Below the pieces are notes generated by a model that had not been told where the DNA came from, searched no databases, and saw only the letters and a list, made by a program, of their open reading frames with translations. The position numbers were made by a program, and so were the translations under genes. A stretch of DNA of 64,000 bases, taken from Halothiobacillus diazotrophicus. GTDB lineage: Bacteria; Pseudomonadota; Gammaproteobacteria; Halothiobacillales; Halothiobacillaceae. Below are positions 1 through 64,000 of the stretch, in pieces. The stretch is taken from positions 1,995,001-2,059,000 of the forward strand of contig NZ_CP016027.1 in assembly GCF_001663815.1 (NCBI RefSeq), given 5' to 3'. Position 1 is the first letter of the stretch. Each line of letters begins with the position of its first letter.

Positions 1-1036
1 CGTACTCGATGGCGTACCCGGGGCGCGTGATCACGGCTCGCTCGAAGCCACGGATCGTGCGCACGTACGCCAACTGCACGTCGAACGGCAGACTGGTGGA
101 AATCCCGTTGGGGTAGATCTCATTGGTGGTCAGTCCTTCCGGCTCCACGAACACCTGATGCGAATCCTTGTCGGCGAACCGATGGATCTTGTCCTCGATC
201 GACGGACAGTAACGCGGACCGACACCATCGATCACGCCGGTGAACATCGGCGAACGGTCGAGGCCATTGCGGATGATCTCATGCGTCTGCTCGTTGGTAT
301 GGGTGATGTAGCAATTGATCTGCTGCGGATGCTCGCTGGCCGAGCCCAGGAACGAGAAGACGGGCTCGGGCGTATCGCCGGGCTGCGCCTGCATCACCGA
401 CAGGTCGATGGAACGGATGTCAATCCGGGGTGGGGTGCCGGTCTTCAGGCGACCCACGCCCAGCGACAGTTCCCGCAAGCGCTCGGCCAGACGCAACGCA
501 GGCGCATCGCCGGCGCGCCCGCCTTGATAAGTTTGCAGTCCGATGTGAATCTGCCCCGCGAGAAACGTCCCGGCGGTCAGCACCACCGTGCGGCCGACGA
601 ATTCGATGCCGGCCTGCGTGCGCACGCCGATCACGCGATGCCCCTCGAGCAACAGGTCGTCGATCGCCTGCTGGAACAGCATCAGATTGGGTTGGTTTTC
701 CAGCATCTGCCGAATGGCGGCCTTGTAGAGGATGCGATCCGCCTGGGCACGGGTGGCGCGCACAGCCGGCCCTTTGCGGGCATTCAGGGTCCGGAACTGG
801 ATGCCGCCACGATCCGCGGCGCGGGCCATGGCACCCCCCAACGCATCGATCTCGCGCACCAGATGCCCCTTGCCGATACCGCCGATCGCCGGGTTGCAGC
901 TCATCTGCCCGAGGGTCTCGATGTTGTGGGTCACCAACAACGTCGACGCCCCCATGCGCGCAGCCGCCAGCGCGGCTTCGGTGCCTGCATGGCCGCCGCC
1001 GACAACGATCACATCAAAATTCTCGGGATAACGCAC
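1..1036 (-). CDS. mnmG: tRNA uridine-5-carboxymethylaminomethyl modification enzyme MnmG, 3' part outside window
   Basis: MnmG (GidA) is the FAD-dependent partner of MnmE; together they add the carboxymethylaminomethyl group to U34 of certain tRNAs in the cytoplasm. The N-terminal 345 residues are present of a usual ~630. The FAD-binding motif [12 protein letters not shown] lies near residue 10, and further on come [20 protein letters not shown] and the family-typical [12 protein letters not shown]. The start is a GTG ([14 protein letters not shown]) with GGAG about 8 bases upstream, matching the E. coli N-terminus. The gene is cut only by the window edge. Its partner gene mnmE is also in this window, at 59.4-60.7 kb. 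Confidence 0.95.
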
Positions 1037-1435
1037 GGGCAAACTCCGGGACACAATAGCGATACTGCACCTGCAGCACGAACATCGCCAAGGCACAGAT
1101 TCTTAAAGACGAAGGATTTTACGCGGGAAGGCGCACAAAATCGAGACTGACGCAGAAATTAGACGTTTTTTCTTTTGCTAAAACAGCGGGGTAGACACAC
1201 CCACCGAAAACCGCCATCCATCACGACGATCACGTGCCGCGAGTTCGCGTACCCACATCGCCGGCGACCGCTTTCCACCAATCACTATTTATAAGGCACG
1301 GGGTTTCGTGCAGAATATCCGGTCCCCCGTTCGGGGGATGACCCCGTGCCTGCCCGGCAGACCGCAATCGGGCGACGGAATACACGCCACACCCTGCCTA
1401 CCCGGCAACATAACATCCATATATACAAGGTAATA
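1037..1435. other. Intergenic region between mnmG and the cold-shock-domain gene
   Basis: About 400 bases without a convincing gene. It should hold the mnmG promoter (leftward) and the promoter and leader of the rightward cold-shock-domain gene. Two short GC hairpins are visible near 1297-1345 (arms GCACG/CGTGC and TCCCC/GGGGA), but neither is followed by a T run, so I do not call a terminator. No DnaA box was seen. Confidence 0.5.
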
Positions 1436-1888
1436 ATGAACACACTGACAGAGTCACGTTTCTTTTCAGCCGTTATCGCGCTGGGCATCGCCCTGATCAC
1501 CGCCCTGGCCATTACGGAAATCCAAACCAACCCGCTGATTGAAAACAAGAGCCTGCGCTTTTTCGCCACTGCTGCCGTCATCTTCATCGTCTTCATGCTG
1601 GCCACCTTGATGCCGACCCGCGCAGCCGGGACGGCCGCACGCGCACGTCCTGCGGACAACGCCACCCAAGACCCGCACCCGGTCCGGGAAACCGGTCACG
1701 TCAAATGGTTCAACGTCGACAAGGGGTTCGGCTTCATCGTCCGGGAGAACGGGGAGGATCTGTTTGTCCACTTTCGCGCCGTCGGGGACGGCTCGACCCT
1801 GCACCTGATCGAAGGCCAGCGTGTGGAATACCATATCGGCCAGGGACGCAAGGGCCCCCAGGCCGAACAGGTCGTCGTCCTGGAATAA
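1436..1888 (+). CDS. Membrane-anchored cold-shock-domain protein
   Basis: This 150-residue protein joins two predicted membrane segments (about residues 7-28 and 38-60) to a C-terminal cold-shock domain (about 85-150). The RNP1-type motif KGFGFIV and the RNP2-type motif DLFVHF are intact, so the domain should bind single-stranded nucleic acid. The linker is rich in Ala, Arg and Pro. The ATG at 1436 is chosen because AAGG lies 5 bases upstream; an in-frame start 90 bases earlier has no ribosome site and would add a non-membrane tail. The gene is convergent with oxyR, 10 bases apart. Ordinary Csp proteins are ~70 residues and soluble, so the anchor is the notable part. Function beyond nucleic-acid binding is unknown to me. 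Confidence 0.8.
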   Translation: MNTLTESRFFSAVIALGIALITALAITEIQTNPLIENKSLRFFATAAVIFIVFMLATLMPTRAAGTAARARPADNATQDPHPVRETGHVKWFNVDKGFGFIVRENGEDLFVHFRAVGDGSTLHLIEGQRVEYHIGQGRKGPQAEQVVVLE

Positions 1889-1898
1889 CGGGCGGTCG

Positions 1899-2825
1899 TC
1901 AGATCGGTCGACAGCAGCCCGGGATGTTTTCCCGAATCACGCTGCAGAGCAGGTCGATCGCCGCACTGCGCGTTGTGCGGGCGCGACTGGCGACGGCGAC
2001 ATCCCGGTAAGGCACCGGGTCCTCGAAAGGCACGTAGCGAATCAACCCCCCTGTCGCGTCCGGCATGACCGGGGTCGACGAGCAGGGCAGGACCGTGATG
2101 CCTGCGCCCGAGGCAACCATCATGCGCATGGTTTCCAGGGACCCCCCCTCCAGGGCACGCTGAAGCCGTCCGGCATTCGTGGTCTGGCCGCACTCGGGAC
2201 AGACGCGCAGCACCTGATCCCGAAAACAATGTCCCTGCCCCAGCAGGAGCAACTCCTGATCCACCAGCGTTGACGAGCTGATCGCCGAAAGATCGCTCAA
2301 CGGATGCCCGACCGGCACGGCCACGGTAAACGGCTCCCGATACACCGGGGTGACGGTCAGATGCGGCGCGGCAAACGGCAGGGACAGCACCACCGCATCC
2401 AGCTCGCCCTGCTGCAACTGGTACGCCAGATCGTGGGTAAACCCCTCGACGATCTCGATCGGCATCCGCGGCGCGCGCTGATGCATCTGTCCGATGAGCG
2501 AGGGCAGAAGATAAGGCCCGACCGTATAGATGAAACCGATCCGCAAAGTCCCGCTAAGCGGATCTTTCGCGGCATCCGCCAGGGATTGCAACTGCTCCAC
2601 TTCCTGCAAAATGCGCACCGCCTGCTCGATGACGGCCTCCCCCCGCGGGGTAATGCGCAGATCAGTACGACTGGCGCGCTCGAAAATCTGTACGCCCAGC
2701 GCATCCTCGAACCGCTTCACGCCCACACTCAGGGTCGGCTGGCTGACAAAACAGGCCGCCGCCGCCCGGCCAAAGTGTCGCTCGCGCGCGACAGCAACCA
2801 CATAACGAAGCTCGGTCAGAGTCAT
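1899..2825 (-). CDS. oxyR: Peroxide-sensing LysR-type regulator OxyR
   Basis: OxyR is the cytoplasmic peroxide sensor and transcription factor that switches on antioxidant genes. The 308-residue protein has the N-terminal winged HTH (residues 1-60, with SQPTLSVGVKRFE as recognition helix) and a LysR substrate-binding fold after residue 91. The redox cysteines are visible at Cys200 and Cys209 in GHCFRDQVLRVC, equivalent to Cys199/Cys208 of E. coli; a further Cys212 follows. The N-terminus MTLTELRYVVAVARERHFG is typical of the family. The gene is divergent from trxA across a 288-base spacer, which suggests shared redox control, though I could not find a full OxyR site there. Confidence 0.93.
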   Translation of the reverse strand: MTLTELRYVVAVARERHFGRAAAACFVSQPTLSVGVKRFEDALGVQIFERASRTDLRITPRGEAVIEQAVRILQEVEQLQSLADAAKDPLSGTLRIGFIYTVGPYLLPSLIGQMHQRAPRMPIEIVEGFTHDLAYQLQQGELDAVVLSLPFAAPHLTVTPVYREPFTVAVPVGHPLSDLSAISSSTLVDQELLLLGQGHCFRDQVLRVCPECGQTTNAGRLQRALEGGSLETMRMMVASGAGITVLPCSSTPVMPDATGGLIRYVPFEDPVPYRDVAVASRARTTRSAAIDLLCSVIRENIPGCCRPI

Positions 2826-3113
2826 TCAGATTTCCCTACAACAGATCAACAGGACATCCATCGATGACAAACCGATGCAAGCACATAACGAACACGACCA
2901 ACCATTTATGCCAAAAATTCAGCAAAAGCAGAAAGTTGCAGAGACGTATCCCGCACGGCGCACGCTGTGCGGCTTGAACGAGGGCACAAACAGAACAATT
3001 CGACTTTGCCACTAAAGTCTTGCAATGCAAGAACAGGGCGGGAACAATTATCGCTTACGGCTCAGACATGAGCTATCTTCCATGGGCGACAACGTACACC
3101 AAGGAGTATCACT
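2826..3113. promoter_or_regulatory. Divergent oxyR-trxA promoter region with a 13-base palindrome
   Basis: This 288-base spacer must carry the promoters of both divergent genes. A perfect odd-centred palindrome CTTGCA-A-TGCAAG sits at 3019-3031, about 80 bases upstream of trxA. It does not match the spaced ATAG-type OxyR site. The trxA ribosome site AAGGAG is at 3101-3106. Confidence 0.4.
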
Positions 3114-3440
3114 GTGAGTGACAAAATCGTCTACATCAATGACGGCAACTTCGAACAAGAGGTCCTGCAAAGCGACCTGCCCGTTTTGGTTGACTACTGG
3201 GCAGAGTGGTGCGGCCCCTGCCGCATGATCGCCCCGATTCTGGATGAAGTGGCCGAGCAGTATGCCGGCAAGGTCAAGGTCACGAAGCTCAACATCGACG
3301 AGAACCCGGAAACCCCGCGCAAGCACGCGATCCGCGGCATCCCGACGCTGATGATCTTCAAAGGCGGTAAGGTCGAGGGCACCAAGGTCGGTGCCGTCTC
3401 CAAATCGCAACTGACCGCGTTCATCGACGGCGCACTGTAA
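3114..3440 (+). CDS. trxA: Thioredoxin 1
   Basis: Thioredoxin reduces disulfides of cytoplasmic proteins such as ribonucleotide reductase and peroxiredoxins. The 108-residue protein has the active site WCGPC with Cys33 and Cys36, followed by the conserved cis-proline motif [11 protein letters not shown]. The start is a GTG at 3114 with a perfect AAGGAG 7 bases upstream. The gene is divergent from oxyR and lies upstream of rho, the trxA-rho order also seen in E. coli. Confidence 0.96.
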
Positions 3441-3614
3441 CCGGATTGGTTCGGCCCTGCCTGTTGGCAGCGTGCCGAAACTGTGCCACAATTCGCCAAA
3501 TCCAATGGTTAGCGACTCCCGCAATCGCTTCAACCCGGCGTTCCGCCACCCAAGTTCCCCCGCCCAACCCTGAGTCCCCCGGACTCGATTCTCCACTCTA
3601 ATAAAACTCATCCG
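3441..3614 (+). promoter_or_regulatory. rho: trxA-rho spacer / rho leader
   Basis: 174 bases between trxA and rho with no gene. There is no T-tailed hairpin, so read-through from trxA is possible. The rho start codon lacks a recognisable Shine-Dalgarno sequence. In E. coli rho is autoregulated through its leader; whether that applies here cannot be read from the sequence. Confidence 0.35.
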
Positions 3615-4874
3615 ATGAATCTTACCGAACTCAAAAACATGCCCGTTGCCGATCTGGTTGCGATGGCTGAAACCATGGGCATTGAAAACATTGCCCGTAC
3701 CCGCAAGCAGGATGTGATCTTTGCCCTGCTCAAGGCGCACGCCAAAACCGGGGAGTCGATTTTCGGCGACGGCGTTCTGGAAATCCTGCCGGACGGCTTC
3801 GGTTTTCTGCGCGGTGCGGATGGGTCCTATCTGGCGGGGCCGGCGGACGTGTACGTTTCCCCCTCGCAGATCCGGCGCTTCAATCTGCAGACCGGCGACA
3901 CCATCGCCGGCACCGTCCGCTCGCCGAAGGACGGCGAACGTTATTTCGCACTGCTCAAGATCGAAACGATCAACTTCGAACCGCCCAACATGGCCAAGGG
4001 CAAGGTGCTCTTCGAGAACCTCACGCCGCTGCATGCCAACGAGCGGATGCGGATGGAGCGCGGCAACGGTTCGACCGAGGATCTGACCGCACGAATCATC
4101 GATATCGTTTCGCCCATCGGCAAGGGGCAGCGCGGGCTGATCGTTTCCCCGCCGAAGGCGGGCAAGACCATGATGCTGCAGAATATTGCGCAGAGCATCA
4201 CGGCCAACCACCCCGAATGCGACCTCATCGTCCTGCTGATCGACGAACGCCCCGAGGAAGTGACCGAAATGCAGCGCACCGTGCGCGGTGAAGTGGTTGC
4301 CTCCACCTTTGACGAACCGGCTGCCCGCCACGTGCAGGTGGCGGAAATGGTCATCGAGAAAGCCAAACGCCTGGTGGAACACAAGCGCGACGTCGTGATC
4401 CTCCTCGACTCGATCACCCGCCTGGCGCGCGCCTACAACACCGTCGTACCGTCCTCGGGCAAAGTGCTCACCGGTGGCGTGGACGCCAATGCCCTACATC
4501 GACCCAAGCGCTTCTTCGGCGCCGCACGAAATATCGAGGAAGGGGGCAGCCTGACGATTCTTGCGACCGCCCTAATCGACACCGGATCCAAGATGGACGA
4601 AGTGATTTACGAGGAATTCAAGGGTACCGGCAACATGGAACTCCACCTCGATCGCCGCATTGCCGAAAAACGCGTCTACCCGGCCATCAACATCAACCGT
4701 TCGGGCACGCGCCGCGAGGAGCTCCTCACGGATGCGGAAGAACTGCAGAAGATGTGGATCCTGCGCAAGTTCCTGCACCCCATGAGCGAACTCGAGGCCA
4801 TGGAATTCCTGCTGGACAAACTGCAGAAGACCAAGACCAACAACGAGTTCTACGACTCCATGCGCCGCGGTTAA
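3615..4874 (+). CDS. rho: Transcription termination factor Rho
   Basis: Rho is the hexameric RNA helicase that ends transcription of untranslated RNA. The 419-residue length equals E. coli Rho. The N-terminal helical domain ([19 protein letters not shown]) is followed by the RNA-binding cold-shock-like domain with GFGFLR (about residues 50-120), then the ATPase domain with Walker A SPPKAGKT at residues 178-185, with Lys184 in the same position as in E. coli. The C-terminus [11 protein letters not shown] is typical. The start is fixed by homology; no clear ribosome site precedes it. The gene is followed by a strong intrinsic terminator. Confidence 0.97.
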
Positions 4875-4888
4875 ATCGCGGACGGGAA

Positions 4889-4953
4889 CGAACGTCGGCG
4901 CTCAGCGCCCAGCGTTCGAGCATAAAAAACGAGCCGCTTGGGGCTCGTTTTTT
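4889..4953. terminator. Bidirectional intrinsic terminator between rho and purD
   Basis: The hairpin AAAAAACGAGCC / GGCTCGTTTTTT (4924-4935 and 4942-4953, 6-base loop) has an A run on one side and a T run on the other, so it can end both rho (rightward) and purD (leftward). An interrupted GC hairpin (CGAACG..GGCGC / GCGCC..GCGTTCG) precedes it at about 4889-4920. Confidence 0.9.
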
Positions 4954-5020
4954 GTTTGCGCGTCAGCCGCGATTTCGGCGCCTTGCTCCGGCGCCACCTC
5001 GACCTGCGGCGGCCGACGAA

Positions 5021-6298
5021 TCAGGCCCCGCGGGCAATGGCGCGCCAGCCGATGTCGTCCCGGTAGAACCCGCCATCGAACGCGATTGCCGATACGCCCT
5101 GGTAAGCAGCCTGCTGCGCATACGCCACGTTGTCGCCCAGGGCCGTGACACAGAGCACCCGCCCGCCCGACGTAACAATTCGGCCGCCCTCGTCACGCGT
5201 GCCCGCATGAAAGACCTTGACGCCCGCCGGGACGGCATCCAGACCTCGGATTTCGTCTCCGGTCCGCACGTCCGCCGGATAACCGTAGGCCGCCATGACC
5301 ACACCCACCGCCGTTTTCGGACTCCAGGCACCCTGTACCTGGTCCAGCCGCCCTTTGATGCCGGCTTCGAGCAGGTCGACGAGATCGGAGGCCAGGCGCA
5401 TCATGATCGGCTGGGTTTCCGGGTCGCCGAAGCGGCAGTTGAATTCCAGCACCTTGGGCGCGCCGGACGCGTCGATCATCAAGCCGGCATACAGGAAGCC
5501 GGTGTAGGGGATGCCTTCCAGGGCCATGCCCTGAACCGTCGGCTCGATGATCGTCTTCATGACGGTGTCCGCAATCTCCGGCGTGACCACCGGCGCCGGG
5601 GAATAGGCACCCATGCCGCCGGTGTTGGGACCGGTATCGCCCCGATCCCGCGCCTTGTGATCCTGACTCGTGGCCATGGGCAGGATATTGCCGCCATCGA
5701 CCATGACGATGAAGCTCGCCTCCTCACCCGCGAGGAAGTCCTCGACCACCACGCGGGAGCCGGCCGAGCCGAACTGGCCGCCGAAAATATCCCGAATGGC
5801 CGCCAGCGCCTCGTCCACGGTCTGCGCCACGATCACGCCTTTCCCGGCGGCCAGGCCATCGGCCTTCACGACGATCGGCGCGCCGCGCTGGCGCACATAG
5901 GCGAGGGCCGGCTCGGCTTCGTCGAATACCCGATATTCGGCGGTGGGGATTCGGTGCCGGGCCAGGAAGTCCTTGGTGAAGGCCTTGGAACCTTCCAATT
6001 GCGCCGCGGCCTGAGTCGGACCGAAGATCGGCAGACCGGCATCGCGGAAGCTGTCGACCACGCCCAACACCAGCGGCGCTTCGGGTCCGACCACCGTCAA
6101 TCCGATCCCTTCCTGACCGGCGAAGTGCAGCAGGCCCGCGATGTCCGTGGCCGCAATGGGTACGTTGCGACACTTGGCTTCCTGGGCCGTACCCGGGTTG
6201 CCCGGCGCGACGAATACCGTCGTCACGCGGGGCGACTGGGCCAATTTCCACGCCAGGGCGTGCTCACGCCCGCCGCCACCAATCACCAATACCTTCAT
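5021..6298 (-). CDS. purD: Phosphoribosylamine--glycine ligase (GAR synthetase)
   Basis: PurD catalyses the second step of purine synthesis, joining glycine to phosphoribosylamine with ATP. The protein (425 residues from the chosen start) begins MKVLVIGGGGREHALAWKL and continues with the ATP-grasp core (KADGLAAGKGV, then EFNCRFGDPETQ). Two adjacent ATGs exist at 6301 and 6298; I prefer 6298 because GAGGAA is better spaced for it and it matches the family N-terminus. It stands alone, divergent from trmL, and shares the bidirectional terminator with rho. Confidence 0.95.
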   Translation of the reverse strand: MKVLVIGGGGREHALAWKLAQSPRVTTVFVAPGNPGTAQEAKCRNVPIAATDIAGLLHFAGQEGIGLTVVGPEAPLVLGVVDSFRDAGLPIFGPTQAAAQLEGSKAFTKDFLARHRIPTAEYRVFDEAEPALAYVRQRGAPIVVKADGLAAGKGVIVAQTVDEALAAIRDIFGGQFGSAGSRVVVEDFLAGEEASFIVMVDGGNILPMATSQDHKARDRGDTGPNTGGMGAYSPAPVVTPEIADTVMKTIIEPTVQGMALEGIPYTGFLYAGLMIDASGAPKVLEFNCRFGDPETQPIMMRLASDLVDLLEAGIKGRLDQVQGAWSPKTAVGVVMAAYGYPADVRTGDEIRGLDAVPAGVKVFHAGTRDEGGRIVTSGGRVLCVTALGDNVAYAQQAAYQGVSAIAFDGGFYRDDIGWRAIARGA

Positions 6299-6422
6299 CA
6301 TGATTCCTCGAACTAGCGATGCAACCGGCACGCCGGTCACGTTCTGTGAGCGCGCAATTTTGCCACAAAATGGACACCGAATCCGTTTATGCCGCGGCGA
6401 TCCAAACCCCTATAATGCCCGG

Positions 6423-6911
6423 ATGCTCGATATCGTCCTGTTCGAACCCGAAATCCCCCCCAATACCGGCAATATCATTCGGTTGTGCGCCAATACGGGC
6501 GCACGGCTGCATTTGGTGGAGCCACTGGGGTTTGCCTTTGAAGATAAGGCGCTGCGACGCGCCGGTCTCGACTATCACGAGTTCGCCCAGGTCCGCATTC
6601 ATCCCCATTGGAATGCCGTGACGACGGCACTGTCCGGCAAACGGTGGTTCGCCTTCAGTACCCGGGGTACCGCCGATTATCATCAGGCTCGGTTCACGCC
6701 GGACGACGTGCTGGTATTCGGCCCGGAAACCCGGGGCCTGCCACAGGCGCTGCTCGACAGCTTTCCCGCCAATCAGCGCCTGCGCATCCCGATGGTCGCC
6801 GGTTCCCGCAGCCTGAATCTCTCCAACACGGTTGCGCTCGCTCTGTTCGAGGCCTGGCGGCAGAACGATTTCGCCGGTGCCGCCCCCCGACGCGTGGCCA
6901 CTGATGCGTGA
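6423..6911 (+). CDS. trmL: tRNA (cytidine/uridine-34 2'-O-)-methyltransferase TrmL
   Basis: TrmL (YibK) is a SPOUT-class methyltransferase that methylates the 2'-OH of the wobble base of tRNA-Leu isoacceptors using S-adenosylmethionine. The 162-residue protein (E. coli 157) shows MLDIVLFEPEIPPNTGNIIR at the N-terminus, then FGPETRGLP and the trefoil-knot SAM motif GSRSLNLSNTVAL. The ATG at 6423 is chosen by homology. Its 3' end overlaps the start of trmO by 8 bases, which suggests translational coupling of the two tRNA methylases. Confidence 0.93.
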   Translation: MLDIVLFEPEIPPNTGNIIRLCANTGARLHLVEPLGFAFEDKALRRAGLDYHEFAQVRIHPHWNAVTTALSGKRWFAFSTRGTADYHQARFTPDDVLVFGPETRGLPQALLDSFPANQRLRIPMVAGSRSLNLSNTVALALFEAWRQNDFAGAAPRRVATDA

Positions 6912-7632
6912 TCGGGACAACCTCGTGGATTGGGCCGCCACCGGGCAACCGATGCCACCCGTCGCCCACGTACGCAGTCCGTTCAAGAGCCGCTTCGGCA
7001 TTCCGCGTCAATCGGGCCTCGTCCCATCCGCCATCGGTTGGATCGAGCCCTGCCCCCCCTGGGATCGGATGGAGGCCTGGGCCGGCATCGAGGAATTCAC
7101 GCATCTGTGGCTCATCTGGCACGTGCACGACCAGCCGCATCAACCGGTTTCCAGCGTGCGCCCGCCCCGGCTGGGAGGCAACGTCCGTATCGGCGTGTTC
7201 GCCAGCCGCGCCCCGGCCCGCCCCAACCCACTGGGCCTTTCCCTCGTCCGACTGCGCAAGCTGCATGCCGTGGACGGGCGGGTACGTATCGAGATCGGCG
7301 GGCTGGATCTTCTGGACGGCACGCCCATTCTGGACATCAAACCCCATATCGGCTTCACCGATTGCCCGGATGGTGCGGACAGCGGATTCGCGCGGCAGGC
7401 GCCTGATCGGTTGCCCGTGGATTGGTCGACCCTGCCGAGCGACCGCCTGACCACCTTGAGCGACAATCAGCGCGCGGTCATCACGGAAACGCTGTCACTG
7501 GATCCGCGCCCCGCCTTCCATGACGATCCGGACCGGATCTACGGCTGCCCGCTCTTCGGTTGGGATGTGCGCTTTCGTGTCCGAAACGGTCACGTGGAAG
7601 TCACGGACCTTGTCGACGATCCGCCGGGCTAG
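6904..7632 (+). CDS. trmO: tRNA (N6-threonylcarbamoyladenosine-37-N6)-methyltransferase TrmO
   Basis: TrmO (YaeB/TsaA family) methylates t6A37 of tRNA-Thr to m6t6A with S-adenosylmethionine. The 242-residue protein (E. coli 235) contains VAHVRSPFKSRFGIPRQSGL near residue 20, the SAM-site motif RAPARPNPLGLS and DGTPILDIKPH. A C-terminal domain follows. The ATG at 6904 lies inside the end of trmL in another frame, so the two are probably cotranscribed and coupled. It converges on gpsA with one base between the stops. Confidence 0.9.
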   Translation: MRDRDNLVDWAATGQPMPPVAHVRSPFKSRFGIPRQSGLVPSAIGWIEPCPPWDRMEAWAGIEEFTHLWLIWHVHDQPHQPVSSVRPPRLGGNVRIGVFASRAPARPNPLGLSLVRLRKLHAVDGRVRIEIGGLDLLDGTPILDIKPHIGFTDCPDGADSGFARQAPDRLPVDWSTLPSDRLTTLSDNQRAVITETLSLDPRPAFHDDPDRIYGCPLFGWDVRFRVRNGHVEVTDLVDDPPG

Positions 7633-7633
7633 A

Positions 7634-8662
7634 CTAGTGCTCGTGGTGACGCGGTTCCCGGGCCAGTAGCTGACCGACGGCCTCCCGGGCGGTCACCCCG
7701 TCGAACAGCACCTGATGGACGGCGTGCACGATGGGCATATCGACGAGATGACGCTCGGCAAGACGCTGGCCCTCCTCGGCGGCACCGATCCCCTCCACCG
7801 CCTGACCGATCGCCGCGAGCGCCTCCTCCGGGCCATAGCCCTGGGCAAGTTTCAGTCCGAAACGACGATTGCGGGACTGATCATCGGTACAGGTCAACAC
7901 GAGATCCCCGACACCGGCCAGGCCCATGAAGGTCTCCGACCGAGCACCAACGGCAGCACCCAGTCGCATGAGTTCGGCCAGGCCGCGGGTAATCAGTGCC
8001 GCCCGGGCATTCGCACCGAAACCGAATCCATCGGAGACACCGGCGGCAATGGCCAGAACGTTCTTCAGACCACCCGCCAACTCGACACCCACCACATCGC
8101 TCGTCGGATAGGTTCGAAGTCGGGGGTTGCGCAGGCTTGCGGCAATGGTCTCGGCCGCCGCGAAATCGCGGCTGGCCACGGTAATGGCGGAAGGTTTGCC
8201 AGTCGCCACTTCATGGGCAAAGGTGGGCCCCGACACCACGACGAAGGGATGGTCCGCGAGCGCGCCGGCCCGATCCGGCTCGGCGAACAGTTCGCTGATC
8301 CGTCGCCCCGTCCCTCGCTCGAACCCCTTGGCGGCATTTACCAGGATGGCATGGGCGGGGATGGCGTCGCCTGTCTGGGCGGAAAGTTCGGCAATAAACG
8401 GCACCAAGGCCTTGGTCGGGAGAACGAACCACACCTGGTCCGCACCAGCCAGTGCCCTAGCCAGATCGGCCGTGACCGTGACCGAATCCGGCAAGCGACA
8501 CTCGGGCAGGTAGCGGGCATTGATCCGATCACGTTGCGTTCGCTCCGCCATCTGCGGATCACGCGCCCACAAACGCACGGCGAGCCCGTTTTCGGCGAGC
8601 ACCTTGGCCAGGGCCGTTCCCCATGAGCCTGCGCCCAGAACCGCCACGGAATTGGCTTGCAT
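7634..8662 (-). CDS. gpsA: NAD(P)-dependent glycerol-3-phosphate dehydrogenase
   Basis: GpsA reduces dihydroxyacetone phosphate to sn-glycerol-3-phosphate for phospholipid synthesis. The 342-residue protein has the N-terminal nucleotide-binding motif VAVLGAGSWGTALAKVLAE (about residues 7-25), the substrate-domain segment GGLKNVLAIAAGVSDGFGFG, and MGLAGVGDLVLTCT. It begins 30 bases after secB on the same strand. The secB-gpsA pairing downstream of grxC and a membrane rhodanese matches the E. coli yibN-grxC-secB-gpsA order, here with trxC inserted. Confidence 0.96.
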   Translation of the reverse strand: MQANSVAVLGAGSWGTALAKVLAENGLAVRLWARDPQMAERTQRDRINARYLPECRLPDSVTVTADLARALAGADQVWFVLPTKALVPFIAELSAQTGDAIPAHAILVNAAKGFERGTGRRISELFAEPDRAGALADHPFVVVSGPTFAHEVATGKPSAITVASRDFAAAETIAASLRNPRLRTYPTSDVVGVELAGGLKNVLAIAAGVSDGFGFGANARAALITRGLAELMRLGAAVGARSETFMGLAGVGDLVLTCTDDQSRNRRFGLKLAQGYGPEEALAAIGQAVEGIGAAEEGQRLAERHLVDMPIVHAVHQVLFDGVTAREAVGQLLAREPRHHEH

Positions 8663-8692
8663 CGCGTCGCGTCCTTTGGGTGGGATCGATCT

Positions 8693-9187
8693 CTACTGCG
8701 GGCGAGAAACCGAAGCTTCGGCCTGCTCCTGGGCATGCTGGGCAAACAGTTGGTCGAAGTTGATCGGCTGCAACACCAGCTGGGGGAACCCCCCCTTCAT
8801 GACGAGATCGCTGATGGTTTCCCGAATGTAGGGCTGGATGATGTTCGGGCAATAGGCGCCAAGCACCTGCTGGACACTGGCGTCATCGAATCCGACGATG
8901 GTGAAGATACCGGCATACTGCACTTCCGCCAGGTAAATCGTTTCATCCTTCTGGCTTGCGGTTGCCGTGATGGTCAACGCCGTTTCATACACGCCTTCGC
9001 CCAGCGGACGGGCATTGTTGGCCACCTGCACGTTGATCTCGGGCGACCATTCGTCCGACACGAAAATGTCGGGCGTCTGCGGCGACTCGAAGGAGACATC
9101 CTTGAGATAGATCTTCTGGATCACGAACTGCTGTTCGGTTGCGGCCGTGTCGACGGCTTCTGCGCCGTTGGCGGTTTGATCGGTCAT
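8693..9187 (-). CDS. secB: Protein-export chaperone SecB
   Basis: SecB is the tetrameric cytosolic chaperone that keeps preproteins unfolded and delivers them to SecA. The 164-residue protein carries FVIQKIYLKDVSFESPQTP near residue 21 and the conserved AYCPNIIQPYIRETISDLV and GGFPQLVLQPINFD segments. The ATG at 9187 has AAGGAG 8 bases upstream; an earlier in-frame start would add 40 unrelated residues. It lies between trxC and gpsA. Confidence 0.97.
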   Translation of the reverse strand: MTDQTANGAEAVDTAATEQQFVIQKIYLKDVSFESPQTPDIFVSDEWSPEINVQVANNARPLGEGVYETALTITATASQKDETIYLAEVQYAGIFTIVGFDDASVQQVLGAYCPNIIQPYIRETISDLVMKGGFPQLVLQPINFDQLFAQHAQEQAEASVSRPQ

Positions 9188-9296
9188 GTTAAAGACTCCT
9201 TCACTAAATGCGATTAAATCGGAAAATCCTAACCAGGATTGATGAGGTTTCGATGACGAACGCCCAAATACCGTCGCTCTGCGGCCGATATCCGGC

Positions 9297-9731
9297 TCAA
9301 TGGACACCCTGCTGCTGCAGCCATCGCGTCAGATCGGCCAGGGACATCGCCCCAGATGCACGTGCCACCTCACGCCCTCCCTTGAACAGAATCAGGGTCG
9401 GGATGCTGCGAATCCCGAACCGCGCCGAGGTCTGGGGCGACTGTTCGGTCTCCAGCTTCCCGACACGCAATACATTCTGCTTCTGTGCGGCTATTTGCTC
9501 GAACACCGGGGCCATCATCCGGCATGGTCCGCACCAGGTCGCCCAGAAGTCAACCAGAACTGGCAGATCGTTGCGCGAAATCTGGCGGTTGAAGTTCTCG
9601 TCGGTCAATTCGATCGATTTTCCCGGAAAAAGCGCTACCCCGCATTTGCCACACTTCCCGGCGCCCATCCGGCTCGCGGGAATCCTGTTGACGGCACTGC
9701 AATGGGGGCATACGACATGTGGGTCAGTCAT
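9297..9731 (-). CDS. trxC: Thioredoxin 2 with N-terminal zinc ribbon
   Basis: TrxC is a stress-induced thioredoxin. The 144-residue protein has the diagnostic N-terminal zinc ribbon CPHC...CGKC (Cys8, Cys11, Cys27, Cys30) and a thioredoxin fold with active site WCGPC (Cys67, Cys70), then GIRSIPTLILFKGG. The ATG at 9731 has AAGGAG upstream and overlaps the end of grxC by 8 bases, so the pair is translationally coupled. In E. coli trxC is an OxyR target; here its place downstream of a persulfide-sensor-type repressor suggests control by sulfane sulfur, but I see no promoter that proves this. Confidence 0.95.
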   Translation of the reverse strand: MTDPHVVCPHCSAVNRIPASRMGAGKCGKCGVALFPGKSIELTDENFNRQISRNDLPVLVDFWATWCGPCRMMAPVFEQIAAQKQNVLRVGKLETEQSPQTSARFGIRSIPTLILFKGGREVARASGAMSLADLTRWLQQQGVH

Positions 9732-10065
9732 GAGCGGCTCCTTGTTCGGAGGACGATTTATCCGCCCCACGCTCCTTGTCGAGAAGGGCATATAAATCCC
9801 CACTCGCCTTCAGGGCGGCGAGATCATCGTAGCCGCCCACGTGAGTCTCACCGATGAAAATCTGCGGAACCGTATACCGGCCGGAGCGCGCCTCCATCTC
9901 CGCACGGCGGTCTCGGGAGAAATCGACCGATATCCCCTCGAACACCAACCCCTCCTGCTTCAGGAGGCGCTTGGCAAAATGACAGTAGGGACACAGATCG
10001 CTGTAGTAGACGACGATCTGCGGCGCAGGCACCGAGGACTCACGGACGGCGTCGGATTCACTCAT
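9724..10065 (-). CDS. grxC: Glutaredoxin 3 (GrxC type)
   Basis: Glutaredoxin uses glutathione to reduce disulfides and mixed disulfides. The 113-residue protein has the dithiol site CPYC (Cys25, Cys28), the cis-proline motif YTVPQIFIGETHVGG and the following GGYDDL. A ~15-residue extension precedes the usual N-terminus. The start at 10065 is the most likely ATG but its ribosome site is weak; an in-frame start 54 bases upstream is possible. It is coupled to trxC and follows the membrane rhodanese gene, the E. coli yibN-grxC arrangement. Confidence 0.92.
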   Translation of the reverse strand: MSESDAVRESSVPAPQIVVYYSDLCPYCHFAKRLLKQEGLVFEGISVDFSRDRRAEMEARSGRYTVPQIFIGETHVGGYDDLAALKASGDLYALLDKERGADKSSSEQGAAHD

Positions 10066-10158
10066 GGATAGGACCGATACATGTAACAACAGGCAGGAAT
10101 GCTGCCGCGCCGGATACACACGACTTGACGAAGATCGTCCGTCGAAGCCATGGATCGA

Positions 10159-10584
10159 CTATTTCCGGGTGACCGGGTAGTTTTCAGCCTTCCAGGCCAT
10201 GATGCCCCCGGCCAGATGCCCCACGTTCGTGAAACCGGCCTTGACCATCATGTTGGCAGCTGCCGAGGAACGGTTACCCGACCGACAGTAGAGCAATACC
10301 TGATCCGCCTTGTGCTTTTCCAGATCAGTCAGCTTCGTGGGGAGGGACCCCAACGGAATATGCTGTGCGCCCTTGATATGCTCGCCCCGGAACTCATCCG
10401 GTTCACGAACGTCGATCAGCACAACCTGCTCACGGCCGATCAACCGAGCCAACTCGGCTGCCGTCAGATTCTGGAATTTTTGAAGCCCCCGGGTCATTTC
10501 GTTGCCCAGCAGCATCACGATCAGAACGATCGCCACCAGTGAAAGCGCCCAGTGGCGAATTAAGAAATCGAGAAATTCCTGCAT
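10159..10584 (-). CDS. Membrane-anchored rhodanese-like sulfurtransferase (YibN-like)
   Basis: This 141-residue protein has one N-terminal membrane segment (about residues 11-27) and a cytoplasmic-type rhodanese domain with active-site loop CRSGNRS at Cys100. Such proteins carry sulfane sulfur as a cysteine persulfide. It sits in the place of yibN upstream of grxC and secB, and it also lies next to a DUF2892 membrane protein and an ArsR-type repressor. That neighbourhood resembles E. coli ygaV-ygaP, where a rhodanese domain and the DUF2892-type membrane part are one protein. Donor and acceptor are unknown. Confidence 0.9.
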   Translation of the reverse strand: MQEFLDFLIRHWALSLVAIVLIVMLLGNEMTRGLQKFQNLTAAELARLIGREQVVLIDVREPDEFRGEHIKGAQHIPLGSLPTKLTDLEKHKADQVLLYCRSGNRSSAAANMMVKAGFTNVGHLAGGIMAWKAENYPVTRK

Positions 10585-10626
10585 AACCTGCCTTGTCGGT
10601 TACGGATGTTGAATGAACGATGCGCC

Positions 10627-10836
10627 TCAGGAGCAACGAAAACCAAATCGGGCCAGAATGGAATCCATCGGGCAGAATTTGGTAATACCGCTTTGGAACA
10701 GGTTGAGGCCGACGAACGCCGTCAACCACAACCAGGTGGGATGCTCCAAATGGGCCTGACCGGTCAGTTGTGCCAGAACCAGGGAAAGCAGCACCATGAA
10801 CCCAGCCATGATGCGCACAATACGATTAGCCGTCAT
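10627..10836 (-). CDS. DUF2892 (YgaP-type transmembrane) protein
   Basis: A 69-residue membrane protein with two hydrophobic helices (about residues 10-25 and 33-50) and the family motif GITKFCPMDSILARFGFRC, which ends in two cysteines (Cys55 and Cys68). The same module forms the C-terminal half of E. coli YgaP, where it is fused to a rhodanese domain. Here the rhodanese is the next gene, 42 bases downstream, so the YgaP parts are split. The start has GGAG about 8 bases upstream. Its biochemical role is not established. Confidence 0.85.
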   Translation of the reverse strand: MTANRIVRIMAGFMVLLSLVLAQLTGQAHLEHPTWLWLTAFVGLNLFQSGITKFCPMDSILARFGFRCS

Positions 10837-10917
10837 TTCTCGTCTCCGTTGTGTTAGGAATAAACAGGCGCCCGCCCCCCGAAGACGCGGACACCTGACT
10901 CATCGAATCTCATCATT

Positions 10918-11250
10918 TTAGGTGAACGGGCAGAAGACTTCCTGCATCATGCCGATCAATCGAAGTGTCCGGGCATCGGATACGCGGTAGAACACCTTGT
11001 TCGCATCCTTTCTGGAGGCGAGAATCCCTTTGTCCCGCAGAATGGCAAGATGCTGTGAAATGTTGCTCTGGGTCGTCCCCACGGCTTCCACGATCTCCTG
11101 AACATGCAATTCCCGATCCCCGAGAATGCACAAGATTTTCAACCGCAAGGGGTGAGACATGGCTTTGAGTGACCGCGAGGCCCGGTCGATATCCTCGGAG
11201 CGCGCCATCAAGCGCTCGTTGCCGCACTCTTCATTCACTTCAAGGCTCAT
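10918..11250 (-). CDS. ArsR-family repressor, SqrR/BigR/YgaV persulfide-sensor type
   Basis: A 110-residue winged-helix repressor with the HTH TTQSNISQHLAILRDKGILASRK (split here as TTQSNISQHLAI and LRDKGILASRK) at residues 59-81. Two cysteines fall at Cys41 (ILCILGD) and Cys107 (EVFCPF), the exact numbers of the regulatory pair in Rhodobacter SqrR and one off those of BigR (42/108). In those proteins persulfide forms a sulfur bridge that releases DNA. A metal-sensing ArsR CxC motif is absent. Downstream on the same strand are DUF2892, rhodanese, grxC and trxC. I infer a sulfide/persulfide-responsive unit. Cys9 is extra. Confidence 0.85.
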   Translation of the reverse strand: MSLEVNEECGNERLMARSEDIDRASRSLKAMSHPLRLKILCILGDRELHVQEIVEAVGTTQSNISQHLAILRDKGILASRKDANKVFYRVSDARTLRLIGMMQEVFCPFT

Positions 11251-11592
11251 TCACTATTTCTCGGTAAAGGTCATTAAACTTGGCGCATGATCATCATTAC
11301 GCCAGGGAAAACAGTTTCAGGTCACCCCATTTCGCCGAGTAGACAACCTCATCCTAATCCGTGTCCCTGGGCGAATGTGATGACAGACGATCTCTTCTGC
11401 CTCATTTCGCTTTATATTTTTGAGCCTATACTAGCCATTTTTAGGGAACATGTCGTGGATAATTGCAAAATCGGGGCGAATCGTCAGAAAAGACGCGCAA
11501 AGTCTCCGTTTTTCCGATTTTGCCGAGCAAGCACGCCCAGCGCGTCGCTTTTTTTCCAAGCGCGGCAGTGTCATTTCAGCCTGGGAGCGCAC
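11251..11592. promoter_or_regulatory. Divergent promoter region between the ArsR-type repressor and envC
   Basis: 342 bases without a gene. A possible rightward -10 box TATACT is at 11427-11432, with only a weak -35 (TTTCGC around 11405). A DnaA-box-like CGTGGATAA (one mismatch) is at 11454-11462. The envC ribosome site GGGAG is near 11583. I did not find an inverted repeat that clearly marks the ArsR operator. Confidence 0.35.
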
Positions 11593-12825
11593 ATGAAGCG
11601 CCGGCCGGTTTATTTCCTGCTCCTTCTGTTCCTGATGCTCGCCCCACCAGCTTCTCAAGCCACAGATCCGGCACATCAGCTCAATCGTGCCATCGATCAG
11701 CAAAAATCCGAACTGAACGTCACGCGGGCAAAACAGGACCAGCTTCGGCAGGAACTGCGCGCCACACAGGCCCAGCTCAGCGACACCGAACAGGCACAAA
11801 ATACCCTTGAGGATCGAATCAGCGGTATCGAGGAAAAAATCGAGCAACTCGAGGCCACGCAAAAGGCCCTTGCGTCGCAAGTCGAGGGACTGCGGCCTCA
11901 GATTGCCGATAATCTGAGGCTCGCCTATTCGCTGGGGGATCAGGCGACACTGGGCACGCTGCTCGCACACACCGATGCCCTGACGACAGAACGCAATCTT
12001 CATTACATTCGCGCATTGCTGAATGCAGCGCTCACCAAAATGGGCCAGCTCAAGCAGGCGGAACAGGAGCAGCAAGCCAACAAGGCAGCGCTCAAGGCGA
12101 ACCACGAGGCCCTGGTTACGGCCCATGAAGCGCTTTCGAAAACCTTGGACCAACGTAAGAAACAGCAGGCGGAACAAAACGCGCTGCTCACGAAGATCAG
12201 CCAGCAAGTTGATCAACAATCCCAGCACCTGGCCGCCCTGTTGCGCCAGAAGCGGGCGTTGGACGCCCAGATCGCCCGACTGAATGCGGCCGCCGCCGAG
12301 GAAGCGCGAGCACGCGCGGCAAGGCGCGCCGAGGCGGCCAAACAGGCGCGCGCCGACCATGCGCGCTCCAGCAATTCGGCTGATGACGACCAGGAGGTTT
12401 CCGGCGATGATCGTCCCGCAGCCCCCGGCTCACCGGGCGCTATTCCGGTACGCGGTAAGGTGATTCGCGGGTATGGCGCACCGATCGCTGAAGGCGATAT
12501 GCGCGCGCAAGGTATTCTGTTTGCCGCCCCCGCCACCGCTGCATTTCGTGCCGTGGCTGCGGGCAAGGTCGTTTTTGCCGATTCGATGCGCGGCTGGGGA
12601 AACCTGGTCATCCTTCGTCACCCCAATGGCTACCTGTCGCTCTATGCCCATGCCAGCGAACTTCGCGTTCATACGGGCATGCGGGTCAGCCGTGGGACCG
12701 AACTCGGCCTGTGCGGTCAGATCGAAGGCCGTGAAACGGGCCTGTATTTCGAAGTACGTCGCGGTAACGACACGATCAATCCGCAACGCTGGTCGGCCTA
12801 TCGCACAGCCAGCAAGCAGCCCTGA
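11593..12825 (+). CDS. envC: Murein hydrolase activator EnvC
   Basis: EnvC sits in the periplasm at the division site and activates the amidases AmiA/AmiB. The 410-residue protein has a signal peptide (MKRRPVYFLLLLFLMLAPPASQA), a long coiled coil (about residues 25-270), a low-complexity charged linker and a C-terminal LytM/M23 fold (about 285-405). The zinc ligands of active M23 peptidases are missing (QGILFAAP where HxxxD would be), as expected for an activator. The ATG at 11593 follows GGGAG. ctpA comes next, an order common in proteobacteria. Confidence 0.92.
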   Translation: MKRRPVYFLLLLFLMLAPPASQATDPAHQLNRAIDQQKSELNVTRAKQDQLRQELRATQAQLSDTEQAQNTLEDRISGIEEKIEQLEATQKALASQVEGLRPQIADNLRLAYSLGDQATLGTLLAHTDALTTERNLHYIRALLNAALTKMGQLKQAEQEQQANKAALKANHEALVTAHEALSKTLDQRKKQQAEQNALLTKISQQVDQQSQHLAALLRQKRALDAQIARLNAAAAEEARARAARRAEAAKQARADHARSSNSADDDQEVSGDDRPAAPGSPGAIPVRGKVIRGYGAPIAEGDMRAQGILFAAPATAAFRAVAAGKVVFADSMRGWGNLVILRHPNGYLSLYAHASELRVHTGMRVSRGTELGLCGQIEGRETGLYFEVRRGNDTINPQRWSAYRTASKQP

Positions 12826-13082
12826 GCGCGATCCGGCAGGCCAGGGTCAGGCCTGTGACATAACCAACCGATCATGGTCCTTGCCCCAGCCAGGCTAAAT
12901 ACTTGCTATGCTTCACGGGATGACCCCGAGAGACGATCGGACTCGCCCTAAGGCTGAACGATAACGAACGGTGCATGTCTTAACATGCAGGACTTGCGAT
13001 TGAACCAAGTCATGCCTATTTCACGGATCGTGGTTCCTGTATGCCACGCTTTCCCTTCGCTTGATACGGAGAAACGACTTTC

Positions 13083-14450
13083 ATGGCCCAGTGGTTGCGC
13101 AAAACATCTACCCTCGGGGTAGCCGCAGTATTTGGCTTTTCGGTTGCGATCGCCATCAATGCCCTCGCCGACAAGGATTCCGCGCCCAACGCAACGGACG
13201 TGCAGTCCACCATTCCCCTCAACGAGCTGCGGACATTCACCGATGTGCTGACGCGCGTGAAGGCAGACTATGTGGATCCGGTATCCGACAAGACCCTGAT
13301 GGACAACGCCATTCGCGGCATGATTTCCCGGCTCGACCCGCACTCCAATTATATGGACAAGTCCGAGTTCAAGGATCTGCAGGAAACCACCACGGGCAAA
13401 TTCGGCGGATTGGGCCTCCAGGTCGGCATGAAGGAAAACATCATTACCGTCATCGCGCCGATCGATGACACCCCCGCGCAACGGGCGGGCATCAAGGCCG
13501 GCGACAAGATCGTCAAGATCAATGGTGAACTGACCCAGGGGCTCGACCTGGAGAAGTCCGTCAAGTTGATGCGCGGCGAGCCGGGCACCAAGATCACCCT
13601 GACCATCGTTCGGGATGGCGTCGACAAGCCCTTCGACGTGACCATCGAACGCGCCATCATCAATGTGAAATCCGTGAAGGCGCGCATGCTCGATCCCGGT
13701 TTCGGCTATATCCGGATCGCCCAGTTCCAGTCCGACACGACGGAACAGATGCATGACGCCCTGAATCAACTCATCAAGGACAACGACAATCATCCGCTGA
13801 AAGGACTGGTTCTCGATCTGCGCAACAACCCGGGCGGCGTGCTGCAGGCGGCCGTCGGCGTGGTCGATACCTTCGTCAACAAGGGGCTCATCGTCTACAC
13901 CGATGGACGCGATGCCGACTCGAAAATGAGCTTCAAGGCCCACGAGGGCGACATGCTTTCCGGCGCACCGATCGTCGTGCTCGTCAACGGCGGCTCCGCG
14001 TCTGCGTCCGAGATCGTGGCCGGTGCCCTGCAGGATGACGGCCGGGCGCTCATCGCCGGCGAGCGGACGTTCGGCAAAGGCTCCGTCCAGTCGATCATGC
14101 CGCTCAGCAACGGCGGCGCACTGCGCCTGACCACGGCACGCTATTTCACGCCTTCCGGTCGCTCTATCCAGGGCGAAGGGATCAAACCGGATGTCGAGGT
14201 GCATCAACTGAAGATCGCCGATATCGAGAAAGTCTTCTCCATCAAGGAAGCCGATCTGGCCGGACACATCACGAACCCGAACAACAACGGCAAGGGTGAT
14301 AAAGCCCCGAAAGAGGCCCCCATCAAGCAGATGATCAACACCGACGGCAAGCCGCTCGTCGAATCGGATTATCAACTCTACGAAGGGCTCAACCTGCTCA
14401 AGGGCATGGCCATCGTCGCGAAGCGGGACGCGAAGCACACCGGGAGCTGA
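13083..14450 (+). CDS. ctpA: Carboxy-terminal processing serine protease (S41, CtpA)
   Basis: CtpA-type proteases act in the periplasm and trim or degrade proteins including cell-wall hydrolases. The 455-residue protein has an N-terminal export signal (about residues 10-29), a PDZ domain (about 105-185) and an S41 protease domain with the Ser307-Lys332 dyad in NGGSASASE and TFGKGSVQ; the 25-residue spacing equals that of Pseudomonas CtpA. The C-terminal tail is Lys/Asn-rich. It follows envC by 257 bases; the pairing fits cell-wall remodelling. Confidence 0.93.
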   Translation: MAQWLRKTSTLGVAAVFGFSVAIAINALADKDSAPNATDVQSTIPLNELRTFTDVLTRVKADYVDPVSDKTLMDNAIRGMISRLDPHSNYMDKSEFKDLQETTTGKFGGLGLQVGMKENIITVIAPIDDTPAQRAGIKAGDKIVKINGELTQGLDLEKSVKLMRGEPGTKITLTIVRDGVDKPFDVTIERAIINVKSVKARMLDPGFGYIRIAQFQSDTTEQMHDALNQLIKDNDNHPLKGLVLDLRNNPGGVLQAAVGVVDTFVNKGLIVYTDGRDADSKMSFKAHEGDMLSGAPIVVLVNGGSASASEIVAGALQDDGRALIAGERTFGKGSVQSIMPLSNGGALRLTTARYFTPSGRSIQGEGIKPDVEVHQLKIADIEKVFSIKEADLAGHITNPNNNGKGDKAPKEAPIKQMINTDGKPLVESDYQLYEGLNLLKGMAIVAKRDAKHTGS

Positions 14451-14488
14451 TCAACGGCCAGGAGCGGCGCCAACCGCTATTTATTTTC

Positions 14489-14527
14489 GACCCGCCAGGC
14501 GGTACCTTGTGCGGGTCGTTTTATTTC
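14489..14527 (+). terminator. Intrinsic terminator after ctpA
   Basis: The hairpin CGACCCGC (14489-14496) / GCGGGTCG (14512-14519) is followed by TTTTATTT, 40 bases after the ctpA stop. Confidence 0.85.
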
Positions 14528-14647
14528 CGCGCCTTCGCTCAGTTCTGCAGACACCGGACCGAGGGCGCGGGGTTTATCGTCACTGTTCCTATCAGCGCTG
14601 CGCTACACGGAGGTGCAGCGCGCCCAAGCCATCTGGAGAAGTATGTT

Positions 14648-15202
14648 ATGTCGCTCAAGGCCATGGTTTTACTGGCACCCGGGTTCGAGGATCTGGAAGC
14701 CGTCACCGTCATCGATCTGCTGCGCCGCGCCAAATTCCAAGTATCGGTCATCAGCCTGCACGAAGACGAGGTTATCGGCGCACGGGGCACGCGCCTGATC
14801 ACCGATAGCAACCTCTCACTGCTCGACAAACAGGCCGCTTTCGACATCATCATTCTGCCCGGCGGCCAGCCGGGTGTGGACAACCTGTCTGCAGATCCGC
14901 GCGTGGCCCGTTTGCTGAAGGCGCAGATCCAGGCTAATCGCCGCGTCGGCGCGCTGTGCGCCGCTCCGAAGGTATTGGCGAAGGCCGGCTTGTTGGCGGG
15001 CAAGACCGTGACCCATTATCCCGGCGCTCTGACGGACGCGGAACAGAGTAATGTGACGGTCACCAACGCGCCCGTTGTCGTCGATCCGCCCTTGATTACC
15101 GGACGCAGCCCAGGCGCCGCCATGGATTTCGCGCTGGCCATCATCGAGGAACTGGCAGGACAGGCATTGAAGTCGGACATCGAGTCCGCTCTGGTCCGCT
15201 AA
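14648..15202 (+). CDS. yajL: DJ-1/PfpI family protein, YajL-like
   Basis: A 184-residue DJ-1 superfamily protein with the nucleophile-elbow cysteine in GALCAAPKVL (Cys104; Cys106 in YajL/DJ-1) and the acidic partner in APGFEDLEA (Glu14). HYPGALTD follows, as in YajL. Family members protect proteins from oxidative and carbonyl stress; a deglycase activity has been reported but debated. The ATG at 14648 is chosen because GGAGAAG lies upstream; earlier in-frame starts run into the ctpA terminator. It is flanked by terminators and is probably monocistronic. Confidence 0.88.
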   Translation: MSLKAMVLLAPGFEDLEAVTVIDLLRRAKFQVSVISLHEDEVIGARGTRLITDSNLSLLDKQAAFDIIILPGGQPGVDNLSADPRVARLLKAQIQANRRVGALCAAPKVLAKAGLLAGKTVTHYPGALTDAEQSNVTVTNAPVVVDPPLITGRSPGAAMDFALAIIEELAGQALKSDIESALVR

Positions 15203-15266
15203 TCCAACGCCTAACCGGTCTCAAGTCCAGCACCGGACACCGTGCAGCAAAGCGTGACGCACAAAC

Positions 15267-15296
15267 AAAAACACCCGCAGATGCGGGTGTTTTTTT
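15267..15296. terminator. Bidirectional intrinsic terminator between yajL and amtB
   Basis: AAAAACACCCGC / GCGGGTGTTTTTT with loop AGAT; A-rich on the left and T-rich on the right, so it can end yajL (rightward) and the porin-glnK-amtB operon (leftward). Confidence 0.9.
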
Positions 15297-15333
15297 GGGC
15301 AGGTCGTTTTACCTGACGATGAGGGCCTATCCC

Positions 15334-16641
15334 TTAGACACGCTCACCATGCTGGTTGATATCCAGACCTTCTGCTTCTTGCTCTTCGGTAACCCGCAGA
15401 CCAATGGTCATCTTCAGTACCATCAGGATGATGAAGGTGACGACCGCATCGTAGATGATGGTGAAGCCAACACCCTTCAGCTGAATCATGAACTGGGCGA
15501 AGATGCTGCCGTTGGCGGCCGCGTTCAAACCGGCGCCGCCGAAGGCCGCGGCCGAGAAGATACCGGTCAGCAGGGCACCGACGATACCGCCGACCGCGTG
15601 TACGCCGAAGGCATCCAGGGAGTCGTCATAGCCAAGCGCGCGCTTCAGGTATACGGAGGCCAGGAACGGGATGATACCGGCGGCGATACCGATCACGAAA
15701 GCACCGGTCGGGCCAACGAAGCCGGATGCCGGGGTGATGGCAACCAGGCCAGCGATCGCACCGGAAGCCATGCCCAGCAGGGTCGGCTTGCCACGCATGA
15801 TCCACTCGATACCCATCCAGGACAGGGCAGCAACGGCAGTGGCGATCTGGGTGACGGCCATGGCCATACCTGCAGTGCCATCGGCAGCCAGTTCAGAACC
15901 GGCGTTGAAGCCGAACCAGCCCACCCACAGCAGTGCGGCACCGGACATGGTGTACACCAGGTTGACCGGCGGCATGGCTTCTGTGCCATAGCCCTTACGC
16001 TTGCCCAGTACCAGAGCAGCAACCAGACCTGCAACACCGGCGTTGATGTGCACGACGGTACCGCCGGCGAAATCCTGTACGCCGTCGCCGGCAAGCCAGC
16101 CGCCACCCCAGACCATGTGGGCAATCGGTGAATACACGAGGATGGACCACAGACCCAGGAAGATCAGCAGAGCGGAGAACTTCATCCGCTCGACCAACGC
16201 ACCGATGATGAGCGCGGGGGTGATGATCGCGAAGGTCATTTGGAAAGTCATGAAGACGCTTTCCGGAATCGTGCCGCTCAGGCTGTCATAACCCATACCT
16301 TTCAGGAACAGAGCACTGAGGTCGCCGACGTAGGCGCCGCTGCCCTTGAAAGCCAGGGAGTATCCGATAACCGCCCAGATCACGCTGATCAACGCAGTCG
16401 TGGCGAACGTTGCCGCAGCAACGGACAACAGGTTCTTGCGACGAACCATGCCGCCGTAGAACAGGGCCACGCCCGGGATGGTCATCAACAGGACCAGCGC
16501 GGTGGAAGTCAGCATCCATGCCGTGTTGCCAGCATCCAGCTTCGGCGTCGCATCCGCTGCGGAGGCCGCTGTCGAGAACAGCAACCCAAGAACCGTCATA
16601 ATTCCCAGCCCGATGCCAGGATTCATTTTAAAATTTCTCAT
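15334..16641 (-). CDS. amtB: Ammonium transporter AmtB
   Basis: AmtB is the trimeric inner-membrane channel for ammonium. The 435-residue protein has a cleavable signal (ends near TAASAADA), 11 membrane helices, the twin pore histidines in GGTVVHINAGVAGL and LDAFGVHAVGGIVGAL, and the Phe gate motif TFQMTFAIITPALI. AAGGAG precedes the ATG by 8 bases. It follows glnK by 12 bases; GlnK blocks the channel when nitrogen is plentiful. A terminator stands 40 bases after the stop. Confidence 0.97.
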   Translation of the reverse strand: MRNFKMNPGIGLGIMTVLGLLFSTAASAADATPKLDAGNTAWMLTSTALVLLMTIPGVALFYGGMVRRKNLLSVAAATFATTALISVIWAVIGYSLAFKGSGAYVGDLSALFLKGMGYDSLSGTIPESVFMTFQMTFAIITPALIIGALVERMKFSALLIFLGLWSILVYSPIAHMVWGGGWLAGDGVQDFAGGTVVHINAGVAGLVAALVLGKRKGYGTEAMPPVNLVYTMSGAALLWVGWFGFNAGSELAADGTAGMAMAVTQIATAVAALSWMGIEWIMRGKPTLLGMASGAIAGLVAITPASGFVGPTGAFVIGIAAGIIPFLASVYLKRALGYDDSLDAFGVHAVGGIVGALLTGIFSAAAFGGAGLNAAANGSIFAQFMIQLKGVGFTIIYDAVVTFIILMVLKMTIGLRVTEEQEAEGLDINQHGERV

Positions 16642-16653
16642 GTTACGTGCTCC

Positions 16654-17007
<354 letters not shown>

Positions 17008-17020
17008 TTATGAGCGTGAC

Positions 17021-17803
17021 TTAGAAACTCTTGCTGATGCTGAACACCGCAGTCGCGCCAGCAATGTATTTGCTATTGCCTGCATTGTCAGTGAGGGTGT
17101 ACAGGCTCTTCTTCGCATTCGTATCGATATAGGCGACGCTGAACGCCCAACCCGGTGCAAAGGTGTCTTTCGGCATGGTGTAGGTGAGGCCCAGCAGCCA
17201 ATCGGTGTAGCTCAGACCGTTGTTACCGGCGCCACGAATTTTCTGGTGGCCGATATGACCGTCCAGGGTCAGCGCGTCGGTCAACGGGTAGTGTCCGTCC
17301 AATTGGATGTAGTTGGAACCCTTACTACCCGGTACGCCGTAGTACTTGGAGGAATCGATGTTGTACTGGGCGGTCAACCACTTATAGGTTGCAGCGATAT
17401 GCCACTCGGTCGTATTGATGCCTGAAGAGCCAGAGTTCATCGGGTAGTACACGTAGATGCCGCCGATATCGAATGAGACATCGTCGTTCAGCTGGTAGGT
17501 GTAGCCGCCGAACCAGTCGGTTTCCATGCCAGCCAGATCCGGTACGCCCAATGACGCAGTGGAAATGCTCGAGCCCCAGAAACCGGCGTAGAAGCCAGCC
17601 GGCAGGCCCAGGTTGATGCCAACCTGTACGGCCGGCTTCTTGAAGGTCTGGGATAGACCACGCCAGCGGTAATCGCTGACGACTGCGGCACTACCGGACA
17701 GGCTTACAGCCGGAGCGTCCGCGGCCTGCACGGAAGGGACGGCAAAGGCGGACAGGGAAGCGACTACCGAAGAAGCGATCAAAGTCATTTTGAATTTATT
17801 CAT
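17021..17803 (-). CDS. TorF-family putative porin (TIGR02001 type)
   Basis: A 260-residue outer-membrane beta-barrel candidate: signal peptide MNKFKMTLIASSVVASLSAF continuing to a cleavage site after VQA, then alternating strands starting SLSGSAAVVSDYRWRGLSQT and a C-terminal Phe (SISKSF) typical of BAM substrates. The N-terminal SDYRWRGLSQT motif is characteristic of the TIGR02001 family. GAGGA precedes the ATG at 17803; an upstream ATG at 17818 lacks a ribosome site. glnK begins 28 bases after the stop, so a role in outer-membrane passage of nitrogen compounds is likely but inferred. Confidence 0.85.
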   Translation of the reverse strand: MNKFKMTLIASSVVASLSAFAVPSVQAADAPAVSLSGSAAVVSDYRWRGLSQTFKKPAVQVGINLGLPAGFYAGFWGSSISTASLGVPDLAGMETDWFGGYTYQLNDDVSFDIGGIYVYYPMNSGSSGINTTEWHIAATYKWLTAQYNIDSSKYYGVPGSKGSNYIQLDGHYPLTDALTLDGHIGHQKIRGAGNNGLSYTDWLLGLTYTMPKDTFAPGWAFSVAYIDTNAKKSLYTLTDNAGNSKYIAGATAVFSISKSF

Positions 17804-17850
17804 GAACTCATTCCTCATTGTGTGATGCTACAGATTGCCCCATTGCCTTT

Positions 17851-17867
17851 ATCAGGAACCGTGCCAC
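17851..17867 (-). promoter_or_regulatory. Sigma-54-like promoter of the porin-glnK-amtB operon
   Basis: On the minus strand the -24 element TGGCACG (17866-17860) is perfect; four bases later comes CTGAT where TTGCW is expected, so the -12 element is imperfect. A start about 12 bases downstream would give a ~38-base leader to the porin ATG. NtrC-like half-sites lie upstream. Confidence 0.5.
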
Positions 17868-17939
17868 ATTTTTATCTTATTGTTTCGTTTGAACTATCCC
17901 TGGTGGCCCCCTATTTTTCAGCAAGATGACGTCCCGTTT

Positions 17940-17979
17940 TGGTGCAACGCCCAAACCCCGGGTGATCCATAATAGTGCA
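17940..17979 (-). promoter_or_regulatory. Candidate NtrC half-sites
   Basis: TGGTGCA (17940-17946) and TAGTGCA (17973-17979) are 33 bases apart, three helical turns, and lie about 80-115 bases upstream of the sigma-54-like element, a usual enhancer distance. Neither is a full dyad. Confidence 0.35.
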
Positions 17980-18049
17980 ACCGGAACTCCTTGCAAGCAC
18001 GACGATAATCCCTAAGAATCATTCTGTTGATCAGACTGAGGGAATGGGT

Positions 18050-18313
18050 ATGTCACTTTCACACACCATCGAAGAACTCTCCCACCGGATCGAGCAATCG
18101 CTGCCCGAGGGCATTCGTCAGACCAAGGGCGAACTGGATAAAACGATTCGTCAGGCCGTCATGAACGCCTTCCAGAAAATGGAACTGGTCACCCGTGACG
18201 AATTCGACATACAAACGCAGGTACTCGCCCGCACCCGCGCAAAGCTGGAAATGCTGGAACAACGGGTTGCCGACATCGAAGCACGCCTCGATCCGCCGAA
18301 ACCGGCCGAATAA
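18050..18313 (+). CDS. ubiK: Ubiquinone biosynthesis accessory factor UbiK
   Basis: UbiK (YqiC, BMFP family) is a small coiled-coil, membrane-associated protein that helps UbiJ and the Ubi complex make ubiquinone. The 87-residue protein has an amphipathic N-terminus and the coiled coil RDEFDIQTQVLARTRAKLEM continuing to the end, which fits the family. Of two close ATGs (18044 and 18050) the second is preferred because GAGGG is correctly spaced from it. A terminator follows 17 bases after the stop. Confidence 0.88.
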   Translation: MSLSHTIEELSHRIEQSLPEGIRQTKGELDKTIRQAVMNAFQKMELVTRDEFDIQTQVLARTRAKLEMLEQRVADIEARLDPPKPAE

Positions 18314-18329
18314 CACGGACGAATGAACC

Positions 18330-18358
18330 ATGCGCCGGGATCGGCGCATTTCTTTTTT
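18330..18358 (+). terminator. Intrinsic terminator after ubiK
   Basis: Perfect 8-base stem ATGCGCCG / CGGCGCAT with loop GGAT, followed by TTTCTTTTTT. Confidence 0.88.
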
Positions 18359-18414
18359 CACCGCTCGCACCGGTCCATCGGTGCACATGCTCCATCGACA
18401 CAGGCAGGGATGAT

Positions 18415-19929
18415 ATGTCGATCGCCAAGGTTTTCAGCCGCGCACGCATCGGGATCGACGCACCGCTCATTACCGTCGAAGCGCATGTCAGCAATGGCTT
18501 GCCGGCCGTCACCCTGGTCGGTCTTCCTGAAACAGCCGTGCGGGAAAGCCGGGATCGCGTCCGTGCGGCCATTCTTTCCTCCGGCTTCGAGTTCCCACCC
18601 CGGCGACTGACGATCAATCTCGCACCCGCCGACCTGCCCAAGGAAGGCGCACGATTCGATCTGGCAATTGCCATCGCCATTCTAGCCGTCACCGGTCAAA
18701 TCCCTCTTACCGAGGGACAGGCATTATCGACGTATGAGTTCCTGGGAGAGTTGTCGCTGGATGGCGGCCTTCGTCCGGTTACCGGCGCCCTGCCGGCGGC
18801 CATCGGTGCCCGTGATCACGAACGAACGCTCGTCATTCCGCCCAGCAGCGCCGCCGAGGTGGCGGTGATCAATGAAGTCCGAGCCCTGACGGCGTCGCAC
18901 CTGACGGCCGTCGTGGCGCATCTCGCCGGACAGGAGGCGCTGGCACCCGTGCGCTCCGAGATTCGCAGCGTTCCGGATCCGGCCATCGATGGCGACCTGT
19001 CGGACGTGAAGGGGCAACCACGCGCCAAACGCGCCCTCGCGATCGCTGCGGCCGGAGCGCACAACCTCCTGCTGATCGGGCCGCCGGGTGCCGGCAAGAG
19101 CATGTTGGCTCAACGCCTGCCGGGCATCCTGCCGCCTATGACCGAGGCCGAGGCCATCGAGGCGGCCAAGATCGCCTCGGTGTCTTCGGCCGGTTTCGAT
19201 CCCGCACGCTTCGGTGTTCGCGCGTTCCGCGCCCCACATCATTCGGCCTCTTCGGTGGCCCTGATCGGCGGCGGCTCGAATCCAAAACCCGGCGAAATTT
19301 CCCTGGCTCATCATGCTGTGCTGTTTCTGGATGAGTTGCCGGAGTTCGACCGCAAGGTGCTTGAAGCGCTGCGGGAGCCTCTGGAGAACGGGCACATCAC
19401 GATCTCCCGGGCCGCTCAACAGGCCGAGTTTCCGGCCCGGTTCCAGCTGATCGCCGCCATGAACCCCTCGCCCCAAGGTACGGAAATCCATTCCCTGGCA
19501 GCTCAGCGCTACCGGGCAAAGCTTTCCGGCCCGCTGCTGGACCGGATCGACATGCATCTGGAAATCCCCCGGGTGTCCGCCAGCGCCCTGAGCCAGCCAG
19601 CCGACCCGGAAACCGCCGGCTCCGCGACGATTCGCGAACAGGTGGTCCGGGCGCGCGCGGCGATGCTGGACCGACAGGGCATGCCAAACGCCTTTCTGCC
19701 GCCCCGCAGTCTGTCCACCGTGGCGGCCTTGTCTACAGCGGATCAGCATTTCCTGAATCAGGCGCTGGAAAAGCTGAAGCTGTCGGGCCGGGCACGGGAC
19801 CGAATTCTCAAAGTGGCCCGCACCATTGCGGACCTGGATCAGAAACCGCAGATCGACACGGCAGCCTTAAGCGAGGCCATGGGCTATCGCAATCTGGATC
19901 GCCTGTTCAACGGAACAGGGGCGACGTGA
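18415..19929 (+). CDS. comM: ComM/YifB family Mg-chelatase-like AAA+ ATPase
   Basis: ComM is a hexameric branch-migration helicase that aids integration of incoming DNA in transformable species. The 504-residue protein has the N-terminal Lon-protease-like domain (about residues 1-170: GLPAVTLVGLPETAVRESRD), Walker A GPPGAGKS at 222-229, Walker B VLFLDELPEF and the C-terminal Mg-chelatase domain (RARDRILKVARTIADL). The first ATG gives MSIAKVFSRARIGIDAPLIT, the standard start. Presence does not prove competence, since YifB is widespread. Confidence 0.93.
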   Translation: MSIAKVFSRARIGIDAPLITVEAHVSNGLPAVTLVGLPETAVRESRDRVRAAILSSGFEFPPRRLTINLAPADLPKEGARFDLAIAIAILAVTGQIPLTEGQALSTYEFLGELSLDGGLRPVTGALPAAIGARDHERTLVIPPSSAAEVAVINEVRALTASHLTAVVAHLAGQEALAPVRSEIRSVPDPAIDGDLSDVKGQPRAKRALAIAAAGAHNLLLIGPPGAGKSMLAQRLPGILPPMTEAEAIEAAKIASVSSAGFDPARFGVRAFRAPHHSASSVALIGGGSNPKPGEISLAHHAVLFLDELPEFDRKVLEALREPLENGHITISRAAQQAEFPARFQLIAAMNPSPQGTEIHSLAAQRYRAKLSGPLLDRIDMHLEIPRVSASALSQPADPETAGSATIREQVVRARAAMLDRQGMPNAFLPPRSLSTVAALSTADQHFLNQALEKLKLSGRARDRILKVARTIADLDQKPQIDTAALSEAMGYRNLDRLFNGTGAT

Positions 19930-20010
19930 CATAACCGCGCACGCCAGGCGGGCACCACGGCGAGTCCGGCAAAATATTGGGTTGCACCCATGCTGTGCAA
20001 CCGCAGGCGA

Positions 20011-21144
20011 TCACGGGACTGCGCGCTCGCCCCAGACCAGCCCCTCGACGCACGACTGCATTTCCGTGAGCCGACTCCGGACACGGCGGAATGCTCCGTC
20101 GAGCAGACCGTCATGCCCAAGGTGCTGGATCGGCACGGCCGCCGAACAGATCAGCGTCACCTCATGATCGTAAAGCGTGTCGACCAGCCACATGAATCGG
20201 CAGGCCGAATCCAAGGAGGTTTCGTCGAACTGCCGGACGCCCGACAGGAGCAGGGTATGGACCTGGCCTGCCAGCGCGATATAGTCGGCCTTGCCCAGAT
20301 TTGCAGCGCACAGTTCAGCGAAATCGAACCAGGCCACGCCGTTGCGGTAACAGCGCGCCTGTAGGCTGCGCCCTGCAGACGCTTGCAGGGTGGTGCCCGC
20401 CTGCATCGACACGTCGGCGCCATCGCCGGAGTCCGTGGTCAATGCCCGAAAGAGCGCCGGGAACGCTTGCTCGCTGACCCCGAACGCACCTTCGGCACTG
20501 CCTGCGAGCCGATAGTCCTCATCGCCCGTGAAGGGAACCACGACCATGTTGGCCTTGATCAGGGCAATCGTCGGAAGGAATCGCTCACGCTGCAATCCGT
20601 TCGGATACAACCCCGCTGGCTCGGAATTGGCGGTCATGACAATGGCGACTCCCCGGGTGAACAGCTCTTGGAGCAGCCCGCGAATCAGCATCGCATCGCC
20701 AATGTCGGTAATCTGGAATTCGTCCAGACACAACAGGCGAACCTCGCGGGCAAGGTCCGCGGCAACGAGCGCGAGGGGGTTCCGTCGTCCTTTCAAGGGG
20801 GCCAGTCGTTCATGCATCGCCTGCATGAACGCATGAAAATGCAGGCGCGCCCGCCGTTCGATGGGGACGCAGTCGTAAAAGGCATCCATCAGGAAGCTCT
20901 TGCCCCGCCCGACATCGCCACAAAGATAGACGCCCTGCACCGGCATCGGCCGACGCACGCGGCGCAACCAGCGCGCGCCGGGTAATCCATCAACCACCGA
21001 CGACGGCACCGACAACCGCCCCGTCATCTCCTGCAGAGCCATTAGGGCAGACCGTTGGGCGTCGTTGAGCGTGAACCCGAATTCTTCTGCCCGCGCCCGG
21101 ACGCAGCATTCCAGCGACGAGGCCATCACGCCGTCCATGCGCAT
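20011..21144 (-). CDS. zapE: Cell division protein ZapE (AFG1-like ATPase)
   Basis: ZapE is an AAA+-type ATPase that interacts with FtsZ. The 377-residue protein has Walker A GDVGRGKS at residues 76-83, Walker B LLCLDEFQITDIGDAM, and the family motifs ANSEPAGLYPNGLQRERFLP and WFDFAELC. GAGGAAGC just before the ATG supports the start at 21144. It is convergent with comM; upstream on the same strand, 89 bases away, is the end of sdhE. Confidence 0.94.
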   Translation of the reverse strand: MRMDGVMASSLECCVRARAEEFGFTLNDAQRSALMALQEMTGRLSVPSSVVDGLPGARWLRRVRRPMPVQGVYLCGDVGRGKSFLMDAFYDCVPIERRARLHFHAFMQAMHERLAPLKGRRNPLALVAADLAREVRLLCLDEFQITDIGDAMLIRGLLQELFTRGVAIVMTANSEPAGLYPNGLQRERFLPTIALIKANMVVVPFTGDEDYRLAGSAEGAFGVSEQAFPALFRALTTDSGDGADVSMQAGTTLQASAGRSLQARCYRNGVAWFDFAELCAANLGKADYIALAGQVHTLLLSGVRQFDETSLDSACRFMWLVDTLYDHEVTLICSAAVPIQHLGHDGLLDGAFRRVRSRLTEMQSCVEGLVWGERAVP

Positions 21145-21233
21145 GCTTCCTCAAGGCCCGGTTTGCCGAGTGCCGAACGAACGGGGTAGGTCGAGGGAAT
21201 GACGACGTCGTGCATGTCACACCGGCCCGCGAT

Positions 21234-21533
21234 TCACGACACGACGCTCGCGCGCAGCCACTGCAGGACGACCGATGGCGCTGGCCCAGGGTCGGGCGTT
21301 TGATCGCGAATATCCTGCCAGAGTTCCTGATCCGCCTGGCTCAGCATCTGCTCGAACTCCTGCCACTGTGCCCGCGTCATGCGGCTGGCGTTGTCGTCCA
21401 GGAAACGCGCCAGCACCATGTCGAGCTCCAGCATGCCGCGACGGCAGTGCCAGCGGATTCGGTTCAGATCCGGTGCCCCCGCCCCGGAACAGAGCCGGGC
21501 ACGGTCGATCGGGTTGTCGTGGGCGGCGGGCAT
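21234..21533 (-). CDS. sdhE: FAD assembly factor SdhE
   Basis: SdhE (YgfY, DUF339) promotes covalent attachment of FAD to SdhA. The 99-residue protein contains the signature NRIRWHCRRGMLELDMVL, whose RGMLELD part contacts the flavoprotein. The ATG at 21533 is 5 bases after the sdhB stop; no strong ribosome site is seen, so translational coupling is likely. An in-frame longer form would overlap sdhB and is less likely. Confidence 0.92.
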   Translation of the reverse strand: MPAAHDNPIDRARLCSGAGAPDLNRIRWHCRRGMLELDMVLARFLDDNASRMTRAQWQEFEQMLSQADQELWQDIRDQTPDPGPAPSVVLQWLRASVVS

Positions 21534-21538
21534 GATCG

Positions 21539-22237
21539 TCAGACCGTCCGCTTGACCAGCAGCGACTTGATCTTGCCGATCGCCTGCGTGGGATTGAGTT
21601 CCTTGGGACAGACATCGACGCAATTCATGATGCTGTGGCAGCGGAACAGTCGGTAGGGATCCTCGAGATCGTCCAGCCGCTCATTCTGTGCCTGGTCGCG
21701 GCTATCGGCAATGAACCGATACGCCTGCAACAACCCGGCCGGCCCGACGAACTTGTCCGGATTCCACCAGAACGATGGGCAGGAAGTCGTGCAGCAGGCG
21801 CAGAGAATGCACTCGTACAACCCGTCGAGCTTGGCCCGATCCTCGGGCGATTGCAGTCGCTCGACATCCTGACCGGGTTCGTCATGATTGATCAAGTAAG
21901 GTTTAACGGAGCGGTAGTGCTCAAGGAACTGGCTCATGTCCACGACGAGATCGCGGATCACCGGCAGGCCCGACAAGGGACGCAGGGTGATCGGTTGCTT
22001 CAGGCCGACGAGGGGCGTCACGCAGGCCAGACCATTGCGGCCATTGATGTTCATGCCGTCCGACCCGCAGACGCCTTCCCGGCAGGAACAGCGCACGCTC
22101 AGGGTTTCATCCTGTGCCTTGATCATCAGGATGGCGTCGAGCAGCATGTTGCCTTCCGGTTCGATATCCAGCTCGTAGTCCTGCATGTAGGGCTTGGCAT
22201 CGGTATCGGGGTTGAAGCGGTAGATGGAAAATCGCAT
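21539..22237 (-). CDS. sdhB: Succinate dehydrogenase iron-sulfur subunit
   Basis: SdhB passes electrons from the FAD of SdhA to ubiquinone. The 232-residue protein has the [2Fe-2S] cysteines in RCSCREGVCGSDGMNI plus the later GLAC, and the [4Fe-4S]/[3Fe-4S] cysteines in CILCACCTTSCP and CHSIMNCVDVCP. It is the fourth gene of sdhCDAB-sdhE, 41 bases after sdhA. Confidence 0.97.
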   Translation of the reverse strand: MRFSIYRFNPDTDAKPYMQDYELDIEPEGNMLLDAILMIKAQDETLSVRCSCREGVCGSDGMNINGRNGLACVTPLVGLKQPITLRPLSGLPVIRDLVVDMSQFLEHYRSVKPYLINHDEPGQDVERLQSPEDRAKLDGLYECILCACCTTSCPSFWWNPDKFVGPAGLLQAYRFIADSRDQAQNERLDDLEDPYRLFRCHSIMNCVDVCPKELNPTQAIGKIKSLLVKRTV

Positions 22238-22278
22238 GTCGGAATCCTGATCGGTACGGGGCCCAGTAAACGTTCAAT

Positions 22279-24036
22279 CTAGTAAACGCGCGGCTTGGGT
22301 TGGAAGGCATCCACGGTCAGCGGGCGCAGCCGCACCGGCTTGTAGTCGAGGCGTTGGCCTTCGGCAAAATACAGCGTGTGCTTCATCCATTGCGTATCGT
22401 CCCGCTCGGGGTAATCATCCCGGGCATGGGCGCCTCGGCTCTCCTGACGCGCGGCTGCCGAGATCATCGTGGCCAGCGCGACCGCCATCAGGTTTTCCAG
22501 TTCGAAGGCCTCGATCCGACCGGTATTGAACACCTTGCTGTGATCGCGCAGCACCACGCCCGGCAACTTGGCGGCGACATCACGCATTTTCCGCACCCCT
22601 TCCTGCAGCACCGCCTCGGTACGGAAGACACCGCAGTGCTGCTGCATGGTCCTGCGCATTTCCTCGCGCAGCTCGGCCACGGTGATGCCGTCGCCCGTTC
22701 TTTCCCAGCGGTTCATCCGGGCCATGATGGGTTCGAGCGATGTGGCCGACACGGGGCGGGGCGTCGGGTTTTCGTGGCAATAGGCGATCACGTCCTTGCC
22801 GGCGGATCGGCCGAACACGATGAGATCCAGCAAGGAGTTGCTGCCCAGGCGATTCGCCCCATGCACCGACACGCAGGCACATTCGCCGATGGCATAGAGC
22901 CCGGGCACCGCTTCCTCGGCGCCATCGGGCGATGGCTTCACCACTCGGCCGTGCAGATCCGTCGGAATGCCGCCCATCATGTAATGCACGGTGGGCACGA
23001 CAGGAATCGGATCCGAGGCCGGATCGACATGGGCGAATTTCTTCGCCAGTTCGCTGATGCCCGGCAGGCGCTGCTGGATCACCTCCGGCCCGAGGTGGTC
23101 GAGCTTGAGCAGGACGTGATCGCCCTGCGGCCCGCAGCCCCGGCCTTCGTGGATTTCCATGGCCATCGCGCGGGAAACGACGTCGCGACTGGCCAGATCC
23201 TTGGCATTGGGCGCATAGCGTTCCATGAACCGCTCGCCGTCCTTGTTTACGAGGTATCCGCCCTCGCCACGGACGCCTTCGGTCACCAACACACCCGCAC
23301 CGTGGATCCCCGTGGGATGGAATTGCCAGAACTCCATGTCTTCCAGCGGAATCCCGGCCCGCAGCGCCATGCCGAGTCCATCGCCCGTATTGATCAGCGC
23401 GTTGGTCGTGGCCGCAAAGATGCGGCCGGCGCCGCCGGTGGCAAGGATCGTCGCCCGCGCCTCGATGAGGATCGGTTCGCCGCTTTCGATCCCGAGCGCC
23501 ACCACGCCCAGCGCGTGCCCGGCGTCGTCCATGACGAGATCGATCGCGAAATATTCCTCGAAGAACTGGGTACGTGCCGCGATGTTGCGCTGGTACAGGG
23601 TGTGGAGCATGGCATGCCCGGTCCGGTCGGCCACCGCACAGGTGCGTACGGCCGGCGCGCCGCCATATTCCTGCGTCATGCCGCCGAAGGGCCGCTGATA
23701 GATCTTGCCGTTGTCCAGGCGATCGAACGGCATGCCGTAGTGTTCCAGCTCGATCACGGCCTCGTTGGCGTTTCGGCACATGAACTCGATGGCGTCCTGA
23801 TCGCCCAGATAATCCGAGCCTTTGACGGTGTCGTACATGTGCCAGTGCCAGTTGTCTGCGCTCACGTTACCGAGACTGGCGGCGATGCCGCCCTGGGCGG
23901 ACACCGTATGGGATCGCGTGGGATACACCTTGGATACCACGGCGACCTTGATACCGGCTTCGGCCAGCTGCAGGGCCGCGCGCAGACCGGCGCCGCCCCC
24001 GCCAACGATCACCGCGTCGAATGTTCTCTTGTCCAT
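22279..24036 (-). CDS. sdhA: Succinate dehydrogenase flavoprotein subunit
   Basis: SdhA oxidises succinate to fumarate in complex II. The 585-residue protein (E. coli 588) has the FAD motif VIVGGGGAGLRAALQLAEAG, the covalent FAD histidine in RSHTVSAQGG (His43), and active-site segments HPTGIHGAG and GANRLGSNSLLD. GGAAGG close upstream supports the ATG at 24036. An upstream in-frame ATG at 24063 overlaps the sdhD stop as ATGA and would add nine residues (MTTAPMGRT); it remains possible. Confidence 0.96.
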   Translation of the reverse strand: MDKRTFDAVIVGGGGAGLRAALQLAEAGIKVAVVSKVYPTRSHTVSAQGGIAASLGNVSADNWHWHMYDTVKGSDYLGDQDAIEFMCRNANEAVIELEHYGMPFDRLDNGKIYQRPFGGMTQEYGGAPAVRTCAVADRTGHAMLHTLYQRNIAARTQFFEEYFAIDLVMDDAGHALGVVALGIESGEPILIEARATILATGGAGRIFAATTNALINTGDGLGMALRAGIPLEDMEFWQFHPTGIHGAGVLVTEGVRGEGGYLVNKDGERFMERYAPNAKDLASRDVVSRAMAMEIHEGRGCGPQGDHVLLKLDHLGPEVIQQRLPGISELAKKFAHVDPASDPIPVVPTVHYMMGGIPTDLHGRVVKPSPDGAEEAVPGLYAIGECACVSVHGANRLGSNSLLDLIVFGRSAGKDVIAYCHENPTPRPVSATSLEPIMARMNRWERTGDGITVAELREEMRRTMQQHCGVFRTEAVLQEGVRKMRDVAAKLPGVVLRDHSKVFNTGRIEAFELENLMAVALATMISAAARQESRGAHARDDYPERDDTQWMKHTLYFAEGQRLDYKPVRLRPLTVDAFQPKPRVY

Positions 24037-24059
24037 CGTCCTTCCCATGGGCGCCGTCG

Positions 24060-24410
24060 TCATGCCGCACCCCACAAAATCTGCACCGCCCATGCGCCGT
24101 AGGCGGCCAGGGCCAGAATCACCAGCGTGTGCAGGCCAAGCCGCACCAGCGTGGGATGCACGTAATCCATGAAGATGTCCCGCATGCCCACCCAGGCGTG
24201 GAGCAGCAGGCTCAACACGAAGAGCAGGGTGAACAGGCGAACGGGCAGGCTGTGGAACATCGCTTGCCAGCCCGCATATTGCCCGACGGGATGCAGCAGC
24301 AGATAACCGGCGACGAACAGGGTGTAGACGATCATCACGACGGCGCAGAGCCGCTGAATCAGCCAATCCTTGATGCCGTACCGGGCACCGCTGGGCACGC
24401 GATTTACCAT
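24060..24410 (-). CDS. sdhD: Succinate dehydrogenase membrane anchor subunit SdhD
   Basis: A 116-residue anchor protein with three membrane helices that, with SdhC, holds the haem b and quinone site. The motif HAWVGMRDIFMDYV carries the expected helix-II His, Arg and Asp. The start at 24410 overlaps the end of sdhC by 7 bases. Confidence 0.92.
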   Translation of the reverse strand: MVNRVPSGARYGIKDWLIQRLCAVVMIVYTLFVAGYLLLHPVGQYAGWQAMFHSLPVRLFTLLFVLSLLLHAWVGMRDIFMDYVHPTLVRLGLHTLVILALAAYGAWAVQILWGAA

Positions 24411-24808
24411 AGCCACACCCCGATCAGCAGGGTCAAACCGATGCTGACGACCAGCACCAGCTTCGCCGTGAGGCGCGCCTGCGCCAGATGCACCCCGATA
24501 TCCAGATCCAGGGCCAGATAGCGCAACCCCATGAAGAAATGATGCAGATAGGCCCAGAACACGATCAGCAGCGCGAGCTTCGCCACGGGTGCGGCAAACC
24601 ACGAGCGTACCGTGGCAAAACCTTCGGCCGAACTCAGGGACATCTGCAGCACGTACAGCAGAAAGGGGATCAACAGAAACAGAAATGCCCCGCTGATGCG
24701 ATGCATGATCGAGACGATGCCCGGCAGAGGCAGCCGGATCTTGAGCAGATTGAGGGATACCGGACGAGACGTTGCCACGATCAGGCCCCCATCCTTGGCA
24801 TTGGCCAT
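24404..24808 (-). CDS. sdhC: Succinate dehydrogenase cytochrome b556 subunit SdhC
   Basis: A 134-residue membrane anchor with three helices. The signature IVSIMHRISGAFLFLLIPF (conserved His-Arg-x-Ser-Gly) and the haem-ligand region YLHHFFMGLRYLALD are intact. The ATG at 24808 gives the usual length; an upstream TTG would add 13 residues. It opens the sdh operon, 84 bases after the GntR-type regulator gene. Confidence 0.93.
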   Translation of the reverse strand: MANAKDGGLIVATSRPVSLNLLKIRLPLPGIVSIMHRISGAFLFLLIPFLLYVLQMSLSSAEGFATVRSWFAAPVAKLALLIVFWAYLHHFFMGLRYLALDLDIGVHLAQARLTAKLVLVVSIGLTLLIGVWLW

Positions 24809-24892
24809 CCGACCAACGCGATCACGCCCGGGGTCGCCTGGCGACAAACCGGGAAATCAGTGGAGCAGGGCATCGCGTGATACATGGCAGTC

Positions 24893-25639
24893 CTAGTTCA
24901 GTTCATCAAAGTAATAGTGGTTTTCCGTGTTCACGTAGCTCATGCGCCATTCGACCGGCTGATTCTTGTAGGTGAACGCCACGCGCTCGATGGCCAATAG
25001 CGGCATCCCTTCCATCACGCCCAGCAAGCCCGCCACCCGCGCATCCGCCAGCGTGGCGCGGATGCGCTCCTCCGCCGAGATGATGCGAATCTGGTACTGC
25101 GTCTCGTACAACGAATACAAGGTGCCTCGATAGGCGTTCACATGCTCCTCGACCATCGCGCTGGAAATGCCCTTCAGCAGCGCGGCCGGGAGTCGGATAT
25201 CGTCGTACACCACGGCATTGCCGGACAGATTCAGGATCCGCTGGATCTGCACCAGTGCGCTGCCGCTGCGAACACCCAGCCGTCGGGCTACTGCCGCATC
25301 GGCCTTGCCGCGACCGAAGCCGATAAAGTCGCTTTGCGGATAAGCCTGCTCGCCGGCCAGATTGCGCAGGTGCAGGAAGCGATAGCTCGTGCCATCGTCC
25401 GTATGGGTCGCCACGAAAGTGCCCCGCCCCTGGCGGCGCACCAGCATGTTTTCCGCCACCAGTTCGTTGATCGCCTTGCGCACCGTACCCTGACTGACGC
25501 CATAACGCCGCGCCAGCGCCATTTCGCTGGGAATCATGGCGCCGGGCTGCCACTCCCCGTCGGAAAGGCTCCGCGTGATCAGCCGCTTGATCTGCTCATA
25601 CAACGGCAAAAAGCTGGGGGTCTGCTGCTTGGTTATCAT
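24893..25639 (-). CDS. GntR-family (HutC subfamily) regulator upstream of sdh
   Basis: A 248-residue regulator: winged HTH (about residues 1-75, with PSEMALARRYGVSQGTVRKA) and a UTRA ligand-binding domain (about 95-240). It reads into sdhCDAB from 84 bases upstream, an arrangement also known from betaproteobacteria, so it probably controls the sdh operon in response to a carboxylate. The start is uncertain: ATG 25639 matches the family N-terminus, but neither it nor ATG 25678 has a good ribosome site. The ligand cannot be read from the sequence. Confidence 0.82.
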   Translation of the reverse strand: MITKQQTPSFLPLYEQIKRLITRSLSDGEWQPGAMIPSEMALARRYGVSQGTVRKAINELVAENMLVRRQGRGTFVATHTDDGTSYRFLHLRNLAGEQAYPQSDFIGFGRGKADAAVARRLGVRSGSALVQIQRILNLSGNAVVYDDIRLPAALLKGISSAMVEEHVNAYRGTLYSLYETQYQIRIISAEERIRATLADARVAGLLGVMEGMPLLAIERVAFTYKNQPVEWRMSYVNTENHYYFDELN

Positions 25640-25735
25640 CGCGAAAAAGTATATATCACATCTTTTCGGCGCGTCCATAGGTCTTATATAAGACATAAGA
25701 TAACGCGCCCACGGAGATGCGCGCCGAATCGACCA

Positions 25736-26290
25736 TCAGAACGATGGCGGACTGCAGGAACTGACGAGGGTACAGGGCTCCTTGCCCACATTGCGGAAAC
25801 GATGCGGTTGCCGGCTGTTGAAGTAGTAGGCGTCGCCCGCCTTGAGCACGCGCGTCGCCTCGCCCACGGTCACCTCCAGCTGACCGGACAGGATGACGCC
25901 CCCTTCTTCCCCTTCGTGATGGAGCATGTTCAGGCCGGTATCCGCCCCCACATCGTAGTGTTCGAACAGAATCTGCAGTGCATGCCCCGCGCGGGCCGAG
26001 CCGATCTGCCGATAGGAAATTCCGTCCCCGCCACTGATCTCGGTCAACTCGGCGGCCCGATAGAAGATGTCGCTTTCCGCGGGGGGCAATTCGTCGGAGA
26101 AGAACTCCGCCAGCGTCATCGGAATACCGGCAAGAATACGCTTGAGTGCGCTCACCGAGGGACTGGTTCGTCCCGATTCGATCAATGAGATCGTGGCGTG
26201 TGCCACCCCCGTCCGCTTGGCCAAAGCTCGCTGCGACAGTTGGTGCCGCAAACGCACCAACCGCAACCGAAAACCGACGTCTTGTTCCAT
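25736..26290 (-). CDS. XRE-family regulator with cupin domain (PuuR-like)
   Basis: A 184-residue repressor: HTH at about residues 8-62 (SQRALAKRTGVAHATISLIE) and a cupin_2 domain at about 105-175 (HEGEEGGVILSGQLEVTVGE). This architecture is that of PuuR, the putrescine-responsive repressor. GGGGAG precedes the ATG. It is divergent from bauA-mmsA across a spacer with a clear inverted repeat, so it very likely regulates those genes. The ligand may be an amine or amino acid; that is inferred. Confidence 0.85.
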   Translation of the reverse strand: MEQDVGFRLRLVRLRHQLSQRALAKRTGVAHATISLIESGRTSPSVSALKRILAGIPMTLAEFFSDELPPAESDIFYRAAELTEISGGDGISYRQIGSARAGHALQILFEHYDVGADTGLNMLHHEGEEGGVILSGQLEVTVGEATRVLKAGDAYYFNSRQPHRFRNVGKEPCTLVSSCSPPSF

Positions 26291-26315
26291 GGTTTCTCCC
26301 CAGATTCTGCATGGC

Positions 26316-26344
26316 TGTTATAAGTGTTAAAAAAACGATAACAC
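26316..26344. promoter_or_regulatory. Inverted-repeat operator candidate between the XRE regulator and bauA
   Basis: GTGTTA-N9-TAACAC (26324-26329 / 26339-26344) is perfect, and an overlapping pair TGTTAT / ATAACA (26316-26321 / 26338-26343) shares the right arm. It lies 26 bases from the regulator ATG, between two divergent genes. Confidence 0.6.
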
Positions 26345-26455
26345 AAAGCCACCACCGAGCCATTAAATCAGCCAGTTAAATAGATAAAAATACAGTCTTG
26401 ACGACAGATAATGAACACCCCGACACTCGCCGCATCTCCAACCGAGGAATGCACC

Positions 26456-27889
26456 GTGTCCGACCTGCCCAATCTCGATCATTACTGGCTGCCCTTTACC
26501 GCCAACCGCCAGTTCAAAAGCATGCCGCGCCTGTTCAAGGCCGCGAAAGGCAACTACTACACCACCATTGACGACCGCACGCTGCTGGATGGCACCGCCG
26601 GCCTGTGGTGCGTCGCCGCCGGCCATGGCCGCGAAGAAATCGCCAGCAGCGTGGCGCACCAGTTGCGCACCCTGGACTATGCGCCCGCCTTCCAGAACAG
26701 CCATCCTCTGGCCTTCGAGGCTGCCGAGCGCCTGGCCCAATACATGCCGCCCGGCCTCGATCGCATTTTCTTCACCGGGTCCGGTTCGGAATCCGCCGAC
26801 ACGGCCCTGAAGATCGCGCTGGCCTATCACCGGATCACCGGCAACCCGCTGCGCAACAAGCTGATCGGACGCGAACGCGGCTATCACGGCGTCAACTTCG
26901 GCGGCCTCGCCGTCGGGGGCATCGCGGGCAACCGCAAGGCCTTCGGCAACGGTCTGCCCGGCGTCGACCACATCCGTCATACCCTGGACATCGGCCTCAA
27001 TGCCTTCACCCGCGGCCTGCCGCAGGACGGCGGCATCGCCCTGGCCAACGAATTCGAACAGCGCATCACGACCCTGCACGACCCCGCCACCATCGCCGCA
27101 CTGATCGTAGAGCCCATGCAGGGCTCGGCGGGCGTGCTGCTGCCGCCGGTGGGATATCTCAAACGCCTGCGCGAGATCTGCGACAAGCACGGCATTCTGC
27201 TGATCTTCGACGAAGTCATCACCGGTTTCGGGCGGCTTGGCACCCGATTCGCCGCCGACTACTTCGGCGTGACACCCGACATCATCACCTGCGCCAAGGC
27301 CCTGACCAATGGTGCCGTGCCGATGGGCGCCGTTGCGGTGAAACGGGAAATCCACGACGCGTTCATGGCCAACAGCCCGGCGGGCGGCATCGAACTACCC
27401 CACGGCTATACGTACACCGCGCACCCGGTCGCCTGTGCAGCAGCCCTCGCTACGCTGGACATCTTCGCCAGCGAAAAACTCGAGGACCGTGCCGCCGGCC
27501 TGAGTGCGCACTTCGAGCAGGCCGCGCACAGCCTCAAGGGCCTGCCGTTCGTGAAGGACATTCGCAACATCGGTCTCGTCGCGGGCATCGAACTGGAATC
27601 GATTCCGGGCAAGCCCGGCGCAGCCGCCTTTGCCACTTATCTCAAATGCTACGAAATGGGCGTACTGGTGCGCTACACCGGCGACATTCTCGCCATTTCG
27701 CCGCCGCTGACCATCGAGAAGGACGAGATCGATCGCCTGTTTGGCACCATCGGCGAAGCACTCACAACACTGGCAGCCGAGGGCGAAGCAGGCCTGGACC
27801 CCACCCGTTATCTGAAGAACGAACAGCAGTGGGCAGCGCATCAACAGGAAATTCATCAACAACAAGCGACCTTGGAGCAAACCGCATGA
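26456..27889 (+). CDS. bauA: Class III aminotransferase, beta-alanine--pyruvate type
   Basis: A PLP enzyme of the omega-amino acid:pyruvate transaminase group. It has the family N-terminus [32 protein letters not shown], the cofactor motif [13 protein letters not shown] and the PLP lysine in [15 protein letters not shown] (residue 281 from this start). Beta-alanine would give malonate semialdehyde, which the next gene product oxidises. GTG 26456 is preferred because GAGGA lies 7 bases upstream; ATG 26411 would add 15 residues but has no ribosome site. The product ends in a Gln/His-rich tail ([16 protein letters not shown]) absent from standard members. It overlaps mmsA by 4 bases. Confidence 0.85.
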
Positions 27890-29391
27890 CCGCCCCGGAA
27901 CAGATCATCGGCCATTACATCGACGGACAGCTTTTCGCCGGCAGCGGCGAGCGGAAGGGCGACGTGTACAACCCGGCCACCGGCCGGATTCAATCCCAGG
28001 TCCGGTTCGCCACAGCAGCGGAGGTCCATCAAGCCATCGCCGCCGCGGCACAGGCCTTTCCCGCCTGGTCCGAAACCTCGCCACTGAAGCGGGCACGGGT
28101 CATGTTCAAGTTCAAGGAACTGCTCGAGCAGAACAGCGATGCCCTGGCGCGCGCCATCACGCTCGAGCACGGCAAGACCCTGAGCGATGCCCAGGGGGAA
28201 ATCATCCGCGGTCTCGAAGTGGTCGAGTTTGCCTGCGGCATGCCGCATCTGCTCAAGGGTGAGTTCAGCGATCAGGTAGGCACGGGCATCGATACCCATA
28301 GCCTGCGCCAGCCCCTGGGTGTCGTAGCCGGGATCACCCCGTTCAATTTCCCGGTCATGGTGCCGTTGTGGATGATCCCGATGGCCCTGACCGCCGGCAA
28401 CACCTTCGTCCTGAAACCCTCTGAACGCGACCCCAGCGCCAGCCTGATGCTGGCCGACCTGCTCGCCCAGGCCGGGCTGCCGGCGGGCGTCTTCAACGTC
28501 GTGCAGGGCGACAAGCTGGCCGTGGACACCCTGCTGACCGACAAGCGGGTACAGGCAATCAGTTTTGTCGGCTCGACGCCGATCGCCGAATACATCTACA
28601 CCACGGGCACGGCAAACGGCAAACGGGTACAGGCACTGGGTGGCGCGAAGAACCATCTCGTGGTCATGCCCGACGCCGACCTGGATCAGGTGGTCGATGC
28701 CCTCATCGGTGCCGGCTTCGGCTCGGCGGGCGAACGGTGCATGGCCATTACCGTGGCGGTGGCCGTCGGCGGCGTGGGCGACGCGCTTGTCGCCAAGCTC
28801 GCGGAAAAGGCGCGCGACATCCGGGTCGGTCAAGGCCTGGACGCCGACGTGGACATGGGACCGCTCGTCACCCCGCAACACTTTGCCAAAGTCAAATCCT
28901 ACGTGGACACGGGGGTGGCGGAAGGCGCGGATCTCGTGGTCGACGGCCGGGACTTCTCCCTGGCCGGCCATGAGGACGGATTCTTCATCGGCCCCTGCCT
29001 GTTCGATCACGTCACCCCGGACATGACAATCTACAAGGAAGAGATCTTCGGCCCGGTTCTGTCCGTGATGCACGTCGACGACTTCGAAAGCGCCCTGCAG
29101 CTGGTCAACGATCACGAATACGGCAACGGCACCGCGATCTTCACCCGCGACGGCGGCGTGGCGCGGGCGTTTTCCCGACGGGTACAGGCCGGCATGGTGG
29201 GCGTGAACGTGCCGATTCCCGTGCCGATCGCCTTCCACAGCTTCGGCGGCTGGAAGCGCTCCCTGTTCGGCGATCACCACATCTATGGACCGGAAGGCGT
29301 CCGCTTCTATACCCGCCTGAAAACCACCACCACGCGCTGGCCGGCAGGCGCACGGGTTGCCGCCGAGTTCGTCATGCCCACCATGAAATAA
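27886..29391 (+). CDS. mmsA: CoA-acylating methylmalonate/malonate-semialdehyde dehydrogenase
   Basis: MmsA converts malonate or methylmalonate semialdehyde with CoA and NAD to acetyl- or propionyl-CoA plus CO2. The 501-residue protein has the ALDH fold with catalytic Cys285 in [10 protein letters not shown] (the family uses GERCMA) and [14 protein letters not shown] near residue 150. The ATG overlaps the bauA stop (ATGA) and TTGGAG lies upstream. With bauA it forms a two-gene beta-alanine pathway. An intrinsic terminator follows. Confidence 0.92.
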
Positions 29392-29420
29392 GTCGGCATG
29401 AAGTAAGTCGACGTGCGTAT

Positions 29421-29459
29421 CCGCCGTCTGCCCGAGGTGCTCGGGCGGGCGGCGTTTTT
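29421..29459 (+). terminator. Intrinsic terminator after mmsA
   Basis: A two-part stem CGCCG..GCCCGA / TCGGGC..CGGCG with loop GGTGC, then TTTTT, 30 bases after the mmsA stop. Confidence 0.85.
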
Positions 29460-29570
29460 GATGAGGCACGAAAGATTGAACCGCGTCCCTGTATCAGGCC
29501 AAGACACGCCCCCGGTCATTGGCCCGAGCCGCTGTCTGTCCGGGGGCATTCCGCATCGAGGTGTCCGTCC

Positions 29571-30092
29571 ATGATTGGTTTTGCCTCCAGCCGGGTCGCG
29601 GCTCAGATCACCCTCGTCTCCGTGGCGTCCTATCTGGCCGGTTTCTATTTCACCGAGCTGTTTCACGCCGCTTCGGCCAGCCTGGGCGGACTCTGGTCCT
29701 CGGTCTCCGCCATCGTCGTGCTCCAGGCGACGCAGCGCGATACCTTGTCCTCGGCCTATCTGCGCATCTTCGGCTCGCTCATCGGCGCGATCACCAGCGC
29801 TGCCTATCTGTCCGTGCTGCCGTTCAGCCCGCTCGGTATGGCTGTATCGATCTTTCTGACCGTGCTCGTCTGTCACGCCATCCGGATTCCCGACCATGCC
29901 CGGCTGGCCGCGATCACGGTGGTCGTGATCATGGTAATCACCAGCATCGACCCGACCCTGAACCCGCTGCGCAATGCCGGATTGCGATTCAGCGAGGCCT
30001 TTATCGGCGCGGCGTTGGCGGTGATCGCCGCCCTGCTGTGGCCGGGCGCCAAGGAAATGCCCCGTTCCCCGATGCCCGGGACCCAGGACTGA
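29571..30092 (+). CDS. FUSC-family (aromatic acid exporter-like) membrane protein
   Basis: A 173-residue integral membrane protein with about five hydrophobic helices covering residues 10-160. The pattern SLGGLWSSVSAIVVLQATQRDTLSSA followed by RIFGSLIGAITSAAYL is that of the membrane half of FUSC/ArAE transporters (the first part broken here as SLGGLWSSVSAIVV and LQATQRDTLSSA). The large cytoplasmic domain of full-length members is missing, so this is a short member. GAGGTG precedes the ATG. Substrate unknown; it lies between beta-alanine and polyamine genes and converges on an SMR gene. Confidence 0.72.
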   Translation: MIGFASSRVAAQITLVSVASYLAGFYFTELFHAASASLGGLWSSVSAIVVLQATQRDTLSSAYLRIFGSLIGAITSAAYLSVLPFSPLGMAVSIFLTVLVCHAIRIPDHARLAAITVVVIMVITSIDPTLNPLRNAGLRFSEAFIGAALAVIAALLWPGAKEMPRSPMPGTQD

Positions 30093-30155
30093 GAGCCCAG
30101 AACCAAGGACAAGGGCCATGGGAGGAATGCGCCACAAGTGGCGCTGTTGCTCGAC

Positions 30156-30497
30156 TCAGTCGAGAGACGTGTGCGAAAACAGGTTGATCACGACCACCCC
30201 GGCCAGAATCAGGCCGATGCCGACCATGGCCGGTGTATCCAGCATCTGCTTGAAGAAGACGGCGCCGATTATGGCAAGCAGCACCATGCCGACCCCCGAC
30301 CAGACGGCATAGACCACACCGACCGGAATGGTCTTCAGCGTGAGGGAGAGGAGATAGAACGACAGGGCATAGCTGACGACCACCAGCACGGAGGGCCAGA
30401 AACGCGTGAAGCCTTCCGCCGATTTGAGCGCACTGGTGCCGATGACCTCGGTGACGATGGCGATGCCCAGATAGAGCCAGTACAGGGATGCTTTCAT
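30156..30497 (-). CDS. Small multidrug resistance (SMR, EmrE-type) transporter
   Basis: A 113-residue four-helix transporter. The essential membrane glutamate is Glu17 in AIVTEVIGTSALKSAEGF, and the helix-3 motif YAVWSGVGMVLLAIIGA is present, as in EmrE. SMR proteins exchange protons for cationic amines, and some (MdtJI) export spermidine. The gene lies 18 bases after the glutamine-synthetase-like gene at the end of the polyamine series, so amine efflux is a reasonable guess. It occurs as a single gene, suggesting a homodimer. Confidence 0.88.
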   Translation of the reverse strand: MKASLYWLYLGIAIVTEVIGTSALKSAEGFTRFWPSVLVVVSYALSFYLLSLTLKTIPVGVVYAVWSGVGMVLLAIIGAVFFKQMLDTPAMVGIGLILAGVVVINLFSHTSLD

Positions 30498-30515
30498 CGT
30501 CTTCCCGTCAGGCCC

Positions 30516-31880
30516 TTACGGCCAGGTCAGGTAGCGCTGATATTCCCAGTCGCTGACCGACCGGCAATAGTCGACCCAGACCATGCGCATGGTGTCGATG
30601 AATCCGCCGACGAATGCCGCCCCCAGCGCGCCGACAAGCACGTCGTCCGCTGCCAGCGCATCCAAAGCATCGCCCAGCGTTTGCGGCAGGGTCGCCACGC
30701 CCCGCTCGGCAAACTGCGCGTCGGGCCAGGCGTAGAGATCCTCGTCGTTGGGGGCGGGCGCTTGCATGCCCTGCGTGACGCCATCCAGCATGGCGGCGAT
30801 GGCGGAAGCCAGTGCCAGATAGATGTTGCAACTACCGTCCGTCAGTCGGAATTCGACCCGCCCGCCGGTCGTACGGAGCACCGAGGTGCGGTTGTTGTCG
30901 CCCCAGGCGATGTGCGCCGGCGCCCAGCTCGTGCCGGAACGGGATCGCCCCACCACCAGCCGCTTGTAGGAATTCACGCTGGGCGCGTGGAATGCCGTCA
31001 GTGCCCGCGCGTGGGCAAGGAGCCCCGCGACGCACTGCCGGCCCGTTTCGGAGAGGCCATGGGAATCGTCGGCATCCGCCATCACCGCCCGCCCCGTCTC
31101 GTCCCGTAACGACAGATGCAGGTGCAGGCCGTTGCCGGGTCGGTCGGCGAAGGGCTTGGGCATCATGCTGAAGATCAGCCCTGCATCCTCGGCGATGTGA
31201 TGCGCCGCCATCTTGAACAGCACGAACCGATCGGCGGCCGTGAGCGCATCGCTGTAGTGATAGTTGAGTTCGAATTGACCGCTGGCGTCCTCGTGATCGA
31301 TCTGGAAGACGTCGAACCCGCAGGTTTCCAGATCCTGCATCATCCGGTGCAGCACGTCGCTGACCCGCGCCATGACCTTGAGATCGTAGGACGGTTTATC
31401 CAGCGCATCCGCCGGATCGGCCGGCACCGGTCGCCCGGCGGCATCCTGATGGAAGAGACAGAACTCCGGTTCGATACCGACGTTCAGGGTCCAGCCGCGC
31501 TCGGCCAATCGCGCCAACTGACGACGCAGCAGGTAACGCGCGCACCAGTCATGGGGTTCGTCGAGGACCTCGCCCTCGCAGACGATGCGGGCATACCCCG
31601 GCATCCAGGGCAGCGCCTTCAGGGTCGAAAGATCGCCGCGACCATAGAACTCGGCGCGGGGGCCATGACGCGGCAGACCGGTCCCGTCGATGGACGGCGA
31701 GCCGAATCCGGCACCCGGCGAGACGATATCCGCCAGGTGGGCTAGCGGTATGTAGGTCCCCTTTGCCGCGCCGTGGATGTCGACGAACTGGGCAATTACG
31801 GTATGCACGCCCGCAGCCGCCATGCGTTGGTGGGCCTCGGCCACCGCCGTCTCGGAAACACGTTCCAACGAGGTACTCAT
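30516..31880 (-). CDS. glnT: Glutamine-synthetase-like ligase, type III/GlnT-GmaS group
   Basis: A 454-residue ATP-dependent glutamate-amine ligase of the GlnT / gamma-glutamylmethylamide synthetase group. The N-terminus FVDIHGAAKGTYIPLAH is typical; catalytic motifs GIEPEFCLF, DHEDASGQFELNY, GNGLHLHLSL and RVEFRLTDGSCNIYLA are intact. It differs from the PuuA encoded 11 kb away, so the locus has two glutamylating enzymes. The substrate amine cannot be read; polyamine, methylamine or ammonia are candidates. It lies 2 bases after gabT. The gene symbol is by group, not proven function. Confidence 0.82.
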   Translation of the reverse strand: MSTSLERVSETAVAEAHQRMAAAGVHTVIAQFVDIHGAAKGTYIPLAHLADIVSPGAGFGSPSIDGTGLPRHGPRAEFYGRGDLSTLKALPWMPGYARIVCEGEVLDEPHDWCARYLLRRQLARLAERGWTLNVGIEPEFCLFHQDAAGRPVPADPADALDKPSYDLKVMARVSDVLHRMMQDLETCGFDVFQIDHEDASGQFELNYHYSDALTAADRFVLFKMAAHHIAEDAGLIFSMMPKPFADRPGNGLHLHLSLRDETGRAVMADADDSHGLSETGRQCVAGLLAHARALTAFHAPSVNSYKRLVVGRSRSGTSWAPAHIAWGDNNRTSVLRTTGGRVEFRLTDGSCNIYLALASAIAAMLDGVTQGMQAPAPNDEDLYAWPDAQFAERGVATLPQTLGDALDALAADDVLVGALGAAFVGGFIDTMRMVWVDYCRSVSDWEYQRYLTWP

Positions 31881-31882
31881 GA

Positions 31883-33175
31883 TCAGGCCTCGGCCAGCGC
31901 GCGGTCGAGAATGTCCAGCGCCTCGTCGAACACCGCATCTTCGATTGTCAGCGGATAGAGGAACCGCACCACGTTACCGTACACGCCGCAGCTGAGAAGA
32001 ATCAGGCCGGCCTTGAGCGCCGCCTGCTGAACCCGTTTGACGGCATCGGGTGAAGGTGCTCCGGTGGCCGGATCGAAGAACTCGGCGGCGATCATCGAAC
32101 CCAGTCCGCGCACTTCCTTCAGGGCGGGCACGTTGGCCTGGGCGGCGGTCAGGCGTGCCGTCAACTTTTCGCCCAGCCGATTGGCACGGGCCACCAGCTG
32201 TTCCTGTTCCATGACATCGATCACGGCATGCGCGGCGGCGATCGCCAGCGGATTGCCGGCATAAGTGCCGCCGAGCCCGCCCGGCGCCGGCGCATCCATC
32301 ACCTCGGCCTTGCCGCAGACGGCGGACAACGTCATGCCGCCCGCCATGCTCTTGGCTAGGGTCATGATGTCCGGCAGTACGTCATAGTGCTCGGTCGCGA
32401 ACAGCTTGCCGGTACGGCCAAAACCGGTCTGCACCTCGTCGAAGATCAGCAGGATGCCGTGCTCGTCGCAGACCTGACGCAGGCCGCGCAGCAGTTCCGG
32501 CGGCGCGACGTAGAACCCGCCTTCGCCCTGCACCGGTTCGATGATGATCGCGGCCACCCGCTTCGCTTCGATGTCGGCCTTGAACAAGGTCTGTAGCGCA
32601 TTCAGCGAATCCGCGACCGTCACGCCGTGCACATCCATCGGGAACGGCAGGTGATACACCTCGGAGGGGAACGGCCCAAAACCGACCTTGTAGGGCACGA
32701 CCTTGCCCGTCAGGGCACAGCCCATCATCGTCCGACCGTGAAAGCCGCCGGAAAACGCGATCAGACCCGGGCGTCCGGTATGGGCGCGAGCGATTTTCAC
32801 CGCATTCTCGACCGCCTCGGCACCGCTGGAGAAGAACGCGGTCTTCTTGGCATGATCGCCCGGCGTCAATGCATTGATACGCTCGGCCAGTCGCACGTAA
32901 CTTTCATAGGGCAGCACCTGATAGCAGGTGTGGGTGAAGCGCTTGAGCTGATCCTCGATCGCAGCCACGAGCGCCGGGTGCCGGTGCCCGGTGTTCAGTA
33001 CGGCGATGCCGCCGGCGAAATCGATGTAGCGATTGCCCTCGATGTCCCAGACCTCGGCGTTCAAGGCCCGATCGACGTAGAAGCCGGCCATGACGCCGAC
33101 CCCGCGGGGCGTGGCGGCGAGCCGCCGCTCATGCAGACTGGCGTTGTTGATGGGCGTGGATTGTTCTTGGCTCAT
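31883..33175 (-). CDS. gabT: 4-aminobutyrate aminotransferase
   Basis: GabT moves the amino group of GABA to 2-oxoglutarate, giving succinate semialdehyde. The 430-residue PLP protein shows GGIAVLNTGHRHP, SSGAEAVENAVKIARA, LLIFDEVQTGFGRTGKLFA and the PLP lysine in TLAKSMAGGM. It follows puuC by 22 bases and precedes the glutamine-synthetase-like gene by 2, so it is well inside the operon. It provides the step between PuuD and GabD. Confidence 0.94.
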   Translation of the reverse strand: MSQEQSTPINNASLHERRLAATPRGVGVMAGFYVDRALNAEVWDIEGNRYIDFAGGIAVLNTGHRHPALVAAIEDQLKRFTHTCYQVLPYESYVRLAERINALTPGDHAKKTAFFSSGAEAVENAVKIARAHTGRPGLIAFSGGFHGRTMMGCALTGKVVPYKVGFGPFPSEVYHLPFPMDVHGVTVADSLNALQTLFKADIEAKRVAAIIIEPVQGEGGFYVAPPELLRGLRQVCDEHGILLIFDEVQTGFGRTGKLFATEHYDVLPDIMTLAKSMAGGMTLSAVCGKAEVMDAPAPGGLGGTYAGNPLAIAAAHAVIDVMEQEQLVARANRLGEKLTARLTAAQANVPALKEVRGLGSMIAAEFFDPATGAPSPDAVKRVQQAALKAGLILLSCGVYGNVVRFLYPLTIEDAVFDEALDILDRALAEA

Positions 33176-33197
33176 GTCATCTTCCTTTCCCGCCGGT

Positions 33198-34685
33198 TCA
33201 GGCGAGGCTGATCCAGGTCGTTTTGAGTTCGGTGTACTTTTCCAGCGCGTGCAATGACTTGTCGCGACCGTTGCCGGACTGCTTGTAGCCGCCGAACGGC
33301 ACGGTGATGTCGTCCTCGTCGTAACAATTCACGTGCACCGTGCCCGCCCGCAAGGCGCGCGCCACGAGATGGGCGCGGGAAATGTCGCGGGTCCACACGG
33401 CGGCGGCCAGACCGTAGCTCGTGTCGTTGGCGATGCGGATGGCCTCTTCCTCGGTATCGAAGGTGATGATCGACAGAACCGGCCCGAAGATTTCCTCGCT
33501 GGCGATGATCATCTCGTTGGTCACGCCGTCGAAGATGGTCGGTGCCACGTAGAATCCGCCGGTTTCCGTGCGGACGCGCTCGCCGCCGCAGCAGAGCGTG
33601 GCACCCTGGCTCTTGCCCGACTCGATGTACCGAAGCACGTTCTCCATCTGGACCTGGTCGACCAGCGCGCCCATCTTCGTGTCCGGATCAAGGGGATCGC
33701 CCGGCATGTGGTTCGGCGAATACTGCTTCAGTTTCTCGACGAATTCGTCGCGGATCGATCGCTCGACCAGCAGGCGGGACGGCGCATTGCAGCTCTCGCC
33801 CTGGTTGTAGAAGATCGACCCGGCCGCCGCGGCGACGGCGCGATCCAGATCCGGGCAGTCGGCGAACACGATGTTGGGCGACTTGCCACCCAGCTCGCAC
33901 CAAGCCCGCTTGAGGTTGCTCTCGCCCGCCATGACCTGGATCTTCTTGCCCACAGCCGTCGAACCGGTGAAGGCGATGCAGTCCACATCACCATGCAGGG
34001 CCAGGGGCGAACCCGCCTCGGGACCGAACCCCGGCACCACGTTCAGCACCCCGACCGGAATGCCGGCCTCCAGAGCCAGTTCGCCCAGGCGCAGCGCCGT
34101 CAGCGGCGATTTTTCCGAGGGCTTGAGAATCACGCTGTTACCCGCCGCCAGGGCCGGGGCGATTTTCCAGGAAGCCATCAGCAGGGGATAGTTCCAGGGC
34201 ACGATGGCCGCCACGACGCCCATGGGCTCGCGGGTGATCAGCGCCAGCGTGTCGCCGTGGGTCGGCGCGATTTCGTCGTAGACTTTATCGATCGCCTCGC
34301 CGTACCAGCGCAGGGTATTGGCCGTCGCGGGCACGTCCGTCGCCATGCTGGCCGAAATCGGCTTGCCCATGTCCAGGGTTTCCAGCAGCGCCAGTTCTTC
34401 CCGGTGAGCCATGACGAGGTCGGCAAACCGGATCATCGTGCGCTTCCGATCCCCCGGCGACAGGCCTGCCCAGCGCCGATCCTCGAAGGCCGCCCGGGCC
34501 GAGGCGACGGCGCGATCCACATCCGCCGCCCGACACCGCGCCACGTCCGCCAGCTTGCGGCCGTCGACCGGGGAAATACTCTCGAACGTGCCGCCGTCGG
34601 CGGCTGCCACGCGTTGTCCGTCGATCCATGCGCGACCGTCTACCGTCAATGCCGCTGCGCGGGCATGCCAATCGATCGTGTTCAT
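33198..34685 (-). CDS. puuC: Gamma-glutamyl-gamma-aminobutyraldehyde dehydrogenase (PuuC/KauB type)
   Basis: PuuC oxidises the aldehyde made by PuuB to gamma-glutamyl-GABA; homologues also act on aminobutyraldehyde and 3-aminopropionaldehyde. The 495-residue ALDH has PWNYPLLMASWKIAPALAAG, ELGGKSPNIVFADC and the catalytic cysteine in NQGESCNAPSRL. It lies between gabD (108 bases upstream, with hairpins in the spacer) and gabT. Confidence 0.9.
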   Translation of the reverse strand: MNTIDWHARAAALTVDGRAWIDGQRVAAADGGTFESISPVDGRKLADVARCRAADVDRAVASARAAFEDRRWAGLSPGDRKRTMIRFADLVMAHREELALLETLDMGKPISASMATDVPATANTLRWYGEAIDKVYDEIAPTHGDTLALITREPMGVVAAIVPWNYPLLMASWKIAPALAAGNSVILKPSEKSPLTALRLGELALEAGIPVGVLNVVPGFGPEAGSPLALHGDVDCIAFTGSTAVGKKIQVMAGESNLKRAWCELGGKSPNIVFADCPDLDRAVAAAAGSIFYNQGESCNAPSRLLVERSIRDEFVEKLKQYSPNHMPGDPLDPDTKMGALVDQVQMENVLRYIESGKSQGATLCCGGERVRTETGGFYVAPTIFDGVTNEMIIASEEIFGPVLSIITFDTEEEAIRIANDTSYGLAAAVWTRDISRAHLVARALRAGTVHVNCYDEDDITVPFGGYKQSGNGRDKSLHALEKYTELKTTWISLA

Positions 34686-34724
34686 TTCATCACCTCGTGT
34701 TTTCTGCGCTGTTGCGCGCTGCTC

Positions 34725-34778
34725 AGCTTCATGGATTTTTCATGAAAGCTTCAGGTTAGGGCCGGCCCGATGGCCGGC
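34725..34778 (-). repeat. Two hairpins in the gabD-puuC spacer
   Basis: GCCGGCC / GGCCGGC with loop CGAT (34761-34778) and, nearer puuC, AGCTTCATG / CATGAAAGCT (34725-34750, one bulge). Neither has a U run on the minus strand, so RNA processing or stability is more likely than termination. Confidence 0.6.
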
Positions 34779-34793
34779 TGAGATTACCGGCCG

Positions 34794-36257
34794 CTAGGAC
34801 AAACCGGCCATCGCGACATATTTGATTTCCAGGTATTCATCGATCCCGTGATGCGAACCCTCGCGGCCGAGACCGGATTGCTTCACACCACCGAAGGGCG
34901 CCACCTCGTTGGAGAAGATGCCGGTATTCACACCGACCATGCCGTACTCGAGGGCCTCTGCGACCCGCCAGATCCGACCGATGTCGCGGCTGAAGAAGTA
35001 CGAGGCCAATCCGAACTCGGTGCGGTTGGCCAGTTCGATCACTTCATCATCGGTCTTGAAGCGGAACAGCGGGGCGACCGGTCCGAAGGTCTCCTCGCGG
35101 AACACCATGGCTTCCGGGCTGACGTCGGCCAGCACCGTCGGCTCGTAGAACGTGCCGCCCAACGCATGAGGCTTGCCGCCGGTGACCAGACGCGCGCCCT
35201 TGGCGATCGCGTCGCCCACGTGACTTTCCACTTTCGCCAGGGCCGCCGCGTCGATGAGCGGGCCTTGGGTGACGCCTTCGGCAAAGCCGTCACCCACCTG
35301 GAGTTCAGCGACGCGATCGGCCAGTTTCTGGGCGAAGGCATCGAACACGCCGTCCTGCACGAACAGTCGGTTGGCGCAGACGCAGGTCTGGCCGGCATTG
35401 CGGTATTTGCTGGCGATGGCGCCTTCCACGGCGGCATCCAGATCCGCATCGTCGAACACGATGAATGGCGCGTTGCCGCCCAGTTCCAGCGACAGCTTCT
35501 TGATGGTGTCCGCACTCTGGCGCATCAGGATCCGGCCAACCTCGGTCGAACCGGTGAAGGAGAGCTTGGTCACCACCGGGCTCTCGCAGATGGCGCCGCC
35601 GATCTGTACCGGATCGCCGGTGATTACCTGGAACACGCCGCCCGGGATACCGGCTTCCTCGGCCAGGACGGCCAGTGCGAAGGCCGATAGCGGTGTCTGT
35701 TCGGCCGGCTTCACGATCATCGAACAACCGGCTGCCAGGGCCGGTGCCGCCTTGCGGGTGATCATCGCGGTGGGGAAATTCCAGGGGGTGATGGCCGCCG
35801 TCACGCCGATCGGCTGCTTCAGGACCACGAGGCGCCGATCGCCCTGCGGCGCGGGGATCACCTCGCCGTAGACCCGCTTGGCCTCCTCGGCAAACCACTC
35901 GATAAAGCTGGCGCCGTAGGCGATTTCGCCGCGCGCTTCCGCCAGAGGCTTGCCCTGCTCGGCGGTGAGAATCCGCGCCAGATCGTCCTGATGCTGCATG
36001 ATCAAGGCAAACCAGGTCTTCAGCCGCGCCGAGCGCTCCTTGGCCGTCAGGGCACGCCATTGCTTTTGCGCGACGGCCGCGGCAGCGATGGCACGCTCCG
36101 TTTCCGCTCGTCCCATCAGGGGGGCTTCGGCAATCGTGGCCCCCGTAGCCGGGTTCTTGATCGTCAGGGTGGCGCCGGAATCCGCGCCGACCCATTCGCC
36201 CGCCAGCCAGGCAACGCCTTGCTTGAGGAGCGCGGGATGATTCAATGGGATCGACAT
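34794..36257 (-). CDS. gabD: Succinate-semialdehyde dehydrogenase (NADP+)
   Basis: GabD oxidises succinate semialdehyde to succinate, the exit of the GABA route into the TCA cycle. The 487-residue ALDH (E. coli 482) has [37 protein letters not shown] and the catalytic cysteine in [11 protein letters not shown], as in E. coli GabD. GGAGAAG supports ATG 36257 over a longer in-frame start 54 bases upstream. Upstream are paired hairpins and potI. Confidence 0.95.
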
Positions 36258-36316
36258 AACTTCTCCAGTATTGCTGTCAGCGTCGCACGCAGGCTCGCTG
36301 TCGGTTTTCATGAAAT

Positions 36317-36354
36317 CGGGATGTGAACATCCCGCAACCTGGGAACCCCCAGGT
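36317..36354 (-). repeat. Two adjacent 7-base hairpins upstream of gabD
   Basis: CGGGATG-TGAA-CATCCCG (36317-36334) and ACCTGGG-AACC-CCCAGGT (36337-36354), both perfect, two bases apart, 60-97 bases before the gabD ATG in the 191-base potI-gabD spacer. No T run follows. Confidence 0.75.
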
Positions 36355-36448
36355 CGTCAAACGGATCTTGTGGTTGTTTTTTCCGTCCCCCGGACATTTG
36401 GGGGGCGGCCCGTCTATTCTGTGTCGCTCGATGCGCGTCCGCTTCGGA

Positions 36449-37285
36449 TCAGCTTCGCGACGACTGTCCGTATGCTTCGGAGATTTCACGCTGGCGTCTT
36501 TTCTGCGATCGCAGCTGATACAGGCTGGAGGCGATGACCCCGATGCTCACCACGACGATGATGATCGTGGCGACCGCATTGATCGAAGGGTCCAGCCCCA
36601 ACCGCGCCCGGGAGAAGATCACCAGCGGCAAGGTCGTCGAACCCGGGCCGGACAGGAACGCCGCGACCACTACGTCATCGAACGACAGCGTAAAGGTCAA
36701 CAGGAAGGCCGACACCAGCGCCGATGCGATCAGGGGCAACGTGACCAGCATGAATACCTGGAACGGTTTGCAACCCAGGTCCATGGCGGCCTCTTCCAAT
36801 CGGCGATCGATTTCCCGCAGTCGGGAAATAATCACCACGGTGGCGAAGGACGTACCGATCAGCGCATGACCCAGCAGAATCGTGGGGATGCCCCGTTCCG
36901 GAAAGCCCAGCCACTTCTGCAGCGCCACCAGCATCAGCAGCAGCGAGATGCCCACGATCACGTCCGGCATCACCAGCGGCGCATTCGCCATGGAGGACAA
37001 CAGGGTCCGCCCCTTGAACCGACCATAACGGACGAGCACGAATGCCGTGAAGGTCCCGAAAATCACCGACAGGATCCCACTCATGAAGGCCAGTTTGAGC
37101 GAGATGATGAGACCGTCGATCAGTTCTCGATCATGGGCGGCATCCACGTACCACTTGAAGGTAAACCCCGTCCACACCGTACTCAGGCGCGAGTCGTTGA
37201 ACGAATAAACGACCAGCGTGACGATGGGGATGTACAGGAAGATGAATACGGCGATCAGCCAGGATCGACCAAACAGGTTTTTCAT
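36449..37285 (-). CDS. potI: Putrescine ABC transporter permease PotI
   Basis: A 278-residue inner-membrane permease with six helices and the ABC-permease EAA loop EEAAMDLGCKPFQVFMLVTLP that contacts the ATPase. The N-terminus MKNLFGRSWLIAVFIFLYIP and TFTLSFDDVVVAAFLSGPG are typical of PotI/PotC. It overlaps potH by 4 bases. Confidence 0.93.
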   Translation of the reverse strand: MKNLFGRSWLIAVFIFLYIPIVTLVVYSFNDSRLSTVWTGFTFKWYVDAAHDRELIDGLIISLKLAFMSGILSVIFGTFTAFVLVRYGRFKGRTLLSSMANAPLVMPDVIVGISLLLMLVALQKWLGFPERGIPTILLGHALIGTSFATVVIISRLREIDRRLEEAAMDLGCKPFQVFMLVTLPLIASALVSAFLLTFTLSFDDVVVAAFLSGPGSTTLPLVIFSRARLGLDPSINAVATIIIVVVSIGVIASSLYQLRSQKRRQREISEAYGQSSRS

Positions 37286-38196
37286 GACTTTTCTCCGACC
37301 TTGGTTTCATCGTTGTAGCGATTGAACAAGGCCATTGGCACGATGATGAGCAGAATCATCACGATGGTCACGGCAGACGCCATCGGCCAATCGTTGTTGC
37401 TGAAGAACTCGTCCCACAGGACCCGGGCGATCATGAGCGTCCTCGCGCCGCCGAGCAGCTCGGGAATCACGTATTCGCCGAAGGCCGGAATGAACACCAG
37501 TAGGGACCCGGCGATGATGCCGCGCTTGGAGAGCGGTACCGTCACCAGCCAGAAGGTTTTCAGCGGGCTCGCACCGAGATCCGCCGATGCCTCGAGCAGC
37601 CTTTCGTCCAGCTTCACCAACGTTGCATAGAGCGGCAGCACCATGAAGGGCAGATAGGCGTACACCATGCCAATGGTCAGCGAGAACGAGGTATGCATCA
37701 TGTGGATCGGCGTCGCGAGCCAGCCCAGGTTCATGAGGGTGGTGTTCACCACGCCGTTGTCCGCCAGCAGCGCCTTCCAGGCGTAGATGCGCAGCAGGAA
37801 CGAGGTCCAGAACGGCAGCATGACCAGCATCAGCAGCATCGGCCGCAGATGGGACGGTGCCCGGGCGATGAAATAGGCGAACGGATACCCCAGCGCCAGA
37901 CAGTACAGCGTCGTCATCGCGGCGTACTTCACCGAGGACAAGTACGTGTTGAAGTAGAGGGAATCGTCACCCAGGTACAGGTAGTTGCCGAAATTGAATT
38001 TCAGCGTCAGCTCGTCGTCGGACCACTGCCAGAGGCTCGATACCGACGTGATGTTCATGTGGGCCAGACTGATGTCCAGCACGATCAGCAACGGCAGGGC
38101 AGCCAGGGCGAACAGCCACACCATCGGCACGCCGATCACCAGCGTGCGTGCCGTGAACAGATTACGGAACCGGGATAGTACGGTACTAGCGCGCAT
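37282..38196 (-). CDS. potH: Putrescine ABC transporter permease PotH
   Basis: A 304-residue permease with six membrane helices. IARAPSHLRPMLLMLVMLPF followed by WTSFLLRIYAWKALL is typical of PotH/PotB, and the EAA loop LEASADLGASPLKTFWLVTV is intact. It follows potG by 10 bases and overlaps potI by 4. Confidence 0.93.
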   Translation of the reverse strand: MRASTVLSRFRNLFTARTLVIGVPMVWLFALAALPLLIVLDISLAHMNITSVSSLWQWSDDELTLKFNFGNYLYLGDDSLYFNTYLSSVKYAAMTTLYCLALGYPFAYFIARAPSHLRPMLLMLVMLPFWTSFLLRIYAWKALLADNGVVNTTLMNLGWLATPIHMMHTSFSLTIGMVYAYLPFMVLPLYATLVKLDERLLEASADLGASPLKTFWLVTVPLSKRGIIAGSLLVFIPAFGEYVIPELLGGARTLMIARVLWDEFFSNNDWPMASAVTIVMILLIIVPMALFNRYNDETKVGEKS

Positions 38197-38206
38197 GATC
38201 TCCCCC

Positions 38207-39319
38207 TTACTCGGTCAGAACGACCATGGCGTCGCGGGTCCAATGGGCGTACACATGATCGCCCCAGGTCAGGTCATCCGCCGCCTTCCGCGTCAGATTG
38301 GACTGCTGCACCTTGAGGATCATGCCCGTGGGCAACTTGATGTGATAGGTGGAATGCGCCCCGAAATAGGCGATCTCGACCACCTCGCCGGCGCACCAAT
38401 TGTATTCGTCCGCCGGCCGCTCCCGGGTCAGCTGGATTTTCTCGGGACGCAGTACCACGGCGACCTCCATGCCGGGCGAGCCGGTAATGCCATGACCGAC
38501 GTAATGCATGCATTCCGCACAGCGCACGGTAATGTGGTCGGGCTCGTCCTCGACCACGGTGCCCTCGAAGATGTTCACGTTGCCGATGAAGCTGGCGACA
38601 AAACGGCTATTGGGCGTTTCGTAGATCTCGTCCGGCGTACCGACCTGCAGGAGCGAGCCTTCGTCCATGACCGCAATGCTGCAGGCCATGGTCATGGCCT
38701 CTTCCTGATCGTGCGTCACCAGCACGCAGGTCACGCCGACCTGCTCGATGATGTTCACGAGTTCGAACTGCGTGGTTTCCCGGAGCTTCTTGTCCAGAGC
38801 GCCCAGTGGTTCGTCGAGCAGAAGCAGGGTCGGGCGTTTCGCCAGGCTCCGTGCCAGGGCGACGCGCTGTTGCTGACCGCCCGACAACTGATGCGGCTTG
38901 CGCTTGCCATATTTGGACAGCTGGACCAGATTGAGCATGGCATCGACGCGCTCGGCGAGTTCGCCCTTGCGAAGGCCGTCGCGCCGCAGGCCGAAGGCCA
39001 CGTTGTCCCAAACGCTCAGGTGCGGAAACAGCGCATAGGACTGGAACATCATGTTGACCGGACGCTGGTACGGCGTCAGATCGGTAATATCCTGACCCGA
39101 CAGGTAAATCCGACCGCTGGTCGGGGTCTCGAATCCGGCCAGCATCCGCAACAGGGTCGATTTGCCGCAGCCCGAGCTGCCGACGAGGGCGTAGATCTTG
39201 CCCTTGGGAACGGTCAACGAGACATTGTCGACGGCCTTGACGACACCGTCGAAAACCTTGCTGACACCTTCGATTCGCAACAAAACATCGGGGTCCGTAT
39301 TGGCTGTTACCGGCGCCAT
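38207..39319 (-). CDS. potG: Putrescine ABC transporter ATP-binding protein PotG
   Basis: A 370-residue ATPase: Walker A GSSGCGKSTLLRML, signature LSGGQQQRVALARSLAKRP, Walker B LLLLDEPLGALD, switch His in CVLVTHDQEEA, and a C-terminal TOBE domain. GGAG supports ATG 39319. The 107-base spacer from potF contains two large hairpins, so potG translation or message level may be set below that of potF. Confidence 0.94.
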   Translation of the reverse strand: MAPVTANTDPDVLLRIEGVSKVFDGVVKAVDNVSLTVPKGKIYALVGSSGCGKSTLLRMLAGFETPTSGRIYLSGQDITDLTPYQRPVNMMFQSYALFPHLSVWDNVAFGLRRDGLRKGELAERVDAMLNLVQLSKYGKRKPHQLSGGQQQRVALARSLAKRPTLLLLDEPLGALDKKLRETTQFELVNIIEQVGVTCVLVTHDQEEAMTMACSIAVMDEGSLLQVGTPDEIYETPNSRFVASFIGNVNIFEGTVVEDEPDHITVRCAECMHYVGHGITGSPGMEVAVVLRPEKIQLTRERPADEYNWCAGEVVEIAYFGAHSTYHIKLPTGMILKVQQSNLTRKAADDLTWGDHVYAHWTRDAMVVLTE

Positions 39320-39344
39320 ACCAATCTCCTCATGGGGGGTTCTT

Positions 39345-39415
39345 CTTCTCGATCCAATGGGCAAACACCTGCCCTTTGGATCGAGAAGCGCTCCGCGCAG
39401 GATCGGCGCGGAGCG
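39345..39415 (-). repeat. Back-to-back large hairpins in the potF-potG spacer
   Basis: Hairpin one: arms 39345-39363 and 39370-39388, 19 base pairs with one mismatch (CTTCTCGATCC.../...GGATCGAGAAG), 6-base loop. Hairpin two: CGCTCCGCGC (39389-39398) / GCGCGGAGCG (39406-39415), perfect. They abut directly, 11 bases after the potF stop. No U run follows, so they look like a stabilising or attenuating element after the binding-protein gene. Confidence 0.8.
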
Positions 39416-39426
39416 AGTGGACTAGA

Positions 39427-40545
39427 TCAAGAACCTGTCTTGAACTTGGTGTACAGGCGGGTCATCAGACGACGGGTTTCGCTGTTGACGGCCTTCGGGG
39501 TCACCAGTTTCTTCAGGTTTTCCTCAGACAGGAAGACAGTCTTGTTGTTGGCTACGCTCGGATCGACATACGGCAGCGAATCCTTGTTCGGGTTGGCGTA
39601 CAGAACCGCATTGGTCAGAGACGCGTCGACCTTCGGCTGGAGAATGTAGTTCATCCACTTGAGCGCGTTTTCCGGGTGCGGGGCATCGGCCGGAATCGCC
39701 ATGCTGTCGAAGAAGGCCAGACCACCGTTTTCCGGAATCAGGACCTGGATTTTCTGACCGTTCTTGCTGTCGACGGCACGCTGCGCGGACTGGCTCATGT
39801 CGCCGGACCAGCCGAGAGACACGCACAGGGAACCGTTGGCCAGATCGTCGATGTAGCTGGAAGAGGAGAATTCCTTGATGTACGGACGGATCTTCTCGAT
39901 TTTCTTGAAGGCCGCCTCGTAATCGGACTTCTTGTTGGAGAACGGATTCATGTTCATGGAATGCAGCGCTGCCGGCAGCACTTCATAGGCGGAGTCCAGA
40001 ACGGAAATGCCGCAGGACTTCAGCTTGCTCGCATACTTCGGATCGAAGATCAGATCCCAGGCGCTCTTCGGCATCGGCGTGTCGCCCAGTGCCTTCTTGA
40101 CCTTGTCGACGTTGATACCGACGGTGGTGTAGCCCCACAGCCAGTTCACGAGATGCTGGTTGCCCGGATCGACGGCGGCCAGTTTTTCGAGAATGGTCGG
40201 ATCGATGTGCTTCCAGTTCGGCAGCTTGCTCTTGTCGAGCTTCTGGAACAGACCGCCCTTGATCTGAAGTTCGGCCCAGTTGGCGGAGGGTACGACGATG
40301 TCGTAGCCGGTGTGGCCGGCAACCAGCTTGGCATGCAGCGTTTCGTTGCTGTCGTAGTTGTCGTAGTGGACCTTGATGCCGGTTTCCTTTTCGAAATTCG
40401 AAATGGTGTCCGGTGCGATGTAATCGGACCAGTTGTAGATGTTGAGGACCTTTTCCTCTTCCGCACTGGCGATCGGCGCCAGGCCCGCGGCGAACGCGAC
40501 GACGGCCATCCCGCCGAGCAATTGTTTCTTGAACAGTGATTTCAT
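39427..40545 (-). CDS. potF: Putrescine-binding periplasmic protein PotF
   Basis: PotF captures putrescine in the periplasm for PotGHI. The 372-residue protein has a signal peptide cut after APIASA (about residue 28) and the family start EEKVLNIYNWSDYIAPDT, then ELQIKGGLFQKLDKSKLPNW. AAGGAG precedes ATG 40545. It is the first gene of the transporter set, 132 bases after spuC. Spermidine or other amine specificity cannot be excluded (SpuD/SpuE-like). Confidence 0.94.
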   Translation of the reverse strand: MKSLFKKQLLGGMAVVAFAAGLAPIASAEEEKVLNIYNWSDYIAPDTISNFEKETGIKVHYDNYDSNETLHAKLVAGHTGYDIVVPSANWAELQIKGGLFQKLDKSKLPNWKHIDPTILEKLAAVDPGNQHLVNWLWGYTTVGINVDKVKKALGDTPMPKSAWDLIFDPKYASKLKSCGISVLDSAYEVLPAALHSMNMNPFSNKKSDYEAAFKKIEKIRPYIKEFSSSSYIDDLANGSLCVSLGWSGDMSQSAQRAVDSKNGQKIQVLIPENGGLAFFDSMAIPADAPHPENALKWMNYILQPKVDASLTNAVLYANPNKDSLPYVDPSVANNKTVFLSEENLKKLVTPKAVNSETRRLMTRLYTKFKTGS

Positions 40546-40677
40546 GCGAAGTTCTCCTTCAGGTTCATTAAGCAAGATTCGATAAATTCAACCAACACAT
40601 CCAACCATGGGTCACATCCGCTGGCCGTTTCCGACAAACCTCTGCGATCCGATTACGCGCGTTTAACAATCATGCAG

Positions 40678-42072
40678 TCACCCCGCCGAGTGGCCTGCAT
40701 CCATCCAGCCTCGCGACTGTATGTCCTTCAGGGTCGCATCCAGGCAAATGCGTACCCGCTTGATCAGTTCATCGATGTCCGATTTGGTGCAGACCAACGG
40801 TGGCGCGATGATCATCCGGTCACCCACGGCCCGCATCACCAGCCCGTTGGCGAAGCAATGATCCCGGCAAATCATGCCAACTTCCAACGACGAATCGAAG
40901 GGCGTCCTGCTTGCCTTGTCCTTCATCAGCACGAGGCCGCCCACCATGCCGAACGTTTCCGCGCCGGCGACCAGGGGATGCTCGGACAACGCGGCGAACT
41001 GTTCGGCCAGATAGGGGCCCGTTTCCTCGCGCACCCGATCCACCAGCCCCTCGCGCTCGATGATATCGAGATTGGCCAACGCCACCGCACAGGCCACCGG
41101 GTGACCGGAATAGGTGTAGCCATGATTGAATTCGCCCCCCTGTCCGATCACGACATCGGCCACCCGCTTGCCGACCACGACGCCGCCGAGCGGTATATAC
41201 CCCGAAGTGACGCCCTTGGCAAAGGTGATCAGATCCGGCTTCGCGCCCATCATTTCGGCGCTGAACCAGGCGCCGAGACGTCCGAAGCCGCAGATCACCT
41301 CGTCGCAGATCAGCAGGATCCCGTACTTGTCGCAGATCCGCTGAATCTCCGGCCAATAGGTTTTCGGCGGGATGATCACGCCGCCCGCCCCTTGGACCGG
41401 CTCGCCAATGAAGGCTGCCACCTTCTCGGGACCGACCGCCAGAATCTTCTGCTCCAGCCAGCCGGCCGCCTCGATACCGAAGGCATCCCGATCCATGTCC
41501 GGTGCCAGCTCGAAGTGATAGGGCTGCTGGATATGCTCGATCCCCGGCACCATCGGACCACCCTGCGCATGCATGCCCGACATGCCGCCCAGGGCGGCGC
41601 CGCAGACGGTCGAGCCGTGATAGGCATTCTTCCGGCTGATGATGACATTGCGCTCCGGTTGACCAAGCGTTGCCCAATAATGGCGCACGAGACGCACATT
41701 GGTATCGTTGGATTCCGAACCGGAGGAGCTGAAGAACACATGGGAAAAACGCGCGCCTGCTAGGCCGACGATGCGCTCTGCCAGTTGGGCCGCCGGAAGG
41801 TTCGTCGTCTGGAAGAAACTGTTGTAATACGGGAGCACTTCCATCTGGCGCGCGGCCGCTTCCACCAGTTCCTGGCGCCCGTAGCCCACGTTGACACACC
41901 ACAATCCGGACATGCCATCGAATATCTCGTTGTCCTCGGAATCCCAGACATAGACGCCTTTCCCACGGGTGATGACCCGTGCACCCTTGCCCGCCAGCGA
42001 TTGATGATCCGTAAAGGGATGCATGTAGTGTGCCGAGTCCAGGGCCTGTACTTCACGGGTGGTTAGCGACAT
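40678..42072 (-). CDS. spuC: Putrescine--pyruvate aminotransferase (SpuC type)
   Basis: SpuC transaminates putrescine with pyruvate, giving 4-aminobutyraldehyde and alanine. The 464-residue class III enzyme has DSAHYMHPFTDHQSL, GMSGLWCVNVGYGR, SSSGSESNDTNVRLVRHYW, LLICDEVICGFGRLG and the PLP lysine in TFAKGVTSGYIPLGG. GAGGAG precedes ATG 42072. It lies between puuA and potF, so direct transamination and glutamylation are encoded side by side. Confidence 0.92.
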   Translation of the reverse strand: MSLTTREVQALDSAHYMHPFTDHQSLAGKGARVITRGKGVYVWDSEDNEIFDGMSGLWCVNVGYGRQELVEAAARQMEVLPYYNSFFQTTNLPAAQLAERIVGLAGARFSHVFFSSSGSESNDTNVRLVRHYWATLGQPERNVIISRKNAYHGSTVCGAALGGMSGMHAQGGPMVPGIEHIQQPYHFELAPDMDRDAFGIEAAGWLEQKILAVGPEKVAAFIGEPVQGAGGVIIPPKTYWPEIQRICDKYGILLICDEVICGFGRLGAWFSAEMMGAKPDLITFAKGVTSGYIPLGGVVVGKRVADVVIGQGGEFNHGYTYSGHPVACAVALANLDIIEREGLVDRVREETGPYLAEQFAALSEHPLVAGAETFGMVGGLVLMKDKASRTPFDSSLEVGMICRDHCFANGLVMRAVGDRMIIAPPLVCTKSDIDELIKRVRICLDATLKDIQSRGWMDAGHSAG

Positions 42073-42113
42073 GGTGTTCTCCTCGTTCGTCGTCTGATTC
42101 ATGGCTGTTCACG

Positions 42114-43484
42114 TCACACGTGCATCAACAGATGCTCGCGTTCCCAGGGACTGATGACCCGCATGAATTCCTCATGCTCGGTTTCCTTCACGGCGACGTA
42201 GACGTCGATGAAGTTGTCCCCGAGCACTTCGCGCAATGGCAGGGAGGCATCCAGCATGCGCAACGCCTCGGACAGACCGCGCGGTAACTGGTAATTCGCG
42301 TCGTAGGCACTCCCCGTCGTGACGGCACTGGGCGTCAGCTGTTCCTTGATGCCGAGGTAACCGCAGGCCAGGGTAACGGCCATCGCCAGATACGGGTTGG
42401 CGTCTGCGCCCACCACGCGGTTCTCGACGCGGCGCGCCTCGGCGTCCGAAATGGGCACCCGGATCCCGACGGTACGGTTGTCGTAGCCCCATTCGATATT
42501 GATGGGCGCGGCGCCGCCGCGGACGACCCGGCGATAGGAGTTGACGTAGGGCGCCAGCAACGCCATCGCCGATGGCAGGTACTTTTGCAGCCCGGCGATG
42601 TAGTGCTGGAACAGCGGGGACTCGGTCCCATCCGGATTGCTGAAGATGTTCAGCCCCGTCTTGGTATCCAGCACGCTTTGGTGGATGTGCATGGCCGATC
42701 CCGGCTCGTGGGCCATGGGCTTGGCCATGAACGTGGCATACATGTTGTGACGCAGCGCCACTTCGCGCAGGGTGCGTTTGAAGAAGAACACCTTGTCGGC
42801 GAGGATCATGGGTTCGTCGTGCAGGAAGTTGATTTCCATCTGACCTGCGCCGAATTCGTGGATCAGCGTATCGAGTTCCAGCCCCATGATGTCGCAGTAT
42901 TCGTAGATGTCCTCGAACAGCGGGTCGAATTCGTTCACGGCATCGATGCTGTAGAGCTGACGGCTGGTCTCGGCGCGGCCGCTGCGGCCGATCGGCGGGA
43001 CCAGCGGCTGGTTCGGATCGGTATTGCGCGCCAGCAGGTAGAACTCGAGTTCCGGTGCCACGATCGGCGTCCAACCCATCTGCTTGTACAGATCGGTGAC
43101 CTTGCGCAGGACGTTGCGCGGGGCGAAATCCACGGGAGATCCGTCGTGGAACAGGCAATCCATGATGACCTGGGCGGTCGGATCCGCGGCCCAGGGCACG
43201 AGCCGCACCGTGCCCGGGTCCGGTACCAGCACCATGTCCTTGTCGGTGAAACCGAAGACGTTGTCGTACCCGCTGTGGTTTGCCGGCGCTTCGCCCGTCA
43301 CCGTCACCCCGAGCACCTGCTCGGGCAGGCGCATGGCCCGTTCCTCGGTGAACTTCTCTCGCGGCAGGATCTTGCCGCGCGCCACGCCGGTGAGATCGGG
43401 CACCAGGCATTCGATTTCCGTGACACTGCGCTCGGCAAGCCACTGATCCATGTCGCGATGGGAAAAGTTTCTACGGTCGGTCAT
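42114..43484 (-). CDS. puuA: Gamma-glutamylputrescine synthetase PuuA
   Basis: PuuA joins glutamate and putrescine with ATP, the first step of the Puu pathway. The 456-residue glutamine-synthetase-fold enzyme has CLVPDLTGVARGKILPREKF, APELEFYLLA, EFGAGQMEINFLH and INIEWGYDNRTVGIRVP. TTGGAG supports ATG 43484; a longer in-frame form would overlap puuD. It lies 34 bases after puuD and 41 before spuC. Confidence 0.93.
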   Translation of the reverse strand: MTDRRNFSHRDMDQWLAERSVTEIECLVPDLTGVARGKILPREKFTEERAMRLPEQVLGVTVTGEAPANHSGYDNVFGFTDKDMVLVPDPGTVRLVPWAADPTAQVIMDCLFHDGSPVDFAPRNVLRKVTDLYKQMGWTPIVAPELEFYLLARNTDPNQPLVPPIGRSGRAETSRQLYSIDAVNEFDPLFEDIYEYCDIMGLELDTLIHEFGAGQMEINFLHDEPMILADKVFFFKRTLREVALRHNMYATFMAKPMAHEPGSAMHIHQSVLDTKTGLNIFSNPDGTESPLFQHYIAGLQKYLPSAMALLAPYVNSYRRVVRGGAAPINIEWGYDNRTVGIRVPISDAEARRVENRVVGADANPYLAMAVTLACGYLGIKEQLTPSAVTTGSAYDANYQLPRGLSEALRMLDASLPLREVLGDNFIDVYVAVKETEHEEFMRVISPWEREHLLMHV

Positions 43485-43518
43485 TTGAACGCTCCAAGAG
43501 TTCGATGATTCATTCGGC

Positions 43519-44283
43519 TCATGCTTCACGCTGCGCGACCCGGGCGCGGCACGCATCGCCGAAGGCACGGAATATTGCCAGATAGGGCGGGGTATTCAGC
43601 ACGTTCCACTCGGGGTGCCACTGCACCGCCAGGGCAAAAGACTTGGCCCCGGCGATTCGTACGGCCTCGATAAGACCGTCGGGCGCATGGGCTTCGGCGA
43701 CGAGCCCGGCACCCAGTCGATCAATGCCCTGGCCATGCAGGGAGTTGACCATGAATTCGCTGCAGCCGGTGATTTCCGCCAGCAGACCACCGGGCACCGT
43801 CGTCACCGGATGGACTTGGGCGTATTGCTCGCTCTGTTCGGGGCTGTCGGGCTCCCGGTGATCCGCCATGCCCGGCTGCTCGTGAACCGCCTGATGCAGG
43901 CTGCCGCCGAACGCCACGTTGATTTCCTGAAAGCCCCGGCAAATGCCCAGCAGGGGTACGCCCGCCTCGACCGCCGCGCCGATCAGCCGCAAGGTCAGGC
44001 CATCCCGCGCCGGATCGAGCGGTAATGCCGGATTCAGGACGTCCTGATCGAAATGCGACGGGTGCACGTTCGACACCGCGCCCGGCAGGAGGATGCCGTC
44101 GGCGCAGGCCAGCAGGGATTCGATATCACTGTCGGCACCCAGCGCCGGTGCGATGAGTGGCAACGCGGGTACGGCCTTGGCGACGGCGGCCACGTACTTG
44201 CCCCCGGCCACATGGAAGGACTGCTTATCGATCTGCCGATAATCCGCAGCCAGCAGAACGACAGGTTGACGGTTTTGACCCAT
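43519..44283 (-). CDS. puuD: Gamma-glutamyl-GABA hydrolase PuuD
   Basis: PuuD hydrolyses gamma-glutamyl-GABA to glutamate and GABA. The 254-residue class I glutamine amidotransferase-like protein equals E. coli PuuD in length. The nucleophile is Cys115 in LLGICRGFQEINVAFGG (Cys114 in E. coli), and the catalytic His is in AVQWHPEWN. AAAGGA upstream supports ATG 44283. It heads the leftward polyamine series and is divergent from the MocR gene. Confidence 0.94.
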   Translation of the reverse strand: MGQNRQPVVLLAADYRQIDKQSFHVAGGKYVAAVAKAVPALPLIAPALGADSDIESLLACADGILLPGAVSNVHPSHFDQDVLNPALPLDPARDGLTLRLIGAAVEAGVPLLGICRGFQEINVAFGGSLHQAVHEQPGMADHREPDSPEQSEQYAQVHPVTTVPGGLLAEITGCSEFMVNSLHGQGIDRLGAGLVAEAHAPDGLIEAVRIAGAKSFALAVQWHPEWNVLNTPPYLAIFRAFGDACRARVAQREA

Positions 44284-44525
44284 GAATCGGACATCCTTTT
44301 TGAGCAATTGTCTTGATTGTTGCCGCGTCGATGATTGGCCCTAAGGGAGGCTCAACTATGAACTATCAAAGCACCAAAGTGGAACCAAAAAACGCACACA
44401 ACTAAGACATTGTTTTACAAAAATATTTTTTGCAACTTATCAATGAATGGGTTTATTCTTGTCTCAATTTGGCAAACCAGCAAGAGCCAATTAAAGAATC
44501 TGCATGGAACCACTTATCCGGGGGG
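44284..44525. promoter_or_regulatory. Divergent puuD-mocR promoter region
   Basis: A 242-base AT-rich spacer. The 8-mer TGGAACCA occurs twice as a direct repeat (44380-44387 and 44505-44512), a layout seen for MocR operators. An AT palindrome AAAAATATTTTT is at 44419-44430. No exact -10/-35 pair is assigned. Confidence 0.5.
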
Positions 44526-46031
44526 ATGACCATTTTGGAATCACTGACCATCTCGGACTGGTTGCGCACCGAGCTCAAGCAAGGCCGATTCCCGCCCCGA
44601 ATGCCCGCGCATCGCCGGGTCTACGAATCGATTCGCCGCGCCATCGCCAATGAGCACCTCACGCCAGGCACGCGCTTGCCCTCGACCCGAAGTCTTGCCC
44701 AGGACCTGGATTTGTCGCGCAATACGCTGCTGGCCGCCTTCGAGCAATTGCACGAAGAGGGCTATGTCGTGTCGCAGGTGGGCAGTGGTACCCGGGTTGC
44801 CGATACGCTGCCCGAGAGTTTCCTGGTCCTGGACGAGGCTCAGGCTCAGGGCGGCCAGGAGGCTGCCAAACGGCCCGCCATCCTCTCCCGGCGGGGCACA
44901 ATGGCCGCAGGGCCGGTCGATCAGCCCAGTCATGAAGTCCAGCCATTCACACCGGGCGAGGATGATTTCTCGGCGTTTCCGACGCGACTCTGGCGACGCC
45001 TGCTGAACCGGCAGTGGCGCGATCCCCAGCCGGCCTATCTCGATTACGGCCATGCCGGGGGCCATTTGCCCCTGCGTCGCGCCATCGCCAATTACCTGCG
45101 CATGTCCCGTACGGTCAATCTGACGGTCGAACAGGTGCTGATCACGTCCGGTACGCAGCAATCCATCGATCTCTGCGCGCGCATGTTGACCGATGTCGGC
45201 GATCGGGTCTGGGTGGAAAGCCCCTGCTACTGGGGGGCGCGCCGGGTGCTGGAGGTGAATGGACTGGATCTGCACCCGGTGCCTGTCGATGACGAAGGCA
45301 TGGCGCCGGGCAATCGCGACTTCCGCCGGCCGCCGCGCCTGATCTACACCACCCCATCCCATCAGTATCCGAAAGGGGTCGTGATGAGCTACGGCCGCCG
45401 TCGCCTTCTTCTGGACTATGCGGCGAGCCGCGGTGCCTGGATTCTGGAGGATGACTACGACAGCGAGTTCCGCTTCGAAGGGCGGCCGCTTTCTTCCCTG
45501 CAAGGCATGGATCAGAATGGCTGCGTGCTGTACATGGGTACGTTTTCCAAGGTGATGTACCCCGGCATCAAGCTCGGCTATATCGTCGTTCCCCCGGATC
45601 TGGCCGACAGCTTCAAACGCGGGTTGTACGAACTGCAGCGGCCCGGGCAAGTGGTCATCCAAGCGGCGCTGGCCGAGTTCATCGAGGAGGGCCATTTCTC
45701 GACCCATATCCGGCGATTGCGGCAAATCTACAAGGAACGGCGACAGTTGCTGCAGAAGGTCCTGGCACCGGTCGCCACCGTGGGTGCGCGGTTGCCGCCC
45801 GCGGGTTCGGGTCTGCATCTCGTGGTGGAATTGCCGGCCCACTGCGACGATGTCCGCGTCGCGGAACTGGCAGCAGAACAGGGTTTGCGGGTATACCCGC
45901 TCTCACTTTACGGCGTGGGCGAAAAACGCGAAAAGGGACTGATCGTCGGCTATGCCTATGCCGCAACCGAGCGCATCACGCCCTATGGCCGAATACTGGC
46001 CGACGTCATCCAGGCCGCACTGAGCAGCTAG
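44526..46031 (+). CDS. MocR-family regulator (GntR HTH fused to aminotransferase domain)
   Basis: A 501-residue PLP-dependent regulator: N-terminal winged HTH (about residues 28-95, PSTRSLAQDLDLSRNTLLAA) and a class I aminotransferase-like domain (about 150-495) with LIYTTPSHQYPKGVVM and the PLP-lysine region YMGTFSKVMYPGIKLGYIV. GabR is of this type and responds to GABA with PLP. It is divergent from puuD and most likely controls the polyamine genes. The ATG at 44526 has a G run directly before it rather than a normally spaced site, so the start is less sure. A 13-base tandem duplication spans its stop. Confidence 0.88.
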   Translation: MTILESLTISDWLRTELKQGRFPPRMPAHRRVYESIRRAIANEHLTPGTRLPSTRSLAQDLDLSRNTLLAAFEQLHEEGYVVSQVGSGTRVADTLPESFLVLDEAQAQGGQEAAKRPAILSRRGTMAAGPVDQPSHEVQPFTPGEDDFSAFPTRLWRRLLNRQWRDPQPAYLDYGHAGGHLPLRRAIANYLRMSRTVNLTVEQVLITSGTQQSIDLCARMLTDVGDRVWVESPCYWGARRVLEVNGLDLHPVPVDDEGMAPGNRDFRRPPRLIYTTPSHQYPKGVVMSYGRRRLLLDYAASRGAWILEDDYDSEFRFEGRPLSSLQGMDQNGCVLYMGTFSKVMYPGIKLGYIVVPPDLADSFKRGLYELQRPGQVVIQAALAEFIEEGHFSTHIRRLRQIYKERRQLLQKVLAPVATVGARLPPAGSGLHLVVELPAHCDDVRVAELAAEQGLRVYPLSLYGVGEKREKGLIVGYAYAATERITPYGRILADVIQAALSS

Positions 46032-46087
46032 ACTGAGCAGCTAGACTGAACAACTCGGCCCGACGCGACCGGTGCCGATCGGCGCGA

Positions 46088-47395
46088 TCAGCCCAGCGCG
46101 TCCCTTAGCCGATACCAGGCCATGCCCAGGACCAGGGCAGGCGTGCGCAGGAGCTTGCCGCCAAAGAAATCGTGATGCGGAATGCGGGCCATGAGATCCA
46201 GACGCTCCGCCTGGCCGGCAATGGCTTCCGCCACCATTTTTCCGGCCATACCGGTCAGTGCCACGCCATGGCCGGAGAATCCCTGAAGGTAATAGACGTT
46301 CGGCGCAATTCGGCCGAAATCCGGCGCGCGGTTCATGGTGATGTCCACAAAGCCGCCCCAGGCATAGGTGACCTTGGCTTCGGCGAGCAGGGGGAATACC
46401 AGCGCCATCCGCTTGCGCATGTCTTCCTTGAGATTGGGCGGGGTCATGGTGCTGTAGCTCACGCGGCCGCCGAACAACATCCGGTTGTCGGCGGAAAACC
46501 GGAAGTAGTCGAGCACGAAATTCGAATCGCATACCGCCGATTTCGTCGGAATCAATTGGGAAACCAATGCGGGGTCCAGGGGTTCGGTCCCCACGATATA
46601 GGTGCCGACCGGCATGATTCGCCGGGCGAGTTTGGGGGCCATTTTAGGGGCTACTTCCGGGAGGTAGATGTTGCCGGCCAGAACGACATAGCGCGCCTTG
46701 ACGCTGCCCCTGTCGGTCGTGAGCACGGCCGGCTCGCCTCGGCTCAGCGTCCGTGCCGGGGTATGTTCGCAGATGCGCACGCCCAGTGCCTGGGCCGCCC
46801 GGGCCAGTCCCAAGGTGTAGTTCAGCGGATGCAGGTGCCCGGATCGCCGGTCGTGGTAACCGCTATGAAAGCGCGGACTGTCGATCCAGCGATGCAGATT
46901 CTCCGACTCGATCCATTCGGCATCGGTATCGTACTGATAGCGTTTGGCCATGGTCTCGTACCAGTCCCGGAGGGCCGCGCCCTTGCGGGCCCCGACCGCC
47001 ACGCCAAGAAAACCATCCACCAGATCGCAGTCGATATCAAACCGCTTGACCCGTTCCCGCACCAGATCAAGCGCCTCGATCGTGATATCCCAGGCCTGTT
47101 TGGCGGCATCGAACCCCAGGGACTTCTCGATGACGGACTGATCGCAGGCCAGACCGGCAATGATCTGGCCGCCATTCCTGCCGCTTGCGCCCCATCCGAC
47201 GGTTTCCGCCTCGAGCACAATCACCGAATAACCGCGATCCGCGAGTTCGATTGCGGCCGACAGGCCTGCCAGACCGGCACCGACAATACAGACGTCCGCT
47301 TCCGCGTCGCCATCGAGCGGCGGGTGAATGGCATGGGCATGGGCCGATGCCGTGTAGTAGGAGTTCTGGATCAGCTTCTGTTCGCGGGCAAGCAT
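46088..47395 (-). CDS. puuB: Gamma-glutamylputrescine oxidase PuuB (DAO-type flavoprotein)
   Basis: PuuB oxidises gamma-glutamylputrescine to gamma-glutamyl-aminobutyraldehyde with FAD. The 435-residue protein has VCIVGAGLAGLSAAIELADRG at about residue 35, GASGRNGGQI, and the C-terminal FAD motif YYLQGFSGHGVALTGMAGKM. It follows the agmatinase-family gene on the same strand across a 61-base spacer made largely of an 11-base tandem repeat. The ribosome site is weak. It completes the Puu set but is split from puuDA by the MocR gene. Confidence 0.9.
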   Translation of the reverse strand: MLAREQKLIQNSYYTASAHAHAIHPPLDGDAEADVCIVGAGLAGLSAAIELADRGYSVIVLEAETVGWGASGRNGGQIIAGLACDQSVIEKSLGFDAAKQAWDITIEALDLVRERVKRFDIDCDLVDGFLGVAVGARKGAALRDWYETMAKRYQYDTDAEWIESENLHRWIDSPRFHSGYHDRRSGHLHPLNYTLGLARAAQALGVRICEHTPARTLSRGEPAVLTTDRGSVKARYVVLAGNIYLPEVAPKMAPKLARRIMPVGTYIVGTEPLDPALVSQLIPTKSAVCDSNFVLDYFRFSADNRMLFGGRVSYSTMTPPNLKEDMRKRMALVFPLLAEAKVTYAWGGFVDITMNRAPDFGRIAPNVYYLQGFSGHGVALTGMAGKMVAEAIAGQAERLDLMARIPHHDFFGGKLLRTPALVLGMAWYRLRDALG

Positions 47396-47410
47396 ATCGA
47401 TTTCCGTTCA

Positions 47411-47450
47411 GTGGCCGTTCCGTGGCCGATCAGTGGCCGATCAGTGGGCG
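47411..47450. repeat. Four-copy 11-base tandem repeat in the speB-puuB spacer
   Basis: GTGGCCG, GTGGCCG, GTGGCCG and GTGGGCG begin at 47411, 47422, 47433 and 47444, exactly 11 bases apart; the copies share most of GTGGCCGATCA. Confidence 0.85.
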
Positions 47451-47456
47451 CGTGGG

Positions 47457-48407
47457 TTAGGCAGTTTGGCGCGCGGCGAGACGGCCGCATAACCAGGTCC
47501 AGATCATGGTCGACGCCGCATTGCTGGTCAGTTCCGAGTAGTCGTAGGGCGGGGCGACCTCGACGAGATCCATGCCCGCCCAATTGAGATCGTGCCAGCC
47601 CTCCAGCAACGTCATGGCCTGGGCAGTCGTCAGCCCACCCGGCTCCGGCGTCCCGGTGCCCGGGGCGAAAGCGGGATCGAACACGTCGATATCGAAACTG
47701 AGGTAGACGGGCGGATGGCCGAGTTTCGCCATGCGTTCGCGCACCGCATCGATCACGTCCTGCAAGGCCGCGCCGTCACGACCTCGCAGTTCGCGGGCGG
47801 TATAGATATGCCCACCCTGATCGTTCACGAACTCGCGCGCGTCCCGCTCACCCGAGGAGCGGATGCCGACCTGTACGAAACCCTCCGGGATCACCAATCC
47901 TTCGCTGAAGGCCTCGTAGACCCAGGTGCCATGACCTGAGGGTTCGCCGAAATGGTCGGTCCAGGTATCGCAGTGCGCATCAAAATGGATGCAGGCCAGC
48001 GGTTGTCCCAGATGCGCATGATAGGCACGCAGCAGGGGCAGCGTGATGGAATGGTCGCCCCCGAGCCAGACCATTTCGTGACGATCGAGCAGGGCAGCGA
48101 CCTGGGGCATGAGTGCCGCACGCATCGTTTCCAGGCTTGTGTTCGGCAGGGGCAGATCGCCCAGATCCACCATCTCGTCCAACGGCGTGGTGTCGAACAG
48201 CGGATGCGTCGCATCACACAGCATCCGGCTTGATTGACGAATCGCCGTGGGTCCGAGGCGTGCACCGGGTCGATTGGTCACGCTGCAATCCCAGGTAATG
48301 CCTGCCAGGGCGAACGGCTTGCCGGATTCCTGCGCCGACGGCGCGTCGGGCGTAATCGGCAAGCCCAGAAAGCCACCGGCCGAGAGGTAGGCAAACGCAT
48401 GATTCAT
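47457..48407 (-). CDS. speB: Agmatinase/ureohydrolase family protein
   Basis: A 316-residue manganese ureohydrolase with all metal motifs: GGDHSITLPLL, IHFDAHCDTW and SFDIDVFDPAFAPGTGTPEPGG. The segment GARLGPTAIRQSS is shared by agmatinases. Agmatine hydrolysis would yield putrescine and urea, feeding the neighbouring pathway; guanidinobutyrase (giving GABA) is an alternative that also fits. GGAG supports ATG 48407. puuB follows. The gene is divergent from an aminotransferase gene. Confidence 0.85.
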   Translation of the reverse strand: MNHAFAYLSAGGFLGLPITPDAPSAQESGKPFALAGITWDCSVTNRPGARLGPTAIRQSSRMLCDATHPLFDTTPLDEMVDLGDLPLPNTSLETMRAALMPQVAALLDRHEMVWLGGDHSITLPLLRAYHAHLGQPLACIHFDAHCDTWTDHFGEPSGHGTWVYEAFSEGLVIPEGFVQVGIRSSGERDAREFVNDQGGHIYTARELRGRDGAALQDVIDAVRERMAKLGHPPVYLSFDIDVFDPAFAPGTGTPEPGGLTTAQAMTLLEGWHDLNWAGMDLVEVAPPYDYSELTSNAASTMIWTWLCGRLAARQTA

Positions 48408-48598
48408 GGTGTTACTCCACTGGTGGATTCGTCGTGATTCAGACTTCCGACACATGCGATAGTCCGCATCGGCAACGAACAAAAAATGGTGATGCAAAAC
48501 GTTTGGTTAGGTCGCATACTACCCAGATAATGGCCTTTCTTATAGAGCCATTTTGAATAAATCAATGGTGCCATTTGTGGGCATCCGGCGGGTCAAGT
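48408..48598. promoter_or_regulatory. Divergent speB-aminotransferase promoter region with AATGG/CCATT repeats
   Basis: AATGG-TG-CCATT (48564-48575) and AATGGC-N12-GCCATT (48529-48534 / 48547-48552) lie in this 191-base AT-rich spacer. They resemble the TGG-N2-CCA core seen beside the MocR gene. Confidence 0.45.
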
Positions 48599-49963
48599 AT
48601 GAACGTAATCGATGACGCAATGAATCTCCGGGCCGAGCGGCTCCTCAAGCACGAACAGCAGCGGTATGTGCAACTGCACCCGTCTTCGGCCGACCTGGCC
48701 GATACCGCACGACGACATTTTCTCTATGGTGTGCCCATGCACTGGATGAACGACTGGGGCACACCCACCCCCCTGTTCGTCCGTTCGGCACGGGGCGCCC
48801 ACTTCACCTGTGCCGACGGCATCGAATACACGGATTTCTGCCTGGGCGATACCGGCGCCATGTTCGGCCATAGTCCGGAACCCGTCGCCCGGGCACTGGA
48901 GCGGCAGGCCCGCCAGGGATTCACCACGATGCTGCCGGCCGTCAACACCCCGGATGTCGGCGCTGCGCTGAGCGAGCAGTTTGGCCTGCCCTACTGGCAG
49001 ATCGCCACCACGGCGACTGACGCCAATCGCTTTGTCCTGCGCTGGGCCCGTGCCGTCACAGGGCGGAACAAGGTTCTGGTTTTCGATGGGTGCTACCACG
49101 GTACGGTGGACGATACGCTCGTCGACGTATCCGACGGAAGGACGGTCAGCCGTGCGAGCCTGCTCGGACAAACCGTCGACCTGGGCCGATACACCGTCGC
49201 CGTGGACTTCAACGACCTCGCTGCCGTGGAACGCGAATTGGCCGGTGGTGATATCGCCTGCGTGCTCACCGAACCGGCACTGACCAATTGCGGCATGGTG
49301 CCGCCCACACCCGGTTTCATCGAAGGTCTGCGGACACTGACCCAACGCTACGGCAGTCTGCTGATCCTCGACGAAACCCATACCATTTCCAGCGGTCGCG
49401 GGGGTTGGGCACGGCAGGCGGGCATCGCACCGGATTTCATCGTATTCGGCAAGCCCATCGCGGGTGGCCTGCCCGCGGCGGCCTATGGCTTCAGCGAGGC
49501 ACTCGCCCAACGCATGGAGGCAGCCAAAGATGCAGCCCCACCGGGTCATTCCGGCGTGGGTACCACCCTGTCCGGCAACATGATGACCCTGGCGGCCATG
49601 CACGCCACCCTGACGGAAGTCGCGACCCCGACAGCCTACGAACATATGTTGGGGTTGGCGGCCGAACTGGAGGTCGCGCTGAACGCCCTGCTGGCGCGTC
49701 ATGGTCTGTCCTGGTGCATCACGCGGATCGGCGCCCGCCTGGAACTCCAGTTTTGCGGCACCGCACCCACCAATGCCCGAGAAGCCCGTGCGGCCCAGCA
49801 TGATGCACTGGAACACGCCATTCATCTCTATCTGCTGAATCGCGGCGTCCTGCTGACACCCTTCCACAACATGATGCTGGTCTGTCCCGAAACCCGTCCG
49901 CTGGATATCGAAAAACTGCTCGAAGTCCTCGACGGCTGCCTGACCGCATTGACCACGGACTGA
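48599..49963 (+). CDS. Class III aminotransferase, glutamate-1-semialdehyde-mutase-like
   Basis: A 454-residue PLP protein with MHWMNDWGTPTPLFVRSARG, DFCLGDTGAMFGHSPEPV, the cofactor motif LLILDETHTISSG and a PLP lysine in VFGKPIAGGLPAAAYG. The overall pattern is closest to HemL-like transaminases, but the context (speB, puuB) argues for an amine or amino-acid substrate rather than haem synthesis. ATG 48599 is chosen; the ribosome site is weak and a start 24 bases upstream is possible. I do not recognise its substrate. Confidence 0.78.
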   Translation: MNVIDDAMNLRAERLLKHEQQRYVQLHPSSADLADTARRHFLYGVPMHWMNDWGTPTPLFVRSARGAHFTCADGIEYTDFCLGDTGAMFGHSPEPVARALERQARQGFTTMLPAVNTPDVGAALSEQFGLPYWQIATTATDANRFVLRWARAVTGRNKVLVFDGCYHGTVDDTLVDVSDGRTVSRASLLGQTVDLGRYTVAVDFNDLAAVERELAGGDIACVLTEPALTNCGMVPPTPGFIEGLRTLTQRYGSLLILDETHTISSGRGGWARQAGIAPDFIVFGKPIAGGLPAAAYGFSEALAQRMEAAKDAAPPGHSGVGTTLSGNMMTLAAMHATLTEVATPTAYEHMLGLAAELEVALNALLARHGLSWCITRIGARLELQFCGTAPTNAREARAAQHDALEHAIHLYLLNRGVLLTPFHNMMLVCPETRPLDIEKLLEVLDGCLTALTTD

Positions 49964-50005
49964 CCGCCCGAAACCCGATCGTGATCTTTCCCCACGCACA
50001 TCGGC

Positions 50006-51172
50006 TCAACGTGTCGTCGTGCGCTGCCGTCGCCCCATGAGCAGTACGAATCCGGCCAGCACGAGGGCCAGTGCCCCCAGCAGCCAGATCAGCGCTTCGC
50101 TGGACAGGGATTTCATGAGTGCGCCCGCCAGCATCGGTCCGAAGATCGCGCTCCCCGTGTAGGCCATGGAAATGAGTCGGACCGTCACCGAGAGATCGCC
50201 ATGTCCCGCCTGGGTGGCGGCGACCAGCGCCAGGGTCAGAAAGGCCGTGATCGTGCCCCCCAGGAAGAAGAACGTGAAGGCCAATCCACCGAAACCCAGG
50301 GGAAAACTGGTCAGGACCGCCATCAGGATCGTGAGGGCGGCATTCGTCAGTAGTGCAAAGATCAGGCCGCGGTGATCGGCGAGCCAGCCCGTCAGATATT
50401 GCAGCAGCAGGCCGCCCAGGCCGAAATAGGACAGCAGGGAAACCATATGCGCCGCACTGAGTTCGCGGCCGGCGCCAAAAATGGGAAACAACCCGGAAAA
50501 TGCCGCTTCGGTCAGCCCGCCGATCATTGCCGAGGCCACGCCAAGAACCAACACGACGTTGCGCAGCGAGATCACGCCTCGTTGGGTCCGACCGGGTTCT
50601 TCGGCAGAAGCGGTGGGGGCGGGCCCGGCGATGGCAAGGGGAATGAATGCCAGCGCGGTGAACAGGATCCCCAGCAGCAACGGGGCGACGCCCGTGATGC
50701 CCACCCAATTCGTCATCAGCGGAGCGACGATGGGCGCAATGCCAATCAGCGTTTCATGAAATCCAACCAGCCGACCGCGTCCTTCGGCCGGAGCAATCCG
50801 GTACAGCCAGGGCTCCAGACCGATCCAGCGCAACCCCATCCCCAATCCGATGAGAAAAGCGGAGACAAGCCAGATCGGTTGGCCGATCGTCGCCATGGCT
50901 GCAAAGGCGACGATCGCCACCAGCAAACCGAGGGAAACGACCTTGATATGGCCAAACCGAGTGTTGAACCGCGGAGCAATGGCAAGCCCCACCAGCATCC
51001 CGAACCATTGTGCGGAAACAAGGATGCCCAGCTCCGTCGCATTCAATCCATGCTGCGCCAACCAGACAGGCAGGACCACGAAGCCGATGCCGAATTGGCC
51101 CAGTTGGGAAAAAATGGAAACGACATTGAGCGCAACGATGGTTCGCCAGTCGATCCGGCCTGATTGCGTCAT
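50006..51172 (-). CDS. MFS transporter
   Basis: A 388-residue major-facilitator protein with 12 predicted helices. RFNTRFGHIKVVSLGLLVA fits the loop 2-3 region, and a charged inter-domain loop (PTASAEEPGRTQRG) lies near the middle. It resembles YcaD/sugar-MFS-like proteins, but no substrate can be read. It is convergent with the orphan aminotransferase gene and lies between amine and D-amino-acid genes. A 12-base perfect tandem duplication stands just before its start. Confidence 0.8.
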   Translation of the reverse strand: MTQSGRIDWRTIVALNVVSIFSQLGQFGIGFVVLPVWLAQHGLNATELGILVSAQWFGMLVGLAIAPRFNTRFGHIKVVSLGLLVAIVAFAAMATIGQPIWLVSAFLIGLGMGLRWIGLEPWLYRIAPAEGRGRLVGFHETLIGIAPIVAPLMTNWVGITGVAPLLLGILFTALAFIPLAIAGPAPTASAEEPGRTQRGVISLRNVVLVLGVASAMIGGLTEAAFSGLFPIFGAGRELSAAHMVSLLSYFGLGGLLLQYLTGWLADHRGLIFALLTNAALTILMAVLTSFPLGFGGLAFTFFFLGGTITAFLTLALVAATQAGHGDLSVTVRLISMAYTGSAIFGPMLAGALMKSLSSEALIWLLGALALVLAGFVLLMGRRQRTTTR

Positions 51173-51357
51173 GGTCTCGGGCCTGGACCCGCGCCTGGAC
51201 CCGCGCGCTCATCGATTTCGGCTGCAGCGCACCGATGGGCAGTCTGATCGACCGCCGCACGACCTGCCAATCGGAAAACGTGAGGGGAAAGCACGGGGTG
51301 TTCTATTGTGAAAATTCGACCAATCAGGCCTTTGGCTGCCAAACGCTTCCCGCGAAC

Positions 51358-51732
51358 TCAGACCAGCGAAACGATGGCTTCGATTTCCACCAGGACATCC
51401 CGCGGCAATCGCGCGACCTGTACCGCAGAACGGGCGGGACGGTGATCGCCAAAGGCGGCTTCGTAGATGCCGTTCATGGCGACGAAATCCTGCAGATCCT
51501 TGAGGAATACCGTCGTTTTCACAACCCGGGACAGGGAACCACCCGCCGCTTCGATCACGGCACGCAGGTTATCGAGTACCTGCTGGGTCTGTACCTCGAT
51601 ACCGCCTTCGACGAGCGAACCGTCCGCACGCAACGGAATCTGTCCGGACGTGAACAACATATCGCCGACCTGGATCGCCTGAGAATAGGGTCCGATGGCC
51701 GCCGGCGCGTTCGGGGTTTGGATCTGCTTCAT
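51358..51732 (-). CDS. ridA: RidA family enamine/imine deaminase
   Basis: RidA hydrolyses reactive 2-aminoacrylate and other imines released by PLP and flavin amino-acid enzymes. The 124-residue protein has GPYSQAIQVGDMLFTSGQIP and the catalytic Arg101 in HRPARSAVQVARLPRDVLVE. AGGAG precedes ATG 51732. It follows alr by 13 bases and dadA before that, which fits clearing the imino acids DadA makes. Confidence 0.94.
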   Translation of the reverse strand: MKQIQTPNAPAAIGPYSQAIQVGDMLFTSGQIPLRADGSLVEGGIEVQTQQVLDNLRAVIEAAGGSLSRVVKTTVFLKDLQDFVAMNGIYEAAFGDHRPARSAVQVARLPRDVLVEIEAIVSLV

Positions 51733-51745
51733 GTTTTCTCCTGAA

Positions 51746-52843
51746 TCAATACGAGGTGTCCGAATACACAAATCGGGCACGTTTCACGTTACACAACAAT
51801 TCATAGGCGATGGTTCCGACCCGGGATGCCACCTCATTCACCGGAACCTGATCGCCCCAGAGTTCAACGCGGCTCCCGATCTCGGCCTTGGGCAGGTCCG
51901 TCAGATCGACGGTCAGCATATCCATGGAAACCCTGCCAATCAGGCGGGTCAGTTGCCCATCCACCGCCACGGGTGTTCCGGTCGGCGCCGTCCGGGGATA
52001 CCCGTCGGCATAGCCGCAGGACACGACGCCGACGCGCGTGGCACGATCCGAGACGAACATCCCCCCGTAGCCCACGGGCTCTCCCGGGGCGATGGTCCGA
52101 ACCGAAATCAAAGCGCCTTCGAGCTGCATCACCGGTCGCAATCGGGCGCTCAACGGTTCGCCCGGTTCATCCATCTGACCAACGAACGGGTCAGGCCCGT
52201 ACAGCATGATACCGGGTCTCGCCCAATCGGCATGCGCCGCCGACCATCCCAGTACGGCTGCGGAATTGGACAGACTGATCGGTGCGGAAATACCGGCAAT
52301 CGACTCATGGAAGATTTTGAGTTGCCGCGGCAGGTACGTGGAACCCGCCTCATCCGCGCGGGAAAAATGACTCATCAGCACGATATCCGCAACCTGCGGA
52401 TGGCTTTTCAGCCGCGCGTAGACAGCCTGATAACGTTCCGGCTCGATGCCCACGCGATGCATCCCGCTATCCATTTTCAGCCAAACGGTCACTGGCCGTG
52501 ACAATGCCGTCGCCATCAGCGCCTCGACCTGCCAGTGCTGATGAACCACGATCCAGAGATCATGCGCCTGGATATCGGGCAGCTCGGCGGTTTCAAAAAA
52601 TCCCTCCAGCAGCAGGATGGGTGCCGAGATACCCGCTGCCCGGAGCGTCAGCGCCTCCTCGATCGACGCCACCGCAAACCCGTCCGCTTCGTCGGCGATC
52701 GCCTGCGCGCAACGAACGGCGCCATGCCCGTAGGCGTTGGCCTTCACGACCGCGAGCGCACGGCCGCCGTGGCTAGCCTTGGCCAAACGATAGTTATGTC
52801 GGAATGCATCCAGGCGAATCCGTGCCGTCAATGGGCGCCCCAT
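51746..52843 (-). CDS. dadX: Alanine racemase (catabolic DadX-type by context)
   Basis: Alr/DadX interconverts L- and D-alanine with PLP. The 365-residue protein has the PLP lysine Lys34 in AVVKANAYGHG and the second catalytic Tyr in PVGYGGMF, plus MHRVGI. ATG 52843 lies 4 bases after the dadA stop, so it is coupled to dadA; an upstream in-frame start overlapping dadA is unlikely. The dadA-dadX order indicates the catabolic enzyme. Confidence 0.93.
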   Translation of the reverse strand: MGRPLTARIRLDAFRHNYRLAKASHGGRALAVVKANAYGHGAVRCAQAIADEADGFAVASIEEALTLRAAGISAPILLLEGFFETAELPDIQAHDLWIVVHQHWQVEALMATALSRPVTVWLKMDSGMHRVGIEPERYQAVYARLKSHPQVADIVLMSHFSRADEAGSTYLPRQLKIFHESIAGISAPISLSNSAAVLGWSAAHADWARPGIMLYGPDPFVGQMDEPGEPLSARLRPVMQLEGALISVRTIAPGEPVGYGGMFVSDRATRVGVVSCGYADGYPRTAPTGTPVAVDGQLTRLIGRVSMDMLTVDLTDLPKAEIGSRVELWGDQVPVNEVASRVGTIAYELLCNVKRARFVYSDTSY

Positions 52844-52847
52844 CGGA

Positions 52848-54152
52848 TCAGGCCCCCACAACCAGTTGGGCGGGCTTCGCCGCCGGGCCGCCCGCGTGAT
52901 GATAACGGGACAACGCCAGGTCATCGGCCGCAATCTGTGTGGGCCGGCCGGCCAGCAGATCCGACAGGACCTGGGCTGAGCCGCAGGACATCGTCCAGCC
53001 CAATGTTCCGTGTCCGGTATTGAGCCACAAATTGTCGAGATGCGTCGCGCCGATGATGGGCGTTCCGTCCGGCGTCATCGGCCGCAAGCCCGTCCAGAAC
53101 TGACCATAGGCAGGATTGCCGCCCTCCGGGAACAGATCGCCCAGCACCATTTCCAGCGTTTCGCGCCGACGGGGATTGAGGCTGAGATCGAAACCGGCCA
53201 ATTCGGCCATGCCGCCGAGGCGGATACGATCCTTGAAACGGGTGATCGCCACCTTGTAGGTTTCATCCATGATCGTGGAAACCGGTGCCGCGGCGTCGTT
53301 GATGATCGGCACGGTCAGAGAGTATCCCTTGACCGGATACACGGGAATGTCGATGGCCAGGGCCTTCAGCATCGGCCGCGAATAGCTACCGAGGGCAACC
53401 ACGAATTGATCGGCCTCGATCAGTTCCCCGTTGGTCGTTTCCACGCCGATGATGCGGCCGTTCGCCGCCCGCAATCGGGCAATCGAAACGTTGTAGCGGA
53501 ACGTCACGCCGAGCTTGCGGGCTTCCTGTTCCAGAGATGTGGTAAACATCTGGCAATCGCCGGTTTCATCGCCTGGCAGACGCAAGCCACCCACGATTTT
53601 TTCACGAACGGAATTCAGGCCCGGTTCGGCGTCGACGCAGCCGGCCTGGTCCAGCAAGGCATAAGAGACGCCGCATTCTTCCAGTACGGCAATGTCCTTG
53701 GCCGCCGAATCGAACTGCTTTTGCGTGCGAAACAACTGGAGCGTACCTCGGGTCCGTTGTTCGTAGTCGATTCCGGTTTCGTTACGCAGATCGCGTAGGC
53801 AATCGCGGCTGTGTTCTGCCAGGCGCACCATGCGGGATTTGTTGACGGCATACCGTTCGCTGGTGCAGTTGCGCAGCATTTTGGCCATCCACTGCAATTG
53901 CCACAAACTGCCATCCGGTCGGATGGCAAGTGGCGCGTGCCGCTGGAACAGCCATTTAGCCGCTTTCATCGGAATGCCCGGTGCAGCCCAGGGCGCTGAA
54001 TAGCCCGGCGATACCTGCCCGGCATTGGCGAAACTGGTTTCCATGGCTGCCGTCGGCTGTCGATCGAGCACGGTTACCTCGAACCCGCTCCGGGCAAGAT
54101 AATAGGCGCTGGTTACACCAACCACCCCGCTACCCAGTACGACTACGCGCAT
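52848..54152 (-). CDS. dadA: D-amino acid dehydrogenase small subunit DadA
   Basis: DadA is an inner-membrane-associated FAD enzyme that oxidises D-alanine to pyruvate and passes electrons to quinone. The 434-residue protein starts [20 protein letters not shown] (FAD motif), then [20 protein letters not shown] and the C-terminal [19 protein letters not shown]. It is divergent from an lrp-type gene, as in Pseudomonas where DadR controls dadAX. The pyruvate made could feed BauA and SpuC. Confidence 0.95.
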
Positions 54153-54322
54153 AAAGTACCTCCCCAGTTCCGCTTCGAATCTAACGTCAGAGAGAAATTT
54201 TATTCAACCGATGAAATTGAATTATCCATATATCTGTAGTTTTACAGATGAAATTTATATATTTTTGTTCAATACATGAATTTTTAACTAAAAAACATCT
54301 GCACCGAAAAAGGATCATTACG
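54153..54322. promoter_or_regulatory. Divergent dadA-lrp promoter region with inverted repeat
   Basis: A 170-base, very AT-rich spacer. ATCTGTA-GTTT-TACAGAT (54232-54249) is a perfect 7-base inverted repeat, a good candidate for Lrp-type binding. Confidence 0.6.
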
Positions 54323-54835
54323 ATGCGCATCCGCACTCATTCGATTCGTGAACTGGACAAGATCGACCGTCGGATTCTGGCCATCCTGCAGGAGGATGCC
54401 CGAATTTCCATCACGGATCTGGCCGATCAAGTTGGACTGTCCGTAACGCCCTGCGGCGAACGCGTTAAGCGACTGGAGAAAGAGGGCGTCATTCTCGGCT
54501 ATCAGGCACGACTGAATCCCCAAGCCCTCGAACTCTCGCTCCTGGTTTTCGTCGAAATCAAGCTTTCCGCCAAATCCGGCGTTATTTTCGAGAGTTTCAA
54601 GAAAGAAATTCTCAAGCTGCCGAGTATTCTGGAATGTCATCTCGTTTCGGGCGAATTCGATTATCTGATCAAGGCCCGTATTCCGAAGATGACGGATTAC
54701 CGGAAATTGCTGGGCGAGATTCTGTTGGCATTGCCGGGCGCCCAGGAATCCAAAAGCTATATCGTCATGGAGGAAGTCAAGGAAACCCTGGCATTGCCGT
54801 TGGGCACGGTTCAATCGGAATCCGTCGACGACTGA
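54323..54835 (+). CDS. Lrp/AsnC family regulator (DadR-like)
   Basis: A 170-residue Lrp-family protein: N-terminal HTH (about residues 12-60; SITDLADQVGLSVTPCGERV) and a C-terminal RAM domain for amino-acid binding (about 75-155; ILECHLVSGEFDYLIKAR). ATG 54323 has AAGGA upstream. It is divergent from dadA, so control of dadA-dadX-ridA by alanine is likely. It is somewhat longer than E. coli Lrp (164), and could also be the global Lrp. Confidence 0.9.
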   Translation: MRIRTHSIRELDKIDRRILAILQEDARISITDLADQVGLSVTPCGERVKRLEKEGVILGYQARLNPQALELSLLVFVEIKLSAKSGVIFESFKKEILKLPSILECHLVSGEFDYLIKARIPKMTDYRKLLGEILLALPGAQESKSYIVMEEVKETLALPLGTVQSESVDD

Positions 54836-54845
54836 ACCGACCCGA

Positions 54846-55877
54846 TCACACCTCGGGTTTTTCGGCAATCAGAATGGCCCGCAGCGGTGCGGGATAGCCT
54901 TCGATCGTCCTGCTTCGATCCTCCGGATCCAGAAAATCGACCAGGGATTGCCGGAAATCCGTCCAACGGGTCGCGCGCTGTTCTTCGAGGGACGTCGGTT
55001 CCTGATTCACCAGACGGATACGACGGTAACCCAGGCGGGTCAACCAGGTCGTCAAAAGCGGCACGCTGGGGATAAACCAGACATTGCGCATGGCCGCGTA
55101 ACGATCATAAGGGGTGAGTACCTGTTGCCCGTCCCCTTCGATCACGAGGGTTTCCAGGACCAGTTCGCCGCCGGGACGCAGACATTCCTGCAGTTCCCGC
55201 AAATGCCCCAGGGGATCGCGGCGGTGATAAAGCACGCCCATCGAAAAAACGGTATCGAACAGCGGCGCCCGGTCCAGTTGTTCCAGCGTCACGGGCAAGA
55301 GGGTTGCCCGGGCTTCATTCAGAAGATGGGCCACGGCGTGGAACTGCGCCACGAACGCCAAAGTGGGTTCCACGCCCACCGCGAATTCGGCACCCGCACC
55401 CAACATGCGCCACAGGTGGTAGCCACTGCCGGTACCGACATCGAGCACGAGTCGCCCGTGAAGATCGGCAAGATGATCCTTCAATCGATCCCATTTGAAA
55501 TCCGACCGCCACTCCGTATCGACATCCACGCCATAAAGGGAAAATGGCCCTTTGCGCCAGGGTGATAACGCGGCAAGTTGCTGTTCGAGCGCACTTGTGG
55601 AAATGGCCAAGACGCCGGCCGCCTCGATGGCGGATCGATCGAGTTGCACGTTCGCCTGTGGATCCGGCTCGGGCAGGTCATTGACGGTCTGCAGCCACTG
55701 CGACCAATGCCCGTGATTCAGTTCATCGAATACGCGGAGCTGCGGCAGCATCCATTGCGTCAGGGTTTCCCGACCTGATGCCCGTACCGATTCGACAAAG
55801 CGATCGATCTGGGTGGCCACACGACCCAGCTTCCGACGCTGGGCAAAATTGAACCGATGGTCGGTGTGCATCGTCAT
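54846..55877 (-). CDS. cmoB: tRNA U34 carboxymethyltransferase CmoB
   Basis: CmoB uses carboxy-S-adenosylmethionine from CmoA to make cmo5U34 in tRNA. The 343-residue protein has the SAM-fold motif VLDVGTGSGYHLWRMLG, FSMGVLYHRRDPLGHL and WTDFRQSLVDFLDPED, all typical of CmoB. It lies 2 bases after cmoA. The conserved VGCGSG of E. coli is VGTGSG here. Confidence 0.94.
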   Translation of the reverse strand: MTMHTDHRFNFAQRRKLGRVATQIDRFVESVRASGRETLTQWMLPQLRVFDELNHGHWSQWLQTVNDLPEPDPQANVQLDRSAIEAAGVLAISTSALEQQLAALSPWRKGPFSLYGVDVDTEWRSDFKWDRLKDHLADLHGRLVLDVGTGSGYHLWRMLGAGAEFAVGVEPTLAFVAQFHAVAHLLNEARATLLPVTLEQLDRAPLFDTVFSMGVLYHRRDPLGHLRELQECLRPGGELVLETLVIEGDGQQVLTPYDRYAAMRNVWFIPSVPLLTTWLTRLGYRRIRLVNQEPTSLEEQRATRWTDFRQSLVDFLDPEDRSRTIEGYPAPLRAILIAEKPEV

Positions 55878-55879
55878 GA

Positions 55880-56644
55880 TCAGTCCCGTATCGCCACCCA
55901 GGTTGAGAAGTTGTAGTGCTTGGCGATCAGGCCGATGTGCCTGAAACCGGCATCGACCAGACGTTGCGCGTGTTCGTCTTCGGTTTCGGTGATGAGCACG
56001 TTTTCCAGCGCCTGTCGTTTCTGCGCGATCTCCAGTTCGGAATAACCGTTGATGCGTTTGAATTCGTGGTGCAGTTCGGTCTGAAATTCCTGCATAGGCG
56101 AATCCGTTTCATGAGTCTTTTCGATCAGAAGCAAGGCGCCACCAGGATTGAGACCGTCGTGGATTTTTCGGATCAGCTCCGAGCGTTGTTCCGGTCGGAG
56201 GAACTGCAGGGTATAGGCGAGCACTACCAGAGAGGCGTTCTCGATGGGGGTCTGGGTCATGTCCTGGCAATGGAGCTGAATGTCCACCAGCGGGCGGAAT
56301 GCCGAAATATGAGTTCTAGCCCGATGAATCATTGCATCCGATGAATCCACGGCATGGATCACGACATTCCGGTCGACGAGTCCTGCAGCAACCACACCGG
56401 CACGAATGGCCATGGTAATTGACCCGAGTGAACATCCCAGGTCATAGACCTGGCTATTCGGTCGAACCCGATTTTTGGCCGTTGCGGTAATCGTCTTCAG
56501 GCAAAAATCATAACCGGGTACCGATCGTTCGATCATGTCGGGAAAGACGGCAGCGACTTCCTCGTTGAAACTGAAACTGCCGGGTTCGCGAATCTGCTCG
56601 AACAAGGTGTCCTTTTGCGTACCGGGTTTTGAATCGTGATTCAT
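55880..56644 (-). CDS. cmoA: Carboxy-S-adenosyl-L-methionine synthase CmoA
   Basis: CmoA makes carboxy-SAM from prephenate and SAM. The 254-residue protein has PGSFSFNEEVAAVFPDMIER, VYDLGCSLGSITMAI and VVLAYTLQFLRPEQR, as in E. coli CmoA (247). It is directly upstream of cmoB, with a 248-base DnaA-box-containing spacer before it. Confidence 0.95.
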   Translation of the reverse strand: MNHDSKPGTQKDTLFEQIREPGSFSFNEEVAAVFPDMIERSVPGYDFCLKTITATAKNRVRPNSQVYDLGCSLGSITMAIRAGVVAAGLVDRNVVIHAVDSSDAMIHRARTHISAFRPLVDIQLHCQDMTQTPIENASLVVLAYTLQFLRPEQRSELIRKIHDGLNPGGALLLIEKTHETDSPMQEFQTELHHEFKRINGYSELEIAQKRQALENVLITETEDEHAQRLVDAGFRHIGLIAKHYNFSTWVAIRD

Positions 56645-56892
56645 AGAAAGATGTTTTATTCAGTTGATCGTGTTGATAGTTAGCGTGGGCATTTTGGATG
56701 AAAACCCGGATTTTTCCTTACAGATGAAATGATTGTCCAAATACATCCTTGTTTGCGATTCCCATTCAGGGTTGTGGATAATATTGTGTGTATTGTGGAT
56801 AACATGGCCTTTTTCTTTTATCCACAGTTTCAGGACGCGTTATCCCGTCATTTGCCGAATAAGATGCTCGAGTACCACCAGAAATGAAGTCA
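56645..56892. other. DnaA-box cluster between cmoA and selU (possible replication origin)
   Basis: A 248-base spacer holding three perfect DnaA boxes: TGTGGATAA at 56773-56781 and 56794-56802 (21 bases apart, same orientation) and TTATCCACA at 56818-56826 (opposite). A partial TTATCC is near 56840. AT-rich segments lie on the cmoA side (56650-56720). It also must hold the cmoA promoter. Confidence 0.65.
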
Positions 56893-58032
56893 TCAGATGG
56901 ATCGATCGGTCGACGTGCTCGAAAATCCGCGTTCCATCAACCAGTTCGTTACTTCCGTCCGATCGCCTGAAAACAGGACATGTCCCTGCTTCTTGCTTAA
57001 TTGATAGTCGTACATCGGATCGTAATATTCCTGCAGCAACTTGCTGATGAGTTGTCTGAGACCGCCAAGTGCCCGCTGCTCGTAAAATTCGGTGAGCGCT
57101 TCGTTGGCAAGCCCCAGAAAGGCCTGATGCCGCACGCCACCCAACCGTTTCTGCACGCGATTCAGGGCATCCACGATGTGTTCCCGCAGCGCATGTTGTG
57201 CAGATGCCTCATCGGGCATGACCCGACGATAATCGCTCAGCATGCGCAATACATAGTCGTTGAGTGCCTGTTCGATCCGTTCGTCCAACGTGGACTCCAG
57301 CACGATCAGCGGTGCCTTGACCATGGCATGCCAGAGCGGTTCGACGATTCGACGACCCCCAATCTTGGCACTTTCATCCTCGATCAGGACGGGCGCGGTT
57401 GCGTCTTCCACCATGAAACGCATCAAGGCGATCGACAGTTCGTTATCGATACTGATCTGTGGCGGTTGCGGCTCCACTTCGCGGCCGAATGCCGATCCCT
57501 TGTGCTTGGCCAGACCCTCCAGATCGATGGATCGGGAAATCGTGTGCAGGAATTCCGTCTTGCCGACACCGGTTCTTCCACCGAGCCGAATCAATACCGC
57601 CTGGGGGGCATTCTGATTCATCTGATCGATGAGAAAACGACGCAGTCGCTTGTAGCCACCGACGATCCTGGGGATTTCGATTCCCGCTTCCTCTGCCAGC
57701 ATGCGTTGCGTCAGTCGAGAACGAAGCCCACCGCGAAAACAGTACAGCAAGGCATCGGGATGGGCTGCGATGTATGCGGTCCACTGTTCGATACGTCGCT
57801 GCTTTTCCGGTTCATCCACGAGCTGATAACCCCGTGCGATGGCGGCTTCCTGACCTTGTTGCTTGTAGGCGATGCCCACGAGGCGTCGTTCCTCGTCGGA
57901 TAGCAACGGAATGTTGGTGGCGTAGGGGAATGCCCCTTCGGAAAACTCGACGGGTGCGCGGACATCAAGCAGGGGACGCTGATCCAGGAATAGTCGGGCG
58001 TAATCCGACTCCGTGGGCAGTTTGCTGTTCAT
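56893..58032 (-). CDS. selU: tRNA 2-selenouridine synthase SelU/MnmH
   Basis: SelU replaces sulfur by selenium in mnm5s2U34 of tRNA using selenophosphate. The 379-residue protein has an N-terminal rhodanese domain with the key Cys98 in [11 protein letters not shown] (Cys97 in E. coli) and a P-loop domain with GRTGVGKT at residues 152-159. It overlaps selD by 4 bases (ATGA), so the selenium donor and user are coupled. Confidence 0.95.
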
Positions 58033-59096
58033 GAAGGATCCGATGCATCTGTTTTCAATCGGATCCAGGGCGTCTGGGCTTCGTGCGTTGTGAGTGTGCC
58101 GATGGGGTCAGCGTGACACTCGTGCTCGATCAGCAAGCGTCGGACCGATTCCGCCGATTCCGGACGAACGGCGATCAGCAGGCCGCCCGAAGTCTGCGGA
58201 TCACAGATCAAGGCACGTTGTTGTTCGGTCATGGTCGTCATGTACTGGCCATAGCTGGCGAAATTCCGGTTCGTCCCCCCCGGGATCTGGCTTTGTGCCA
58301 AGTATTTCGGTACGGATTCGATGACCGGTAGCCGGTCAAAGTCGATTTCCGCGGACAGTTGGCTGCCGCGACAGAGTTCGAGCAGGTGGCCACCCAGTCC
58401 GAACCCGGTTACGTCCGTCATGGCGGTGACGCCGTCCTGTTGTGCCAGGACGGCACCGACGCGATTCATGCGACACATCTGTTCCGGTGCGCGATGCTGA
58501 TCTTCCGTTGCGAGGATGCCGGATTTTTGGGCGGTTGTGAGGATGCCGACGCCCAGGGGTTTCGTAAGAAACAGGATGTCACCGGTTTGTGCCGTGTCAT
58601 TGCGTTTCAGTTGATCCAAGGCAACGCGTCCCGTCACGGCCAGACCGAAGATGGGTTCCGGCGCATCGATGGAATGCCCCCCAGCCAGAGGAATTCCTGC
58701 TTCCCGACAGGCAGCACGTCCGCCGTCGACGACCTGTGCCGCGGTGGCTGCATCCAGTTTGTCGATGGGCCATCCGAGGATGGCAATGGCCATCAACGGC
58801 GTGCCTCCCATGGCGTAAATGTCACTGATCGCGTTGGTGGCCGCGATCTGTCCAAAGGTGAAGGGATCATCCACGATGGGCATGAAAAAGTCCGTCGTGC
58901 TGATGATTCCGCTGCCGTCGCCCAGATCGTAGACGGCGGCATCGTCACGCGAATCGTTGCCGACGATGAGATGGGGATCTGTGGTGATCGGTGTCAAGGC
59001 ACTGACCAGGATCTGATCCAGCAGGGCCGGGGATATCTTGCATCCGCAACCGGCACCATGACTGTATTGGGTCAATCGAATCGTATCGTTGTTCAT
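58029..59096 (-). CDS. selD: Selenophosphate synthase SelD
   Basis: SelD makes selenophosphate from selenide and ATP. The 355-residue protein has the catalytic [11 protein letters not shown] with Cys17 and Lys20, then [11 protein letters not shown] and [10 protein letters not shown]. The essential residue is Cys, not Sec. It precedes selU, with which it overlaps. No selA or selB is in the window, so the visible use of selenium is tRNA modification. Confidence 0.96.
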
Positions 59097-59371
59097 GCGC
59101 GTGTCCTGTGCCGCGGGTTTTGGCTGTTCGCTTTCGGGCCGTGGCTATAGAGATATGTTTTTATTTCTGGTTAATGTGATGTTGATTAGCGTAGCCGATT
59201 GGATCGGCAACTCGGAATTCCTTCCATATTCTCTCAGCTTAGCGATTTTCGAGACGGTGGGTAATTTCCCTTTTCGGCTGTGGATTGTTTTGAGCGATGT
59301 GTGGATAAGTTCGGGTTTCCGAATGCTGCCCAGTTTTCTCAAGGATTGTCCACAGTGTTTACGGCGGCCGG
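59097..59371. other. selD-mnmE spacer with DnaA boxes
   Basis: 275 bases without a gene. One perfect DnaA box TGTGGATAA is at 59300-59308, a one-mismatch box TTGTCCACA at 59346-59354 and a weaker TGTGGATTG at 59280-59288. The selD promoter must lie here; no clear T-tailed terminator follows mnmE. Confidence 0.55.
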
Positions 59372-60724
59372 TTATTTGCCGATACAGAAGCTGCTGAAGA
59401 TGGTGCCCAACAAGTCGTCTGCGGTGAATTTCCCGGTAATTTCGTCGAGGGCCAATTGTGCCCGTCGCAAGGATTCGGCTGCGAGTTCTCCTGCCTGCCA
59501 TTTGTCGAGGGCCTGTAGGGCGGCGGTCACTTCCTGTTGTGCCTGACGAAGGGCATCCAGATGTCGTCGTCGGGCGATGAATTGTCCGCCTTCGCTTACC
59601 TGATAGCCCATGATCCGCTGCAACATGGCACGCAGTTCCCTGATGCCGGCACCGGTTTTTGCACTGATGCCGATCGTTTCCTGATCTTCGGGATCCAGCC
59701 CGGCGGAACGTCCGGTGAGATCGATCTTGTTGCGAATCCGGATCAGCGGTTTGGTGGGCAGTTGTGCGAGCGTTTGTTCATCCGCCTCGGTGATGCCGTA
59801 ACGGTCATCGATCATGAGCATGATGGCGTCAGCTGCGCGGATTTCCAGCCAGGCGCGGCGAATGCCTTCCTGTTCGATCGGATCGTCGCTCTGGCGGAGT
59901 CCGGCCGTATCGATGATATGAACGGGCATGCCGTCGATCTGGATCTCGGCACGCAGGACATCCCGTGTGGTACCCGGGATGTCGGTGACGATGGCGCGCT
60001 CGTCGCCGGACAACTGATTCAGCAGACTGGATTTGCCGGCATTCGGCTGACCGACGATGGCCACGCGCATGCCTTCCCGAAGCAACACCCCCTGACTGGT
60101 TTCAGCCATGAGGGTATCGAGCTGTTCCCGCAGGCGGCGGTTCTTCTCGATGATGCGGGTATCCGCCAGAAAATCGATTTCCTCCTCCGGGAAATCCAGG
60201 GCGGATTCAATATGCATCCGGAGTTCGATCAATGCCCGGGTGATTTCGTCGACCCGCTGGGAGAACGCCCCCTGCAGTGCGCGTGAAGCCGCCTGTGCCG
60301 CGGCCTGGCTACCGGCGTCGATGAGATCGGCCACGGCCTCTGCCTGCGCGAGGTCGATACGACCGTTGAGGAAGGCGCGTTCCGTGAATTCGCCGGGTCG
60401 GGCCAGACGTGCCCCAAGCGCCACCACGATCTGCAGCAGGGTATCGAGGACGACAGGTCCGCCGTGTCCCTGAAGTTCGACGATATCTTCGCCCGTATAG
60501 GAGTGCGGCGCGGCGAAGGCAAGACAGAGTCCGTCGTCGAGGGTCTCTCCGCTGTCCGGATGCCGGAACGACAGATGCCGTGCATAGCGGATCGGCGGCA
60601 GCTCGCCGACAATGCGCGTGGCCAGGGCATGTGCCTCGGGACCGGATATCCGAATGATGCCGACCCCGCCCTTTCCGGGCGCGGTGGCAATGGCGACGAT
60701 GGTATCGGCGGGGCTTTTCAGCAT
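59372..60724 (-). CDS. mnmE: tRNA modification GTPase MnmE
   Basis: MnmE binds 5-formyl-THF and GTP and works with MnmG on tRNA U34. The 450-residue protein has the N-terminal THF-binding domain (DTIVAIATAPGKGGVGIIRI), a helical domain, the GTPase domain with GQPNAGKS at residues 225-232, and the C-terminal catalytic motif CIGK as its last four residues. It follows yidC by 40 bases. Confidence 0.97.
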   Translation of the reverse strand: MLKSPADTIVAIATAPGKGGVGIIRISGPEAHALATRIVGELPPIRYARHLSFRHPDSGETLDDGLCLAFAAPHSYTGEDIVELQGHGGPVVLDTLLQIVVALGARLARPGEFTERAFLNGRIDLAQAEAVADLIDAGSQAAAQAASRALQGAFSQRVDEITRALIELRMHIESALDFPEEEIDFLADTRIIEKNRRLREQLDTLMAETSQGVLLREGMRVAIVGQPNAGKSSLLNQLSGDERAIVTDIPGTTRDVLRAEIQIDGMPVHIIDTAGLRQSDDPIEQEGIRRAWLEIRAADAIMLMIDDRYGITEADEQTLAQLPTKPLIRIRNKIDLTGRSAGLDPEDQETIGISAKTGAGIRELRAMLQRIMGYQVSEGGQFIARRRHLDALRQAQQEVTAALQALDKWQAGELAAESLRRAQLALDEITGKFTADDLLGTIFSSFCIGK

Positions 60725-60764
60725 GGGGTCTTTTTCCCCAGACCTACCCAGAAGGCAAAGCGGG

Positions 60765-62462
60765 TCAGTCTGCTTTGGCGGCGGCGGTCGCCATCTGCTT
60801 TTCGATCTGGCGCGTGATCATGTACTGCTGGGCGATCGACAACAGGTTGTTCACGAACCAGTACAGCACGAGACCGGCCGGGAAGAAGGAGAAGAACACC
60901 GTGAAGATGACGGGCAGCCAGGCGAAGATCTTCTTCTGCATCGGATCCATCGGCGCCGGGTTCAGTTTCTGCTGCACGAACATGGAAATACCCATGAGCA
61001 ACGGCAGCACGAAGTACGGATCCTTCTGCGAGAGATCGTGGATCCACAGGATCCACGGTGCCTGACGCAACTCCACGGATTCGGCCAGTACCCAGTACAG
61101 CGAAATGAACACGGGAATCTGGATCACGATCGGCAGACAGCCGCCCAGCGGATTGATCTTCTCCTTCTGGTAGAGCTTCATCATCTCCTGGGAGAGTTTT
61201 TGGCGATCGTCGCCGAATCGTTCCTTCAACTGCTGCATCTTCGGCGTGACGGCACGCATCTTCGCCATGGAGCGGTAGCTGATCGCGGACGGCCACAGGA
61301 AGAAGAGCTTGATGACCAGAGTGACGAGTACGATTGACCAGCCCCAGTTGCCGATCCATTCGTGGAAATGCTTCAGCAACCAGAAGATCGGGTCGGCGAT
61401 GACCGTGAAAATGCCGTAGTCGATGGTGAGGTTCAGGCCCTGCGCCAGCGGTGCCAGGTTGGCCTGGATCTTCGGGCCCACGTACAGGGTGGAATCCAGC
61501 TTGGCCGTGCTGCCTGCGGCCACGGTGGTGACCGGCGAGGACATGCCGATCGAATACAGTTCCTGATTGTTCTTGGACGATTTCAGCGTATAGAAATGAT
61601 TGACCTGATCCGGTTTGGCCGGGATCCAGGCGCTCATGAAATAGTGCTGGATGATGGCGACCCAACCGTTCGTGAGATCCTTGGACAGGTTGTTCTTGGC
61701 CATGTCCTCGAAGGATACCTTCTCGTAGGCGAGTCGATCCTTGCTGCCCGGAACGTCGCCGGCATAAACCCCGCCCGTATAGGTATGTACCAGTTGGGTT
61801 CCCGGCGTCACGCCCAGACGGGTGAGCTGACGATACTGGCTCGCGGACCAGGGTTTCGCGGTGGTGTTGTCGATGTTGTATTCGACGCCGATGGCGTAGG
61901 TTCCACGTTTGAGAATATAGGTCTTGGTGATCTTGATGCCGTCCTGTTCCCAGGTCAGCGGGATCTTGAGTTCGTTCTGGCCGGGTTGCAGTTCGTAATG
62001 ATCGCGGGCCGACTGGAATGTCGCGTAGTGGTCCGGTGCCACATCGCCCTTGGCGCCGATCAGGCCGGACTGGGCGACATACACGAAGCCCTGACTGTCC
62101 GTCAGCAGCTGGACGGGTTTGGCCTTGTCCTGTTCCTCGGGGTACTTGAGCAGATCGGCCTGATCGATCACGCCGCCGACCGTACTGATGTGCAGGTCAA
62201 GCACATCGGTTTTTACCGTGATGGTCTGCGTTGCCGCCGTTTTGGTTTCTGCGGCCGGATTGCTCGCAGCGGGCGTGCCCGGAGCGGTGGCCTGAGGCAG
62301 ATCTTTCGCGGTCGACTGATCGGGGATACCCGGTACGGCGGTTTGGGGCGCAGCGGTGCCCGTTGGTGCATGCTGCGCAGTTTGATCCTTGGTCCAGGCT
62401 TGCCAGAGCAGGAGAAGTACGAAGCCGAGGGAAATTACCAGGATCAGTCGACGATTATCCAT
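60765..62462 (-). CDS. yidC: Membrane protein insertase YidC
   Basis: YidC inserts and folds inner-membrane proteins, alone or with SecYEG. The 565-residue protein (E. coli 548) starts MDNRRLILVISLGFVLLLLW (first membrane segment), followed by a large periplasmic domain that begins with a low-complexity Ala/Pro/Thr stretch (about 30-75), then the conserved core with KMRAVTPKMQQLKERFGDDR and PLGGCLPIVIQIPVFISLYW. It follows yidD by 18 bases. Confidence 0.96.
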   Translation of the reverse strand: MDNRRLILVISLGFVLLLLWQAWTKDQTAQHAPTGTAAPQTAVPGIPDQSTAKDLPQATAPGTPAASNPAAETKTAATQTITVKTDVLDLHISTVGGVIDQADLLKYPEEQDKAKPVQLLTDSQGFVYVAQSGLIGAKGDVAPDHYATFQSARDHYELQPGQNELKIPLTWEQDGIKITKTYILKRGTYAIGVEYNIDNTTAKPWSASQYRQLTRLGVTPGTQLVHTYTGGVYAGDVPGSKDRLAYEKVSFEDMAKNNLSKDLTNGWVAIIQHYFMSAWIPAKPDQVNHFYTLKSSKNNQELYSIGMSSPVTTVAAGSTAKLDSTLYVGPKIQANLAPLAQGLNLTIDYGIFTVIADPIFWLLKHFHEWIGNWGWSIVLVTLVIKLFFLWPSAISYRSMAKMRAVTPKMQQLKERFGDDRQKLSQEMMKLYQKEKINPLGGCLPIVIQIPVFISLYWVLAESVELRQAPWILWIHDLSQKDPYFVLPLLMGISMFVQQKLNPAPMDPMQKKIFAWLPVIFTVFFSFFPAGLVLYWFVNNLLSIAQQYMITRQIEKQMATAAAKAD

Positions 62463-62480
62463 CTTAGAGACTCAAGTGAT

Positions 62481-62879
62481 TTAAGGTGTTTTGTTGGCCA
62501 GTTTGTCCCGATGTTCGGAAGTCGCCGGTTGGGTCACTGCATAATCGACCGACGACGGGGAGACGGGTTCCTCGTTGGGACGATTTTCGCGTGGGTTTGA
62601 CGTGTCGTGCCCGGTTTCGCTTTTGCGAACCGACAAGTCTGCCGCCATTTTATGACAGGAGCATGCCGGTTCGGGAACCGGATCATAACCCCCTTCGCAG
62701 AAAGGATGACAGCGACCGATCCGTTTCAGGGCCAGCCAACTGCCCCGCAAGCTGCCGTGCTTGCGCAGTGCCTCGAGGGCATAGTGGGAACAGGTGGGTT
62801 CGAACCGGCAGCTGGGGGCCAGAAAGGGGCTGATCAGCAGCTGGTAGCCGCGGATGAATTTAATCAGGAGCCAGCGCAT
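62481..62879 (-). CDS. yidD: Membrane protein insertion efficiency factor YidD, with long C-terminal tail
   Basis: YidD is a small membrane-associated protein that aids insertion. The first ~75 residues are standard: [20 protein letters not shown], then [17 protein letters not shown] and [17 protein letters not shown]. The remaining ~55 residues are polar (rich in Ser, Glu, Asn, Lys) and not part of the usual ~85-residue protein, giving 132 residues in all. It overlaps the end of rnpA by 16 bases, the normal arrangement. Confidence 0.92.
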
Positions 62880-63247
62880 CGGGTGATCACCTTGTCGAAC
62901 AGAAGGATCATCATGCTGCGCAGCTCAGCAGCCGATAGCCGATCTGCGCCGGCCTTCGCAAGGATGACCATGTCGATTCCGGGGAGACGACCCTGGTTCT
63001 CCCGGAACAGCTCACGGGCATGGCGCTTGATCCGATTGCGCTCATGCGCTCTGTGGATCTGGCGTTTTGCGATGGCCAGACCAAGCCGGGGACGTGGGGT
63101 TTCGCCGAGATGCGCGACGGCCATCAACAAGCCGCAATGGATGCGTTTGCCGGATTGAAAGACGCGCGTAAAATCGCCGGGCCGGGTCAGTCTTGACTCG
63201 ACCGGAAAACCAAACCCTGCTGGCGAGGCCAATACGGTTTGGTTCAT
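62864..63247 (-). CDS. rnpA: Ribonuclease P protein component
   Basis: RnpA binds the RNase P RNA and helps process tRNA 5' ends. The 127-residue basic protein has [19 protein letters not shown] and the family signature [20 protein letters not shown]. The order rpmH-rnpA-yidD-yidC is conserved near dnaA in most bacteria. It starts 11 bases after the rpmH stop. Confidence 0.95.
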
Positions 63248-63258
63248 GGTTGCAGCCG

Positions 63259-63393
63259 TTAGACGGCGAGGCGCTTGCGGCCCTTGGCGCGACGTGCGTT
63301 GATTACGGCACGACCACCGCGGGTTTTCATGCGCGCACGGAAACCGTGGGTGCGTTGACGGTGAATGATGCTGGGCTGAAACGTTCTTTTCAT
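63259..63393 (-). CDS. rpmH: 50S ribosomal protein L34
   Basis: A 44-residue, strongly basic protein beginning [20 protein letters not shown] and ending [11 protein letters not shown], the L34 pattern. AGGAT upstream serves as ribosome site for ATG 63393. It is divergent from dnaA and starts the leftward run rpmH-rnpA-yidD-yidC-mnmE. Confidence 0.97.
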
Positions 63394-63705
63394 GACTTAA
63401 TCCTAGGCAGACAGTGTTTTACGGTTTGTCAGGCGCGATGCAACCATCGCGCGGTTACCCGCAGGGTTCGTGCAAGTCGTCCGTAAAATCAGTCGGTTAC
63501 TTGCACGAATGCTCATCGGGTTACCTGTCCGCGTCCGTGCCACAAGCTTCGGACCGCAAACCAAAAGGCCAAATATTACACTGCAAAAACAAAGGACTGT
63601 CAAGGACTCTAGCGGGATTCGGCGGGCGTTGGGCTGGCTTGCGTCACACGAAACAGGGGCCTCGATGATACACTGTTCGTTTTGGAAGGTGCTTGATTCA
63701 GTCTT
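63394..63705. promoter_or_regulatory. Divergent rpmH-dnaA spacer
   Basis: 312 bases between divergent rpmH and dnaA. It must hold both promoters. I see no TTATCCACA or one-mismatch DnaA box on either strand, unlike many bacteria where oriC lies here. An imperfect inverted pair TTCGTGCAAG / CTTGCACGAA is visible at about 63468-63509. The dnaA ribosome site is weak (GAAGG well upstream of the ATG). Confidence 0.5.
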
Positions 63706-64000
63706 ATGTCAACGAACACTCTAGAACTTTGGCAGCGATGTGTTGAGCGCCTGTCTGCGGACCTGACGGCGCAGCAGATCAATACCTGGATCCGGCCGCT
63801 TCAGCCGGAATCCGCCGATGCGAATCATCTGATTCTCTGGGCGCCAAATCGTTTCGTACTGGATTGGGTCGCCCAGAAGTTGCAGGGCCAGATTCTCGGT
63901 TATGCGCGTGAGCTCGACGCGAATCCCGAACTGGTCATCAGTCTTCAGGTCGGAAGTGCACAAGCGAAGGCGGTGGCTCAGCCGTCCCCGCGCGTGTCCT
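63706..64000 (+). CDS. dnaA: Chromosomal replication initiator DnaA, N-terminal part
   Basis: DnaA opens the replication origin. The first 98 codons are present: domain I (MSTNTLELWQRCVERLSADL, then QQINTWIRPLQPE and LILWAPNRFVLDWV) and the start of the variable linker domain II. The gene runs off the window; the ATPase and DNA-binding domains are outside. Confidence 0.95.
   Translation, partial: MSTNTLELWQRCVERLSADLTAQQINTWIRPLQPESADANHLILWAPNRFVLDWVAQKLQGQILGYARELDANPELVISLQVGSAQAKAVAQPSPRVS

Follow-up and report, generated by a model that had tools for sequence, protein, structure and literature searches.

Does the cluster of DnaA boxes in the spacer between cmoA and selU of Halothiobacillus diazotrophicus mark the chromosomal replication origin, or is it a site at which DnaA is titrated? 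Both roles were proposed in a sequence-only reading of the 64,000-nucleotide stretch of DNA analysed here (the window), which covers contig positions 1995001-2059000 of a closed, single-contig genome of 2,908,964 bp. Coordinates of the relevant features are listed in Table 1, where the cmoA-proximal module is designated copy A, and a second module, near mnmE, is designated copy B.

A DnaA-box cluster and DnaA-trios beside cmoA

The window contains four perfect matches to the DnaA box TTATCCACA, three of which are in the cmoA-selU spacer, exactly where the sequence-only reading had placed them. Its contention that three boxes so close together are far above chance is borne out by dinucleotide shuffles of the window, which contain a mean of 0.23 perfect boxes per 64 kb and never four. 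The genome-wide count that it suggested as a check is less striking, with 14 perfect boxes versus 13 in a reversed control, so that it is the clustering, not the overall number, that is unusual. The spacer, bounded by the start of cmoA (56644) and the end of selU (56893), is noncoding and as AT-rich as had been described, with a G+C content of 39.5% where the region as a whole has 60.4%; in 73 kb, only one 200-bp duplex is weaker. Copy A therefore has the at least three intergenic DnaA boxes and the adjoining AT-rich, easily melted element expected of an oriC.

Table 1. Features of the two modules and their neighbours, in window coordinates.
Feature	Position	Strand	Remarks
cmoA, downstream neighbour of copy A	55880..56644	-	
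Copy A, DnaA-trio array AAC TAT CAA CAC GAT CAA CTG AAT AAA ACA T; predicted unwinding element	56651..56681	-	NAN pattern; abuts cmoA start codon
Copy A, weak DnaA box TCATCCAAA, 11 bp ahead of trio array	56693..56701	-	Published BUS rules
Copy A, trio-proximal tandem member, perfect DnaA box	56773..56781	-	Register -118 from trio anchor
Copy A, second tandem member, perfect DnaA box, 21 bp from the first	56794..56802	-	Register -139; best tandem pair of the genome
Copy A, perfect DnaA box in inverted orientation, 24 bp off the tandem pair	56818..56826	+	24-bp offset shared with G005 and G008
selU (tRNA 2-selenouridine synthase), flanked by copies A and B	56893..58032	-	Order kept in relatives
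selD, between copies A and B	58029..59096	-	Copy B lies upstream
Copy B, DnaA-trio array AAT CAA CAT CAC ATT AAC CAG AAA TAA AAA CAT	59155..59187	-	
Copy B, trio-proximal tandem member, degenerate DnaA box CAATCCACA	59279..59287	-	
Copy B, second tandem member, perfect DnaA box	59300..59308	-	
Copy B, inverted DnaA box TTGTCCACA	59346..59354	+	Conserved in G005, G001 and G009 at 36-46 bp offset
mnmE, right-hand neighbour of copy B	59372..60724	-	
dnaA, running on outside the window to 65103	63706..64000	+	dnaN-side spacer about 43 bp, without a box

Read in the sense of cmoA, copy A (approximately 56645-56830) is organized as TGTGGATAA, 15 bp, TTATCCACA, 12 bp, TTATCCACA, about 90 bp of AT-rich DNA, and AACTATCAACACGATCAACTGAATAAAACAT beside the cmoA start codon. 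The last of these elements is a series of triplets with a middle A, matching the published pattern of DnaA-trios, the repeated NAN triplets that follow a box on the same strand in the basal unwinding system (BUS) of B. subtilis and most bacteria (PMC8287927). When 73 kb are searched with the published BUS rules (a box with at most two mismatches, a spacer of at most 16 bp, and NAN repeated in at least three triplets; PMC8287927), only two matches with six or more trios are found, at 56693 (-) in copy A and at 59180 (-) in copy B. The copy A match is made through the box TCATCCAAA, which is weak and not conserved in relatives, an 11-bp spacer, and six uninterrupted trios, compared to ten in the same place in four relatives (G003, G004, G005 and G006). 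Trio runs have 9-13 NAN units in most copies of the module, against 800 kb of background in which only 15 runs reach nine units. Copy A is thus like the BUS in having a box followed by NAN triplets on the same strand, but unlike it in that every strong box is more than about 16 bp away from the trios; the perfect tandem boxes begin 100 and 121 bp ahead of the trio run.

The E. coli oriC has an AT-rich side with 13-mers, followed by oriented boxes with an opposed distal box. Copy A shares with it the AT-rich unwinding side, the boxes facing one way with the distal one opposed, and a location away from dnaA (PMC5742627), but differs in its neighbours, in having trios rather than 13-mers, in its span of about 180 bp, and in lacking a consistent IHF site. 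No IHF consensus match with one mismatch or fewer is present in copy A, and a bend made by IHF in the DNA that separates boxes from trios was dropped as a component for want of a consistent site. In datA, for comparison, the boxes surround an IHF site and the locus is dispensable for initiation. An Rfam search of the window gave no match.

These elements suggest a mechanism in which DnaA would bind the three strong boxes of copy A, with the tandem pair two helical turns apart and hence exposed on the same side of the helix. The approximately 90 bp of weak AT-rich duplex up to the trio array would then be spanned by a DnaA filament or by a bend in the DNA, and the array would melt beside cmoA and permit the loading of DnaB.

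A second copy of the module and its distribution in Halothiobacillus

The fourth perfect box in the window belongs to a second copy of the module, a relationship that the sequence-only reading missed. Copy B (approximately 59155-59354) is in the selD-mnmE spacer about 2.5 kb from copy A and in the same orientation; the neighbouring MnmE has 82% identity to its best named relative, from Halothiobacillus sp. LH_M7. A whole-genome search for the 21-bp tandem pair allowing up to three mismatches finds it at three places in 2.9 Mb (copy A with none, copy B with two, and one further site with three), and at no place in the reversed control. If the positions of the tandem boxes are counted from a set point within the trio array (the register; in this copy B the count starts at its CAG triplet), both copies in this genome have the register -139/-118. 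The spacers between boxes and trios have a low A-to-B identity (0.43 in this genome), and the paralogy is therefore argued from motif, spacing and orientation, not from overall identity.

Among ten Halothiobacillus genomes, copy B is present in nine (all but G008), copy A in seven, and both in six; the three without copy A (G001, G002 and G009) have copy B only. The register is conserved at -140/-119 in the A copies of G003, G004 and G006 and in the B copies of G001, G002 and G009. There are departures from the full arrangement: in G007 a single recognisable box of the tandem pair is left in each copy, and some B copies (G003, G004 and G006) retain the outer box together with another box 43 bp away instead. 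The exceptional G008 has one module directly between mnmE and cmoA (G008:C127:8000-11039) with selU and selD absent there, as expected if A and B had recombined as direct repeats. The DnaA tree is compatible with either a single gain of copy A or its loss in the B-only clade. In the 2,582,886-bp genome of G009, we note that about 11.5 kb of extra DNA (C1:2567217-2578718), beside the origin module, separates selD and copy B from mnmE.

The dnaA-dnaN spacer and GC skew

The dnaA gene begins 6.9 kb from the copy A cluster, close to the 7 kb first given. In nine Halothiobacillus genomes the dnaA-dnaN spacer is only 39-69 bp long, and it is 202 bp in G003; no box with one mismatch or fewer is found in this spacer in any of the ten genomes. 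The other genera of the family have a dnaA-dnaN spacer of 269-311 bp in which boxes are present, with trios in most. In the sister genus Guyparkeria and genomes of its type (G012 and G014) this spacer includes a 21-bp tandem pair, and the trios read CAT CAT CAT CAA CAG AAT AAA AAC (Guyparkeria sp. WRN-7 is a named example). The architecture is homologous to that of the Halothiobacillus modules, with opposed boxes followed by NAN trios in Guyparkeria and also in other families of the class and, in Guyparkeria, the tandem pair in a register of -141/-120 versus -140/-119; the difference is that these have one copy at dnaA-dnaN, whereas in Halothiobacillus that spacer has collapsed and the module is found at cmoA and selD. 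In the simplest account of these sequence comparisons, the module would have left the dnaA-dnaN spacer in the Halothiobacillus ancestor, moving 7-8 kb within the family.

An alternative for copy B is that it descends from the cluster that relatives in Pseudomonas and Marinomonas commonly carry beside mnmE, but in Guyparkeria no such cluster is seen there. Many gammaproteobacterial mnmE loci have one cluster of DnaA boxes towards dnaA and another just downstream of mnmE. In G026, a member of another family, the dnaA-dnaN spacer is only 20 bp long and free of boxes, and two closely spaced, opposed boxes are located about 110 kb from dnaA (C6:34131), possibly representing another relocated origin.

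The rpmH-dnaA and dnaA-dnaN spacers were also considered as the origin of this genome and set aside, as both lack boxes. No other box cluster of the copy A or copy B kind is present near dnaA or elsewhere in the genome.

Genome-scale GC skew, another check that had been called for, was computed for 40 sample segments, each 10 kb long. It changes sign at this region, between the 2.025 and 2.100 Mb samples (near 2.05 Mb), a coarse-scale switch of the kind expected at an oriC that leaves A, B and dnaA inseparable. The local skew minimum is at window position 55532. In five genomes with copy A the minimum lies 0.5-1.1 kb left of the cmoA start, and it is 1.6 kb to the right of the cmoA start, beside copy B, in two genomes without it. 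These fine-scale values were dropped as a means of choosing A over B, because selD and mnmE have the same positive third-position skew in Guyparkeria, where the boxes are at dnaA-dnaN, and gene composition alone can therefore give such values. With an origin here, the rightward fork would also meet rnpA, yidC and mnmE head-on, an unusual and puzzling arrangement.

Origin, titration site or promoter

Because a trio array follows the box cluster, the architecture of the sister genus agrees to within 2-3 bp, the skew changes sign, and there is no rival cluster, we consider it very probable that copy A is the DnaA-assembly half of oriC, that copy B is its paralogue, and that the module moved from dnaA-dnaN and was doubled in part of the genus. 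We infer that DnaA binds here, that the DNA melts and replication initiates, and that the use made of copy A equals or exceeds that of copy B. As to the two roles initially proposed, the trios, the sister-genus architecture and the skew switch strengthen the case for oriC, and the titration role has lost ground to a cluster at 842 kb that fits it much better.

It would be surprising if copy A proved to be a DnaA titration site of the datA or DARS type, with the true oriC elsewhere. The resemblance is that its three strong boxes have one opposed to two, as in E. coli DARS1 and DARS2, whose core comprises an opposed box I followed by boxes II and III (PMC5742627) in the geometry box I > 5 bp < box II 3 bp < box III. 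In our E. coli DNA control, DARS1 is TTATCCACT-N5-TGTGGATAA-N3-TGTGTATTA, and a weaker core is seen in the rppH-mutH interval. Copy A has the opposite facing and a different spacing, reading < 12 bp < 15 bp > on the + strand, and was rejected as a DARS on this geometry: the TTAT ends of its boxes face each other with 15 bp between them and trios follow, whereas it is the CACA ends that face each other in the DARS core. There is no >N5< box pair in the window, the DARS-type core sits elsewhere in the genome, and the surroundings of dnaA yielded no competing candidate for the origin. A DnaA-regulated promoter, with the boxes and the conserved AT-rich element controlling transcription of cmoA and selD, is similarly hard to credit. 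Each copy is directly upstream of a same-strand gene and the copy A element ends at the start codon, but the same layout is found upstream of another gene in the Guyparkeria dnaA-dnaN spacer, the conserved element is an array of NAN triplets, and loss of the dnaA-dnaN module coincides with the presence of this one.

As for the relative roles of the two copies, an origin at the mnmE-proximal copy B, with copy A a relic that has kept its boxes, would accord with the wider distribution of copy B, and with the three B-only genomes, two of which have their skew minimum beside it. We nonetheless think it improbable, as copy A of this genome has the better boxes, the weaker duplex and the better BUS match, and its spacing is kept exactly in two or more lineages of the genus. 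A bipartite or twin origin, in which A and B would both bind DnaA and contribute to initiation, either as one orisome over selU-selD or as two independently firing origins, is a plausible reading to which we give somewhat less than an even chance. Two clusters with identical layout are seen, and their spacing in this genome is identical; copy B keeps its box, spacing and trios in every genome of the genus but G008, even beside copy A, and is not visibly decaying; and two box clusters are likewise present at many gammaproteobacterial mnmE loci. On the other side, one of the tandem boxes in copy B of this genome is degenerate, the trio run of that copy is interrupted, and skew is unable to tell A from B. 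Bipartite or double origins have been described in H. pylori and B. subtilis, as two ARS in Pseudomonas, and as predicted double oriCs (PMC4403523). These are similar in that two clusters of boxes lie no more than a few kb apart near a skew switch, but here both copies have boxes and trios with the same spacing and orientation, and they flank selU-selD rather than dnaA. The same review finds no evidence of two functional origins in use on one bacterial chromosome (PMC4403523). It is conceivable, if rather unlikely, that, after the exit from dnaA-dnaN, two complete same-orientation modules 2.5 kb apart arose that are both competent for initiation; recombination between these direct repeats may also delete selU-selD.

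The 842-kb cluster is in the spacer between a gene for an EVE-domain protein and ilvA (about 930 bp; 841731-842516 of the contig), and contains four perfect boxes and two >N5< head-to-head pairs like that of E. coli DARS1, making it a candidate DARS. Equivalent clusters are present in the EVE/ilvA spacer of all six relatives looked at (G001, G003, G004, G006, G007 and G009). A class-wide search for the strict core TTATCCACA-N5-TGTGGATAA-N3-TGTG picks out 138 of 369 gammaproteobacterial genomes, a count that takes in any inside oriC, with no reversed-control matches; this strict form misses the slightly degenerate 842-kb copy of this genome. These matches suggest that DARS-type sites occur far outside the enterobacteria.

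Our literature search found no description of origin relocation or doubling of this kind, and what it yielded for H. neapolitanus was limited to an origin predicted by Ori-Finder near parAB (PMC10241942). Relocation of an origin is usually inferred between distant groups, but here it is visible inside one family, with the module almost base-exact before and after. The unit that appears to have travelled consists of the opposed box, the tandem pair with its 21-bp spacing, an arm of constant length (about 100 bp) and the trios. The distance that it conserves from the strong boxes to the trios is at odds with the 16-bp limit applied in searches for unwinding elements. With genomes that have A and B, B only, or a single fused copy, these cultivable sulfur bacteria make the two-origin question directly testable.
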